Shown in pieces: positions 1 to 45,525 of a stretch of DNA of 45,525 bases (within the stretch, counting starts at the first letter, position 1; each line of letters opens with the position of its first letter). Source of the stretch: Oscillospiraceae bacterium (GTDB taxonomy: Bacteria > Bacillota > Clostridia > Oscillospirales > Butyricicoccaceae); assembly GCA_015068445.1 (NCBI GenBank), contig SVKN01000010.1:1-45525 (forward strand), given 5' to 3'. The notes beneath the pieces were generated by a model. It saw only the letters and a program-made list of their open reading frames with translations, searched no databases and had not been told where the DNA came from. A program made the translations under genes and the position numbers.

Positions 1-2
1 GC

Positions 3-2276
3 ATCGAGGGCTTCCGCATGATGAGCTACACGGGCCGCGCCATGACCTCCGGCGGGCTGATCTCCGGGAGCATCGGCCGGGTGCTGGCGGCGGCGCTGTC
101 GCCTGCGGGCGGCGCGATCCTGTGTCTCGGCCTGCTGCTGGTGTGCTCCTTCGCGGCGGCCAGCATCAGCCCCACGGCGCTGCTCAAGCGGCTGACGCCC
201 GCCCCCGAGGAGGACGATCCCGCGCCCCTGCCCGCCAAAAACAAGCGCGTCAAGGAGATGAGCGGCGTGCTGGTGGAGTTCCCCGCCGAGGAGAAAAAGC
301 CCGCGAAGCCCGCGGCGAAGAACGTCCCCACCACCCCGGACCATCCGTTCAGGGGCGTTTTCGTCGACTTTTTCAGCAAGGACAAGCCCGAGACGCCCGA
401 GAAGAAGCCCGTGAAGAAAAAGACGCGCAAGGACCCCACGGACCCCGTGACGCCCACGTTCACCGTGGAGGACGTCCCGCCCTTCGACCCCCAGGAGCCC
501 TTCTCGCCGGAGGCGTATGACATCGACAAGATCACCGAGGAGTTCCGCAATGTGGACCCGCTGCCCGACGACGGCACGGACCCCATCGCCCCCTGGGAGG
601 ATCTTTACACGTCCAAAGACGACGACAAGGACCCCGCCATGCGCGTGGCCCTCAGCGGCACGGAGTTCGACATCTTCACCGAGGACAACCCGCCCCCGGC
701 GGAGCTGAGCCTTGACGAAAAGCGTCAGGCCGCGGGCGAGGCCCACGAGAAGGCCGCCGAGGAGCACGACGTCAGCGGCATCATCGAAAATGCCGCCGCC
801 AAGCAGGAGACGGGCAAATACATCTACCCGCCCCTGTCGCTGCTGGCCCCCGGCGACCCCGGCATGGGCGCCGACCACGAGAGCATCGTCCGCTGCGCCG
901 AGCGGCTTGTCGACACGCTGCGCAGCTTCAACATCGAATCGACCATCGTCAACGTGACGAAGGGCCCCACGGTCACGCGGTATGAGCTGCAGCTCCAGCG
1001 CGGCATCAAGTTCGCCCGCGTCACGTCATTGGCGGACGACATCGCCCTGGCGCTGGGCGCGGCGTCGGTCCGCATCGCCCCCATCCCCGCCAACAATTCC
1101 GTGGGCATCGAGGTGCCCAACGATATCCAGGAGGTCGTCAGCCTGCGGGACATCCTGCAGAACAAGGCGTTCTCCTCCGCCAAGAGCAAGCTGGCCTTCG
1201 CCGTGGGCAAGGACATCGCCGGCCAGTGCATCGTGGGCGACATCGCCAAGATGCCCCATATGCTCATCGCCGGCACCACGGGCTCCGGCAAGTCCGTGTG
1301 CATCAACTCCATCATCATCAGCCTGATCTACAAGTCCTCCCCGCAGGAGGTCAAGCTGATCATGGTCGACCCGAAGATGATCGAGCTGGGCATGTACAAC
1401 GGCGTGCCGCACCTGCTGATCCCCGTGGTCACCGACCCGAAGAAGGCCGCCGGGGCCCTGAACTGGGCCGTGGGCGAGATGATGCGGCGGTACAAGCTGC
1501 TCAGTGAGCTGAACGTCCGCAATCTGGAGGCGTACAACGAGGAGATCAAGCGCCGGGGCGAGGGCGAGACGCTGCCCCAGATCGTCATCATCATCGACGA
1601 GCTGGCCGACCTGATGTTCGTGGCCGCCCGGGAGGTGGAGGAGTCCATCGCGCGCATCGCGCAGATGGCCCGCGCCGCCGGGATGCACCTGGTCATCGCT
1701 ACCCAGCGCCCCTCCGCCGACGTCATCACGGGCCTGATGAAGGCCAATATCCCCTCCCGCATCGCCTTTGCCGTGGCCAGCCAGATCGAGTCCCGCATCA
1801 TCCTGGACCAGAACGGCGCGGAGAAGCTCATCGGCCGCGGCGACATGCTGTACAATCCTCTGGGCGCGGGCAAGCCCCTGCGCGTGCAGGGCTGCTTCAT
1901 CAGCTCCAAGGAGGTGGAGTCGGTGATCGATTTCGTCAAGACCACCGGCGCGCCAGAGTACGACCAGAAGATCCTCGACCACATCGAGCGCCAGGCCGAA
2001 AAGGGCAATGACAACGGCGGCTCCGGCCGTGACGACGACGATGAGGAAGCCGACGATCCCATGCTGATCGACGCCATTTCCGTCGTCGTGGACCGCGGCG
2101 AGGCCTCCACGTCCCTGCTCCAGCGCCGGCTCAAGCTGGGCTACGCCCGCGCCGCGCGGCTGGTGGACATCATGGAGGAGCGCGGCATCGTCGGCCCCTT
2201 CGAGGGCAGCAAGCCCCGCTCCGTGCTGATCACCAAGGACCAGTGGGCGGAGATGAAGCTCCGCATGACGGAGTAG
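3..2276 (+). CDS. ftsK: DNA translocase FtsK/SpoIIIE family (5' end outside window)
   Basis: ATP-driven double-strand DNA pump that moves chromosome DNA through the closing septum or into the forespore. The frame is open to the window edge, so the usual start and most of the N-terminal membrane domain lie upstream; only one hydrophobic segment remains (about residues 22-50 counted from the ATG at 18). A proline-, lysine- and acid-rich linker follows to about residue 270. The RecA-like motor has Walker A GTTGSGKS near residue 418 and Walker B IVIIIDELADL near 521. The C-terminal winged-helix gamma domain, which reads polar DNA motifs, starts near residue 680 after an acidic spacer (DDDDEEADD). 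The family is clear; FtsK versus SpoIIIE cannot be decided from sequence alone. The next gene begins 40 nt downstream. Confidence 0.95.
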   Translation: MEGFRMMSYTGRAMTSGGLISGSIGRVLAAALSPAGGAILCLGLLLVCSFAAASISPTALLKRLTPAPEEDDPAPLPAKNKRVKEMSGVLVEFPAEEKKPAKPAAKNVPTTPDHPFRGVFVDFFSKDKPETPEKKPVKKKTRKDPTDPVTPTFTVEDVPPFDPQEPFSPEAYDIDKITEEFRNVDPLPDDGTDPIAPWEDLYTSKDDDKDPAMRVALSGTEFDIFTEDNPPPAELSLDEKRQAAGEAHEKAAEEHDVSGIIENAAAKQETGKYIYPPLSLLAPGDPGMGADHESIVRCAERLVDTLRSFNIESTIVNVTKGPTVTRYELQLQRGIKFARVTSLADDIALALGAASVRIAPIPANNSVGIEVPNDIQEVVSLRDILQNKAFSSAKSKLAFAVGKDIAGQCIVGDIAKMPHMLIAGTTGSGKSVCINSIIISLIYKSSPQEVKLIMVDPKMIELGMYNGVPHLLIPVVTDPKKAAGALNWAVGEMMRRYKLLSELNVRNLEAYNEEIKRRGEGETLPQIVIIIDELADLMFVAAREVEESIARIAQMARAAGMHLVIATQRPSADVITGLMKANIPSRIAFAVASQIESRIILDQNGAEKLIGRGDMLYNPLGAGKPLRVQGCFISSKEVESVIDFVKTTGAPEYDQKILDHIERQAEKGNDNGGSGRDDDDEEADDPMLIDAISVVVDRGEASTSLLQRRLKLGYARAARLVDIMEERGIVGPFEGSKPRSVLITKDQWAEMKLRMTE

Positions 2277-2316
2277 CGCAAAAACGTCTATTTTAAACAA
2301 ACGGAGGATACAGAGC

Positions 2317-2850
2317 ATGAACGATTTCATCAAGGTCTCTCCCGACGAGCTGCCGGGAAACGCCATCCGCATGTTCAACAAGGGCTGGGCGCTGCTGACG
2401 GCGGGCGACCGGGAGAAGTGGAACACCATGACCATCTCCTGGGGTCAGCTGGGCGAGCTGTGGACGCTGCCGGTGTGCACGGTGTTCGTGCGCCCCGCGC
2501 GGTACACCTACAGCTTCATGGAGCGCAGCGACAGCTACACGGTCTGCCTGTTTGACGAGGGCGCGTACCGCAGGGAACTGGGCGTGCTGGGCAGCGAGTC
2601 CGGCCGCGACATCGACAAGATGAGCGGCTGCGGCCTGACGCCCGTGGCGCTGGACGGCGGCCTGACGGCGTTCCGCGAGGCGCGGATCGTCCTCGTGATC
2701 GACAAGCTGTACGACCACCAGTTCGACCCCAAACAGATGCCCGAGGACATCATGAAGACCGCGAAGCCCTTCAACTACAGCGGCGTCGCCGACGACGACC
2801 TGCACCGCCTGTACATCGGCAAGATCCGCGAAGCGTATCTGAGAAAGTAA
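2317..2850 (+). CDS. Flavin reductase-like (FMN-binding split-barrel) protein
   Basis: A 177-residue protein with the length and pattern of the flavin reductase-like split-barrel family common in Clostridia. The stretch around NTMTISWGQLGELW, then TVFVRPARYTY, resembles the part of this fold that holds the isoalloxazine ring. It probably binds FMN and takes part in electron transfer or flavin reduction; the substrate is unknown. The ATG has a good Shine-Dalgarno site (ACGGAGG, about 9 nt upstream). An intrinsic terminator follows 12 nt after the stop, so it may form a short unit with ftsK. Confidence 0.75.
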   Translation: MNDFIKVSPDELPGNAIRMFNKGWALLTAGDREKWNTMTISWGQLGELWTLPVCTVFVRPARYTYSFMERSDSYTVCLFDEGAYRRELGVLGSESGRDIDKMSGCGLTPVALDGGLTAFREARIVLVIDKLYDHQFDPKQMPEDIMKTAKPFNYSGVADDDLHRLYIGKIREAYLRK

Positions 2851-2862
2851 GAAGCAAGAATG

Positions 2863-2891
2863 AAAAAAGCCGCCTTTCGGCGGCTTTTTTT
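2863..2891 (+). terminator. Intrinsic terminator after the flavin reductase gene
   Basis: GCCGCC-TTTC-GGCGGC stem-loop with an A-run before and a seven-T run after, 12 nt downstream of the stop at 2850. A nearly identical hairpin lies at 3112-3137. Confidence 0.85.
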
Positions 2892-3111
2892 GCGTGTCGA
2901 CAAACGCGGCACGCTTCGGGGGAAGACCGCTTCGCTGGGTCTTCCTCCGAGATTCCTCGCGCTGATCGCCTTCGGCTTCGCCTCAGTTGGTCGGCGCGAG
3001 CGCTCGCTTTGCTCGCTTTTAAGGAGTTTTTTGGCGGCACATGTCCGCCAAAAAACGATTCCATACGGATCGTTTACGCACGCAATGCAAAAAGACTATG
3101 TCTACGGGCTG
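2892..3111. repeat. Hairpin-rich intergenic region between twin terminators
   Basis: About 220 bp without a gene, lying between two near-identical terminator hairpins. It holds several inverted repeats: GAAGACC/GGGTCTTC around 2922-2944; CTCGCGC/GCGCGAG enclosing about 2957-3001; and a perfect 11-bp stem at 3027-3055 (TTTTTTGGCGG, loop CACATGT, CCGCCAAAAAA). The GGCGG-ACATGT-CCGCC core recalls the start of the structured repeats at 4015 and 24084. I see no coding potential. Confidence 0.6.
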
Positions 3112-3137
3112 AAAAAGCCGCCTTTCGGCGGCTTTTT
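3112..3137 (-). terminator. Intrinsic terminator after the FakA C-domain gene
   Basis: AAAAAGCCGCC-TTTC-GGCGGCTTTTT hairpin immediately after the stop of the minus-strand gene ending at 3139. It is symmetric, so it could stop transcripts from either side. Confidence 0.8.
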
Positions 3138-3138
3138 C

Positions 3139-3396
3139 TCACCCGTCCAGGCCTCTGGCCTGACGGTCCATGTTTTCGATGACGATGTCGTGGAGCTCGC
3201 CGAGGCCGGCGCAGTACTCCAGGACCATCCAGGGGGTGTTGGTGTGGAAGTGGACCTTGATCAGCTCGTCGTCGCCGGCGACGATGAGGCTGTCGCCCTC
3301 GATGGTGGCGGTGATGTAATCGCTGATGGCGTCCTCGTCCAGTCCCTCGCCCTCGATGAGGAGCTGGGTATCAAAAATGAACTCTACGGGGTCCAT
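3139..3396 (-). CDS. Stand-alone FakA/YloV C-terminal domain protein
   Basis: An 85-residue protein matching the C-terminal lobe of DAK2-type fatty-acid kinases (FakA/YloV). Visible are the GDSLIVAGDDELIKVHFHTN block and the end block LGELHDIVIENM. The ATP-binding DAK2 domain is absent, so it cannot be a kinase by itself. It may be a lipid- or FakB-binding relic or a regulatory subunit; short proteins of this kind are often annotated 'kinase to dihydroxyacetone kinase'. The ATG at 3396 has GGAGGAACGAGC just upstream and is preferred over in-frame starts further 5', which run back into queH. It starts 13 nt after the queH stop, so the two are probably co-transcribed. Confidence 0.75.
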   Translation of the reverse strand: MDPVEFIFDTQLLIEGEGLDEDAISDYITATIEGDSLIVAGDDELIKVHFHTNTPWMVLEYCAGLGELHDIVIENMDRQARGLDG

Positions 3397-3409
3397 GCTC
3401 GTTCCTCCT

Positions 3410-3970
3410 TCAGTCCTGCTGTTCGGCAGGCTTTTTCTTTTTCTTCTTGCGGTAGCGGTCCTCTTCGCTGAAGATGCAGCCGCAGTACTTCTGCATATAC
3501 AGCTCCAGCGCCCGGGCGCGGTCCTGGCCCTCGCGGAACCAGGGGCGGAAGTCCTCCGGCAGGAACCGGACGCCGTATTTCTCCGCCATCTCATGGCCGA
3601 TCTCCAGCATCATCTCCCGGTTCTGATAGGGGCTGTAGAGGAGCGTGGTGCAGAAGCTGTCGAAGCCGCGCGCGGCGGCCTCCCGGGCGGTGCGCTCCAG
3701 ACGGGAGGTGTAGCAGAACCGGCAGCGGTGGTCGATGTCGTCCGCCACGTTCGTGACGAACTGGCGCAGGCCGTAGTCGTCCTCGACGATCAGCGGCAGG
3801 TCGATGGACGCGGCGTAGCCCTTCATGGCCTCCCGGCGGGAGCGGTACTCGGTGAAGGGGTGGATGTTGATGTTGTACCAGAAGGCCACGGGCTCGATGC
3901 CCTTCTCGCGCAGCTTCTCCACCGACATGATGGAGCAGGGCGCGCAGCAGACGTGAAGCAGCGTGTTCAT
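3410..3970 (-). CDS. queH: Epoxyqueuosine reductase QueH
   Basis: Catalyses the last step of queuosine synthesis, reduction of epoxyqueuosine to queuosine in tRNA; QueH is the non-homologous replacement of QueG. The 186-residue protein has the family's cysteine signature: HVCCAPCS near the N terminus, RCRFCYTSRLERT in the middle and YCGCIFS near the C terminus, which supply iron-sulphur and metal ligands. A lysine-rich tail (KKKKKKPAEQQD) ends the protein. The ATG at 3970 has GAGGAGGACAGG at good spacing; longer readings would run into the repeat element upstream. Confidence 0.9.
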   Translation of the reverse strand: MNTLLHVCCAPCSIMSVEKLREKGIEPVAFWYNINIHPFTEYRSRREAMKGYAASIDLPLIVEDDYGLRQFVTNVADDIDHRCRFCYTSRLERTAREAAARGFDSFCTTLLYSPYQNREMMLEIGHEMAEKYGVRFLPEDFRPWFREGQDRARALELYMQKYCGCIFSEEDRYRKKKKKKPAEQQD

Positions 3971-4014
3971 CCTGTCCTCCTCTTCGCAGATGCATCGCAT
4001 CTGCTGTCTGATCG

Positions 4015-4168
4015 TTTTTTGGGCGGACATGTGCCGACCGAAAAACACCTTTCGGTCCGCAAACGTGCGCGCATCGCGCGTGCGCTGCAGCGGACCGACC
4101 CGAGCGGGCAGACGCACACCTCTGCCCGCGAGCCCTTCCTATGGTGAAAAACAGCAGATTTTCACCAT
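4015..4168. repeat. Structured intergenic repeat, family B copy 1
   Basis: Fills most of the 214-bp gap between queH and the DUF1846 gene. Elements in order: a stem with an ACATGT centre at 4015-4045; an 8-bp stem CGGTCCGC (4053-4060) / GCGGACCG (4090-4097) enclosing a GC-rich inner hairpin; a 9-bp stem GCGGGCAGA (4104-4112) / TCTGCCCGC (4121-4129); and an ATGGTGAAAA/TTTTCACCAT hairpin at 4141-4168. The same order recurs at 24065-24229 with compensating changes in two stems. Confidence 0.75.
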
Positions 4169-4184
4169 GCGCCGGAGGCGCTGT

Positions 4185-5669
4185 TTATTTGTGGAAGAGC
4201 CTGTTCACCTGATACCGCGGCTCGCACGTCAGGTTGATGCCCAGGCGGCGGTAGATGTCCTCGTCCACGGAGGACAGCAGGACCGTGGAGTGGGCCTCGC
4301 AGCCGCGGAGGTCGGACAGGCGGCGGAAGGCGCGCTCGGCTGTCTTGTCGGTGGCGGCGCTGACGCTGAGGGCGATCAGCACCTCATCGGAGTGCAGGCG
4401 CGGGTTCTTGCCGCCCAGCAGGTCCACCTTCAGGCGCTGGATGGGCTCGATGGCGGCGGCGGAGATCATATGCACGGGGCGGGCCAAGCCCTCCATGACC
4501 TTGACGGCGTTCAGCAGCGCCGCGGAAGCCGGACCCATGAGCTCGCCGGTCTTGCCCGTGACGATGCGCCCGTCGTGGAGCTGGATGGCCATGGCGGGGC
4601 CGTCCTCCTGACGCTCGCGCTCCAGCGCGGCCATGATCACGGGACGGGAGTAGATCGTGATGCCCTTCTCCTGCATCAGCAGCTCGATGCGGTTGACGAT
4701 GCTCTCGTCGATGAGGCCCTTGGCCATGTCGGCCTTGGCCTTGTAATAGCGGCGGATGATCTCCTGGCAGCTGGCCTCGGAGACGATGTCGTCGTCGATG
4801 ATGCAGTAGCCCGCCATGTTGACGCCCATGTCCGTGGGGGACTTGTAGGGGCACTCGCCGTAGATCTCGCGGAAGATGGCGCGCAGGACGGGGAAGATCT
4901 CGATGTCGCGGTTATAGTTGACGGTGGTGATGCCGTAAGCGTCCAGATGGTAGTGGTCGATCATGTTGACGTCGTCCAGATCGGCCGTGGCGGCCTCGTA
5001 GGCCAGGTTGACCGGATGCTTCAGGGGGATGTTCCAGATGGGGAAGGTCTCGAACTTGGCGTAGCCGGCCTTGATGCCGCGCTTGTGCTCGTGGTAGAGC
5101 TGGCTGAGGCAGGTGGCCATCTTGCCGCTGCCGGGGCCGGGGGCCGTGACGACCACCAGCGGACGGGAGGTCTCGATGTAGTCGTTCTTGCCGTAGCCGT
5201 TCTCGCTGACGATCAGCGAGACGTTGGTGGGGTAGCCGGGGATGGGGTAATGGAGGTAGACCGGGATGCCGAGGCGCTCCATGCGCTGCTTGAAGGCTTC
5301 GGCCGCGGGCTGGCCGCTGTACTGGGTGATGACGACGCTGCCCACGTACAGGTCAAAGGAGCGGAATACGTCGATCAGGCGCAGCACGTCCGCGTCGTAG
5401 GTGATGCCCAGATCGCCGCGGACCTTCTTCTTTTCGATGTCGAGAGCCGAAACGGCGATGATGATCTCCGCCTGATCGGAGATCATGCGCAGCATGCGCA
5501 GCTTGCTGTCCGGCTCGAAGCCCGGCAGGACCCGGGACGCGTGGAAGTCGTCGTACAGCTTGCCGCCGAACTCCAGGTACAGCTTGCCGCCGAACTCTCC
5601 GATCCGCTTGATGATCTGGTCGGACTGCTTTTTGATATACGCCTCATTGTCAAAACCGATCTTTCTCAT
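4185..5669 (-). CDS. DUF1846 family protein (uncharacterised)
   Basis: A 494-residue protein matching the DUF1846 family, which is common in anaerobic Firmicutes and of unknown biochemical role. The N terminus (MRKIGFDNEAYIKKQS, then two GGKLY motifs about eight residues apart and RVLPGFEPDSK) is typical. A P-loop-like segment APGPGSGKMAT lies near residues 176-186, so nucleotide binding is plausible. No membrane segment is seen. The start has AAGGGGGC upstream. Only 44 nt separate it from the MFS gene at 5714 and no terminator is seen between, so it may be the last gene of the MFS operon. Confidence 0.88.
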   Translation of the reverse strand: MRKIGFDNEAYIKKQSDQIIKRIGEFGGKLYLEFGGKLYDDFHASRVLPGFEPDSKLRMLRMISDQAEIIIAVSALDIEKKKVRGDLGITYDADVLRLIDVFRSFDLYVGSVVITQYSGQPAAEAFKQRMERLGIPVYLHYPIPGYPTNVSLIVSENGYGKNDYIETSRPLVVVTAPGPGSGKMATCLSQLYHEHKRGIKAGYAKFETFPIWNIPLKHPVNLAYEAATADLDDVNMIDHYHLDAYGITTVNYNRDIEIFPVLRAIFREIYGECPYKSPTDMGVNMAGYCIIDDDIVSEASCQEIIRRYYKAKADMAKGLIDESIVNRIELLMQEKGITIYSRPVIMAALERERQEDGPAMAIQLHDGRIVTGKTGELMGPASAALLNAVKVMEGLARPVHMISAAAIEPIQRLKVDLLGGKNPRLHSDEVLIALSVSAATDKTAERAFRRLSDLRGCEAHSTVLLSSVDEDIYRRLGINLTCEPRYQVNRLFHK

Positions 5670-5713
5670 AATAGCCCCCTTTTTTCAGATGATTGATTTA
5701 TTTCGACCGAGTT

Positions 5714-6967
5714 TTACGCGTTCTTTTTCTTTTCGCCGGGCAGGATAATGGAGAAGATGACCACCGCGCACACCAGCAGGCAGGCCCACACGGTGAAGGC
5801 GGGGTTGTAGGTGCCCAGATGATCGTACACGGCGCCGTTGATCATGGGCGACAGCGCGCCGCCGACGCTGGAGCAGGCGGCGATGAAGCCGTAGTTGGAG
5901 TTATAGTCCTTCCGCCCAAAGAGGTTCTGGGCGATCATGGGCACGCCCACGGTGCCGAAGGAGGATCCCAGGCACTGGCCCACGACGATCAGCGGCAGCA
6001 TGAACCAGTAGCGGCAGAAGATCATGCCCGTGATGCCCAGGAAGCCGCAGGTGATGGACAGGACCGTGGAGCGCTTGGTGCCCAGGCGGTCGAAGATGAT
6101 GCCGAGGCTCATCTTGCCCAGCGCCAGCGCCGCCATGCAGAAGGAGACCATGAAGGCCGCGGTCTGGGTGGCGTAGCCGTTGTCCGTCAGGTGGGGCGCC
6201 ATGACCTGCGTCATGGTGCCGATGGCCGTGGTGGAGAAGCAGACGCACAGACACACGCCGCGGAAGCGCCAGGTCTTGATCAGATCCTTGAACAGCTCGC
6301 CCTCCTGATCGAGATCCACATTCGCCTTCTCGCCCTCGTGGGCCTTTTCCCAGCCCAGGGGCTTGAGACCCTTGTCCTCGGGCCTGACGCGGATGAGGAA
6401 GTAGACGGCGGTGAAGGCCGCGCAGAAGATGACGACGGCCAGGATGCGGAAGGTGCTGCGCCAGCCGACGGTCATGATCAGCCTGGCCGCCAGCGGGTTG
6501 AACACCATGCCGCCGATGCCCGTGCCCATCATGGCGATGCCGATGGCCGTGCCGCGCTTTTCATAGAACCAGTTGGACACGATGACCGAAAAGGCCAGCG
6601 TCGTCAACAGCGCCATGGTGACGCCGATGACCATGGAGCAGGCGTAGAACATCCAGATGTTCTGCGCGAAGGAGTAGCAGAAATAGGCCGTGGGGAACGC
6701 GATGGCCGCCACGCGCATGAGGTCGTGGAGGCGGAAGTGCTTGAGGATCGTGCCCCAGGAGAAGTTGACGAACATCTGCACCAGCGAGAAGATCGTCATA
6801 TTGGTGCTCATGGCCTGGCGGGTGAAGCCCATATCGGCGCAGACGGGCTTGATGAACTGGCCGAAGCTGTTCCAGCCGATGCCGATGACGGTGCTCATGA
6901 TCAGAATGCCCGCGAAGACGATGACCCAGCCGTAAAAAATCTTGCCTTCAGATCGCAATGGACTCAC
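5714..6967 (-). CDS. MFS transporter, OFA-type, third of the tandem trio
   Basis: A 417-residue inner-membrane carrier with about twelve hydrophobic segments. The opening (FYGWVIVFAG, then GQFIKPVCADMGFTRQAMS) is shared with the two carriers upstream and fits the oxalate/formate antiporter (OFA) branch of the major facilitator superfamily, which moves small carboxylates; the substrate here is unknown. The start is GTG at 6967, and GTGA overlaps the TGA of the preceding gene by 4 nt, so translation is probably coupled. The protein ends in a basic tail, LPGEKKKNA. Confidence 0.88.
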   Translation of the reverse strand: MSPLRSEGKIFYGWVIVFAGILIMSTVIGIGWNSFGQFIKPVCADMGFTRQAMSTNMTIFSLVQMFVNFSWGTILKHFRLHDLMRVAAIAFPTAYFCYSFAQNIWMFYACSMVIGVTMALLTTLAFSVIVSNWFYEKRGTAIGIAMMGTGIGGMVFNPLAARLIMTVGWRSTFRILAVVIFCAAFTAVYFLIRVRPEDKGLKPLGWEKAHEGEKANVDLDQEGELFKDLIKTWRFRGVCLCVCFSTTAIGTMTQVMAPHLTDNGYATQTAAFMVSFCMAALALGKMSLGIIFDRLGTKRSTVLSITCGFLGITGMIFCRYWFMLPLIVVGQCLGSSFGTVGVPMIAQNLFGRKDYNSNYGFIAACSSVGGALSPMINGAVYDHLGTYNPAFTVWACLLVCAVVIFSIILPGEKKKNA

Positions 6968-8214
6968 GCTTTCTTATCCGATTTGGCCCCGTCCTGTTTG
7001 GGCAGCACGGCCCGCAGGACGAAGATGCTGATCACCACCAGCACGGCGGCGACGGCGTAGATGGGCACGTAGCTGCCCGTGACGTCGTAGACGCGGCCGC
7101 TGACGATGGGCGAGAACGCGCCGCCCAGGCTCGTGGCGGCCGTCAGCTTGCCGTAGATGGAGGCGTAGTCCTTCATGCCGAAGACGTTCTGGCAGATGAT
7201 GGGCAGGCAGATGGCGCCGAAGGCGCTGCCCAGGCCGACGCCGAGGACGATGGCGGCCAGCGCCGGGGCCTGACGGCAGAAGATCATGCCCATGATGCCG
7301 ATGAACGTGCAGGTGCAGGCCAGCGTGACGGCCCGCCTGGTGCCGAGGCGGTCGAACAGACGGCCCAGCAGCACCTTGCCCCCGGCCAGCGCGCCCATGC
7401 AGATGGACGCCATGACGGCGGCGAAGGTGACGGAATAGCCGCTGTCGCTGAGGTGGGGCGACAGCGTCTGGTAAAAGGCGCCGATGGAGAAGACCATGGC
7501 GACGGAGGTGGCGAAGACGCTCCAGAAGAGCTTCGTATGGATGACCTCAGACAGCATGTAGCCGTCGTAGGCCGGGGCCTTGACCGCGCCCCCGGCGGGC
7601 GTCTCGTCGTAGCCGTAGGGCATCAGGCCCTTGCTCTCGGGCTTTTCGCGGACGATGAACCACACGCTGGGGGCCACGGTGACGAACATCAGCACCGCCG
7701 TGGCCTGATAGGCCGTGCGCCAGCCCCAGGCGAGGATCATGCGGGCGATGACCGTGTTCATCAGCATCGCGCCCAGGCCGCTGCCCATGCTCATCAGGCC
7801 GATGGCCACGCCGCGGCTCTTGGCGAACCAGTTGCCCACGATGTAGGTGAACACCATCATCGAAACGAAGCAGTAGATGATGCTCATCACCACCGACACG
7901 GCGTAGAACTGCGTGACGGTGCTGCAGAAGGAATAGCAGAAGTACAGCGCCGGCGTCAGCGCGGCGCTGACACACATGAAGCGGTGGAGGTTGACCTTGC
8001 GGATGATGCGCCCCAGATACAGCGCGAAGACCATGGACACCACCGACAGAATGGTCTGGTTCATGCTCATCTGCTGGCGGGTGAAGCCCAGATCAGCGCA
8101 CACCGGCTTGATAAACTGGCCGAAGCAGTTGGAGATGATGCCCATGGTCATGGACATCACCACGCAGCCCGCGGCCACGACGTACCAGCCGTAAAACACG
8201 TTCTTCTTTTTCAT
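6964..8214 (-). CDS. MFS transporter, OFA-type, second of the tandem trio
   Basis: A 416-residue carrier with about twelve membrane spans. It carries the shared motif GQFIKPVCADLGFTRQQMS and a central cytoplasmic loop after EKPESKGLMPYG. It is a clear paralogue of its neighbours, which suggests local duplication. The ATG at 8214 follows AAAGGGG at normal spacing. It lies 58 nt after the first carrier and overlaps the third by 4 nt. Substrate unknown; a small organic acid is the family expectation. Confidence 0.88.
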   Translation of the reverse strand: MKKKNVFYGWYVVAAGCVVMSMTMGIISNCFGQFIKPVCADLGFTRQQMSMNQTILSVVSMVFALYLGRIIRKVNLHRFMCVSAALTPALYFCYSFCSTVTQFYAVSVVMSIIYCFVSMMVFTYIVGNWFAKSRGVAIGLMSMGSGLGAMLMNTVIARMILAWGWRTAYQATAVLMFVTVAPSVWFIVREKPESKGLMPYGYDETPAGGAVKAPAYDGYMLSEVIHTKLFWSVFATSVAMVFSIGAFYQTLSPHLSDSGYSVTFAAVMASICMGALAGGKVLLGRLFDRLGTRRAVTLACTCTFIGIMGMIFCRQAPALAAIVLGVGLGSAFGAICLPIICQNVFGMKDYASIYGKLTAATSLGGAFSPIVSGRVYDVTGSYVPIYAVAAVLVVISIFVLRAVLPKQDGAKSDKKA

Positions 8215-8272
8215 ACTTGTCCCCTTTTTTCGTACTCATTTCCCCGTCGGCGGCGGGAGGAGGCCGGATGCG

Positions 8273-9511
8273 TTATTTATCCTTTCTGCCGGAGGGCAGG
8301 AAGATCGTGAAGCAGAACAGCACGAGGCCCAGGGCCACCGCCCAGGCGGCGTAGCCCGGCGTATAGCTGCCGGCCAGGTCGTAGACCGTGCCGTTGACCG
8401 TCGGCGCGATGGCGCCGCCGATGTTGCCGAAGGAGATGAACACGCCCACGATGGCGGAATAGTCCCGCTTGCCGAAGACGTTCATCACGACGATGGGCGG
8501 GCCCACGGTGCCGAAGGCGCAGCCCAGGCCGACGCCCAAGATGATCAGGCCCAGCGCCGGCGTGACGCGGCAGAAGATCATGCCCAGCAGGCCAAGGAAG
8601 CCGCACAGCACCGACAGCAGCGACGCTCTCTTGGAGCCCAGCACGTCATACAGCCAGCCCAGCAGCATCTTTCCCACGGCCATGGCGCCCATGGAGACCG
8701 ACACCATCCCGGCGGCGAAGGCAGCGGAGTAGCCGCTGTCCGTCAGGTGGGGCGACAGCGTCATGACGAGGCTGGAGCAGCCCGCGGAGATCAGCAGGAC
8801 GCTGGTGGCCAGCACCCAGTACCGCACCGTGCCGCGGGCGTGGGCCATAGTCTCGCCCTCCGCCTCCGCGGCGGTCCCCTCCGTCTGCGGCAGCTTGTCC
8901 GCGCCCAGGGCGCGCAGGCCCTTCTTCTCGGGACGCTCCACCATCATGAGCACGCAGGGGATGGCGCATACGGCCATGATCGCGGCCAGGATGCGGAAGC
9001 TCATGCGCCAGCCGAACTGATCCAGCCAGCGCTGCAGCAGCGGGTTCAGCACCATGCCGCCGATGCCGCTGCCCATAAAGCAGATGCCCGTGGCAAGGCC
9101 CTTTTTCTCGACGAACCAGTTGGAGATCATATACGACAGCGGCAGCAGCGTCAGCATGCTCATGGTCAGGCTCATGACGGCCGAGATGACGTAGAACAGC
9201 CAGATGTTGTTCGCGAAGGAATAGCAGAAGAAGGCGGCGGGGCCGACGACGGCCCAGAACAGCATCAGCGGCTTGACGCGCACTCTGCTGAGGATCCCGC
9301 CCCAGACAAAGCCCACGGCCACCTGGATCAGCGAGATCAGCGTCTGGTTGAAGCTCATGGCCTGGCGCGTGAAGCCCAGATCGGCGCACACGGGCTTGAT
9401 GAACTGGCTGAAGCAGTTGTACACGATGCCCATGACGGAGGCCATGATCAGACATCCCGCAAACACGATCACCCAGCCGTAGAACAGCCCGCCCCGGCGG
9501 TTGGTTTCCAT
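8273..9511 (-). CDS. MFS transporter, OFA-type, first of the tandem trio
   Basis: A 412-residue carrier with about twelve membrane spans and the trio's shared N-terminal motif (FYGWVIVFAG, QFIKPVCADLGFTRQAMSFNQT). I chose the ATG at 9511 (METNRRGG) because GGGAGG lies 9 nt upstream and the sigma-A promoter at 9549-9577 excludes longer readings. It is the first gene of the operon. Its regulator is probably the RpiR-family protein encoded upstream. Confidence 0.88.
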   Translation of the reverse strand: METNRRGGLFYGWVIVFAGCLIMASVMGIVYNCFSQFIKPVCADLGFTRQAMSFNQTLISLIQVAVGFVWGGILSRVRVKPLMLFWAVVGPAAFFCYSFANNIWLFYVISAVMSLTMSMLTLLPLSYMISNWFVEKKGLATGICFMGSGIGGMVLNPLLQRWLDQFGWRMSFRILAAIMAVCAIPCVLMMVERPEKKGLRALGADKLPQTEGTAAEAEGETMAHARGTVRYWVLATSVLLISAGCSSLVMTLSPHLTDSGYSAAFAAGMVSVSMGAMAVGKMLLGWLYDVLGSKRASLLSVLCGFLGLLGMIFCRVTPALGLIILGVGLGCAFGTVGPPIVVMNVFGKRDYSAIVGVFISFGNIGGAIAPTVNGTVYDLAGSYTPGYAAWAVALGLVLFCFTIFLPSGRKDK

Positions 9512-9548
9512 AGAATAGACCCTCCCGTGAATGATTCTTAACTGAATC

Positions 9549-9577
9549 AGTATATCACAGCTTACTCCCCTTTGCAA
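9549..9577 (-). promoter_or_regulatory. Sigma-A promoter of the MFS trio
   Basis: On the minus strand: -35 TTGCAA (9572-9577), 17-bp spacer, -10 TATACT (9549-9554). The ATG lies about 40 nt further on. Confidence 0.75.
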
Positions 9578-9597
9578 TCGCCGATTTGTTGCAATCG
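9572..9597. promoter_or_regulatory. Candidate operator: direct repeat over the MFS promoter -35
   Basis: TTGCAATCG occurs twice, at 9572-9580 and 9589-9597, start to start 17 bp. The first copy covers the -35 box. Between them AATCG-C-CGATT forms a short inverted repeat. A binding site for the adjacent RpiR-family protein is a reasonable inference, not shown. Confidence 0.45.
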
Positions 9598-9614
9598 GGC
9601 GAAAAACGGCGGAC

Positions 9615-9647
9615 AAAAAAACCGGCAGGACCGAAAGGTCCTGCCGG
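9615..9647 (-). terminator. Intrinsic terminator after the rpiR-family gene
   Basis: Perfect 11-bp stem CCGGCAGGACC / GGTCCTGCCGG with a 4-nt loop (9622-9647), followed on the minus strand by seven T. It separates the regulator transcript from the MFS promoter. Confidence 0.9.
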
Positions 9648-9663
9648 ATGCCTGATATACGCT

Positions 9664-10545
9664 TTATCCGTTGAAGCCTCCGTCGAAGATGCGGGAGAAC
9701 TCCCGCGTCACGCTCTCGCGGCCGTCGCTGCGGCGGTTCATCTCCACCGAAACGGCCATCGTCAGGAAATTGGCCGCCAGCATCGGCGTCGTCAGCGAAT
9801 TGAGGAACAGCCGCGTGCCCGTGGGGCAGCAGAGGCACATGTCGCACAGCCCCGCCAGCTCGCTGCGGGAGCTGTCGGTGATGCCCAGCAGCGCCGCGCC
9901 CCTGCTCTTGGCGAACTGGGCCAGACGGGTGGTCATGAAGTAGTAATCGGGGAACGAGATGGCGATCACCAGCGCGTCCTGATCGATGAAATGGAGCGCC
10001 GACTGCACCTCGTCGCCGGACTCGGTGTCCACCGCCATGCAGGCGACGCCGTTCATCGTCAGCCGCGTCAGCATGTACTTCGCCAGCTGGCAGGACACGC
10101 CGCGGCCCAGCAGCAGCACGCGCTTGCGGGCGCAGACCATCCGCGCCGCGCGGTAGTACTCCTCGGCCCGCAGCGCGCCGAAAAACGCGGCGATGCCGTC
10201 CAGCTCCTCCTGGGCCATGCGGCTGAACAGGCCGGAGCTGTCGTCCAGCTCGCCCCGGGGGATGTAGGGCAGGTCGTAGCTGGCGTCATCGCGGCTGACG
10301 GCCTCCCGCCGGCAGGAGGCGGCCTGCTTGCGGAACTCGTACTTGACCTCGTTGAAGTTGCCGTAGCCCAGCGCCGTGCACAGATTGAGGATCGTCATCT
10401 CCGAGCACCCCACGTCCGCGCTCAGCTGCTTCAGGGTGATGAAGCACATCTCCTCGGCGTTGCGGAGCATATAATCGGCGATGGTCTTCTGCTTCTTCGT
10501 CAGCGTGCCGTATTTTTCCTGTATCGTCGCGGAGATCCCGGCCAT
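9664..10545 (-). CDS. RpiR/MurR-family transcriptional regulator
   Basis: A 293-residue regulator. The N-terminal domain (about 1-77) is the RpiR helix-turn-helix, with LTKKQKTIADYML and the recognition region VGCSEMTILNLCTALGYGNF. The C-terminal SIS domain (about 115-265; LLGRGVSCQLAKYM, ISFPDYYFMTTRL, TDSSRSELAGLCD) normally binds a phosphosugar or related metabolite. The ATG at 10545 has AAGGGGTG upstream; the longer reading would overlap the -10 region. Its position directly upstream of the three MFS genes suggests that it controls them and perhaps itself. Confidence 0.88.
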   Translation of the reverse strand: MAGISATIQEKYGTLTKKQKTIADYMLRNAEEMCFITLKQLSADVGCSEMTILNLCTALGYGNFNEVKYEFRKQAASCRREAVSRDDASYDLPYIPRGELDDSSGLFSRMAQEELDGIAAFFGALRAEEYYRAARMVCARKRVLLLGRGVSCQLAKYMLTRLTMNGVACMAVDTESGDEVQSALHFIDQDALVIAISFPDYYFMTTRLAQFAKSRGAALLGITDSSRSELAGLCDMCLCCPTGTRLFLNSLTTPMLAANFLTMAVSVEMNRRSDGRESVTREFSRIFDGGFNG

Positions 10546-10587
10546 GTCAGCACCCCTTTTCTGCAAAAAATCGTCACAGTAAACAAT

Positions 10588-10617
10588 ATTATACCCCGGC
10601 CTTTGTGCAAAAGTCAA
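10588..10617 (-). promoter_or_regulatory. Sigma-A promoter of the rpiR-family gene
   Basis: On the minus strand: -35 TTGACT (10612-10617), 18-bp spacer, -10 TATAAT (10588-10593), about 43 nt before the ATG. Confidence 0.8.
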
Positions 10618-10625
10618 GGCCGGGG
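10594..10625. promoter_or_regulatory. 10-bp inverted repeat inside the rpiR promoter
   Basis: CCCCGGCCTT (10594-10603) pairs perfectly with AAGGCCGGGG (10616-10625). One arm touches the -10, the other covers the end of the -35. It could be an autoregulatory operator or the terminator hairpin of the nitroreductase gene that ends at 10634; no T-run follows, which favours the operator. Confidence 0.5.
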
Positions 10626-10633
10626 CGGGTTCA

Positions 10634-11161
10634 TCAATACTTCCCCAGGTGGATCTTCGTGCGGTCCAGCTCGTCGAGGGTATGGGGCGCGGGCCGGTCC
10701 TCGGGCATGAGGCCGATGGCCAGCACGGCCTCCAGGCTCAGGTTCTCCGGGAAGCCCAGGCGCTCCCGCAGGAAGTCCTCACTGGAGCGGCCGTCCTCGG
10801 CGAAGCGGTGCCGACCGTGGATCCAGCAGCTGCCGAGGCCCAGGGTCGAGGCCATCAGGTGCATGTTGCCCATGGCCAGCGCGCAGTCCTCCACCCACAT
10901 GTCGGCCTTCTCGTGGTCGCCCAGCACGACGATTGCGCAGGCCGCCTGGCTCAGCAGCTTCCCGGAGCCCTGCCGGAAGCCCGTCAGCGTGTCCAGCGCT
11001 TCGCGGCCGCGGATGACGATGAACTCCCAGGGGCGGATGCCCTTGCTGGAGGGCGCCAGCAGCGCCGCCGACAGGATCGCGTCAAGCTGTTCGTCGCCGA
11101 TCTCCCCCACCGCGTACTTCCGCACGCTGCGCCGATTCAGCAACATTTCCATCAGTTCCAT
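10634..11161 (-). CDS. Nitroreductase family protein
   Basis: A 175-residue FMN-dependent oxidoreductase of the nitroreductase fold. The N-terminal RRSVRKY motif (phosphate binding of FMN), APSSKGIRPWEFIVI and the late GLGSCWIHG segment are typical. It probably uses NAD(P)H to reduce nitro- or quinone-like compounds; the natural substrate cannot be told. The ATG at 11161 has AAAGGAG 8 nt upstream; an in-frame GTG at 11170 sits directly on the Shine-Dalgarno site and is less likely. Confidence 0.85.
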   Translation of the reverse strand: MELMEMLLNRRSVRKYAVGEIGDEQLDAILSAALLAPSSKGIRPWEFIVIRGREALDTLTGFRQGSGKLLSQAACAIVVLGDHEKADMWVEDCALAMGNMHLMASTLGLGSCWIHGRHRFAEDGRSSEDFLRERLGFPENLSLEAVLAIGLMPEDRPAPHTLDELDRTKIHLGKY

Positions 11162-11218
11162 GATCGACACTCCTTTATATGATTCAAATTGATCGCTTCT
11201 GAGGCTTGCTTCGCCTTC

Positions 11219-11247
11219 ATTATACCACGGCCGCCGCCCGGATGCCA
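11219..11247 (-). promoter_or_regulatory. Probable extended -10 promoter of the nitroreductase gene
   Basis: TGGTATAAT on the minus strand (TATAAT at 11219-11224) matches an extended -10. The -35 region (TGGCAT, 11242-11247) is poor. It lies just after the last prophage gene. Confidence 0.5.
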
Positions 11248-11249
11248 GC

Positions 11250-12092
11250 TTATTCCACAGCCGTCAGCTTGTAGATCTTCCTGCCGCCGCTGCGGACCTT
11301 CTCGGCGACGCCCATGCTGATCATGTGCTCTGCCTCGCTTTTGGTGAACAGGCCGGGCAGACCGTAGACCTGAACGTCGGCGGGCTCGCTCTTCGCGGCG
11401 GCCGCCGCAGTCTTCGCGCCCGACGGCTTCGCGGTCTTCGCCGCCTGTCTGGACGCCGTCGCCGCGGCCTTCTGCTCCCGCAGGGCCTGCTGGCGCTCGA
11501 ACTGGCTGTCTTTCACCTGATCGCGCTGCTGCTTATAGGCCTGCTCGCTCTCGTAGCGCTCGTCCTTCAGCGCGTCGCGGCCGCGCTGGTACTCCAGCTG
11601 CTCGGCCTTCAGGGCGCGGTCGAGCTCGTCGAGTTCCCGCTGATAGGACGTCTGCTCCGCCTTCCTCTCAGCCTCCCGCTCGTCGGACCAGCGGCTATAG
11701 GACGCCTTGTCGAGATCGTTCAGCGAGTCCAGCAGGTCCAGATCGCTTTCATACTCGTCCCGATAGACCTCATAGGCCAGCTTGTACAGCTCCGGGATCT
11801 TGTCCGCCTGCTTCGAGGCGTAATAGCTGCCCGCCTGCTGCGCCGCCGTGACGGCGTAGGACGAGGCTCGCCCGCCGGTGTTCTGGGCGGCCAGCCCGAC
11901 GGCGTCCTCGGCGGCGCGGCGGCCCTCCCGCTGATACGCCTCCGCGTAGGCCTGATACAGCGGGTCGGACGCGTAATCGTAAGAGAACCGCTCCCGCTGG
12001 GTCAGCTTGTCCACCACGCGGTCGATGCGGTCCTGATACGGGCTTTCATAGACGGCCTGCAGGCCGTCCTCCTCCATTCGTTTGATCGCCAT
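11250..12092 (-). CDS. Prophage coiled-coil protein with C-terminal winged-helix-like end
   Basis: A 280-residue protein. The first third (YDYASDPLYQAYAEAYQREG, then GGRASSYAVTAAQQAGSYYA and KIPELYKLAYEVY) is a pattern I know from uncharacterised Firmicute phage proteins. The middle (about 130-220) is a highly charged predicted coiled coil rich in E, R, Q and K. An Ala/Lys-rich linker leads to a compact end (GLPGLFTKSEAEHMISMGVAEKV), perhaps a small helical domain. Function unknown; a virion-internal or ejection protein is possible. The ATG at 12092 follows AAAGGAGGATCC. Last gene of the cassette. Confidence 0.75.
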   Translation of the reverse strand: MAIKRMEEDGLQAVYESPYQDRIDRVVDKLTQRERFSYDYASDPLYQAYAEAYQREGRRAAEDAVGLAAQNTGGRASSYAVTAAQQAGSYYASKQADKIPELYKLAYEVYRDEYESDLDLLDSLNDLDKASYSRWSDEREAERKAEQTSYQRELDELDRALKAEQLEYQRGRDALKDERYESEQAYKQQRDQVKDSQFERQQALREQKAAATASRQAAKTAKPSGAKTAAAAAKSEPADVQVYGLPGLFTKSEAEHMISMGVAEKVRSGGRKIYKLTAVE

Positions 12093-12111
12093 GGATCCTC
12101 CTTTCCGGCCG

Positions 12112-12489
12112 TCAGTCCCAACGGCCGCAGTCGATGTTGATCTGCGCCTCGCCGCCCACGGTGACGCGCCCCTGCCCGTCCAGCCAGAGGGCGGGGCCGC
12201 CGCCCTTTCCGGCCAGCAGCATCCGGAACGCGCCGCCGCGGCTGCCAAGCTCCACCCGCTGGCCGTCCTCGCCGGTCAGCAGCAGCGCCTCGTCGGTGAT
12301 GCGCATACTTCCGCCCGCGGACGCGATGGCCGTCTGAGCGGGGTCGAGGCTCGTGACGTTGGCGCTGTCCAGGTTGCTGAGGGTGTATTCCAGCTGCTCC
12401 TGCATGGCGCGGAGGTGGTTCTCCACAAGGCTCAGGCTCCCGCGCAGGTCGCCGTAATCCAGCGGCCGAAGATCGTTCGCAAAGATCAA
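12112..12489 (-). CDS. Phage protein of unknown function, TTG start
   Basis: About 125 residues. The likely start is TTG at 12489, overlapping the TGA of the upstream gene (TTGA), with GAGGTGG just upstream. The N-terminal half is helical (SLVENHLRAMQEQLEYTLSNLDS); the rest looks like beta strands ending in GQGRVTVGGEAQINID. It may be a neck or fibre-attachment protein given its place after the propeller-like gene, but I do not recognise the family. Confidence 0.6.
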   Translation of the reverse strand: MIFANDLRPLDYGDLRGSLSLVENHLRAMQEQLEYTLSNLDSANVTSLDPAQTAIASAGGSMRITDEALLLTGEDGQRVELGSRGGAFRMLLAGKGGGPALWLDGQGRVTVGGEAQINIDCGRWD

Positions 12490-13982
12490 GGCGCCACCTC
12501 GCTCCCCATGCGGAACAGCCGCTCGATGCTCCGGACGGCGCACCGTCCCTCACCGCGCAGGCGCAGCTCCAGTGTGTCTTCCCGGTTGGGCGGCAGGGAG
12601 ACGGGGCGCACGCCGTGACTTCCGCCGTCGAACATGGCCGCCTGACGCCAGGGCTCGCCCCGCAGGCGGATATCGACAGCCATCCACGCGCCGGGCTCCG
12701 GCGTCACGTCCAGCACCAGCGCCGAGCCCTCCCTGTACCGGGACGGGCCGTCCCGGAAGGGCCGGAACAGCGCGTGCCAATGCTCCTTGCCCGCTCCGCC
12801 CTCCGGGCTCAGCAGACGGCCGTCCTCCGTCATCAGCAGCAGCTCGCCGCCGCGCCTCTCTGCGAAACGCACGCGCTCGCGGCCCCAGGGCAGGAACCGC
12901 CTGCGCAGCAGGTCGTACTCCAGCACCCGCTCCGGCAGGCAGAGGTAATACTTCCCCCGCCGCACGCCGCCGCAGGCGGCCTCCGCCTCGATATGCCCCA
13001 GCACCCGGGACAGCAGCTGCGGCACGCCGCCGGAATAGACGTAAAGGCCCTCGAGGCCCAGGTAATACAGATCCTCGTTCTCGCTGACGAGGGTCTTTCC
13101 GCACCCGCGGCGCACGCCGGGGATGCGCACGGTCATCAGCTGGAAGTTGGCCGGGCGGGAGCCGTAGAGCTTGCAGGCCGACGTCTCCCGGAAGAACACC
13201 AGATGGGACCCGTAGGGCGCGCAGGCCGTGAAGCCGCCCTGCCCCGTGGAGACGGCGTAGGCGTCCGTGGACAGGCCGTCGTAGACGAAGAAGTTCCGCG
13301 CGTCGCCCAGCCTGCTGCCGTAGATCGTGTCGCCGCAGACGCCCCACAGCCGGTTGCCCGCGGCGCAGAGGACCTCCAGGTCCGGCACGCGCCGCTTCAC
13401 GGTGACGTTCGTCTCCGCGCCCGGCGTGAATACGTTGGCGTCGAAGAGCAGCTCGCTGCCCTCGACGCCCCGGACGATCAGCGTCTGCTCGTTCTCCGGA
13501 TGCTCCCCGCAGCCGGAGATCGTCACGCCGTCGCCCTTTTCAAAGGGCCACGCGTCGCCTTCGGCCGTGATGGTATGGTCGGAAAAGACGGCGGAAGCCG
13601 CCGTCAGGGACGTCTCCATGGGGCCGAAGGTCCGGCTCTCCAGATCGATCCACACCTTGTCGGGGAAGATTACGGCCACGCTGCCCAGCACGGCCGCGCG
13701 CTTCTCCCCCTCCGTCACGCCGCACAGCGTCTCGCCCTCCAGCGTGACATCCCCGCCGGCGATCAGCAACAGGCCGTATTCGGTGTCCAGCAGCGCCTGC
13801 GGCGACTGATAAACGCCCAGCTCCCGCGGCACGCATCGCTGGGCGATCCCGTCGCCCTCGCCCGTCAGACCCGCGCCGTCGGCCAAATCGCCGTTGCGGT
13901 AGTCCTCCGTCAGGCAGAGGCCGCCCAGCACCCGGGTGACGGCGGAATACCTGCCGCGGGTGCGCAGATACGGCAGCCTCAT
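12486..13982 (-). CDS. Propeller-like phage neck/tail-knob protein
   Basis: A 498-residue protein dominated by short beta strands, with the segment YGSRLGDARNFFVYDGLSTDAY followed by FRETSACKLYGSRP. This resembles short-tail phage proteins of the P22 gp10 (packaged-DNA stabilisation) kind and other propeller-like tail-tip proteins; the match is by pattern, so it is tentative. It directly follows the connector gene with an ATGA overlap, as expected for a tail-knob or plug protein that closes the portal channel. Confidence 0.6.
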   Translation of the reverse strand: MRLPYLRTRGRYSAVTRVLGGLCLTEDYRNGDLADGAGLTGEGDGIAQRCVPRELGVYQSPQALLDTEYGLLLIAGGDVTLEGETLCGVTEGEKRAAVLGSVAVIFPDKVWIDLESRTFGPMETSLTAASAVFSDHTITAEGDAWPFEKGDGVTISGCGEHPENEQTLIVRGVEGSELLFDANVFTPGAETNVTVKRRVPDLEVLCAAGNRLWGVCGDTIYGSRLGDARNFFVYDGLSTDAYAVSTGQGGFTACAPYGSHLVFFRETSACKLYGSRPANFQLMTVRIPGVRRGCGKTLVSENEDLYYLGLEGLYVYSGGVPQLLSRVLGHIEAEAACGGVRRGKYYLCLPERVLEYDLLRRRFLPWGRERVRFAERRGGELLLMTEDGRLLSPEGGAGKEHWHALFRPFRDGPSRYREGSALVLDVTPEPGAWMAVDIRLRGEPWRQAAMFDGGSHGVRPVSLPPNREDTLELRLRGEGRCAVRSIERLFRMGSEVAP

Positions 13983-14341
13983 ACGCGTCTCCTCCACACG
14001 CCCCGGGCCTGCTTCGGCGCGGGGGCCTTGTCCCGGAGGCACTGCTTCTTGTAATCGTCGATCAGCGCGTTGAGGATCGATGCCATGTTGTTCCAGTTGT
14101 CGTACTCCCGCAGCGCCAGATCGATCCGGGCGCACAGCCACAGGACGTAGACGTCCTCATAGCCGCCCTGCGCCGCCAGCGTGACGCCGCCGTCCTCGGG
14201 CCAGCGGAGGGAGCGGGCCTCCCGGCCCAGCTCGCGCTCCAGACGGTCCTCCAGCTCGATGACCCAGCGGGCCTTCTCGCCGTCGCCCAGCAGATTGGGC
14301 CGCAGCGCGTCGGCCCTGGCGATGGCCTGATCGATCGTCAT
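13979..14341 (-). CDS. Putative head-tail connector (adaptor) protein
   Basis: A 120-residue helical protein (MTIDQAIARADALRPN, ERELGREARSLRW, YEDVYVLWLCARIDLALREYDNWNNMASILNALIDDY). The length, the acidic DxYVLWLCAxIDLA core and the NNMASxLNAL helix match the small adaptor that docks under the portal in Firmicute phages. It sits in an ATGA chain between the holin-like gene and the propeller gene. Confidence 0.7.
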   Translation of the reverse strand: MTIDQAIARADALRPNLLGDGEKARWVIELEDRLERELGREARSLRWPEDGGVTLAAQGGYEDVYVLWLCARIDLALREYDNWNNMASILNALIDDYKKQCLRDKAPAPKQARGVWRRRV

Positions 14342-14559
14342 TTGTCCGCCTCCTCCAGCTCGCGCACGCGGTGGCTGACGGACTTGAGCTGCTCCTCCAG
14401 CACGGGCATGCGCCGGGCGAAATTGTTATGCTCGCGCACCTCCCGGGTCAGCTCGTCCAGCCGCGTCTCGGTGACGGCGGCGGCGCGGCTGTTGGCCAGC
14501 AGGACCCCCAGCAGCGTCAGCCCGCTGGAGATCAGCGCCGTGAGGATGCTCTCGCTCAT
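14338..14559 (-). CDS. Small holin-like membrane protein
   Basis: 73 residues: one hydrophobic segment at the N terminus (about residues 4-22, ILTALISSGLTLLGVLLA) followed by a charged coiled coil (about 33-72). This XhlA/holin-like layout is common in Clostridia phages. A membrane role in lysis is possible, but no endolysin gene is nearby. The start has an upstream GGAGGACGC and overlaps the preceding stop (ATGA). Confidence 0.65.
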   Translation of the reverse strand: MSESILTALISSGLTLLGVLLANSRAAAVTETRLDELTREVREHNNFARRMPVLEEQLKSVSHRVRELEEADK

Positions 14560-14981
14560 GCGTCCTCCCCGCTCTCCCAGCCGTAGACGCCGGGCTCCCA
14601 GACATTGCCGCCGCAGACGGAGACCCACACGCGTCCCAGATGGGACACGCGGTCGCCCTGCTCATAGGCGTCGGACGCGCCCAGGGGCTGGGTCCACAGG
14701 GGCAGCTCGCCGTCCATGCCCACGCGCTTGAACAGCGACGGGGCGTTCTCCGGCTCCCAGCCGGCCTGGGACGTGTGGTCCTGCAGGACGCGCCAGAGCC
14801 TGGGCTCCCCGTTTTCATCCAGGCCGCAGCGGACGACGGCGCCCGCGCGATAGGCCGTTTTATCGCGCCACTGCGGATAGAGCGCGGCCACCTCCAGCAT
14901 GACGCTCTCGTCGCTGAGCGTCCCGCACCACAGCTGCACGGCGCGGCGCAGCGCGCGCGCCTTCGTGATCCTGTCGTTCAT
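14556..14981 (-). CDS. Phage protein with C-terminal carbohydrate-binding-like module
   Basis: 141 residues. The end (YEQGDRVSHLGRVWVSVCGG, then NVWEPGVYGWE) has the spaced aromatic residues of the CBM5/12 chitin-binding fold often attached to phage tail proteins. The middle repeats the theme (AYRAGAVVRCG, WEPENAPSLF). It probably sits on the particle surface and binds glycans of the cell wall or mucus. Confidence 0.7.
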   Translation of the reverse strand: MNDRITKARALRRAVQLWCGTLSDESVMLEVAALYPQWRDKTAYRAGAVVRCGLDENGEPRLWRVLQDHTSQAGWEPENAPSLFKRVGMDGELPLWTQPLGASDAYEQGDRVSHLGRVWVSVCGGNVWEPGVYGWESGEDA

Positions 14982-14982
14982 G

Positions 14983-15366
14983 CTACTCCTCCTCTCCCAG
15001 CAGCGCGTCCAGCACGCTGACGTTCTCGGCGTTCGTCCCGGCGGCGATGGCCTCCAGCGCGGCGGTCTGGCGCTCCTGCAGGCTCGCGCCCGCAGGCTCG
15101 TTCAGCTGCTTCTCGAACGATTCGATGACGTCCAGCACGTCGCGGTCGGTCTCGCAGGCGCTGAAGTCCGCGCCCATGTCCGCGTAGGTGTCGCGCATGC
15201 GGCCCAGCGTGCCGAAAAACGCGCCGTTGATCTCGCCCGCGGCGCAGACGACGGTGATGCTGTCCAGCCCCGCGGCCGGATAGCGGGCGATCCACTGCTC
15301 CGCCGTGAGCACCTCGCCCACGGGCGTCAGCACGGGATCGCGCTTGTTCCAAATCGCATATCTCAT
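14983..15366 (-). CDS. Conserved small phage protein next to the tail fibre
   Basis: 127 residues beginning MRYAIWNKRDPVLTPVGEVLT, with a central TVVCAAGEINGAFFGTL and the acidic helix DVLDVIESFEKQLN. I recognise the pattern as recurrent in Firmicute phages without a known role. It begins 11 nt after the kelch-like fibre gene, the usual position of a fibre-assembly chaperone, but this is only context. Confidence 0.6.
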   Translation of the reverse strand: MRYAIWNKRDPVLTPVGEVLTAEQWIARYPAAGLDSITVVCAAGEINGAFFGTLGRMRDTYADMGADFSACETDRDVLDVIESFEKQLNEPAGASLQERQTAALEAIAAGTNAENVSVLDALLGEEE

Positions 15367-15377
15367 GGTCTCACTCC

Positions 15378-16508
15378 TCAGATGATGGTATAGATGTCGG
15401 TGGCGGCGGAGGCGCTGCGGGAGGCGAAGCCCGCTTCCTCGGCGGTGGAGCCGCCCAGAAAGGCCAGCACGGGCCCGGCGGCCGCGGCGCTGAGGCCTTG
15501 GCGGCCGAACTGCATGGGCGTGTTGGGCAGGATGGTCAGGTCGTTGTCGCAGCAGGCCACCACGGCCGACGGGCCGTCCTCTCCCAGACCGCCGCCGAAG
15601 ACGGCCCAGTTGCCCAGCCGACCGCCCGCGGCGTCCATCACGCCGAAGCCGAGCTCCACCGCGGCCAGCCGTGTCAGCGATTCCGTGAACGCCTCCAGCT
15701 TGCGGCAGAGCGTGCCGCTGATGATCCCGCCGCCGAACAGCGCGATGCGCCCGGCCGACGCCCCGGTCAGACGGCCGCGGGCGATGGTCAGTCGGCCGCC
15801 CGTCAGGCGCGTCATGGACGAATCGTAGCCGTCCACATAATCGGAGCCCGTGCCGCCGGCGAACAGGACGCGCCGGCCCGCCGCCGCGGCGGCGGGATCG
15901 GTGACGGCGGCGGACAGATCGTCGGGGGCGTGGCGGGTCAGGGACGTGTCGTAGGCGTCCACGACGGCCGTCTCATTCGTGCTGTTGTCGGCGCCGCCGC
16001 CGAAATAGGCGACGGTGCTGAGGCTCCCGGCGGCCAGATCGTCCCTGGCGATGCGGAGGGCGGGGCCGTCGGTGCGCGTCTGGGACGCGTCATAGACGTC
16101 CACCGCGCTCTGGTTGGCGCCGCTCGTCGTCTCGCCGCCGGCGAATAGTGCCTTGCCGCCCGCCTCCGCGGCCGCCAGACCGCTGCGCGGGACGGACAGG
16201 CTCGTCCCGTCGGTGAGCGTCAGCGTCGGGCTCAGCTGCTCCACCCAGGCGACGGTCTCGTCGTTGACGCGCCCGCCGCCGTAGAGGATCTGTTCTCCCG
16301 CCGTCGCCGCCGCGCCGTCGGTGCGGGCGTGGCGCAGCGTCGGGCCGGGACCGTAATACTGCACGCCGCGCTGATTCGTCCAGAAGGGCCGGGCCACGCC
16401 GCCCACGCCCACGTAGCCCTCCGTGACGGTCTTCGCCCGGCCGCCCACGCCCACATACATGTTGGATACGCGGGAGGCGAGGCCGTTTCGGCCGAGATAG
16501 ATACTCAT
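15378..16508 (-). CDS. Kelch-like repeat tail fibre or receptor-binding protein
   Basis: A 376-residue protein built from about seven repeats of roughly 45-50 residues, each with a glycine-rich strand (LFAGG, YFGGG, LFGGG, VFGGG), a VDVYD/VDAYD-like strand and a TRTDGPAL/LTRL strand. The pattern fits a kelch-type beta propeller. A short N-terminal segment with two VGVGG motifs may attach it to the particle. Placed between a fibre gene and a chaperone-like gene, it is a good candidate for the adhesin. Confidence 0.75.
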   Translation of the reverse strand: MSIYLGRNGLASRVSNMYVGVGGRAKTVTEGYVGVGGVARPFWTNQRGVQYYGPGPTLRHARTDGAAATAGEQILYGGGRVNDETVAWVEQLSPTLTLTDGTSLSVPRSGLAAAEAGGKALFAGGETTSGANQSAVDVYDASQTRTDGPALRIARDDLAAGSLSTVAYFGGGADNSTNETAVVDAYDTSLTRHAPDDLSAAVTDPAAAAAGRRVLFAGGTGSDYVDGYDSSMTRLTGGRLTIARGRLTGASAGRIALFGGGIISGTLCRKLEAFTESLTRLAAVELGFGVMDAAGGRLGNWAVFGGGLGEDGPSAVVACCDNDLTILPNTPMQFGRQGLSAAAAGPVLAFLGGSTAEEAGFASRSASAATDIYTII

Positions 16509-16511
16509 GGC

Positions 16512-17492
16512 CTACTCCTCATAGACCAGATAGATCGTCCCCGTGGGCAGGGACGTCTCTCCGGCCGTCATGCGGGCCGTGCCCGCGTAAATGTTGCGCA
16601 CCATGGCGGACGAAAGCGTCTCCTGAGCCGACGCGTTGGCTTGCACGGCCCCGGCCAGCGTGCCCGCCGTCACCTGCTGGGCCCCGTGGGTATGGGTCAG
16701 GGGCGCCTTGCCGGAGATGGCCGCCCGGGCGGCGGCGCTGAGGGGCTTGTCCTCGTCGGAGGTGTTGTCCACGCTGCCGAGGCCCACCTGCGCCTTCGTC
16801 ACCTGATGGGGGTTGCTGCGGTTGGCGATATGGGCGTCGGGGACGGCCCCGCCGCCACCGCCGCCGGACTGCTGGGCCAGCTGGGCGTAATATTTGGCGT
16901 TGTTCGTGTCCTCATCGGCGCGCAGGCCCGTGCCGCCCACGGCCCAGCTGCGGCTGAGCTGAGAGCCCGTCAGCGCCTGGATGGCGCAGGCGGCCGCCGT
17001 TTCGGCGGAGTCGCGGGCGCTGTCGGCGGAGTCGGACGCGGACCGGGCGCTCTCGTCCACGCGGTCCAGGATCTGGTCGATCTCGCGCTGCAGCTGCAGC
17101 GCCTGGGACTGGGTGGGCTCGGCGGCGCTGTCGCACGCGCCGGGACGGACCTCCAGCCGCTCGCTGACGGACAGCGCCACGACGCTCTGCCCGTCCTGCT
17201 CCGTATAGCCCTCCACGGTGAAGGAGCACCAGCCCACGCGGCTCAGCGGCTCAGGCGGGATCGTCACGGTGTAGTCCAGCAGACTCTCCCCGGTGCGCTC
17301 GTCCGCCGTCAGCAGCACGGCCACGGGGTCGAGGCCGCGGCTGTCGCGCCAGACAATGCGCTTGCCGTAATCCGCCCACGTCTCATCGAAGATCAGGCGC
17401 AGGGACGTGACGTTGCCCTCGCCCTGCACGCCGCCGTATTTCGAGCTGAGGCGGACGAACTGGCCGTTCACCTCGGCTTTGATCTGTCTCAC
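16512..17492 (-). CDS. Phage tail fibre / baseplate-upper-like protein
   Basis: 326 residues, GTG start. The N-terminal 120 residues (RLSSKYGGVQGEGNVTSLRLIF, then WCSFTVEGYTEQDGQSVVAL) resemble BppU-type baseplate attachment domains. A helical stalk follows (REIDQILDRVDESARSASDSA). The fibre motif NPHQVTKAQVGLGSVDNTSD, a hallmark of phage fibres, is at about 225-245, and THTHG near 265. Probably the structural fibre that carries the kelch protein encoded next. Confidence 0.8.
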   Translation of the reverse strand: MRQIKAEVNGQFVRLSSKYGGVQGEGNVTSLRLIFDETWADYGKRIVWRDSRGLDPVAVLLTADERTGESLLDYTVTIPPEPLSRVGWCSFTVEGYTEQDGQSVVALSVSERLEVRPGACDSAAEPTQSQALQLQREIDQILDRVDESARSASDSADSARDSAETAAACAIQALTGSQLSRSWAVGGTGLRADEDTNNAKYYAQLAQQSGGGGGGAVPDAHIANRSNPHQVTKAQVGLGSVDNTSDEDKPLSAAARAAISGKAPLTHTHGAQQVTAGTLAGAVQANASAQETLSSAMVRNIYAGTARMTAGETSLPTGTIYLVYEE

Positions 17493-17493
17493 G

Positions 17494-17751
17494 TTATTCC
17501 TCCTTCATCAGGCCCGCCTGCTTCAGCGCGGCGATCAGACTGATGACCGCCGCGCGCACCGCCTCCGGGTCGGCCCCGGGGCCGGGAGCGGCCACGGCGT
17601 CGGCCGGGCGGCTCTCCCAGGCGATCAGGGCGTTCCCCGCGGCGGTGCCCATATACAGTTGGCGGGCGTCGGTACACCAGCCGGGCATGCGCTCCGGCAG
17701 CTCGGGCATGCTCGCCCTGACGCCGCCGTAAAGACGGATGCTGCCCGGCAT
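17494..17751 (-). CDS. Small head-fibre-like phage protein
   Basis: 85 residues. MPGSIRLYGGVRASMPELPERMPGWCTDARQLYMGTA resembles the N-terminal motif of phage head or tail fibre proteins that display a short beta element (the 'TDxxxLYxG' pattern). An Ala/Pro-rich linker and a helix end it. One base separates it from the genes on either side. Function inferred only from motif and position. Confidence 0.6.
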   Translation of the reverse strand: MPGSIRLYGGVRASMPELPERMPGWCTDARQLYMGTAAGNALIAWESRPADAVAAPGPGADPEAVRAAVISLIAALKQAGLMKEE

Positions 17752-17752
17752 G

Positions 17753-18010
17753 CTACATCTCCCGTCTCATGCGCTCGAAGTCGCGCTCGCCCGCTTCCAT
17801 CAGGCCCTGGGCCAGACGGTCCTGCAGGTCGGACTGCTCCAGCACGCGGGCGAACTTGCGCTTGATGCGCACGGGCTCGCCGCGTTTGATCAGGCAGCCC
17901 TCGCCGTTGACGGCCACGAAGACGTCACGGCTGTAGCGGCCGCCGTCCTTGAACAGGCGCACCTCCACGTATTCCTCGTTCCAGTCCTTGAGGCTCTTCA
18001 TCTCGCTCAT
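17753..18010 (-). CDS. Small conserved protein encoded after the capsid gene
   Basis: 85 residues with the motif DVFVAVNGEGCLIKRGEPVRIKRKFARVLEQS, which I know from small proteins next to Firmicute phage capsid genes. It could be a head-completion or decoration protein. The ATG overlaps the capsid stop by one base (TGATG), so translation is likely coupled. Confidence 0.65.
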   Translation of the reverse strand: MSEMKSLKDWNEEYVEVRLFKDGGRYSRDVFVAVNGEGCLIKRGEPVRIKRKFARVLEQSDLQDRLAQGLMEAGERDFERMRREM

Positions 18011-19218
18011 CAGTTCTCCTCCCCGTCAAAGCTGGAGCAGGTCTCGATGCGCACCATAAAGGGCTCCACGAGACGCTCCGCGGTCCTGGTGGCCTTCCAG
18101 CCGCAGCTGGCGCGCTGATCCAGCGGGTCCGCCGTGCCGGAGGAGCCCAGCTGCTTGACGATGTGTCTCAGGCCGCCGCCCTGGATCTCGGTGACGCCGT
18201 AGGCGTTCTCGCCCAGCACCAGCGTGGCGTAGACGGCGCGGTTGTCGCGGCCGCCCTCGCCGGGCCTGATCTCGTCGCCCGCCTCCAGCACGGTGATCTG
18301 GTCTACGGTCAGGCGCGCGGAGCCCACGCCGCCGTTGACGGTGTTGACGATGGTGCGGATCTGGCCGTTGATGTTGATCTTTCGGCCGATCAGCTTCTCG
18401 CCCTCGCTGACGGTGAGGCTCTCGTTGAGGGTGACGGCGGTGGAGCCGGTGCCGTTGGCCGTGCGGACGGTCAGCGTCTTGTTCTCCAGCAGGGGCCTGC
18501 CCTTGAAGATCTTCGCCTCGGTGGTCTCCACGAAGCGCACGCCCGCGATCCTGCCGATCTCGCCGGCGTACATATCCTCGGGGTCGCAGTAGGTCTTGAC
18601 GTTCTGCCAGGCGGGATCGTGCATCAGGTCGTAAGCCACGTCGGGATGGATGATGGCCACGTAGCTGTCGCCGATCTTCTCGGCGTTCTGGGTCTTGAGG
18701 TATCTGGCCGCCAGGCGGATGGCCTCCACGGTCATGTAGTGGTTGCCGCTCTCCTGACCGCCCACCAGCTGGTCGCGGGAGTTGACCTGACCCTCGGCGT
18801 ACTGGACGTTGGTGCCGCCGTTGAGCACCTCGCGGGTGATGGTGTCCAGCGTCGCTCCCGCCTGATTGCCCAGCAGCTTGGTGGCCTGCAGGACGTTGTT
18901 GTCGATGCTCGTCATCACCAGCATGTCGCTGAGCTCGATGTAGCGGCCGTACTGGCGCACCGTCGATTCAACGGTGGACACCTCCAGCTTCTGCCCGTCG
19001 GGAGTGACGCCCTCGGTCAGCGGGACCGTCGCCTTGGGCAGGGGGCTGTAGCGGCGGAACTGGATGGTCTTGCCGCCGTTTTTGGGGATGGGATGCTTCT
19101 GCCCGAACTGGTCGTGGACCAGCTTGGGCACGGCGTTGTCGATGAGGTAGTCGCTGTAGAACGTGACCATCTCATGGGACAGGCCGGTGTCAAGAGTGGT
19201 GTTGATCGATTCGCTCAT
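18010..19218 (-). CDS. Major capsid protein, N4-gp56 family
   Basis: 402 residues. The N-terminal part (YSDYLIDNAVPKLVHDQFGQ, KTIQFRRYSPLPKATVPLTEG, YGRYIELSDML) and the centre (IHPDVAYDLMHDP, then GEIGRIAGVRFVETTEAKIF) are characteristic of the N4-gp56-like HK97-fold capsid family. Length is usual for the family. The ATG at 19218 has AAGGAGAG upstream. It follows the scaffold gene after a 191-bp gap that holds structured element A1. Confidence 0.92.
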   Translation of the reverse strand: MSESINTTLDTGLSHEMVTFYSDYLIDNAVPKLVHDQFGQKHPIPKNGGKTIQFRRYSPLPKATVPLTEGVTPDGQKLEVSTVESTVRQYGRYIELSDMLVMTSIDNNVLQATKLLGNQAGATLDTITREVLNGGTNVQYAEGQVNSRDQLVGGQESGNHYMTVEAIRLAARYLKTQNAEKIGDSYVAIIHPDVAYDLMHDPAWQNVKTYCDPEDMYAGEIGRIAGVRFVETTEAKIFKGRPLLENKTLTVRTANGTGSTAVTLNESLTVSEGEKLIGRKININGQIRTIVNTVNGGVGSARLTVDQITVLEAGDEIRPGEGGRDNRAVYATLVLGENAYGVTEIQGGGLRHIVKQLGSSGTADPLDQRASCGWKATRTAERLVEPFMVRIETCSSFDGEEN

Positions 19219-19236
19219 GTGATCTCTCCTTTTCTG

Positions 19237-19409
19237 TTAAAGTCTGATCTCTTCGCCTGCCAGGACGCGCCTGACGATCTCGTCGCGGGCCCCACAGAAT
19301 CTCCGATCCTGCGGGGACCCCTCGGATTCAATAGATTTGCGGCAAATGAATTGCCGCAAATCGGACGCCGCACTTGCGGCGCGGCGCAGAAGCGCCGTTC
19401 GGCTGCCTC
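19237..19409 (-). repeat. Structured element A1 with recoded copy of the scaffold C-terminus
   Basis: The 122-nt core (19288-19409) lies right after the scaffold stop. In transcript order it holds hairpins CGGCGC-TTCT-GCGCCG, CGCCGC-AAGT-GCGGCG, an 11-bp stem ATTTGCGGCAA/TTGCCGCAAAT and a CCCCGCAG/CTGTGGGG stem. Then 19287-19237 re-encodes the scaffold's last 16 residues (RDEIVRRVLAGEEIRL) plus a stop, with nine third-position changes and TAA in place of TGA. A second copy of the core occurs at 41425-41545. Confidence 0.85.
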
Positions 19410-19796
19410 TCACAGCCTGATTTCCTCTCCCGCCAGGACGCGCCTGACAATCTCATCTCGGTCTTTCTTCGTCATGGCGTGGGTCCCGGACGGGTAGGCG
19501 GCGGTGCCGGCGGCCGCCACGGCGTTTTCCTTCGCGCGGGCGGCGTTCTGCGCCAGACGCTCGGCGGCCCTGCGCGCGGCCTCCTCCTCCAGATATGCCC
19601 GGATCTCGGGCAGGCACGCGACCTCCAGCGCCGAGGCGAAATCGACGCCGGCGCGCAGCAGCTCCTTCAGCGCCGGACGGCGCAGGCCCTCGGTGAACTG
19701 CAGGCCGGGATAGCGGCCCTCCAGCTCCTCCAGGCTGCCGCGCCACTGCTCCGCGCGGCCGTTCAGGGTCTCCTGATGTTCCTCTTCCTTACGCAA
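19410..19796 (-). CDS. Probable phage scaffolding protein
   Basis: About 128 residues between portal and capsid genes, the usual scaffold position. It is charged and helical (EEHQETLNGRAEQWRGSLEE, EEEAARRAAERLAQNAARAK), with a short basic C-terminal motif RDEIVRRVLAGEEIRL of the kind that binds coat protein. The likely start is TTG at 19796, with AAGGAGG upstream, overlapping the portal stop by 8 nt; an ATG at 19829 is possible but overlaps by 41 nt. Its last 16 codons are repeated with synonymous changes downstream of element A1. Confidence 0.7.
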   Translation of the reverse strand: MRKEEEHQETLNGRAEQWRGSLEELEGRYPGLQFTEGLRRPALKELLRAGVDFASALEVACLPEIRAYLEEEAARRAAERLAQNAARAKENAVAAAGTAAYPSGTHAMTKKDRDEIVRRVLAGEEIRL

Positions 19797-21330
19797 TGGT
19801 CTGCTCCTCCTTTTCCAAATGCTTTGCAAGATACGCTCTCACCGCTTCCTTTCCTTCAAAATCCATCAGCTCCAGCGCCCCCATGGCCTGCTCGGCCAGA
19901 TCGGGACGGAAGAAGCCGCGGTCATACAGCTCCTTGGCCAGCTCATTCTGGCTGACGCGGGCGAAGGGATTCTTCTTCTGCGCCGTCATGACGATATCGA
20001 AGTCGGGCCGGTGCGCCCCGCGGATGGCGCGGGAGGAATAGGTGACGAAGGCCGTCCCCTTCTCCCCCGTGATGCGGAAGCAGCGGCCCACGTCGTAGAA
20101 CTGACGGATCAGCTCCAGACACAGCGCCCCCAGCCTGCCGTAGGCGCGGTAGGAGGCGCGGATCATGTCGCGGCTCGTCTTGTTGCCCGCCTCCTGCAGC
20201 GCCGAGATCGCAGACGCCGCCGTGACGCCCGCGTTGGTGCTGCCCGCCGAAAAGTCGCGGTTGGAGGACGTCTCCTTCAGCTCGTCGATCTTCATCTGCT
20301 GCACGCGCAGATACGTCTCGCTGAGGGGGTAGGGCTGGATGGGCCGCACGCGCTCCTCGCTGATGGCGCCCTCCACGTGGACGATGGGGCGGTCCCAGTC
20401 CAGGAACTCCTCCTCGTTGATGCCCGCCGACCGCCCGGCGAAGTACCGGGGCCGTGAAGCCATCAGCGAGCACTCCATGATGTTCTTGCCCAGGCGGTCG
20501 ATGTACTCCTGGGGCGCCTTGGTCACGGCGATGTAGCCGAAGCCCACGGGCTCCCCGGCCACGGGGAACAGCGTGTCGAACACCACGGGATACAGCCCGT
20601 GGGCGTACCAGCCCGTGTCGCGGCAGCGCTCGTCCAGCTCGCTGGCGTACAGCACGTGCTCGCCCGCGAACTTGCACAGGTGCAGCAGGCCGTCCTTTTT
20701 GTAGTACCAGTCGATGACCGTCACGCGGTCCTGTCCGTCCGCGGTGCGGGTGATGACGTCGATGACGTCGCCCGTGCCCTTTTCCAGCTGAGGGTACTCC
20801 TTCTCCAGCGTCTCCCTGTCCCAGCGGTGCGCGATGAACAGGTCGCGGCTGAGCTGGATGTCCCGGACACCGGGCTCCCAGAAGATGTTCTGCAGGTCGA
20901 TGGGCGTCACGTCCACGTCGCCCGCGCCGTGCTCCAGCGCGGGGTTCCAGAACACGCCGTAGACCGCCGTGCCGTGCTTGAGCTTGTACCACCACTGGTC
21001 GGAATACGTCTGCTCGAAGCCGCAGCGGTCCAGCACGGCGGGGATGATGCGGCTCAGGGCCTCGGCGTCTTTGGCGTCGCCGGGCTCCCGGGGCAGCACC
21101 ACGGGCTCCGGGAAGTTGTCCATGGCGTCGGCATGCTTGTTGGCCAGGTTGTTGAACAGCCAGGCGGAGGTCGGCCCGGGGCGCTCGCCCTCGCCGCCGA
21201 TCAGCTCCCAGTGGCGCAGCTGGTACCAAAGCTCCTCCTCCCGCAGCCGCTTCTCCAGCGGCGCCTTCGCGCGCTTGTACTCGCGCAGCCGCCCGATCGC
21301 CTCCTCGAGCCGCTCCTTGGGGAATTGCAA
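19789..21330 (-). CDS. Phage portal protein
   Basis: About 513 residues. Typical portal features: an early helical clip (WYQLRHWELIGGEGERPGPTSAWLFNNLANKHADAMDNFPEP), a central DLQNIFWEPGVRDIQLSR strand region, and the late helical wing (SAGSTNAGVTAASAISALQEAGNKTSRDM). It forms the twelve-fold ring through which DNA enters the head. The Shine-Dalgarno site AAAGGAG favours TTG at 21330 (8-nt spacing); a GTG at 21339 would lie on top of it. The stop overlaps the scaffold start. Confidence 0.88.
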   Translation of the reverse strand: MQFPKERLEEAIGRLREYKRAKAPLEKRLREEELWYQLRHWELIGGEGERPGPTSAWLFNNLANKHADAMDNFPEPVVLPREPGDAKDAEALSRIIPAVLDRCGFEQTYSDQWWYKLKHGTAVYGVFWNPALEHGAGDVDVTPIDLQNIFWEPGVRDIQLSRDLFIAHRWDRETLEKEYPQLEKGTGDVIDVITRTADGQDRVTVIDWYYKKDGLLHLCKFAGEHVLYASELDERCRDTGWYAHGLYPVVFDTLFPVAGEPVGFGYIAVTKAPQEYIDRLGKNIMECSLMASRPRYFAGRSAGINEEEFLDWDRPIVHVEGAISEERVRPIQPYPLSETYLRVQQMKIDELKETSSNRDFSAGSTNAGVTAASAISALQEAGNKTSRDMIRASYRAYGRLGALCLELIRQFYDVGRCFRITGEKGTAFVTYSSRAIRGAHRPDFDIVMTAQKKNPFARVSQNELAKELYDRGFFRPDLAEQAMGALELMDFEGKEAVRAYLAKHLEKEEQTIA

Positions 21331-21381
21331 TATGCTCACTCCTTTACAGTTGACAGATAATGTGCCGCCTCCGGCGGCGCT

Positions 21382-22815
21382 CTACCACACGGTCCCGGCG
21401 TACTCGTCCAAAGGACCGGTCATGCGCCTGACGTCCCGCGCCCGGCGCTCCGGCGGGGAGATGGGGCGCTCCATGAGGACGTAGCGGCACTCGTCGTAGA
21501 TGTGGTCCTCGCCCTCGGTGTCGATGTCCTCCACGTTGGCGGCGTCATAGACGAGCTGGGGGACGGTGCGGATGAAGTGGACGCAGGTGCTGAACACATA
21601 CAGCATGGGCCTGCCCTCCTCGTCGAAAGCCAGCCTGTGATGCAGCTGCATCTTCCCCGCCAGGCGGTGGTTGTCGCCCTTGTCGAAATAAACGCCCCGC
21701 CGCTCCATCATGGCCGCCACGCTCTCGCCGCGGCTCTCGTCGAAGATCGACGGGTCCGCGATGCCGCGGATGGTCCGCCCCTCCAGATTGGGGTCGTCGC
21801 GCTCGATGTCGCGGATGGCGTCGGCGATCCGCGCCGGCTCCCAGCGCACGCCCTCGTTGGGCACGCCCGTGCAGCCGTACAGCTCCCGGATGCGGTAGAC
21901 GCGCCCGTCGCTGTCCACGGCGTACCACCCCACAGCAAAGGGCCGCGTGTAGCCGAAATCGAACCCGCGGTAGACGCTCCACTCCCGGGGCACGCGAAAG
22001 GGCGCGATGACGTGGGTGTTGACCCGCGTACGGTACCCCGCCGGATCGTTGCGCCACTCCAGAAAGACCTGCCCCGAAAAGGAGTCCCAGTCCCCGTACA
22101 GCAGCGCCTTCTTCTCCGCCTCCGGCAGCATGGCCAGCCGCCAGGCGTAGTCCGGGTCGTTGTCCATCAGGATCTTGTTGTCGAACACCGTGGACGGCAC
22201 GAAGATGCGGCCCTGCCGCTTTTTCTCCACGCCGCCCCCGGGGACGGCCACCTCCAGCTCCTGCCAGATGGTCGTCATGGCCGGGGCCGGGGTGATGAAC
22301 CGCTCCTTGACCCAGCCGTGGCCCCGCCCGCCGGGGTTGGCGCTGGCACGGATGTAGCACCGCGCCCCCGCGCCGCCCGGACGGCACCGGGAGAACATGT
22401 AGGCGTACTCCTCCCAGCTGAACTGGGTCAGCTCGTCGAAGGCGATGTAGTCGAAGCGCTTGCCCTGGTAGTTGATGCGGTCCGACGTGTACTGCATGGA
22501 GCCGAACTGGATCTTCGCCCCCGAGGGGAACTGCCAGAAGTGGCGGCTCTGGTTGTACCGCGCGCCGGGCGCGGCCGCGGGGTACAGCTCCATGGAGCGG
22601 TCCACCAGCTGGGACAGCTGGGGGTACGTCTTGCGCAGGATCAGGCCCCGGTACTGGGGCAGGTCCACCTGACGCAGCGCCTCGGCCAGCAGCGCGTCGC
22701 TCTTGCCGCCGCCCGCCGCGCCGCCGTACAGCGCCTCGAACTCAGGCCGCGCCATGAAATCGCGCTGCCGCGGCTGCGGAGACCAAAAGGGCTTGATTCG
22801 ATTGTTTTCCGCCAT
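21382..22815 (-). CDS. terL: Terminase large subunit
   Basis: A 477-residue packaging motor. ATPase half: Walker A GGAAGGGKSDALL near residues 31-43, Walker B FDYIAFDELTQF near 121-132, and the coupling motif SANPGG near 158. Nuclease half: RNase H-like acidic motifs in YRGFDFGYTRP, IADPSIFD and the late acidic helix EDIDTEGEDHIYDECRY. The start has GGAGGG 9 nt upstream. The portal follows after 42 nt containing a GCCGCC/GGCGGC hairpin. Confidence 0.95.
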   Translation of the reverse strand: MAENNRIKPFWSPQPRQRDFMARPEFEALYGGAAGGGKSDALLAEALRQVDLPQYRGLILRKTYPQLSQLVDRSMELYPAAAPGARYNQSRHFWQFPSGAKIQFGSMQYTSDRINYQGKRFDYIAFDELTQFSWEEYAYMFSRCRPGGAGARCYIRASANPGGRGHGWVKERFITPAPAMTTIWQELEVAVPGGGVEKKRQGRIFVPSTVFDNKILMDNDPDYAWRLAMLPEAEKKALLYGDWDSFSGQVFLEWRNDPAGYRTRVNTHVIAPFRVPREWSVYRGFDFGYTRPFAVGWYAVDSDGRVYRIRELYGCTGVPNEGVRWEPARIADAIRDIERDDPNLEGRTIRGIADPSIFDESRGESVAAMMERRGVYFDKGDNHRLAGKMQLHHRLAFDEEGRPMLYVFSTCVHFIRTVPQLVYDAANVEDIDTEGEDHIYDECRYVLMERPISPPERRARDVRRMTGPLDEYAGTVW

Positions 22816-22856
22816 AAAGGATGGCCCTCCTTCCCCTTGCTCCGCGCCGCGGCGCG

Positions 22857-23153
22857 CTACAGCTCCTCCACCATGGGCAGCACCACGAGATTGCCGCCGC
22901 GCTCCGGCTCCAGCCCGCCGGCGGAGCGCTTCAGCTCCTCCAGCGCCTTCACCGTGCGCACCAGCTCGCCCACGGCCTTGTAGTCCACCTTGCCGAAGAC
23001 GTATTCCTCGGTGCAGGTGTCGCTGCCGCGCTTTTCCGTGACGATATAGCGCCGGAACTGCTCCTTATCCTTCAGCGACTCGACGATGGCTTTGCCGATC
23101 ATCTCTGCCGCCCGCAGCTCCTGACGCAGGTCGGTCTGTCTGCTCGTCCTCAT
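22857..23153 (-). CDS. Small protein in the terminase small-subunit position
   Basis: 98 residues: a basic N-terminal helix (RTSRQTDLRQELRAAEMIGKAIVESLKDKEQF), a short beta part (SDTCTEEYVFGKVDYKAVGELVRTVKALEELKRS) and an acidic end. Its position before terL and its size suggest a DNA-recognition (small terminase) role, but it lacks a clear helix-turn-helix. GAGG lies 9 nt before the ATG. Confidence 0.6.
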   Translation of the reverse strand: MRTSRQTDLRQELRAAEMIGKAIVESLKDKEQFRRYIVTEKRGSDTCTEEYVFGKVDYKAVGELVRTVKALEELKRSAGGLEPERGGNLVVLPMVEEL

Positions 23154-23247
23154 CCCTCCGATCCTCGGGACGGCCGCATGATCCCCGCCGCGCGCGGCAG
23201 CGCATACAGCCGCTGCACAGCCCGCCGCGGATACAGGTCAGCGCCAT
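23065..23247 (-). CDS. Small Cys-rich protein, first gene of the prophage operon
   Basis: 60 residues beginning MALTCIRGGLCSGCMRC. The CxxGGxCxGCMRC start recurs in small Firmicute phage proteins, where it usually continues into a zinc-ribbon-like domain. Here the rest is low-complexity (R, D, G) and overlaps the next gene by 89 nt, so the protein may be truncated or frameshifted. GAGGTG lies 5 nt before the ATG, and the repressor-controlled promoter is about 100 nt upstream. Confidence 0.45.
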   Translation of the reverse strand: MALTCIRGGLCSGCMRCRARRGSCGRPEDRRDEDEQTDRPASGAAGGRDDRQSHRRVAEG

Positions 23248-23331
23248 GGTCCCACCTCTTTCCTCTTGCTTTTTCCCGGAGACCGCGATATACTATGGAT
23301 ATGTTGAATAATACCCCTCGTTTTAGTTCGG

Positions 23332-23407
23332 TTCTCCGAAGTACGATACAGACTATACACCAGATTTCCGAAGTAGTCAAGGGGTTTTAGTTAAGTTTTC
23401 CGTAGTA
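23332..23407. promoter_or_regulatory. Three-part operator at 32-bp spacing (O1, O2, O3)
   Basis: Copies of a 12-bp element: TTCTCCGAAGTA (23332-23343), ATTTCCGAAGTA (23364-23375), TTTTCCGTAGTA (23396-23407). Starts are exactly 32 bp apart, three helical turns. O1 and O3 also share GTTTTAGTT just upstream. O2 lies in the spacer of the leftward promoter; O3 precedes the repressor gene. A lambda-like switch is inferred. Confidence 0.75.
23352..23380 (-). promoter_or_regulatory. Leftward prophage promoter
   Basis: On the minus strand: -35 TTGACT (23375-23380), 17-bp spacer, -10 TATAGT (23352-23357). Operator O2 fills most of the spacer. It reads into the Cys-rich gene and the whole structural cassette. 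Confidence 0.8.
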
Positions 23408-23438
23408 TCACGCAAATTCGTGAAAGGTGTACAAAATT

Positions 23439-23807
23439 ATGTACGAAATCTTCGCCCAATTGATGAAGGATCGCGGCCTGACGGCCTACCGCGTCTCCTG
23501 TGACACCGGCATCTCCCAGGCCACGCTCAGCGACTGGAAGCACGGCCGCAGCGTCCCCAAGGCCGACAAGCTGCAGGTGCTGGCCGATTATTTTCAGGTC
23601 TCCCTGGGCTACCTCATGGGCAAGGAGGAGCCCGTGCCCTTCGTCAACGTCCCGCCCACCAAGGAGCAGCTCTACACCTTCCTCTTCGGCACCCCCACCA
23701 TCAGCGACGAGGCCGCCGAGGAGGTCATGGCCTACGCCCGCTACGTCGCCCAGCGGGAGAAGGAAGCATACCTGAAGCAAAAGGGCGAGCAGAAGCAGGA
23801 CGGTTGA
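23439..23807 (+). CDS. XRE-family (cI-like) repressor
   Basis: 122 residues. The N-terminal helix-turn-helix (about 1-65: IFAQLMKDRGLTAYRVSCDTG, ISQATLSDWKHGRSVPKADKL, LADYFQVSLGYLMG) is a standard XRE/cI domain. The C-terminal part (about 75-122) is a short acidic-to-basic helix, too small for a self-cleaving LexA-type domain. The ATG at 23439 has AAAGGTG 9 nt upstream; an in-frame GTG at 23427 overlaps that site. It diverges from the structural genes across three operator repeats, so it probably silences them. Confidence 0.85.
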   Translation: MYEIFAQLMKDRGLTAYRVSCDTGISQATLSDWKHGRSVPKADKLQVLADYFQVSLGYLMGKEEPVPFVNVPPTKEQLYTFLFGTPTISDEAAEEVMAYARYVAQREKEAYLKQKGEQKQDG

Positions 23808-23885
23808 TCATCGCTGCGCCGCCGGTTCCGTGATGTACACGAGCCGATGATGGCCGCCGCTGCGAGGCGATCCCTCCCCCAACGC

Positions 23886-23926
23886 TGTCATCCTGAGCGA
23901 AGCGCAGCGGAGCCGAAGGATCTATC
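23886..23926. repeat. CATCCTGAGCG-type dispersed repeat, copy 1
   Basis: Sequence beginning GTCATCCTGAGCGAAGCG and ending GAAGGATCTAT; a second, shorter copy is at 39270-39299. Both are preceded by a C-run. This is a widely seen intergenic repeat in bacterial genomes. Confidence 0.7.
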
Positions 23927-23983
23927 ATTTCACGATGATGATCGGATCCGCGGCGCACGCCCTTGTGCCCTGCCCCGCGCAAC

Positions 23984-24009
23984 AAAAAAGCACCCTCACG
24001 GGTGCTTTT
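23984..24009. terminator. Terminator hairpin, outer copy
   Basis: AAAAAAGCACCC-TCAC-GGGTGCTTTT. The 20-nt hairpin is identical to the one at 24235-24258, with repeat family B copy 2 between them. It may also stop the repressor transcript. Confidence 0.75.
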
Positions 24010-24064
24010 CAGTTTGTCAAAAAAGTCGATTTGTGCCGATCATGAGTATCACGCTCGCGCAGCG

Positions 24065-24229
24065 AGCGGTAATGAATCTGTGTTTCCGGCGGACATGTGC
24101 CGACGGAAACACACCTTCCGGTCTGCAAACGTGCGCCTGTTAAGGCGTGCGCTGCAGCAGACCGGCCCAAGCAGGCAGGCGCTCTTCTGCCTGCGGGCCC
24201 TTCTTTGTCGAAAAACCTGTTTTTCGACA
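24065..24229. repeat. Structured intergenic repeat, family B copy 2
   Basis: Same order of stems as at 4015-4168: an ACATGT-centred stem (24084-24110), CGGTCTGC (24119-24126) / GCAGACCG (24157-24164), an inner GCGCCT-GTTA-AGGCGT-like hairpin, GCAGGCAG (24171-24178) / CTGCCTGC (24187-24194), and a closing 10-bp hairpin TGTCGAAAAA/TTTTTCGACA (24206-24229). Two stems differ from copy 1 by paired, pairing-preserving substitutions. Confidence 0.75.
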
Positions 24230-24234
24230 GGTCC

Positions 24235-24258
24235 AAAAGCACCCTCACGGGTGCTTTT
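24235..24258 (-). terminator. Terminator of the XpaC-family gene, inner copy
   Basis: AAAAGCACCC-TCAC-GGGTGCTTTT hairpin 19 nt beyond the stop at 24278, flanked by A/T runs on both sides. Confidence 0.8.
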
Positions 24259-24277
24259 CTTTTGATTTCATTGATCG

Positions 24278-25453
24278 TTACTCGCCCTGCTCCTGGCGGT
24301 AGAGCTCGGCGAAGGGGCTGTCCTTGAGGCCGTCGCCGCTCATCATGCGCTCGAGGACATCGATGTCGGCGGTGACGTTGAGGGCCTCGTCCATATACAG
24401 CATGTCAAGCTGCTTCTCGAAGCAGCCGATCAGCACATCCAGAACAGCCTCCACGTCCTGCATGGCGGCGCGGACGTTCTCGCCGCTGCTGCCGGACTGC
24501 TCGAACCGGGCGTAGCTCTCGAGGATGCTCAGCGTCTTGGGCAGGTAGCGCTCCTTGAAGCTGCGGGCGTTCTTCTCCTTTTCGGGGTACATCTCGGTAT
24601 AGCTGTAGATGCGCCGGGTCAGCGTCTCCAGCCGCATGATCTTCCGGGACACCTCAGGGTGGATGATCTCGCCGTTGATCATGCGCATGCGGTCGGCGGG
24701 GTTCTCCTTCTGCTCGGGCTTGTCGCCCTCGCCCTCGGCCTGACCGCCCACGGAGCCGCGGTAGTTGAACGTGTCGCCCTTGAGCCGCTCGGTGGTGACG
24801 ACCCTGCGCTCCACGTCGAGGTAATAGCCCTCCAGGTACCCGCCGCCCAGCATGTCGCGCAGGTCGGAGCAGGCCTTGTCGTAGCTGACGCCCATAGCCC
24901 CCGCCAGACGGTCGATGGAGACCTCCTTGCTGGAGCCGATCATCTGGGCGTACATGTGATAGCGGCGGCTCTTGCCGAGGATCGAATTGCCCCAGAAGGC
25001 CAGCGCGAGGCCCGGCGCGCCGATGGTGGTGAAGGCAATGCTCGCCTGCATGAGCGCGCTGAAAAAGCCGTCGTAGCCGACGTTGCTGAAAAACGAAGCC
25101 GTACTGACGACGGCGCCGAAGATGCCCAGCGCGATGCCGATGGAGCGCATGACGCGGCCCTTCTCCTTGGGCTTCTTCTCCAGCTCCTCGGTGTTCTCCC
25201 GCATGGTGCGGCGGAACTCCGCCGCGGGGCGCAGACGGCCGCCGATCTCGTCGTCGGAGCTGCGGTAGGGCGTCTCCACGGGCTGACGCTCGAAGCTGTA
25301 GCCCGCCTGACGCACACGGGTGCGGGAGTTCCGCTCCGTCTGCGACTCATCGCTGCCGAAAATATTGATCATCGTCATCACAAGCCCCACGGGCCAAGCG
25401 ACGATATAGCCGACCACCACGGCCCACCAGGGGAAGCCCTTCTTCTGTTTCAC
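24278..25453 (-). CDS. XpaC-family (5-bromo-4-chloroindolyl phosphate hydrolysis) membrane protein
   Basis: 391 residues. One membrane segment at the N terminus (about 8-30, WWAVVVGYIVAWPVGLVMTMI), an acidic and basic linker, then two membrane segments (about 104-125 and 135-158). A winged-helix-like section follows (SIDRLAGAMGVSYDKACSDLRDMLGGGYLEGYYLD), then the XpaC-type helical domain (RSFKERYLPKTLSILESYARFE, near 310-330). The family is linked to envelope and toxic-anion resistance proteins; its activity is not established. The start is GTG at 25453 with GGAGGACAGCAGC upstream. Confidence 0.8.
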   Translation of the reverse strand: MKQKKGFPWWAVVVGYIVAWPVGLVMTMINIFGSDESQTERNSRTRVRQAGYSFERQPVETPYRSSDDEIGGRLRPAAEFRRTMRENTEELEKKPKEKGRVMRSIGIALGIFGAVVSTASFFSNVGYDGFFSALMQASIAFTTIGAPGLALAFWGNSILGKSRRYHMYAQMIGSSKEVSIDRLAGAMGVSYDKACSDLRDMLGGGYLEGYYLDVERRVVTTERLKGDTFNYRGSVGGQAEGEGDKPEQKENPADRMRMINGEIIHPEVSRKIMRLETLTRRIYSYTEMYPEKEKNARSFKERYLPKTLSILESYARFEQSGSSGENVRAAMQDVEAVLDVLIGCFEKQLDMLYMDEALNVTADIDVLERMMSGDGLKDSPFAELYRQEQGE

Positions 25454-25505
25454 GCTGCTGTCCTCCGTCTATATGGATAAAACGATCGTTTTCTTTCCCA
25501 TCCAC

Positions 25506-25535
25506 AGTATAGCACGGCACGGCGCGCTTTGTCGA
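25506..25535 (-). promoter_or_regulatory. Sigma-A promoter of the XpaC-family gene
   Basis: On the minus strand: -35 TCGACA (25530-25535), 18-bp spacer, -10 TATACT (25506-25511). The start codon is about 50 nt downstream, after an AAAACGATCGTTTT palindrome. Confidence 0.7.
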
Positions 25536-25561
25536 GTGGTGCGGGCAAGTTTAATCGATCT

Positions 25562-26227
25562 TTAAGACTCGCGCTCGCGCAGATAGGCGGCGAGGTTCAC
25601 GGCGACGGGCGGCAGGCAGATCAGCAGCGCATAGCCGTCCAGCGCGCGCCCCGTCACCGCGGCGCAGCAGACGCCGAGGATGAACGTCCCCAGGCTCGCC
25701 AGATGCATGGGGATGCGGCGGCGCTGGTCGGGGTCATGCTCGAACACGGTCTTCTCCAGCGCCACGCCCAGGTTGCGCGTGTGGTTCGTCACGAAGGTGG
25801 TGGCCATGTTGACGCCCGCCACGCCCTTGAAGGTGTGGTACTGCATGGAGGCCATGAGGTTGATGCCCACCTGGGTGATCAGAAACGGCGCGCCGGAGGG
25901 CAGAAGGGCCAGGAAGACGAGCATCGCCAGCTCGAAGGTCAGCAGGATGCACTCCCAGCGCCTGCCGCTTTTTCTGCACCGATCCATGGCGCGCTGGCAG
26001 GTGAAGGCGCCGGTGGTGTAGGCGATGAAGGAGCATAAGCAGTGCAGCGCCTTGGACACGTTGCCCGTGCTGAGCGCGACGCCGAAATTGATGAGGTTGC
26101 CCGTCTGGGCGTTTGCGAAGACGCCGCCGCGGTACTCATGGGTGAACCCGCCCAGAAACCCGCCGACGAACACCAGCAAAAGAAAGAGCCACAGCCTGTT
26201 CTTCACAGACTTTTTTTCTGCGGTCAT
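25562..26227 (-). CDS. DUF1275 (YoaK-like) membrane protein
   Basis: About 221 residues with six hydrophobic segments. The motif GGVFANAQTGNLINFGVAL near residues 35-55 is the family signature, as is VTNHTRNLGVAL near 146. DUF1275 proteins are inner-membrane proteins thought to be small-molecule permeases; the substrate is unknown. I chose the second of two ATGs (26227) because AGGA is only 2 nt from the first (26236) and 11 nt from the second; both are possible. Confidence 0.85.
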   Translation of the reverse strand: MTAEKKSVKNRLWLFLLLVFVGGFLGGFTHEYRGGVFANAQTGNLINFGVALSTGNVSKALHCLCSFIAYTTGAFTCQRAMDRCRKSGRRWECILLTFELAMLVFLALLPSGAPFLITQVGINLMASMQYHTFKGVAGVNMATTFVTNHTRNLGVALEKTVFEHDPDQRRRIPMHLASLGTFILGVCCAAVTGRALDGYALLICLPPVAVNLAAYLRERES

Positions 26228-26255
26228 AGAGATCATATTCCTGTTCTGAAAAATG

Positions 26256-26296
26256 CAAAGAAAAACGCAGCGGCTGCGGCAAAGCCGGGCCGCTGC
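26256..26296 (-). terminator. Terminator of the pyrimidine operon
   Basis: Stem GCAGCGGC (26267-26274) / GCCGCTGC (26289-26296), followed on the minus strand by GTTTTTCTTT. It lies 16 nt after the pyrE stop and before the DUF1275 gene. Confidence 0.8.
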
Positions 26297-26311
26297 ATGA
26301 TATGCGGGCGC

Positions 26312-26944
26312 TTACAGCGCCATCCAGCTTTCGTCGCCGGGGTTCTTCTGGAAGGCCTCCAGCTTTTTGATATCGCTCTCGGCGATGTAGCCGGTCTCGT
26401 GGGCCACGGCGACGAGGGCGTTGTAGTTGGACAGGGAGACGTTCTGCACATTGGCGGCGGCCAGGCGGTCAAGGCCCTTCTGCATGCCGTAGGTGAAGAT
26501 GGACGCGATGCCCAGCACCTCGGCCCCCTGCTCCCGCAGGACGTTGACGACCTCGATGACAGAGCCCGCGGTGGAGATCAGGTCCTCGATGACGACGACC
26601 TTCTGGCCCGGGTCGATCTTGCCCTCGATCTGGTTGTTGCGGCCGTGGTCCTTGGCGGAGGCGCGGACGTAGGCCATGGGCAGGTGCAGGATGTTTGCCA
26701 CCAGCGCCGCGTGGGCGATGCCGGCGGTGGAGGTGCCGGCGATGGCCTCGACCTCGGGGTAATGCTTTTTGATGTTGTCGGCCAGGCCCTGCTCGATGAC
26801 GTCGCGGACCTCGGGGTAGGACAGGGTCAGGCGGTTGTCGCAGTAAATGGGCGACTTGATGCCGCTGGCCCAGGTGAACGGCTCGTTGGGCCGCAGGAAC
26901 ACGGCCTTGATATCCATCAGCAGCTTGGCTACTTTCTTTTCCAT
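26312..26944 (-). CDS. pyrE: Orotate phosphoribosyltransferase
   Basis: 210 residues. Converts orotate and PRPP to orotidine 5'-phosphate, the fifth step of UMP synthesis. The PRPP-binding motif [13 protein letters not shown] is near residues 120-132, the flexible-loop region [11 protein letters not shown] near 95-105, and [16 protein letters not shown] at the N terminus is typical. The ATG at 26944 follows AAAAGGAGG. It is the last gene of the operon, cut off from pyrF by a DUF559 gene and repeats. Confidence 0.95.
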
Positions 26945-26969
26945 GATGATCCTCCTTTTCTTTCTGTCA

Positions 26970-27017
26970 GGCTCCCTCTCCGAGGGAGCTGTCATGCGGA
27001 GCATGACTGAGGGAGTT
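26970..27017. repeat. GGCTCCCTCTCC-type dispersed repeat
   Basis: Double hairpin: GCTCCCTC-TCC-GAGGGAGC (26971-26989) and GTCATGC-GGA-GCATGAC (26991-27007), then TGAGGGAGTT. A related copy in the other orientation is at 39134-39179. Common in GC-rich Clostridia; perhaps a MITE-like element. Confidence 0.75.
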
Positions 27018-27046
27018 GCTCCGGGATGCTCCCGCTTCCGGATCGG

Positions 27047-27540
27047 CTCTAAACCCGCGGCAGTTCCTTCCACCGCCTTCGGTGATCCTCAGACAGCTCA
27101 ATCAAATACTTTCGGTGTATCTGGAAGCGCTTCCCTAACCTTCCGGTCGATCGTGATGCATACGCCTTCAAAATGCTTTGCGACGTCCGCATTGGCGAAA
27201 CGAAGTACGCGCAGTCCATAACTGTTCAGGTACTCTGTACGTTTCTTGTCATGCTGCTCGCCTTCCTCAAAGAAGTGCTGCTCCCCGTCGAGTTCCACGA
27301 CCAGCTTTGCCTTATGGCAGTAAAAATCCGCGATATAGGGGCCGATCGTCTTTTGTCGCTGAAATCGAACAGGATAATTCTTCAGGAAATCGTACCAAAG
27401 GTGATTCTCCTGAAGCGTCGCCTCTTTACGCAGCTGCTTCGCCCGCGGGATCAGATCTCCCTGATAAGATATTGACATGATGCTCTCCCATTCTGCGTCT
27501 CTAAGCCCGGGGCAACTCCTTCCACCGCCTTCGGCGGTCC
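27047..27540. mobile_element. Direct-repeat-bounded unit carrying a DUF559 gene
   Basis: The DUF559 gene is bracketed by two direct copies of a ~41-bp sequence (27047-27087 and 27499-27540) starting CTCTAA and ending at CCTTCGG..GATCC/GGTCC, with about eight in ten bases alike. The unit lies between pyrE and pyrF, which are normally adjacent, and its coding part is visibly less GC-rich than the operon. Confidence 0.6.
27098..27478 (-). CDS. DUF559 endonuclease-domain protein
   Basis: 126 residues of the Vsr/MutH-like DUF559 fold. RQKTIGPYIADFYC (catalytic Asp) followed by LVVELDGEQHF (Glu, Asp) and the RVLRFANADV block give the PD-(D/E)xK-like core. Such small proteins are frequent among repeats in Firmicutes and may nick DNA, but their role is not settled. 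The ATG at 27478 is upstream of MSISYQG; no strong Shine-Dalgarno site is visible. Lower GC than its neighbours suggests transfer. It interrupts the pyr operon without an added terminator. Confidence 0.85.
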   Translation of the reverse strand: MSISYQGDLIPRAKQLRKEATLQENHLWYDFLKNYPVRFQRQKTIGPYIADFYCHKAKLVVELDGEQHFFEEGEQHDKKRTEYLNSYGLRVLRFANADVAKHFEGVCITIDRKVREALPDTPKVFD

Positions 27541-27563
27541 CCCTCCCTCACAGAGGGAGGCGC

Positions 27564-28265
27564 TTATCCCAAAAAATCGCCGCAGACTCTTCTGTAGGCG
27601 GCTACGACGTCCTCGGCCTGGGTGATGGGGCGGCCGACGACGATGAACTCGGTGCCGGTCTCGCGGGCCTTGGCGGGCGTCATGACGCGGGACTGGTCGC
27701 CCAGCTGACCGTCGGGGTAGCGGATGCCGGGGGTGACGGTGACGAAGTCACGGCCGCAGGCGCCCTTGACGATGGCGGCCTCCAGGGGCGAGCAGACGAC
27801 GCCGTGAAGCCCCGCTTCCTTCGTGTTGCGGGCGTAATGGGCCACGGTCTCCTCCATGGTGGCGTTGATCAGCAGCTCCCGCTGCATGCGCTCCTGAGAG
27901 GTGGACGTCAGCTGCGTGACGGCGATCAGCATGGCCTCCTGCCCGGCGGAGCCCTCCCTGAGGCCCTCCAGCGCGGCACGCATCATGTCGATGGTGCCGG
28001 CGGCGTGGACGTTCGTCATATCGACGCCCAGACGGCCCAGGTTCTTCATGGCCTTGTTGACGGTGTTGGGGATGTCGTGCAGCTTGAGGTCGAGGAAGAT
28101 CTTGTGGCCCCTGGCCTTGATCTCCCGCACGATGTCGGGCCCCTCGCCGTAGAACAGCTCCATGCCGATCTTGACGAAGGGCTTCTCCTCATGGAACTTG
28201 TCGAGGAACGCCATGGTGGCGGCGCGATCCTTGAAATCGCAGGCAACGATAACGTCTCTGTTCAT
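27564..28265 (-). CDS. pyrF: Orotidine 5'-phosphate decarboxylase
   Basis: 233 residues. Last step of UMP synthesis: OMP to UMP plus CO2. The catalytic segment [13 protein letters not shown] (about 57-69) carries the Asp-Lys-Asp triad; VTPGIR near 180 and VVGRPIT near 211 bind the phosphate. Length is right for the group I family. The ATG overlaps the pyrD stop by one base. Confidence 0.96.
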
Positions 28266-29182
28266 TAGAATCGATGGCTCCTTCCGATGATTTCAGTGAG
28301 ATTGGCGATGCCGTACCGATCCATGGTCGGGATCAGGTCGGCGATGATATCGGCGCAGGCCGTGGGGTTGACGAGGTTCTCCGCGCCCACCTGCACGGCG
28401 GAGGCGCCGGCGGACATGAACTCGATCACGTCATCGGCCGTGGCGATGCCTCCGACGCCGATGATGGGCAGATCGACGGCCTCGGCGACCTGATACACCA
28501 TCCGCAGCGCCACGGGCTTGATGGCTGGGCCGGAGAAGCCCGACATCTTCGTGCTGACGATGGGCCTGCCGGTGCGCGGGTCGATGACCATGCCCAGCAG
28601 CGTGTTGATCAGCGTGATGCCGTCGGCCCCGCCCTCGGCGCAGGCCCGGGCGATGGCGGCGATATCGGTGACATTGGGCGACAGCTTCATGTAAACGGGC
28701 TTGTGGGTCACGGCCTTGACGGCCTCGGTGACGGCCTTCGCCGCGCCGGGATCGGTGCCGAAGGCCATGCCGCCGTGACGGACGTTGGGGCAGGAGATGT
28801 TGATCTCCAGGATGTCCACGTCGGACTTGTCGAACAGCGACGCCACGTGGACGTACTCTTCCACGGAGAAGCCCGAGATATTGGCCAGCAGCACGCCGTG
28901 ATACAGCGCGCGGACCCGGGGCAGCTCACGCTCGATCACGACGTCCACGCCGGGGTTCTGCAGGCCGATGGCGTTGAGCATGCCGCGCTCGCACTCGGCG
29001 ATGCGGGGCGTCGGATTGCCGAAGCGCTCCTCCGCCGTGGTGCCCTTGAGGCTGATGGCCCCCAGCAGATCGAGGTCATAGAACTCGGCCATCTCATAGC
29101 CGAAGCCGAAGGTGCCGCTGGCGGGCATGACGGGGTTTTTCAGCTCGATGGCGCCGAGCGTCGTTTTCAGACGATCATTCAC
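28265..29182 (-). CDS. pyrD: Dihydroorotate dehydrogenase, class 1B catalytic subunit
   Basis: 305 residues. FMN enzyme that oxidises dihydroorotate to orotate. The active-site cysteine is in [11 protein letters not shown] near residue 130, as in class 1 enzymes; the glycine-rich [12 protein letters not shown] and [10 protein letters not shown] strands bind FMN phosphate. Being class 1B it passes electrons to NAD+ through PyrK, whose gene overlaps it by 8 nt. Confidence 0.96.
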
Positions 29183-29921
29183 CGAAGGTCACCTCCTCGC
29201 TCTTGAAGACCGGGCCGTCCTTGCAGATGCGCTTCATGCCCACGAGGGTGTGGCAGGTGCAGCCCATGCACGCGCCGAAGCCGCAGCCCATGCGCTCCTC
29301 GAAGGACATCTGGCCGGGCAGGCCCGTTTTGTGCAGGCTCTTCAGCATGGGCTGAGGGCCGCAGGCCAGGTAATAATCGCAGCTGGTGGTCCGCAGGGCG
29401 TCGGTGACGAAGCCCTTGAGGCCCAGGGTGCCGTCGTCGGTGGTGACGAGGACCTTGCAGCCCAGCTCCCGGAACTTGTCGATATAGAAGGCCGCCTCCA
29501 TGGTCTGGAAGCCGAGGATGGCCGTGACCGGCTGGCCCTGCTCCCGCAGGGCGCGGGCCACGCCGTACATGGGCGGGACGCCCACGCCGCCGCCGATGAC
29601 GGCGATATTGTGCCCCTTGGCCGCTTCGATATCGAAGCCGTTGCCCAGGCCGCACAGCACGTCCAGCATCTGGCCCTCAAGCATCATACTCAGCTTCAGG
29701 GTGCCCTTGCCCACGATCTTGTAGATGATCGTGATCTCATTGCCGTAGACGTTGCAGACGGAGATCGGGCGGCGCAGGTACAGGCCCTCCAGCTTGATGT
29801 TGAGGAACTGCCCGGGGCGGGACTGGCTGGCCAGCGACCGCGTATCCCCGTACAGGACCATTTCATAGGTGTCGGGGGCGATCCATTTGTTGGACAGCAC
29901 CTCGTAGATACCCTGATTCAT
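29175..29921 (-). CDS. pyrK: Dihydroorotate dehydrogenase electron-transfer subunit
   Basis: 248 residues. FAD- and [2Fe-2S]-containing partner of PyrD. The FAD motif RRPISVCNV is near residue 50, the NAD region IGGGVGVPPMYGVARAL near 107, and the cluster cysteines lie in GCGFGACMGCTCHT plus a later ICKDGPVF. AGGAGGAGCT precedes the ATG. Confidence 0.95.
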   Translation of the reverse strand: MNQGIYEVLSNKWIAPDTYEMVLYGDTRSLASQSRPGQFLNIKLEGLYLRRPISVCNVYGNEITIIYKIVGKGTLKLSMMLEGQMLDVLCGLGNGFDIEAAKGHNIAVIGGGVGVPPMYGVARALREQGQPVTAILGFQTMEAAFYIDKFRELGCKVLVTTDDGTLGLKGFVTDALRTTSCDYYLACGPQPMLKSLHKTGLPGQMSFEERMGCGFGACMGCTCHTLVGMKRICKDGPVFKSEEVTFGE

Positions 29922-29929
29922 AGCTCCTC

Positions 29930-32900
29930 CTACTTGTCGATGGTGGAGACGCCGATGGTGATCTCCTCCAGCACGTCGAGGACGATGCGCACGGTGTCGA
30001 GGCTGGTGAAGATGTTGACGCCGTTCTCTACGGCGCAGCGGCGGATGGCCTCGCCGTCCTGGTTGTGGACGCCGGAGGCGATGGCGCGGGTGTTGATGAC
30101 ATAGCTGACATAGCCCGCGCGGATGGAGTCGAGGATCTGCTCGCTGCCCTCGGACAGCTTGCCGAGGACGCGGGTGCGGATGCCGTGCTCCTTGAGGAAG
30201 GCGGCGGTGCCGGAGGTGGCCTCGATGTTGAAGCCCATGTCGTAGAAGCGGCGGATCAGGGGCAGCGCCTCCTGCTTGTCCTCCCGGGCGATGGTGACGA
30301 GGACCGTGCCGTAGCCCTTGAGCTTCATGCCGCTGGCCGTCAGGGACTTGTACATGGCGCGGTACAGCTTGTCGTCATAGCCGATGGCCTCGCCGGTGGA
30401 CTTCATCTCCGGGGACAGATAGGCGTCCAGACCGCGGATCTTGGCGGAGGAGAAGACGGGCGTCTTGACGTACCAGCGCTTCTTTTCCTCGGGATACAGG
30501 TCGAAGATGCCCTGCTCCTTGAGGCTGCGGCCCAGGATGACCTCGGTGGCGATGTCGGCCAGAGACCAGCCGGTGGCCTTGCTGAGGAAGGGCACGGTGC
30601 GGGAGGAGCGGGGGTTGACCTCGATGATATACACGTCGTCGTGCTTGTCGACGATGAACTGGATGTTGTAAAGGCCCCGGATGCCGATGCCAATGCCCAG
30701 CTTCTTGGCGTAGGTCAGGATCGTGCCCTTGACCTTGTCGCTGATGGAGAAGGTGGGATAGACGCTGATGGAGTCGCCGGAATGGACGCCCGTGCGCTCG
30801 ACCAGCTCCATGATGCCGGGGACGAAGACGTCGCGGCCGTCGCAGATGGCGTCGACCTCCACCTCGCGGCCGGAGATGTATTTATCGACCAGAACGGGCT
30901 TGTCCACGTCGATCTCCACAGCGGTTTTGAGGTAGTGGCGCAGCATCTCCTCGTTGGCGACGATCTCCATGGCGCGGCCGCCCAGAACGAAGCTGGGGCG
31001 CACCAGCACGGGATAGCCGATCTCGGCGGCGGCCTTGACGCCGTCCTCCACGTTTGTCACGGCGGCGCCTCTGGGCTGCGGGATGTTCAGCTTCAGCAGC
31101 AGATGCTCGAACTGGTCGCGGTCCTCGGCCTTGTCGATGGCCTCCACATCGGTGCCGATGATCCTGACGCCGCGCTCCATCAGGGGCCGGGCCAGGTTGA
31201 TGGCCGTCTGGCCGCCCAGGGAGGCGATGACGCCCTCGGGCTTCTCGAAGTCGATGATGGCCATGACGTCCTCGGGCGTCAGCGGCTCGAAGTACAGCTT
31301 GTCGGCCGTCGTGTAGTCGGTGGAGACGGTCTCGGGGTTGTTGTTGATGATGATGGCCTCATAGCCGGCGCGCTTAATGGTCTGCACGGCGTGGACCGTG
31401 GAATAGTCGAACTCCACGCCCTGGCCGATGCGGATGGGGCCGGCGCCCAGCACGACGATCTTCTTCTTATCCGTCAGCTGGGACTGGTTCTTGACCTCCT
31501 CATCCACCAGATTGGCGTAGGTGGAGTAGAGGTAAGCGATATACTTGCCGGTGTGCAGCGTGTCTACCATGCGGAACACGGGGGTCAGCTGCTGCTCCCT
31601 GCGCCAGCGGTAGACGGCCAGCTCGTCGGTGTCCCAGAGCTTGGCGATGTACTTGTCGGAGAAGCCCATGACCTTGGCGCTCAGCAGCGCCTTGCGGTCG
31701 CCGGGCTTGCTCTTCAGGAGCTTTTCCATATCGACGATGCTCTTGACGCACTCCAGGAAGATGTCGGTGATCATGGTGATCTCATGCAGCTCCTCAACGC
31801 TGTGGCCGCGGCGCAGCAGCTCGGAGATGGCGAAGATCTGGTCGTCGCGGGAGGTGGCGATGTAGTCCAGCAGCTGCTCGTCCGTCATACCGTCGAACTT
31901 CTGATTATAGAAGTGATAAACGCCGGTCTCCAGGCTCCGGACGGACTTGAGGAAGCACTCCGCCAGCGAGGAGCCGATGCCCATGACCTCGCCCGTGGCC
32001 TTCATCTGGGTGCCCAGGATGTTGGCCGCGCCCGCGAACTTGTCGAAGGGGAAGCGGGGGAACTTGGCGACGATGTAGTCGAGGCTGGGCTCGATGGCGG
32101 CGGTGCCGCCGGCCACGGCGATCTCCTCCAGATTCATGCCCACGGCGATCTTGGCCGTGACGCGGGCGATGGGGTAGCCGCTGGCCTTGGAGGCCAGGGC
32201 GGAGGAACGGGACACGCGGGGGTTGACCTCGATGAGGTAATATTCCGAGCTTTCGGGGTTCAGGGCAAACTGGACGTTGCAGCCGCCGGACACGCCCAGC
32301 GCGCGGATCAGCTTCAGGGCGCTGTCGTTGAGCATCTTCAGATCGTGGTCGTTGAGGCTGAGGATCGGGGCCACGACGATGGAGTCGCCGGTGTGGACGC
32401 CCACGGGGTCCACGTTCTCCATGCCGCAGATGGTGATGGCGTGGTCCGTGCCGTCGCGCATGACCTCGAACTCGATCTCCTTGTAGCCCTTGACGCTCTT
32501 CTCCACCAGGACCTCGTGGACCGGCGACAGCGCAAAGCCCTGCTTGCCGATCTCCTCCAGCTCCTGCTCGTTGTTGGCGAAGCCGCCGCCAGTGCCGCCC
32601 AGGGTGAAGGCGGGACGCAGGACGACGGGGTAGCCGATGCGCTTGGCCGCCTCTCTCGCCTCGTCCAGATTATAGGTGATCTCACTGGGGATGACGGGCT
32701 CGCCGATGCGCTGGCACAGCTCCTTGAACTCCTCGCGGTCCTCGGCCATGCGGATGGACGCGCCGGGGGTGCCCAGCAGCTCCACCTGACACTCGCGCAG
32801 CACGCCGTTCTCCTCCAGCTCCATGGCGAGGTTCAGGCCCGTCTGGCCGCCCAGGCCGGGGATGATGGCGTCGGGGCGCTCCAGACGCAGGATACGGGCC

Positions 32901-33121
32901 ACGTACTCCAGCGTCAGCGGCTCCATGTACACCTTGTCGGCGATGGACGTATCGGTCATGATGGTGGCCGGGTTGGAGTTGACCAGCACGACCTCATAGC
33001 CCTCCTCCTTCAGCGCGAGGCAGGCCTGGGTGCCGGCATAGTCGAACTCGGCGGCCTGTCCGATGACGATGGGGCCCGAGCCGATGATCATGATCTTTTT
33101 CAGATCTTTTCTTTTTGGCAT
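29930..33121 (-). CDS. carB: Carbamoyl-phosphate synthase large subunit
   Basis: 1063 residues in two homologous halves, each with an ATP-grasp domain (GSGPIVIGQAAEFDYAG near the N terminus and GAGPIRIGQGVEFDYS near 555), followed by an MGS-like allosteric domain from about 930. It makes carbamoyl phosphate from bicarbonate, ATP and ammonia delivered by CarA. The ATG at 33121 is preferred over an in-frame GTG at 33130 that lies against the Shine-Dalgarno site. carA is not next to it. Confidence 0.97.
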   Translation of the reverse strand: MPKRKDLKKIMIIGSGPIVIGQAAEFDYAGTQACLALKEEGYEVVLVNSNPATIMTDTSIADKVYMEPLTLEYVARILRLERPDAIIPGLGGQTGLNLAMELEENGVLRECQVELLGTPGASIRMAEDREEFKELCQRIGEPVIPSEITYNLDEAREAAKRIGYPVVLRPAFTLGGTGGGFANNEQELEEIGKQGFALSPVHEVLVEKSVKGYKEIEFEVMRDGTDHAITICGMENVDPVGVHTGDSIVVAPILSLNDHDLKMLNDSALKLIRALGVSGGCNVQFALNPESSEYYLIEVNPRVSRSSALASKASGYPIARVTAKIAVGMNLEEIAVAGGTAAIEPSLDYIVAKFPRFPFDKFAGAANILGTQMKATGEVMGIGSSLAECFLKSVRSLETGVYHFYNQKFDGMTDEQLLDYIATSRDDQIFAISELLRRGHSVEELHEITMITDIFLECVKSIVDMEKLLKSKPGDRKALLSAKVMGFSDKYIAKLWDTDELAVYRWRREQQLTPVFRMVDTLHTGKYIAYLYSTYANLVDEEVKNQSQLTDKKKIVVLGAGPIRIGQGVEFDYSTVHAVQTIKRAGYEAIIINNNPETVSTDYTTADKLYFEPLTPEDVMAIIDFEKPEGVIASLGGQTAINLARPLMERGVRIIGTDVEAIDKAEDRDQFEHLLLKLNIPQPRGAAVTNVEDGVKAAAEIGYPVLVRPSFVLGGRAMEIVANEEMLRHYLKTAVEIDVDKPVLVDKYISGREVEVDAICDGRDVFVPGIMELVERTGVHSGDSISVYPTFSISDKVKGTILTYAKKLGIGIGIRGLYNIQFIVDKHDDVYIIEVNPRSSRTVPFLSKATGWSLADIATEVILGRSLKEQGIFDLYPEEKKRWYVKTPVFSSAKIRGLDAYLSPEMKSTGEAIGYDDKLYRAMYKSLTASGMKLKGYGTVLVTIAREDKQEALPLIRRFYDMGFNIEATSGTAAFLKEHGIRTRVLGKLSEGSEQILDSIRAGYVSYVINTRAIASGVHNQDGEAIRRCAVENGVNIFTSLDTVRIVLDVLEEITIGVSTIDK

Positions 33122-33156
33122 TTTCCTCACATCTCCTTTATATCGTCAGTTTGTTG

Positions 33157-34419
33157 TTATCTCTGATAAACGACGCGCCCGCCGCAGACCGTCAGCTCCG
33201 TGACGCCGTAAAGCGTCCGGCCCTCGAAGGGCGTGCTGCGGCCCATGGACAGAAAGTCCGCGGGGTCGACGACGTAGTCCCGCTCCAGATCGAAGACGGC
33301 CAGATCGGCCGCTTCCCCCGGGGCGATGACCGCCCGGCGGCCCAGCAGGCGCGCGGGGTTGACGGCCATCTTCTCGATCAGCTGCTCCAGCGTCAGCACG
33401 TGCCCCAGCACCAGCGTCGTGTAGCAGACGGAGAACGCCGTCTCGCTGCCCACGGTGCCGAAGGCGCTCTTCTCCAGCCCTCTGGCCTTCTCTTCGGCGG
33501 AGTGGGGGGCGTGGTCGGTGGCGATGACGTCGATGGTGCCGTCCTGCAGGCCCTTCCGGATGGCCTCGCGGTCGGAGGCGTCCCGCAGCGGCGGGTTCAT
33601 CTTGAAGCGGCCGCTGTCCTCGGTGATGTCCATATCGCACAGGGCGATGTGGTGGGGCGTGGCCTCGCAGGTGACGGGCGCGCCCATGGCCTTGCCCTGC
33701 CGCACGGCCTCGATGCTCTCCTTGGCCGAAATGTGATCGACGTGGTAGCGGCAGCCGGTCTTGACGGCCAGCTGGATATCGCGGACGATGGGGGCCGTCT
33801 CGGACTCGGAGCTGATGCCCTTCATCCCGTGGAGGCGGGCGTACTCGCCCTTGTGGATCGCGCCGCCCTCCAGCAGGCTCTCGTCCTCGCAGTGGGCGGA
33901 GATGAACGAGCCGCAGGCCCTGACGCGGCGCATGGCCTCCTCCATCATCTCGCCCTTCTGGACGCCCTTGCCGTCGTCGGAAAAGCCGATGCAGTACGGG
34001 GCCATGTCCTCGATGTCGCTGAGCTTCTGCCCCTTCTCCCCCACGGTGATGGCCGCAAAGGGCAGGACGTGGATCACGGCGTCTTTATTTATAATGTCAA
34101 GCTCCCGGCGCAGATGCTCCAGCGAATCGGGCACGGGGTTGAGGTTCGGCATGGGGCACACGGTGGTGAAGCCGCCCCGGGCCGCGGCCATGGAGCCAGT
34201 TTTGATCGTCTCCTTATACTCAAAGCCCGGCTCGCGCAGGTGGACATGCATGTCCGTCAGCCCGGGGACGACGATCTTCCCCGCGCAGTCCACGACCTCC
34301 GCGTTCCCGCAGGCGAGGTCCGCGCCGACGGCGGCAATGGTCTCGCCCTCGATCAGCACGTCGCAGGTCTCGAAATGACCGCTTACGAAGACGCGGCCGT
34401 TTTTCAGCAGCAGCGCCAT
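33157..34419 (-). CDS. pyrC: Dihydroorotase
   Basis: 420 residues, class I type. Cyclises carbamoyl-aspartate to dihydroorotate. Metal ligands are visible: DMHVHLREPG near residue 55, CRYHVDHIS near 230, and VIATDHAPHS near 302. The family length is about 425. One base separates it from the pyrB stop. Confidence 0.95.
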   Translation of the reverse strand: MALLLKNGRVFVSGHFETCDVLIEGETIAAVGADLACGNAEVVDCAGKIVVPGLTDMHVHLREPGFEYKETIKTGSMAAARGGFTTVCPMPNLNPVPDSLEHLRRELDIINKDAVIHVLPFAAITVGEKGQKLSDIEDMAPYCIGFSDDGKGVQKGEMMEEAMRRVRACGSFISAHCEDESLLEGGAIHKGEYARLHGMKGISSESETAPIVRDIQLAVKTGCRYHVDHISAKESIEAVRQGKAMGAPVTCEATPHHIALCDMDITEDSGRFKMNPPLRDASDREAIRKGLQDGTIDVIATDHAPHSAEEKARGLEKSAFGTVGSETAFSVCYTTLVLGHVLTLEQLIEKMAVNPARLLGRRAVIAPGEAADLAVFDLERDYVVDPADFLSMGRSTPFEGRTLYGVTELTVCGGRVVYQR

Positions 34420-34420
34420 C

Positions 34421-35293
34421 TTATTTCACCGCCCGTTCCAGGGCCGCCATGCGGACGAACACGCCGTTCTGCATCTGCTTGAAGATGCGGGCGCGGGGGC
34501 ACTCCATCAGACAGTCGGCCAGCTCCACGTCGCGGTTGACGGGGGCGGGATGCATGATGATCGCCTTGTCCTTCATGGTCTTTTCGCGCTCCACGGTGAG
34601 ACCGTAGGCCTGATGGTACTCCTCCTTCGTCAGCTTCATATGCTCGGCGTGGCGCTCGTGCTGGACGCGCAGCATCATCACGATGTCGCTGGTCTTCACG
34701 GCGTGATCGAAGTCCTCCTGCTCGAGGCTCTTCTCCAGGAACTCCTCGGGCCCGGCGGTGACGACCTCCATGCCCAGACGGCGCATGACCTCATAATTCG
34801 TATGGGCCACGCGGGAGTGACTGATGTCGCCGGCGATGACGCACTTGAGGCCCTCGAAGCGGCCGAACTCCTGCTTGATCGTCAGCAGGTCCAGCAGCGA
34901 CTGGGTGGGGTGGTTGCCCGTGCCGTCGCCGCCGTTGAGCAGCGCGGCGTTGATGTGGCCCAGCAGCTCATTGTAATACTCGTTCTGCACGTGACGGATG
35001 ACGATGGCGTCCGGGCCGAAGGAGTCGAAGCATTTGACGGTGTCGTAGAACGACTCGTTCTTGTTCATGGACGAGCTGCCGGGATTAAAAGAAACGACCC
35101 GCATGCCCAGACGCAATTCCGCAACGTTGAAGCTGTACTGGGTACGAGTCGAAGATTCGAAAAACATATTGCAGGCGATCTTGTCGCTCAAAACGGGGAC
35201 GTCTACCCCTGCACAGAACATCTGGGCTCTGTCAAGAATGGCAATGATCTCGTCGGTGCTCAGGTCACTGAGCTTCAGCAGGTTCTTTCCCAT
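34421..35293 (-). CDS. pyrB: Aspartate carbamoyltransferase catalytic chain
   Basis: 290 residues. Joins carbamoyl phosphate and aspartate. FFESSTRTQYSF near residue 45 holds the carbamoyl-phosphate loop, and HPTQSLLDLLT near 128 is also typical; VMMLRVQHER and HPAPVNRDVE lie later. The ATG at 35293 has GAGAGG 8 nt upstream and is preferred over an in-frame GTG at 35302. No regulatory chain gene (pyrI) follows. First gene of the operon. Confidence 0.95.
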   Translation of the reverse strand: MGKNLLKLSDLSTDEIIAILDRAQMFCAGVDVPVLSDKIACNMFFESSTRTQYSFNVAELRLGMRVVSFNPGSSSMNKNESFYDTVKCFDSFGPDAIVIRHVQNEYYNELLGHINAALLNGGDGTGNHPTQSLLDLLTIKQEFGRFEGLKCVIAGDISHSRVAHTNYEVMRRLGMEVVTAGPEEFLEKSLEQEDFDHAVKTSDIVMMLRVQHERHAEHMKLTKEEYHQAYGLTVEREKTMKDKAIIMHPAPVNRDVELADCLMECPRARIFKQMQNGVFVRMAALERAVK

Positions 35294-35336
35294 CAAAAAC
35301 ACCTCTCTATTACAATTTTAATATGACGCTATCAGA

Positions 35337-35396
35337 AAACGAGCGGACCCGCTCAAAATTTTTTCCATTATATCATAAGGGCAGCCCGCCGCGCAA
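35337..35396 (-). promoter_or_regulatory. pyr operon promoter with A/U-run start and leader hairpin
   Basis: On the minus strand: -35 TTGCGC (35391-35396), 18-bp spacer, -10 TATAAT (35367-35372). The first transcribed bases would be A-rich then UUUUG, followed at once by the hairpin GAGCG-GGTC-CGCTC and GTTTTC (35337-35354). No pyrR gene or PyrR-type leader was recognised. The A/U start recalls UTP-sensitive pyr promoters of enterobacteria; this is inference. Confidence 0.65.
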
Positions 35397-35449
35397 CGAA
35401 AAAATCCTCCAAAATCTCTCGCGTTTGGCGGGCCGTCTTTTGACAAAGG

Positions 35450-36001
35450 TCAATCCGCGAAGCTCTTCATCGCTTCCAGCGTGTCGTTGAGCAGCTTATC
35501 CAGCTCCCAGCCCAGCATTTCCGCGCCCTGCGCGATCACGTCGCGGGAGCAGCCGGCGGCGAACTTCTTGTCCTTGAACTTCTTTTTCAGGCTCTTGAGC
35601 TCCATGTCCTGCACGCTCTTGCTGGGGCGCATCAGCGCGGCCGCGCCGATGATGCCCGTCAGCTCGTCCACGGCGAACAGGACCTTTTCCATCTCATGCT
35701 CGGGCTTGGCCAGCCCCTCGGTCATGCCGTAGCCGTGGCTGGTGACGGCGTGGATGAACCTGTCGTCGAAGCCGGCGTTCCGCAGCAGCTCCACGGCCTT
35801 GACACAGTGCTGCTCGGGCCACATCTCAAAGTCGATATCGTGCAGCAGGCCAACCATGGCCCAGAAATCGGCCTCGTCGCCGTAACCCAGCTTATCGGAG
35901 AACCACCGCATGCAGCCCTCCACGTTCTGGCCGTGCTGCATGTGGAACTCCTCTTTGTTGTACTCGTTCAGCAGGGAAAGCGCCTCGTCGCGCGTCATCA
36001 T
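35450..36001 (-). CDS. HD-domain protein, possible phosphohydrolase
   Basis: 183 residues. HMQHGQNVEG, then GLLHDIDFEMWPEQH and AVTSHGYGM give the H...HD...H pattern of the HD superfamily, with a late DELTGIIGAA. Such proteins hydrolyse phosphates of nucleotides or similar. Substrate unknown. AAAGGAAG lies 8 nt before the first ATG. It is the last gene of the MFS-FprA-GNAT operon. Confidence 0.8.
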   Translation of the reverse strand: MMTRDEALSLLNEYNKEEFHMQHGQNVEGCMRWFSDKLGYGDEADFWAMVGLLHDIDFEMWPEQHCVKAVELLRNAGFDDRFIHAVTSHGYGMTEGLAKPEHEMEKVLFAVDELTGIIGAAALMRPSKSVQDMELKSLKKKFKDKKFAAGCSRDVIAQGAEMLGWELDKLLNDTLEAMKSFAD

Positions 36002-36026
36002 ATCAAAGACTTCCTTTCGTACTTTT

Positions 36027-36506
36027 TTATTCGATCGGACCCTCGATCTCCATGGGGATGAAGGTCATGCCGTCCTCCTCGGTGAGGCCCGCCGTGGCCT
36101 CAAAGCCCAGCGCGGCGTAAAAGGGCAAGCCGTACTCGCTGGAATTGACCGTCACCCGGTGCAGCGCCGGGTCCAGCTTCTTGCAGTCGCTGACGGCCTT
36201 TTTCACCAGCGCCGTGCCGATGCCCCGGCGCTGGTACTCGGCGTCCACGAACAAAAGGGCGATGTGGTCCAGACCACGGAAGGCGCACACGCCCACCAGA
36301 TAATCGTCCTCGTAAGCGCCCCAGAACGTCATGGCGCCCTCGCCCACCTGCATGGTCATATACTCCAGGTCGATGAAGCGCCAGAACTCCTCGATGCCCT
36401 CATCGGTGAAGTCGGGGGCCTGGAACTCGGCGAACACCTCCCACACCAGGGCCAGCGCCTCCTCCAGCTCCGCGCCCTGGATCTGCCGGATCTCCTTTTT
36501 GCTCAT
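36027..36506 (-). CDS. GNAT-family N-acetyltransferase
   Basis: 159 residues. The acetyl-CoA motif is YQRRGIGTALVKKAV near residues 91-105; LHRVTVNSSEYGLPFYAALGFEA completes the fold. Acceptor unknown. It starts one base after the flavodiiron stop, so co-translation with its neighbours is likely. Confidence 0.88.
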   Translation of the reverse strand: MSKKEIRQIQGAELEEALALVWEVFAEFQAPDFTDEGIEEFWRFIDLEYMTMQVGEGAMTFWGAYEDDYLVGVCAFRGLDHIALLFVDAEYQRRGIGTALVKKAVSDCKKLDPALHRVTVNSSEYGLPFYAALGFEATAGLTEEDGMTFIPMEIEGPIE

Positions 36507-36507
36507 A

Positions 36508-37653
36508 CTATTTCAGCGCCCCGGCCAGCGCGTCCAGCTGCGCCAGATTCTCCTGCGACAGCGACGACATGATCTTGACGCCCTCGACGAACGTCAGGTT
36601 CTTGCTCTTCTCCAGCAGCCCGGTCATGACCTTGGCGGCCATGGGGGCCCAGGAGCCGTTCTCGATCAGCGCCACCGTGCGGTTCTGGAAATTGCGCTCC
36701 GTCAGATGCTCGATGAACGTGCGCATGAAGGGGTAAACGTCGGCGTTGTAGGTGGTGGTGGCCAGCACCAGCTTGCTCATGCGGAAGGCCAGCGACACGG
36801 CGTCCGCCATGTCGCACCGGGCCAGATCGCGGACCTCTGCCCGCGTCCCCTGCGCCCTGAGCTTGTCCGCCAGCAGCAGCGCGGCCTCCTTCGTGTGGCC
36901 GTACACCGACGTATAAGCCACCAGCACGCCGTCGAACTCCGGTGTGTACGATGACCATTTGTTATAAAGATCAAGATAATACCCCAAGTTATCATTCAGC
37001 ACGGGCCCGTGGAGGGGGCAGATGGTCCGGATGTCCAGCCCGGCCGCTGCCTTCAGCAGGTTCTGCACCTGCATGCCGTACTTCCCGACGATGCCGATGT
37101 AGTACCGCGCCGCCTCGTCGGCCCAGTCCTCCCGGGCGTCCAGCGCGCCGAACTTGCCGAAGCCGTCGGCGGAGAACAGCACCTTGTCGTGCTTGTCATA
37201 GGTGACCATGACCTCGGGCCAGTGGACCATGGGGGCGAAGACGAACTGCAGCTCGTGGGCGCCCAGGGACAGCGTCCCGCCGTTTTTGACCTCCAGCCGC
37301 GGGCAGGCCATGCCGCCGCGGAAGAAGTTGTCGATCATCGTGAAGGTCTTGGCGTTGCCCACCACCGTCGCCGCCGGGTACTTTGCGGCAAAGGCGCCGA
37401 TGCTGGCCGAATGGTCGGGCTCCATGTGCTGGACGATCAGATAATCGGGCGTTCTGCCGTTGAGCGCCGCTTCCACGTTGCCCAGCCACTCATCGGTGAA
37501 CCGGACGTCGGCCGTGTCCATGACGGCGACCTTCTCGTCGAGGATGACGTAGGAATTGTAGGCCATGCCGTTGGGCACCCTGTACTGCCCCTCGAACAGG
37601 TCGATCTGACGGTCGTTGACGCCGACGTAAACGATGTCCTTCGTGATGTTCAT
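36508..37653 (-). CDS. Flavodiiron protein, FprA type
   Basis: 381 residues. The N-terminal metallo-beta-lactamase-like domain has the diiron ligands HMEPDHS near residue 78 and further His/Asp residues; the C-terminal flavodoxin domain starts near 250 with LVAYTSVYGHTKEA. These enzymes reduce oxygen to water (or nitric oxide to nitrous oxide) and protect anaerobes from O2. GGGAGGACAAT precedes the ATG. One base separates it from the MFS gene. Confidence 0.93.
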   Translation of the reverse strand: MNITKDIVYVGVNDRQIDLFEGQYRVPNGMAYNSYVILDEKVAVMDTADVRFTDEWLGNVEAALNGRTPDYLIVQHMEPDHSASIGAFAAKYPAATVVGNAKTFTMIDNFFRGGMACPRLEVKNGGTLSLGAHELQFVFAPMVHWPEVMVTYDKHDKVLFSADGFGKFGALDAREDWADEAARYYIGIVGKYGMQVQNLLKAAAGLDIRTICPLHGPVLNDNLGYYLDLYNKWSSYTPEFDGVLVAYTSVYGHTKEAALLLADKLRAQGTRAEVRDLARCDMADAVSLAFRMSKLVLATTTYNADVYPFMRTFIEHLTERNFQNRTVALIENGSWAPMAAKVMTGLLEKSKNLTFVEGVKIMSSLSQENLAQLDALAGALK

Positions 37654-37654
37654 G

Positions 37655-38923
37655 CTATTGTCCTCCCTGATCGTATTGAGCTCTCAGCTTCATGCCCCCA
37701 TTGATGGCGATGTACGCCGTGGTCAGGCAGAGGATCGCCATGCACAGCGCGAAGCCGAAGGAGGGCAGATAAGAGCTGGTGAAATCGTATATGAAGCCGT
37801 ACACCGGGCTGATCAGCCCGGTCCCGATGGACGTCGCCATGGATGAATAGGACAGGATCTTGTCGTAATCCCGGTCGCCGAAGACGGCCCGGGGCAGCAG
37901 CGCGCCCATGAGGCTGGTGGTGGACGCGCCGTAGCCGAAGATGAACACCGCGGGGAACAGCAGCCAGGAGCCCACCCAGGTGGACAGCACCACCATGACG
38001 ATGCCCGCGATGGCGCAGCCCTCGGCCAGCGTCACGGCGAAGCGGACGCCCTTCTTGTCGCTGATGCGCCCCAGCGTCATCTTGCCCAGCGTCCCGCCGA
38101 TCAGCGAGATCGACGTCAGCGTCGCGCCGACGCCCGCGCCGATGCCGATGACGGAGGCATAGGTGGTGATGTGGTTCGTCACGTTGAACACGATGCCGAA
38201 ACAGGGGATGCAGATCACCATGGCGTAAAAGGCCAGCGAGCGGAACGCCGCGGCCGCAGGCACGCCCGTCACGGGCTTCTGAGCCGCGGTCTCCTCCGCC
38301 GCGCCGTCGTCGCCCAGGGCGCGCATGCCCTTCTCCTCCGGCTTCATCCGCACGAGGAAAAGCGACACGGGCAGCATGACGACGGCCGTGAACAGCGCGA
38401 TGGCCAGATAGCCGTGACGCCAGTCAGTGGCGCCGATGATGCGGGAAATGATCGGGTTGGCGATGACGCCCGTGATGGCGCCCACCGCCAGACAGATGCC
38501 GTAGATCGTGCCGTTGTTGCCCTTGAACCAGTTTTTGATCATCAGCGGCACCGTGACGCCGCCGTAAAAGGCGATGGACACGCCGATCAGCGCGGCGCAG
38601 GCGTACACCTGCCACAGCGCGTGGACCCGGGACATGCCCAGATACCCCAAAATCGCCCCCAGCGTCGAGCCGGTCATCACCCAGCGCAGGTCGAACCGCG
38701 CCAGCAGCTTCCGTGCCGTGGGGAACGTCAGGGCGGAGGCAAAGGACGAGATCGTCTGGTACATGGCCACCGATCCCACGCCCACGCCAAGCTCCAGGCT
38801 GACGGGCAGATAAAAGTTGCCGATGGTGTACGCAAAAACGCCCAGGTTCAGTCCGACGATGGCGCAGCCGCACAGCATGATCACCCAGGCATAGTGGAAG
38901 CGCGGTTTGGTCTTGTCTTCCAT
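37655..38923 (-). CDS. MFS transporter, OFA-related
   Basis: 422 residues, about twelve membrane spans. FHYAWVIMLCGCAIVGLNLGVF and the later KPEEKGMRALGDD loop are like those of the trio at 5714-9511, so it is a distant fourth paralogue. Substrate unknown. GGGAGA lies 9 nt before the ATG. It is the first gene of an operon with flavodiiron, GNAT and HD genes. Confidence 0.87.
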   Translation of the reverse strand: MEDKTKPRFHYAWVIMLCGCAIVGLNLGVFAYTIGNFYLPVSLELGVGVGSVAMYQTISSFASALTFPTARKLLARFDLRWVMTGSTLGAILGYLGMSRVHALWQVYACAALIGVSIAFYGGVTVPLMIKNWFKGNNGTIYGICLAVGAITGVIANPIISRIIGATDWRHGYLAIALFTAVVMLPVSLFLVRMKPEEKGMRALGDDGAAEETAAQKPVTGVPAAAAFRSLAFYAMVICIPCFGIVFNVTNHITTYASVIGIGAGVGATLTSISLIGGTLGKMTLGRISDKKGVRFAVTLAEGCAIAGIVMVVLSTWVGSWLLFPAVFIFGYGASTTSLMGALLPRAVFGDRDYDKILSYSSMATSIGTGLISPVYGFIYDFTSSYLPSFGFALCMAILCLTTAYIAINGGMKLRAQYDQGGQ

Positions 38924-38962
38924 TTCAACAGGTCTCCCATTCTAAGAATCTTTATATATGAC

Positions 38963-38991
38963 ATTCTACCACAGCTCGCCCCTGTTCGCAA
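38963..38991 (-). promoter_or_regulatory. Sigma-A promoter of the MFS-flavodiiron operon
   Basis: On the minus strand: -35 TTGCGA (38986-38991), 17-bp spacer, -10 TAGAAT (38963-38968), about 40 nt before the ATG. Confidence 0.7.
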
Positions 38992-39035
38992 TTGACAATT
39001 GCGATTTGCCGACGATTCCCCGTTGCCCGCCGTGA

Positions 39036-39135
39036 CGGTGACGCGGGCAGCCCGGGGCAACGGAAACGCGGGCAGCCCGGGGCAACGGAAACGCGGGCAG
39101 GCCGCCGCAACGGAAACGTGTGCGTCCCGGGGCAA
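39036..39135. repeat. Four tandem 25-bp repeats
   Basis: Units at 39036, 39061, 39086 and 39111, each starting CGG..AC and ending in GGGCAA or CGCAA; units 1 and 2 differ only near the 5' end, while units 3 and 4 diverge. 25 is not a multiple of three, so this is a DNA-level repeat. The last unit runs straight into the repeat at 39134-39179. Confidence 0.85.
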
Positions 39136-39179
39136 CTCCCTCAGTCTGCTTCGCAGACAGCTCCCTCGGAGAGGGAGCC
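39134..39179. repeat. GGCTCCCTCTCC-type dispersed repeat, second copy
   Basis: AACTCCCTCAG, hairpin GTCTGC-TTC-GCAGAC, then GCTCCCTC-GGA-GAGGGAGC. It is the reverse orientation of the element at 26970-27017 with a different central hairpin. Confidence 0.75.
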
Positions 39180-39220
39180 AAGCCGCCGCTGCGACGACCG
39201 CAAAACGCCAGCATGATCAT

Positions 39221-39300
39221 GGGCCGATGTGGTCATCGGCCCCTACGACGCGGTCCGTTCCCCCACCGTTGTCATCCTGAGCGGAGTCGAAGGATCTATG
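39221..39300. repeat. Two further dispersed repeats
   Basis: A perfect 9-bp hairpin GGGCCGATG-TGGT-CATCGGCCC at 39221-39242, then a CATCCTGAGCG-type repeat at 39270-39299 matching 23886-23926. Neither has coding potential. Confidence 0.7.
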
Positions 39301-39442
39301 CCCTTACGGCGCCTGATCCCCGGGACCTCGATATGCGCCGACCGGCCGGGCGACCACAATCCGGCGCCGATCGGGCGGCCACTGTCCGGGGCTATGTGCA
39401 TCCCGCCGCTGCGCGGCGGGATGCAATGCGCCGCAGGCACCG

Positions 39443-39476
39443 CAATTGTCAATTGTCCATTGTCAATTGTCAATTC
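39443..39476. repeat. CAATTGT heptamer array
   Basis: About five head-to-tail copies of CAATTGT / CCATTGT. The same CAATTG words occur at 38990-39001. The remaining bases of 38992-39501 show no gene. Confidence 0.7.
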
Positions 39477-39501
39477 GCCCCTCACTGCCAACTGTCCACT
39501 G

Positions 39502-39529
39502 AAAAAGCCGCCCTTTCGGGCGGCTTTTT
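39502..39529 (-). terminator. Intrinsic terminator after the regulator operon
   Basis: AAAAAGCCGCCC-TTTC-GGGCGGCTTTTT hairpin 24 nt beyond the stop at 39554. Confidence 0.85.
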
Positions 39530-39553
39530 GATAACTCTCCGTAATATCTGCTC

Positions 39554-40066
39554 TTACTTTTCCTCTCCGTCGAACCAGCCGGGCTCCTTTTCGGCCTCGG
39601 TGTCGGGGACGACGGACTCTACGGCGCTTTCGATCAGCTTGATCATCTCCCAAACGGAGCGGAAGCTGATGGTCTTGTCCTGTTCCATCCAGGTGATGCG
39701 GCCCTGCATGGAGCTGTTCTGACGGTGCTGCACGCGGACGATGAAGGTGCCGATGTCGCCGTGCTTGCCAAGCAGTTTTTCGTCGCTCATGATCTTGATC
39801 CTCTCTTCTCTCTGCGGCCGGCCGGCCGGGGTGGTGTGTTCCTCGGGGAGGAAGGTGCGCGCATTGACCTCCGGATGGGGGAAGCTCAGGCTGTCGTAAA
39901 GCTGCTCCATATCCAGCGCCATGCGCTCCATATCGTCAAAGGGGATGGGGTCCAGGCTGTAGCTGTCCCACATCCGGCCGGACAGGATGCCGCCGGGGCC
40001 CCGATGGTCGATGCACAGCACGACCCCGTTGGGCGCGCCGATATACCACTGTGTTTTCTCACTCAT
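39554..40066 (-). CDS. Conserved protein of unknown function after the BTAD regulator
   Basis: 170 residues, no membrane segment. The C-terminal half (GTFIVRVQHRQNSSMQGRITWM, then FRSVWEMIKLIESAV) is a module I have seen in other Clostridia proteins, with RVxxRQNxSxQG and RSxxExxKLIxxA as its constant parts; its function is not known. The start overlaps the regulator stop (ATGA), so the two are produced together and may act together. Confidence 0.7.
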   Translation of the reverse strand: MSEKTQWYIGAPNGVVLCIDHRGPGGILSGRMWDSYSLDPIPFDDMERMALDMEQLYDSLSFPHPEVNARTFLPEEHTTPAGRPQREERIKIMSDEKLLGKHGDIGTFIVRVQHRQNSSMQGRITWMEQDKTISFRSVWEMIKLIESAVESVVPDTEAEKEPGWFDGEEK

Positions 40067-41313
40067 GCTCTGTTCACCCGGTCGCTTTCATCCGTCTGCT
40101 TCATCGGCGGCGTCCAGTAGACGCTGTTGACGTAATACTGGATGCCCGTGCGCTGGCGGCCCACGATGAACCGCTGATTGATCCTGCGCTGGATCACGGC
40201 GCAGTTTTCCCGCGTGGTGTTCACCAGCAGCACGAGGAACTGCCCGCGGCCGTACTGGGTCATGGCGTCGCTGCGGCGGATGGAGCGACGCACGGCGTCG
40301 CCCATGCGCTTGCTCAGCTCCTCCAGCATGGGGCCCTCCTTCATGGGGTTGCCCTTGCCGTCCACCACTGTGCACAGCATCAGGTACACCGACTGACCGC
40401 CGCGCTCCAGCATGCGCTCGATCATGCGGTAGATGCCCTGGAACACGGGGTAGGTACACAGGTACCCGCCGGGGAAAGCGTCGTCCTGGCCGGTGAGCTC
40501 GCCCTGGATCGTGTCCAGCGCGGCGTGCTGGTGCTTCATGGTCACGCCCAGGCGCTCGAACTGCTCCATGAGCTTGCGCGAGGGGCGCAGGCCCTCTTCG
40601 TTGAAATAATACTGGACCGTGTCGTCGTAGAGCTTGCGGGCCTCCTCGTACCGGCCCATGGACGCCAGCGCCTCCATGGTGACGGTCTCCCAGTCGGCCA
40701 GGGGGTCGATGCGCGAGGCGTACCGGCCCAGCTCCTCCATCTGGAAATAATCCTGCCCGCAGCGCAGCAGCTCGGCGGCCTCCTCCACACAGGCGCAGAA
40801 GAGGTTCTTGTACCGCCGCGCCTCCTGGACAGCCCAGATGGCCGTGGGGAGCATGGGCAGGAAATCGCCGCTGTACATGTGACAGGCATCCATGTACAGC
40901 ACGAGCTTCTCGTCCCGGTCGTCGGCGGCGCGTGCCTCGGCGCAGGTCTGCTCGAACTGCTCGGCGTCCTCGACGGTCTCGATCTGATCGGTCCAGAAAT
41001 AGACGCCGCCGCGCTGCTCGATGTAGTTGACCTTGGGCAGGCCGGTCTTCTCCAGCTTCTTTTTCGTATTGTAAATGATGCTCTGCAGGGCGTGGTGGGG
41101 GTCGTTGATCTCGCGCTCCTCGAACAGAAGGGACTCGAGGCGGTCGCGGGTGACGCCGTTGCGGCGGTTGTGGATCAGGATCTGCAGCAGGTACGTTGAC
41201 TGCGAATCGCTTGATTTTGCCCCGCCGACGATGCGGCTGCCGTTCCACTGCATGAGAAACGAGCCCAGCGTGTGGACGTACAGGACATTTTCACGCGTTT
41301 CCGGTGATCTCAT
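40063..41313 (-). CDS. BTAD/SARP-type regulator with degenerate GGDEF domain
   Basis: 416 residues. The N-terminal winged helix (about 10-100: LYVHTLGSFLMQWNG, QSTYLLQILIHNRRNGVTRDRL, ALQSIIYNTKKKLEKTG) is of the OmpR/SARP kind. A BTAD-like helical repeat domain follows (about 130-265). The C-terminal 150 residues match a GGDEF fold (SVYLMLCTVVD, RRSIRRSDAMTQYGRGQFLVLLVN), but the signature reads GRGQF instead of GGDEF, so cyclase activity is unlikely; it may bind a nucleotide or act in dimerisation. GGGGGAGG lies 6 nt before the ATG. Confidence 0.8.
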   Translation of the reverse strand: MRSPETRENVLYVHTLGSFLMQWNGSRIVGGAKSSDSQSTYLLQILIHNRRNGVTRDRLESLLFEEREINDPHHALQSIIYNTKKKLEKTGLPKVNYIEQRGGVYFWTDQIETVEDAEQFEQTCAEARAADDRDEKLVLYMDACHMYSGDFLPMLPTAIWAVQEARRYKNLFCACVEEAAELLRCGQDYFQMEELGRYASRIDPLADWETVTMEALASMGRYEEARKLYDDTVQYYFNEEGLRPSRKLMEQFERLGVTMKHQHAALDTIQGELTGQDDAFPGGYLCTYPVFQGIYRMIERMLERGGQSVYLMLCTVVDGKGNPMKEGPMLEELSKRMGDAVRRSIRRSDAMTQYGRGQFLVLLVNTTRENCAVIQRRINQRFIVGRQRTGIQYYVNSVYWTPPMKQTDESDRVNRA

Positions 41314-41352
41314 TCATTCCCTCCCCCTTCGATATTGAGCTGCTGCCTGGTT

Positions 41353-41545
41353 TTAACCAAGGCGTTTGACCATATTCTCGTAGTTGGCACAGGACAGCAG
41401 CGCCGTGTCCTTCGTAATCTTGCCCGGCCCCGCAAAAACAGGTCTTTGCGGGGGCCCTTTAATCGAATAGATTTGCGGCAAATGAATTGCCGCAAATCGG
41501 ACGCCGGACCTCCGGCGCGGCGCAGAAGCGCCGTCAAAGAGGGCC
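41353..41545 (-). repeat. Structured element A2 with recoded copy of the PilT C-terminus
   Basis: The 121-nt core (41425-41545) follows the pilT stop directly. It has the same hairpin order as element A1: CGGCGC/GCGCCG, CGCCGG-AGGT-CCGGCG, the 11-bp ATTTGCGGCAA stem, and a GC-rich stem. Positions 41424-41353 then re-encode the last 23 residues of PilT plus TAA with six third-position changes and no amino-acid change. Forty-one consecutive bases (41466-41506) are identical to 19330-19370. Confidence 0.85.
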
Positions 41546-42601
41546 TTAACCGAGACGCTTGACCATATTCTCGTAGTTGGCACAGGACAGCAGCGCGGTA
41601 TCCTTCGTGATCTTGCCCTCTTTGTAGAGCTTCAGCAGGCTGCCGTCCATGGTGCACATGCCGTCGGCGGCGCCGGCCTGCATGGCGGACTCCAGCTGAT
41701 GGAGCTTATCCTCGCGGATCATGTTCTGGATGGCGGTGGTGGACTTCATGATCTCGAACACGGGGATCTGGCGGCCGTCCACGCCGGGGACCAGCTGCTG
41801 GCACACGACGCCCTTGAGGATCTGGGCCAGCTGGATCTTGATCTGCTTCTGCTGGTTGGCCGGGAAGACGTCGAGGATGCGGTTGATGGTGTTGGCCGCC
41901 GAGCTGGTGTGCAGCGTGCTCAGCAGCAGCACGCCGGTCTCCGCCGCCGTCATGGCCGAGGAGATCGTGTCGTAATCGCGCATCTCGCCCAGCAGGATGA
42001 CGTTGGGGCTCTCGCGCAGGGCGGAGCGCAAAGCGTCCAGATAGCCCGGGGTGTCGATGGAGATCTCGCGCTGGGTGACGATGGACTTGTTGTGGCGATG
42101 GATGTACTCGATGGGGTCCTCCATCGTGATGATATGGGCGTCGCGGGTGCGGTTGATGCGGTCGATCATGCAGGCCAGCGTCGTCGATTTGCCGGTGCCG
42201 GCGGCGCCGGTGATCAGCACGAGGCCCTTCTTGTTGTCGGCCAGGGACAGCACGCTTTCGGGGATGCCCAGCTCCGCGGGGTCGGGCAGGCCGAACTGGA
42301 TGACGCGGATGACCGCGGCCAGGGAGCCGCGCTGACGGAAGACGTTGACGCGGAAGCGGCCCAGACCGGACAGGGCGAAGCTGAAATCGTCGTCCACGCC
42401 CTCGTTGAGGTTGCGGCGGTCGCGCTTGCTGACGTCATAGATCTGGTTGACCAGCAGGTCGAGTATGTCGGGCATGAGCATCTCGCCGGGCATGCGCACG
42501 TGCTGGCCCTTCATCTTGAAGGTGACGGGCACGCCGGCGATGAGGAAGATATCGGCAGCGCCCTGCTCGATGGCCTGCTTCAGGATCTCCATGATTTCCA
42601 T
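41546..42601 (-). CDS. pilT: PilT-type twitching motility ATPase
   Basis: 351 residues. Hexameric ATPase that retracts type IV pili. Walker A ITGAAGTGKSTT near residues 129-140, Asp box (MEDPIEY) near 161, Walker B VILLGEMRD near 199, His box TLHTSSAANT near 229, and the PilT-like retraction motif AIQNMIRE near 288. No PilB extension ATPase gene is in the window. GGAG lies 10 nt before the ATG. Its C-terminal codons are repeated beyond element A2. Confidence 0.93.
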   Translation of the reverse strand: MEIMEILKQAIEQGAADIFLIAGVPVTFKMKGQHVRMPGEMLMPDILDLLVNQIYDVSKRDRRNLNEGVDDDFSFALSGLGRFRVNVFRQRGSLAAVIRVIQFGLPDPAELGIPESVLSLADNKKGLVLITGAAGTGKSTTLACMIDRINRTRDAHIITMEDPIEYIHRHNKSIVTQREISIDTPGYLDALRSALRESPNVILLGEMRDYDTISSAMTAAETGVLLLSTLHTSSAANTINRILDVFPANQQKQIKIQLAQILKGVVCQQLVPGVDGRQIPVFEIMKSTTAIQNMIREDKLHQLESAMQAGAADGMCTMDGSLLKLYKEGKITKDTALLSCANYENMVKRLG

Positions 42602-42617
42602 TATCGTTGCGCTCCTC

Positions 42618-42953
42618 TCAGTCTTTGATCCACAGGTTGCCGATGTCGTCGTTCTCGGTCCAGAGGACCTCGTGACGCCACTCGGTGACCTGCCCGTTCT
42701 CCACCCGGACGGTCAGCACGGCGCCGTCCCGCTCCAGGACGGCCTCGCCGCTTCCCTGCCCCAGGTCCCGCAGCAGCTCCTGCCCCTCGGTCTCGAGGGC
42801 GTAGCGGCGGGAGACGGTGTCGGCGTATTTTTCGGCCAGGCGCAGATCCGCGCCCGCCGTGACGTAGGTCAGGATGGCCATGACCGTCAGACAGATGCTG
42901 ATGACGGTCAGCAGCAGCGCCAGAGGGCCCAGCTTGACGGGAGTCTGTTTCAT
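42618..42953 (-). CDS. Small single-span membrane protein of the pilus cluster
   Basis: 111 residues. Membrane segment at about 9-30 (GPLALLLTVISICLTVMAILTYV), then a short extracytoplasmic part of beta character ending TEWRHEVLWTENDD. The layout is pseudopilin-like but without a clear prepilin cleavage site. The ATG overlaps the upstream stop (ATGA). Confidence 0.65.
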   Translation of the reverse strand: MKQTPVKLGPLALLLTVISICLTVMAILTYVTAGADLRLAEKYADTVSRRYALETEGQELLRDLGQGSGEAVLERDGAVLTVRVENGQVTEWRHEVLWTENDDIGNLWIKD

Positions 42954-43378
42954 TTCGCGCCCTCCCCCAGATAAACGGCGGTCTCCAGCTGATACACCGG
43001 CTCCGCCTTGCCTCGGAGCGTCACCGTGATGACGCCGCGGGCCAGCTCGCCCTCCGGCTGCCAGACGGTCTCCACCGTGTAGACGCCCGCGGGATCGGGC
43101 CGCAGCGCGCGGTCATAGCGGGCCGTGATCACGTTCTTCTTCTGCTCCGCGCTGCCCTCGTCGGTCAGCGCCATCAGCGCGTCGGGGGAATCGGACAGGC
43201 TCAGCCGCTCGGCGGCGTTGCCCGCCAGCACCACGGCGTCGGTCAGCGCCCGGGCGCTGTCGCTCTCGCGCCTGGCCAGGCCGAAGACCTGGGTCAGCAC
43301 GAGGATGATGGCGATGAAGACCGCGATCATCAACAGCGTCTCCACGTAAAAGGACGTGTTCTGTCTGCGTTCGCTCAC
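42950..43378 (-). CDS. Pseudopilin-like protein
   Basis: 142 residues, GTG start. Hydrophobic segment at about 12-33 (ETLLMIAVFIAIILVLTQVF), followed by a helix with Ala and Leu spacing (DSARALTDAVVLAGNAAERL), then strands. The glutamate just before the hydrophobic stretch recalls the Glu5 of type IV pilins. GTGA overlap with the gene upstream. Confidence 0.65.
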   Translation of the reverse strand: MSERRQNTSFYVETLLMIAVFIAIILVLTQVFGLARRESDSARALTDAVVLAGNAAERLSLSDSPDALMALTDEGSAEQKKNVITARYDRALRPDPAGVYTVETVWQPEGELARGVITVTLRGKAEPVYQLETAVYLGEGAK

Positions 43379-43884
43379 GGTCTCACCTCCCCGCTGCGCA
43401 GGCGCAGCACGACCTCGCCCTCGTCCAGCGCGATGCGCAGCAGGTCGCCCTGATGCGTCACGTCGAACCGGCTCGTCGCGCCGATGACCTGCCCCTCCTC
43501 GGGGTCCAGGGGACTGTCGACGGCGGCGTAATCCTCCGTGAGCTGCCCCTCGTTCACATACAGCCGCGTGGCGTAGCCCCAGCCGTCCTCCAGCGTCAGC
43601 ACGGTGCCGTACCGACCGTCCTGTGAAACAGAGACGGCGTCACGCAGATCGTTTGCCTTGACGATGGTCGCCAGATACGACAGCTGCGCCCGGCGGTCGC
43701 CGTTGCCCGTCTGACCGGACACGGTGCCCCGGTAGCTGTGGGCGCCCAGCACCACAAGCATCAGGAACCCGGCCAGGAACAGCCCGGCGATGCCGATGGC
43801 GAACAGACCCGTGGACGGCCCGGCCGGCCGCGTGCGGCGGCGCTCGGTCGTCCCGGTCTCCATTGAATACTCAGAATACTCCAT
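43375..43884 (-). CDS. DUF4860-like membrane protein of the pilus cluster
   Basis: 169 residues. A basic N terminus (TTERRRTRPAG), one membrane segment (about 26-48, GLFAIGIAGLFLAGFLMLVVLG), and a beta-rich outer part (RAQLSYLATIVKANDLRDAVSV, YATRLYVNEGQLTEDY, LRLRSGEVRP). This matches my memory of the DUF4860 family found with type II/IV secretion genes in Clostridia. GGAGG precedes the ATG. Confidence 0.7.
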   Translation of the reverse strand: MEYSEYSMETGTTERRRTRPAGPSTGLFAIGIAGLFLAGFLMLVVLGAHSYRGTVSGQTGNGDRRAQLSYLATIVKANDLRDAVSVSQDGRYGTVLTLEDGWGYATRLYVNEGQLTEDYAAVDSPLDPEEGQVIGATSRFDVTHQGDLLRIALDEGEVVLRLRSGEVRP

Positions 43885-43893
43885 ACCTGCCTC

Positions 43894-44205
43894 CTATCGC
43901 GGCACGACGATGACGTCGGGCGGAAGGTTGGAGGAAAACGCCTCATAGGACACGTAGAAATCCCGCGTGTTGATCTGCAGGCCGTAGTTGTCCTCCAGAT
44001 ACGCCAGATCCGGCGGGTAGACGCCCTCCACGGCGTAGCACTGCAGCGCGCCCCGGCGCACGGCCGCCTCCAGGGCGGCGGCGCTCTCCTCCGTCAGGTC
44101 GCTGCCGCTGCCGCGGAAGCGCAGGAACGCCACGCACAGCACAAGCAGGATCAGCGCGCACACCAGCGCGGGCAGCGCGCGGGAGCGTTTGCGATCGGAA
44201 TACAT
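43894..44205 (-). CDS. Pilin-like minor protein
   Basis: 103 residues. One membrane segment at about 10-28, then AALEAAVRRGALQCYAVEGVYPPDLAYLEDNYGLQIN, the typical 'A.A.Y.VEG.YP..L..L...YG' pattern of small pilin-like proteins. It has no standard G/FxxxE cleavage site. AGGAGG lies 4 nt before the ATG. Confidence 0.7.
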   Translation of the reverse strand: MYSDRKRSRALPALVCALILLVLCVAFLRFRGSGSDLTEESAAALEAAVRRGALQCYAVEGVYPPDLAYLEDNYGLQINTRDFYVSYEAFSSNLPPDVIVVPR

Positions 44206-44214
44206 GGCTCCTCC

Positions 44215-45258
44215 TTATCCCACCGAGTTCATCATGCCGATCAGCGGCAGCATGACGCTCAGCAGCGACAGACCGACGGTGACCATCAGCACGCCCGACA
44301 GCAGCGGGTCGATGATGCCCACCAGCCGCTCCACCAGCGACGCGGCGTTGTCCTCCAGCAGGCCGGACAGGCGCTCCAGCACGGGCTCCATGCTGCCGCT
44401 GCGCTCGCCGGCCAGCAGCATGCGGCCGTAAACGGGCTCGAACAGGTCCTCGTCGTAGGCGGCCTGGGCGATGCTGTGGCCCTCGGCCATGCGCTCCTCG
44501 CACCGGTGCAGCACGTCCTCGATGGGCTTGCACCGGACCATGGGGATGCTCATGCGCACGGCGTCGTCCTGCATTTCGCCGCTGGCCAGGAACGTGGTCA
44601 GCGCGGCGGTGAAGCGGTAGGAGCCCATGGAATTGAGGATATTGTCGCAGATGGGCAGCTTCCGCAGCAGCTTTTCAACGGTCTCGCGTTTGCCGTGGGT
44701 CCACATCCACAGCCCGACGATCAGCGCGCCCGCGATGACCACCATGGCGATCAGCGCGATCCAGCAGAAGGCGTAAGCCCAGCGGATGTAGCCGTAGGTC
44801 GAGGCGGACAGGCTGCCCGTCAGATTGTCGTAAACGTCGGTGAACGCGGGCAGCACCATGACGAGCATGACGGCCAGCACCGCGATGATCAGCACCAGCA
44901 TGGCGGCGGGGTACGTCACCGCCCCCCGGAGCTTGTCGCCCATGGTCTTCTGATCGGCGTAATACCGGGACAGGCGGAACAGGATGCTCTCCATGCGGCC
45001 CGAGCCCTCGCCGGCCTCCACCATGCGCACGCAGTAATCGGGGAAGATGCCGGATTCCTCCATGGCCTTCCACAGCCGGTCGCCGGCCTCGGTCTTTTCC
45101 TTCATGACGGCCAGGCCGCTCTCCAGCACGCCGCCGTCCTTCCGGGCGCTCTCGGCCAGCAGGCCGATGGCCTCGTCCGTCTGGATGCCCGCGCGGGCCA
45201 TCATGGCCATGCTTTCGCAGAATGCGCTGACGCCCAGATCATCAAGCTGTTTTTTCAT
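44215..45258 (-). CDS. Type II secretion/type IV pilus inner-membrane platform protein (GspF/PilC-like)
   Basis: 347 residues with two repeated T2SF domains: about 10-130 (FCESMAMMARAGIQTDEAIGLL ... DYCVRMVEAGEGSGRMESIL) and 215-335 (FTAALTTFLASGEMQDDAV ... YGRMLLAGERSGSMEPVL), each followed by hydrophobic segments. It forms the platform under the pilus on which ATPases act. The ATG at 45258 (MKKQLDD) has AAGGGTG at 6 nt and is preferred over an ATG at 45276. Confidence 0.88.
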   Translation of the reverse strand: MKKQLDDLGVSAFCESMAMMARAGIQTDEAIGLLAESARKDGGVLESGLAVMKEKTEAGDRLWKAMEESGIFPDYCVRMVEAGEGSGRMESILFRLSRYYADQKTMGDKLRGAVTYPAAMLVLIIAVLAVMLVMVLPAFTDVYDNLTGSLSASTYGYIRWAYAFCWIALIAMVVIAGALIVGLWMWTHGKRETVEKLLRKLPICDNILNSMGSYRFTAALTTFLASGEMQDDAVRMSIPMVRCKPIEDVLHRCEERMAEGHSIAQAAYDEDLFEPVYGRMLLAGERSGSMEPVLERLSGLLEDNAASLVERLVGIIDPLLSGVLMVTVGLSLLSVMLPLIGMMNSVG

Positions 45259-45300
45259 GTCGATCACCCTTTGCATCAATACTGAAAACTGTCCATACAG

Positions 45301-45380
45301 AGCGGTAACGAATCGAGCCTCCGGCGGGCAAACGCTCTTCCGCCCGCGGGTCCTTCCCGCCGCAGATCATGCACGCGGCG
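45301..45380. repeat. Structured intergenic repeat, family B copy 3 (short)
   Basis: Shares AGCGGTAA(C/T)GAATC with 24065-24078, then GCGGGC (45324-45329) / GCCCGC (45342-45347) with the loop word ACGCTCTT and CTTCC after it, and ends with hairpin CGCCGC (45358-45363) / GCGGCG (45375-45380). The two middle stems of the full copies are missing. Confidence 0.6.
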
Positions 45381-45385
45381 TCCGG

Positions 45386-45525
45386 TCAGTACTGGTATAG
45401 CTCGGCATAGTTGGTGCCGTCGCCGATGAACTTGGCGTCAGCGCCGTTGGCGGAGAAGGTCAGGTCCAGCCTGTTCCACTGGGACCCCGTCACCTGATAG
45501 GAGACGGTGACCCAGCCGGTCTCGG
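45386..45525 (-). CDS. C-terminal end of an unrecognised protein (partial)
   Basis: The last 46 codons of a minus-strand gene running off the window, ending at TGA 45386-45388. The peptide (VTVSYQVTGSQWNRLDLTF, then GTNYAELYQY) looks like beta strands of an extracellular domain. Its place upstream of the GspF/PilC-like gene suggests a secreted or pilus-associated protein. Confidence 0.55.
   Translation of the reverse strand, partial: ETGWVTVSYQVTGSQWNRLDLTFSANGADAKFIGDGTNYAELYQY

What the first reader, a model, noticed from the sequence alone, without database searches (positions are those of the whole stretch)
41353..41617. Same arrangement at the pilT 3' end: 23 C-terminal codons recoded after an insertion
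The last 23 codons plus stop of pilT (41546-41617) recur at 41353-41424 with six third-position differences and no amino-acid change, separated by a 121-nt core. This is an unrelated gene in an unrelated cluster, so the pattern is not specific to the phage. It suggests a process that inserts a small element into the 3' end of a gene while keeping a full C-terminus on both sides, like the att-site restoration of large integrative elements but on a very small scale.
Basis: partly seen in the sequence, partly recalled or inferred. Interest (0 to 1): 0.85.

Follow-up and report, generated by a model that had tools for sequence, protein, structure and literature searches.

The report
Small inserts that rewrite gene ends
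In a genus of uncultured gut bacteria, a 200-base non-coding element inserts just before the ends of genes, often essential ones, and brings a differently spelled copy of the missing gene end, so the protein is unchanged; I know of no described bacterial element that does this.

Summary
The pilT insert is one copy of a hairpin family present in all seven genomes of the genus examined (2-67 copies each). Of 148 copies analysed, 61 have a duplicated flank starting right after the last hairpin. In 38 of these the flank is the 3' end of a coding gene (GyrB, NusA, DnaJ, RlmH, ProRS, MurE, RidA, PilT, a phage head gene), with the second copy in register to its stop codon. The two copies differ at 119 synonymous and 9 nonsynonymous codons. 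Relatives without the insert, including another allele in the same MAG, show that the stranded downstream copy is native and the copy now ending the gene is the recoded one (5 loci; nusA is reversed). Best reading: a mobile unit [recoded gene end + stop + guide-like X' + hairpin core] inserted at a site matching X'. The enzyme is unknown (no reverse transcriptase; HUH transposase absent from two element-bearing genomes). Confidence in the full mechanism is moderate.

The parts
41546..42601 (-). pilT (351 aa, T2SSE/PilT ATPase); its last 23 codons and stop are the recoded copy
   Evidence: ORF; PF00437 E=1e-38
41546..41617 (-). Y(a): pilT 3' end now used by the gene, inferred to be the carried, recoded copy
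   Evidence: six synonymous differences from Y(b), no amino-acid change; polarity not testable at pilT itself (relatives only 40-57% identical), inferred from other loci
41615..41624 (-). X: CAAAGAGGGC, gene sequence spanning insertion point c (CAAAGA|GGGC)
41535..41544 (-). X': GCCCTCTTTG, exact reverse complement of X, directly before hairpin 1; guide-like
   Evidence: X:X' is the first stem of the predicted fold
41462..41534 (-). conserved core, hairpins 1-3 (model R1)
   Evidence: 97.8 bits; fold z = -4.4
41426..41456 (-). hairpin 4, right end of the inserted unit, abuts Y(b)
   Evidence: sequence; Y(b) usually starts about 33-44 nt after the core match
41353..41425 (-). Y(b): stranded copy of the pilT 3' end with stop, inferred native
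   Evidence: inference from loci with empty alleles
19407..19461 (-). Y(a) at the 3' end of the phage gene upstream of the major capsid gene (ORF 19410-19829)
   Evidence: nine synonymous codon differences, zero nonsynonymous
19326..19398 (-). phage copy of the core, hairpins 1-3
   Evidence: 101.7 bits; present in IMG/VR contig IMGVR_UViG_3300021311_000133, which is 100% identical to window 11250-22293
19287..19320 (-). hairpin 4 of the phage copy
   Evidence: sequence
19234..19288 (-). Y(b) of the phage copy, native 3' end next to the capsid gene's ribosome-binding site
   Evidence: related phages are empty here; closest relative L301 matches Y(b) at 6 differing codons and Y(a) at 1

Best explanation
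The pilT feature is one copy of a genus-wide family of ~200-nt non-coding mobile units with the layout X | Y(a)-stop-Z-X'-hairpins 1,2,3,4 | Y(b)-stop. SHOWN: (1) the unit sits a few to about 28 codons before the stop of unrelated, often essential genes, and the 3' end Y is present on both sides; (2) the copies differ almost only synonymously; (3) where an empty allele or close relative exists, the stranded copy Y(b) is usually native and the copy attached to the gene, Y(a), is the recoded one; (4) X' abuts hairpin 1 and is complementary to the sequence spanning the insertion point. INFERRED: the recoded end travels with the unit, so insertion into a related allele replaces the end it cuts off and does no harm; X' works as a guide that pairs with the target next to the hairpins, as the guide beside the left-end hairpin of IS200/IS605 elements does; insertion goes through hairpin-bearing single-stranded DNA. 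When Y(a) is still identical to Y(b) the site X|Y is intact and can be hit again, giving tandem arrays; recoding may stop this. The enzyme is not identified.
For: Family and distribution: own genome, 7/7 genomes of the genus. Flank duplication in 61/148 copies, start fixed after hairpin 4. 38 CDS cases in register to the stop; 119 synonymous vs 9 nonsynonymous codon differences, p about 1e-36 against one copy drifting freely. Empty alleles: phage relatives L301-L321, pilT relatives, gyrB and nusA orthologues, and an alternative allele in the same MAG (L439) with 205/206 nt identity upstream, 80/82 to Y(b), and 14 synonymous changes confined to Y(a). Polarity: Y(b) native at 5 loci, 34 vs 11 codons overall. 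X/X': 20/48 above the 99% null, X spanning the junction, X' abutting the core. X' tracks X when the same site is occupied in other species or paralogues: RidA L021/L282, M20 peptidase L280/L281/L294/L296. Same-gene groups mostly share the same insertion point. tRNA-Val restored in L116. Arrays in 4/7 undiverged vs 3/31 diverged copies, p=0.013. Precedent: IS608 can be directed to 12-17 nt sites by extended left-end pairing (PMC5934647).
Against: No enzyme found: Y1/HUH transposase is absent from the ~98% complete genomes G001 (67 copies) and G006 (14 copies). More than half the copies lack a detectable flank duplication, and more than half of the duplicated ones lack X'. X' fits Y(a) better than Y(b) where they differ (L118, L120, L154, L161), so pairing with a native target would be imperfect. 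nusA has the reverse polarity. How a unit acquires a new target is unexplained. All bacterial data are MAGs.
Confidence: 0.58

Rival explanations
1. De novo target duplication: each insertion locally copies 30-90 nt of target (Y) and, by snap-back synthesis, an inverted copy of the cut region (X'); the two Y copies then diverge in place.
For: Identical copies with a perfect or near-perfect X' exist (L009, L012, L101). X' always matches the local gene. One insertion duplicates a gene start instead (L092); one duplicates 3'UTR and terminator too (L282).
Against: A freed copy would drift at amino-acid level and gather indels; observed 119:9 synonymous with register kept. Changes fall on the gene-attached copy while Y(b) stays as in the empty allele. 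Differences are clustered.
Confidence: 0.2
2. Population recombination: the duplication forms once, then homologous recombination with other strains replaces one copy by a diverged allele, leaving synonymous mosaics.
For: Differences are clustered into blocks (p<0.001). nusA shows a recoded block in Y(b) flanked by identical sequence. Whole units resemble each other between paralogues L280/L281 more than the genes do.
Against: In L428 vs L439 the divergent tract starts about 20 nt after the insertion point with 205/206 identity upstream, so its left edge coincides with the unit. Does not explain X'.
Confidence: 0.15
3. Diversity-generating retroelement-like template and variable repeats with hairpins between them.
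For: A gene-3' repeat, hairpins and a downstream near-copy resemble VR/TR layout (PMC3240598).
Against: No reverse transcriptase family hit in G001, G002, G004, G005; changes are synonymous and not confined to adenines.
Confidence: 0.01
4. Assembly artefact of mixed strains in MAGs.
For: All bacterial genomes are MAGs and many copies lie at contig ends.
Against: The same layout occurs at dozens of genes in seven genomes, and the phage copy is base-for-base in a separate IMG/VR contig.
Confidence: 0.02

Closest known systems
Mobile C-terminal/homing-endonuclease elements of fungal mitochondria (Allomyces atp6; Glomus atp6, atp9, cox2, nad3; PMC3630166)
   Same: The insertion near a gene's 3' end brings a diverged substitute C-terminus; the native C-terminus stays downstream; the native copy matches close relatives and the carried copy does not.
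   Different: Those units are about 1 kb and encode a LAGLIDADG or GIY-YIG endonuclease; here the unit is ~200 nt, non-coding, hairpin-rich, has target-complementary X', and hits dozens of unrelated genes per genus.
IS200/IS605 elements (IS608)
   Same: A guide on the 5' side of a subterminal hairpin pairs with target sequence; extended pairing can specify 12-17 nt (PMC5934647).
   Different: IS608 uses one fixed tetranucleotide target and carries no host gene end; here every copy has its own longer complement and no transposase gene is in the unit.
REP/BIME palindromic repeats with TnpA-REP (RAYT) (PMC8266576)
   Same: Short palindromic dispersed repeats; a RAYT gene in some of the genomes.
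   Different: REPs are extragenic, GTAG-tagged, 20-50 nt, with no restored gene ends; RAYT is missing from two element-bearing genomes.
Integrases that use gene or tRNA 3' ends as attachment sites
   Same: The target gene's 3' end is rebuilt by sequence carried on the element (own knowledge).
   Different: Those elements are kilobases long, encode an integrase, and use one att site each.

Membership tests
REP/TnpA-REP (REPtron) | cognate TnpA-REP gene in the genome | tested here: inconclusive
   present in G000, G002, G004, G005; absent in G001 and G006
REP/TnpA-REP (REPtron) | extragenic 20-50 nt palindrome tagged by GTAG | tested here: not met
   about 73-nt three-hairpin core without GTAG at the stems; insertions inside gene ends
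IS200/IS605 | guide beside the left hairpin pairs with the flanking cleavage site | tested here: met
   X' directly 5' of hairpin 1 pairs with X at the junction in 20/48 copies; function not shown
IS200/IS605 | encodes or is mobilised by a Y1 HUH transposase | tested here: inconclusive
   PF01797 absent in G001 and G006
IS200/IS605 | insertion without target duplication | tested here: not met
   30-90 nt of target on both sides
Fungal mitochondrial mobile C-terminal elements | carried diverged C-terminus, native one stranded downstream | tested here: met
   (nusA an exception)
Fungal mitochondrial mobile C-terminal elements | encodes a homing endonuclease | tested here: not met
   the ~193-nt unit is hairpins, X' and the pilT end, no room for an endonuclease ORF
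Diversity-generating retroelement | reverse transcriptase | tested here: not met
   no RVT_1 hit in four element-rich genomes
Integrative element using a gene 3' end as att site | integrase gene and identical att core | tested here: not met
   no integrase in the unit; flanks differ synonymously

The most novel reading that the evidence does not exclude
A natural counterpart of a recoded-rescue gene drive: a ~200-nt non-coding hairpin element that carries its own 10-18 nt DNA guide and a synonymously rewritten copy of the gene end it cuts off, so it can home into essential genes of its host and phages without cost and without re-cutting itself.
Probability: 0.35. Interest if true: 0.95.

Novelty: categorically new. 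Interest (0 to 1): 0.85.

Why it matters
It would be a mobile DNA strategy not described in bacteria to my knowledge: entering essential genes harmlessly by bringing a recoded ending, with target specificity apparently written in a short complementary stretch beside hairpins. Dozens of natural unit/target pairs, including empty alleles, make guide rules and recoding directly testable. If an enzyme reads X', it would be a compact, naturally retargeted insertion system. It also warns that gene ends in these genomes are mosaics, and that DNA downstream of such genes contains apparently conserved but unused coding sequence.

Tried and rejected
Known RNA family: none at gathering threshold. Reverse transcriptase as machinery: one RT in the genome, not conserved in the genus. 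RAYT/HUH as the proven machinery: not in G001 or G006. Autonomous copy with a transposase between cores on contig C14: none seen among the ORFs. RNA splicing guided by X': X' follows Y(a), not the Y(b) side of the would-be splice junction, and no catalytic core was recognised. Long-term vertical inheritance of the same-site insertions without conversion: within-genome copies are more alike than between species. pilT polarity: relatives too distant. Literature searches found no bacterial equivalent in the open library; subscription papers are not covered.

Full report
Observation. The last 23 codons and stop of pilT (41546-41617, minus strand) recur at 41353-41424 with six third-position differences and no amino-acid change. 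A core shared with 19314-19398 lies between them. The phage gene ending at 19410 has the same arrangement with nine synonymous codon differences and none nonsynonymous.

Family. The 121-nt interval finds about 20 further copies in the window's genome, G000. A covariance model of the three-hairpin part (R1) finds it in all seven genomes of the genus: G001 67, G004 62, G002 33, G005 30, G000 23, G006 14, G003 2. A few copies occur outside the genus, for example in G007. Named records of the same contigs are Clostridia MAGs, most of them from ruminant guts. One IMG/VR viral contig is 100% identical to window 11250-22293 and contains the phage copy, so that copy is in a separate assembly.

Anatomy. 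In gene sense the layout is X | Y(a)-stop-Z-X'-hairpins 1-4 | Y(b)-stop. Y(b) starts at a nearly fixed distance after hairpin 3, right after hairpin 4. Of 148 copies, 61 have the adjacent Y duplication. X' is the ~10-18 nt directly before hairpin 1. It is the reverse complement of the sequence spanning the insertion point: 20 of 48 testable copies exceed the 99% null, where about 0.5 are expected. In the DNA fold of the pilT copy the X:X' stem and the hairpins form in series (z = -4.4); the gyrB copy gives z = -6.1. Targets include GyrB, NusA, DnaJ, RlmH, ProRS, MurE, ribosomal protein L23, RidA and an ECF-type transporter (assigned by eye from translations). A tRNA-Val gene is restored the same way, with its terminator duplicated (L116). 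One copy sits at a gene start in reverse orientation (L092).

The two gene ends. In 38 CDS cases the second copy stays in register to its stop codon; the difference count is 119 synonymous against 9 nonsynonymous codons (summed from the per-locus table, excluding spurious frames). If one copy were drifting freely, most differences should be nonsynonymous (p about 1e-36 for a 60% expectation). Differences are clustered into blocks of neighbouring codons.

Which copy is native. Related phages lack the insert. The closest one matches Y(b) at 6 of the differing codons and Y(a) at 1. For an amidohydrolase-like gene in G005, contig C281 of the same MAG holds an empty allele: upstream 205/206 identical, 80/82 identical to Y(b), while Y(a) carries 14 synonymous changes. 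For gyrB, the G005 orthologue matches Y(b) at 6 codons and Y(a) at none. nusA is the exception, with Y(a) native-like and a recoded block in Y(b). Overall Y(b) is native at five loci and Y(a) at one, with two ties. At pilT itself relatives are too distant to decide.

Same site, different species. Most homologous target groups share the insertion point. X' follows the local X: RidA GGACGGTC/GACCGTCC in G000 against AAGGACGGCC/GGCCGTCCTT in G002; the M20 peptidase site likewise in G002 and G006. In two G002 paralogues the unit is more alike (85-90%) than the genes beside it (58-82%), as expected if the unit moved.

Mechanism. The simplest reading is a mobile unit that carries a recoded end and is directed by X'. 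Carriage, guidance and a single-stranded intermediate are inferences. Guide-hairpin logic is known from IS608, where extended pairing can specify 12-17 nt (PMC5934647). Carriage of a diverged C-terminus is known from fungal mitochondrial elements (PMC3630166). The enzyme is open: no reverse transcriptase in four element-rich genomes, and no Y1 transposase in G001 or G006. Tandem arrays are commoner where Y(a) equals Y(b) (4/7 against 3/31, p = 0.013). This fits re-insertion at an unrecoded site but also unequal crossing-over.

Limits. All bacterial genomes are MAGs, one per species. The 148 copies are not phylogenetically independent. More than half show no duplication and X' is absent from many. 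How a unit acquires a new target is not explained.

Noticed in passing
window 4014-4070 and 24080-24136: A second palindromic repeat family (GGCGGACATGTGCCGAC...); the 24080 copy is flanked by a duplicated terminator (23984-24015 and 24234-24265), the same habit as the main family. Similar sequence lies beside L017 and inside L272.
   Followed up: partly
G000:C95:13726-14214 (L031:1333-1824): A single RAYT-like HUH transposase gene (163 aa) just downstream of a recF-like gene; no core copy was found on that contig.
   Followed up: partly
L003, L004, L015, L019 (G000): At tRNA/tmRNA terminators the core lies in the opposite orientation and the terminator hairpin is extended by a mirror copy of the RNA gene's 3' end.
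   Followed up: partly
L062:1300-2508 (G000:C91): A 402-aa reverse transcriptase with no close relative in the genus.
   Followed up: no
window 39025-39124: Short tandem repeat, about four ~25-nt units (GCCCGGGGCAACGGAAACGCGGGCA).
   Followed up: no
L439 (G005:C281): MAG G005 contains an alternative strain allele, useful for empty/filled comparisons.
   Followed up: yes
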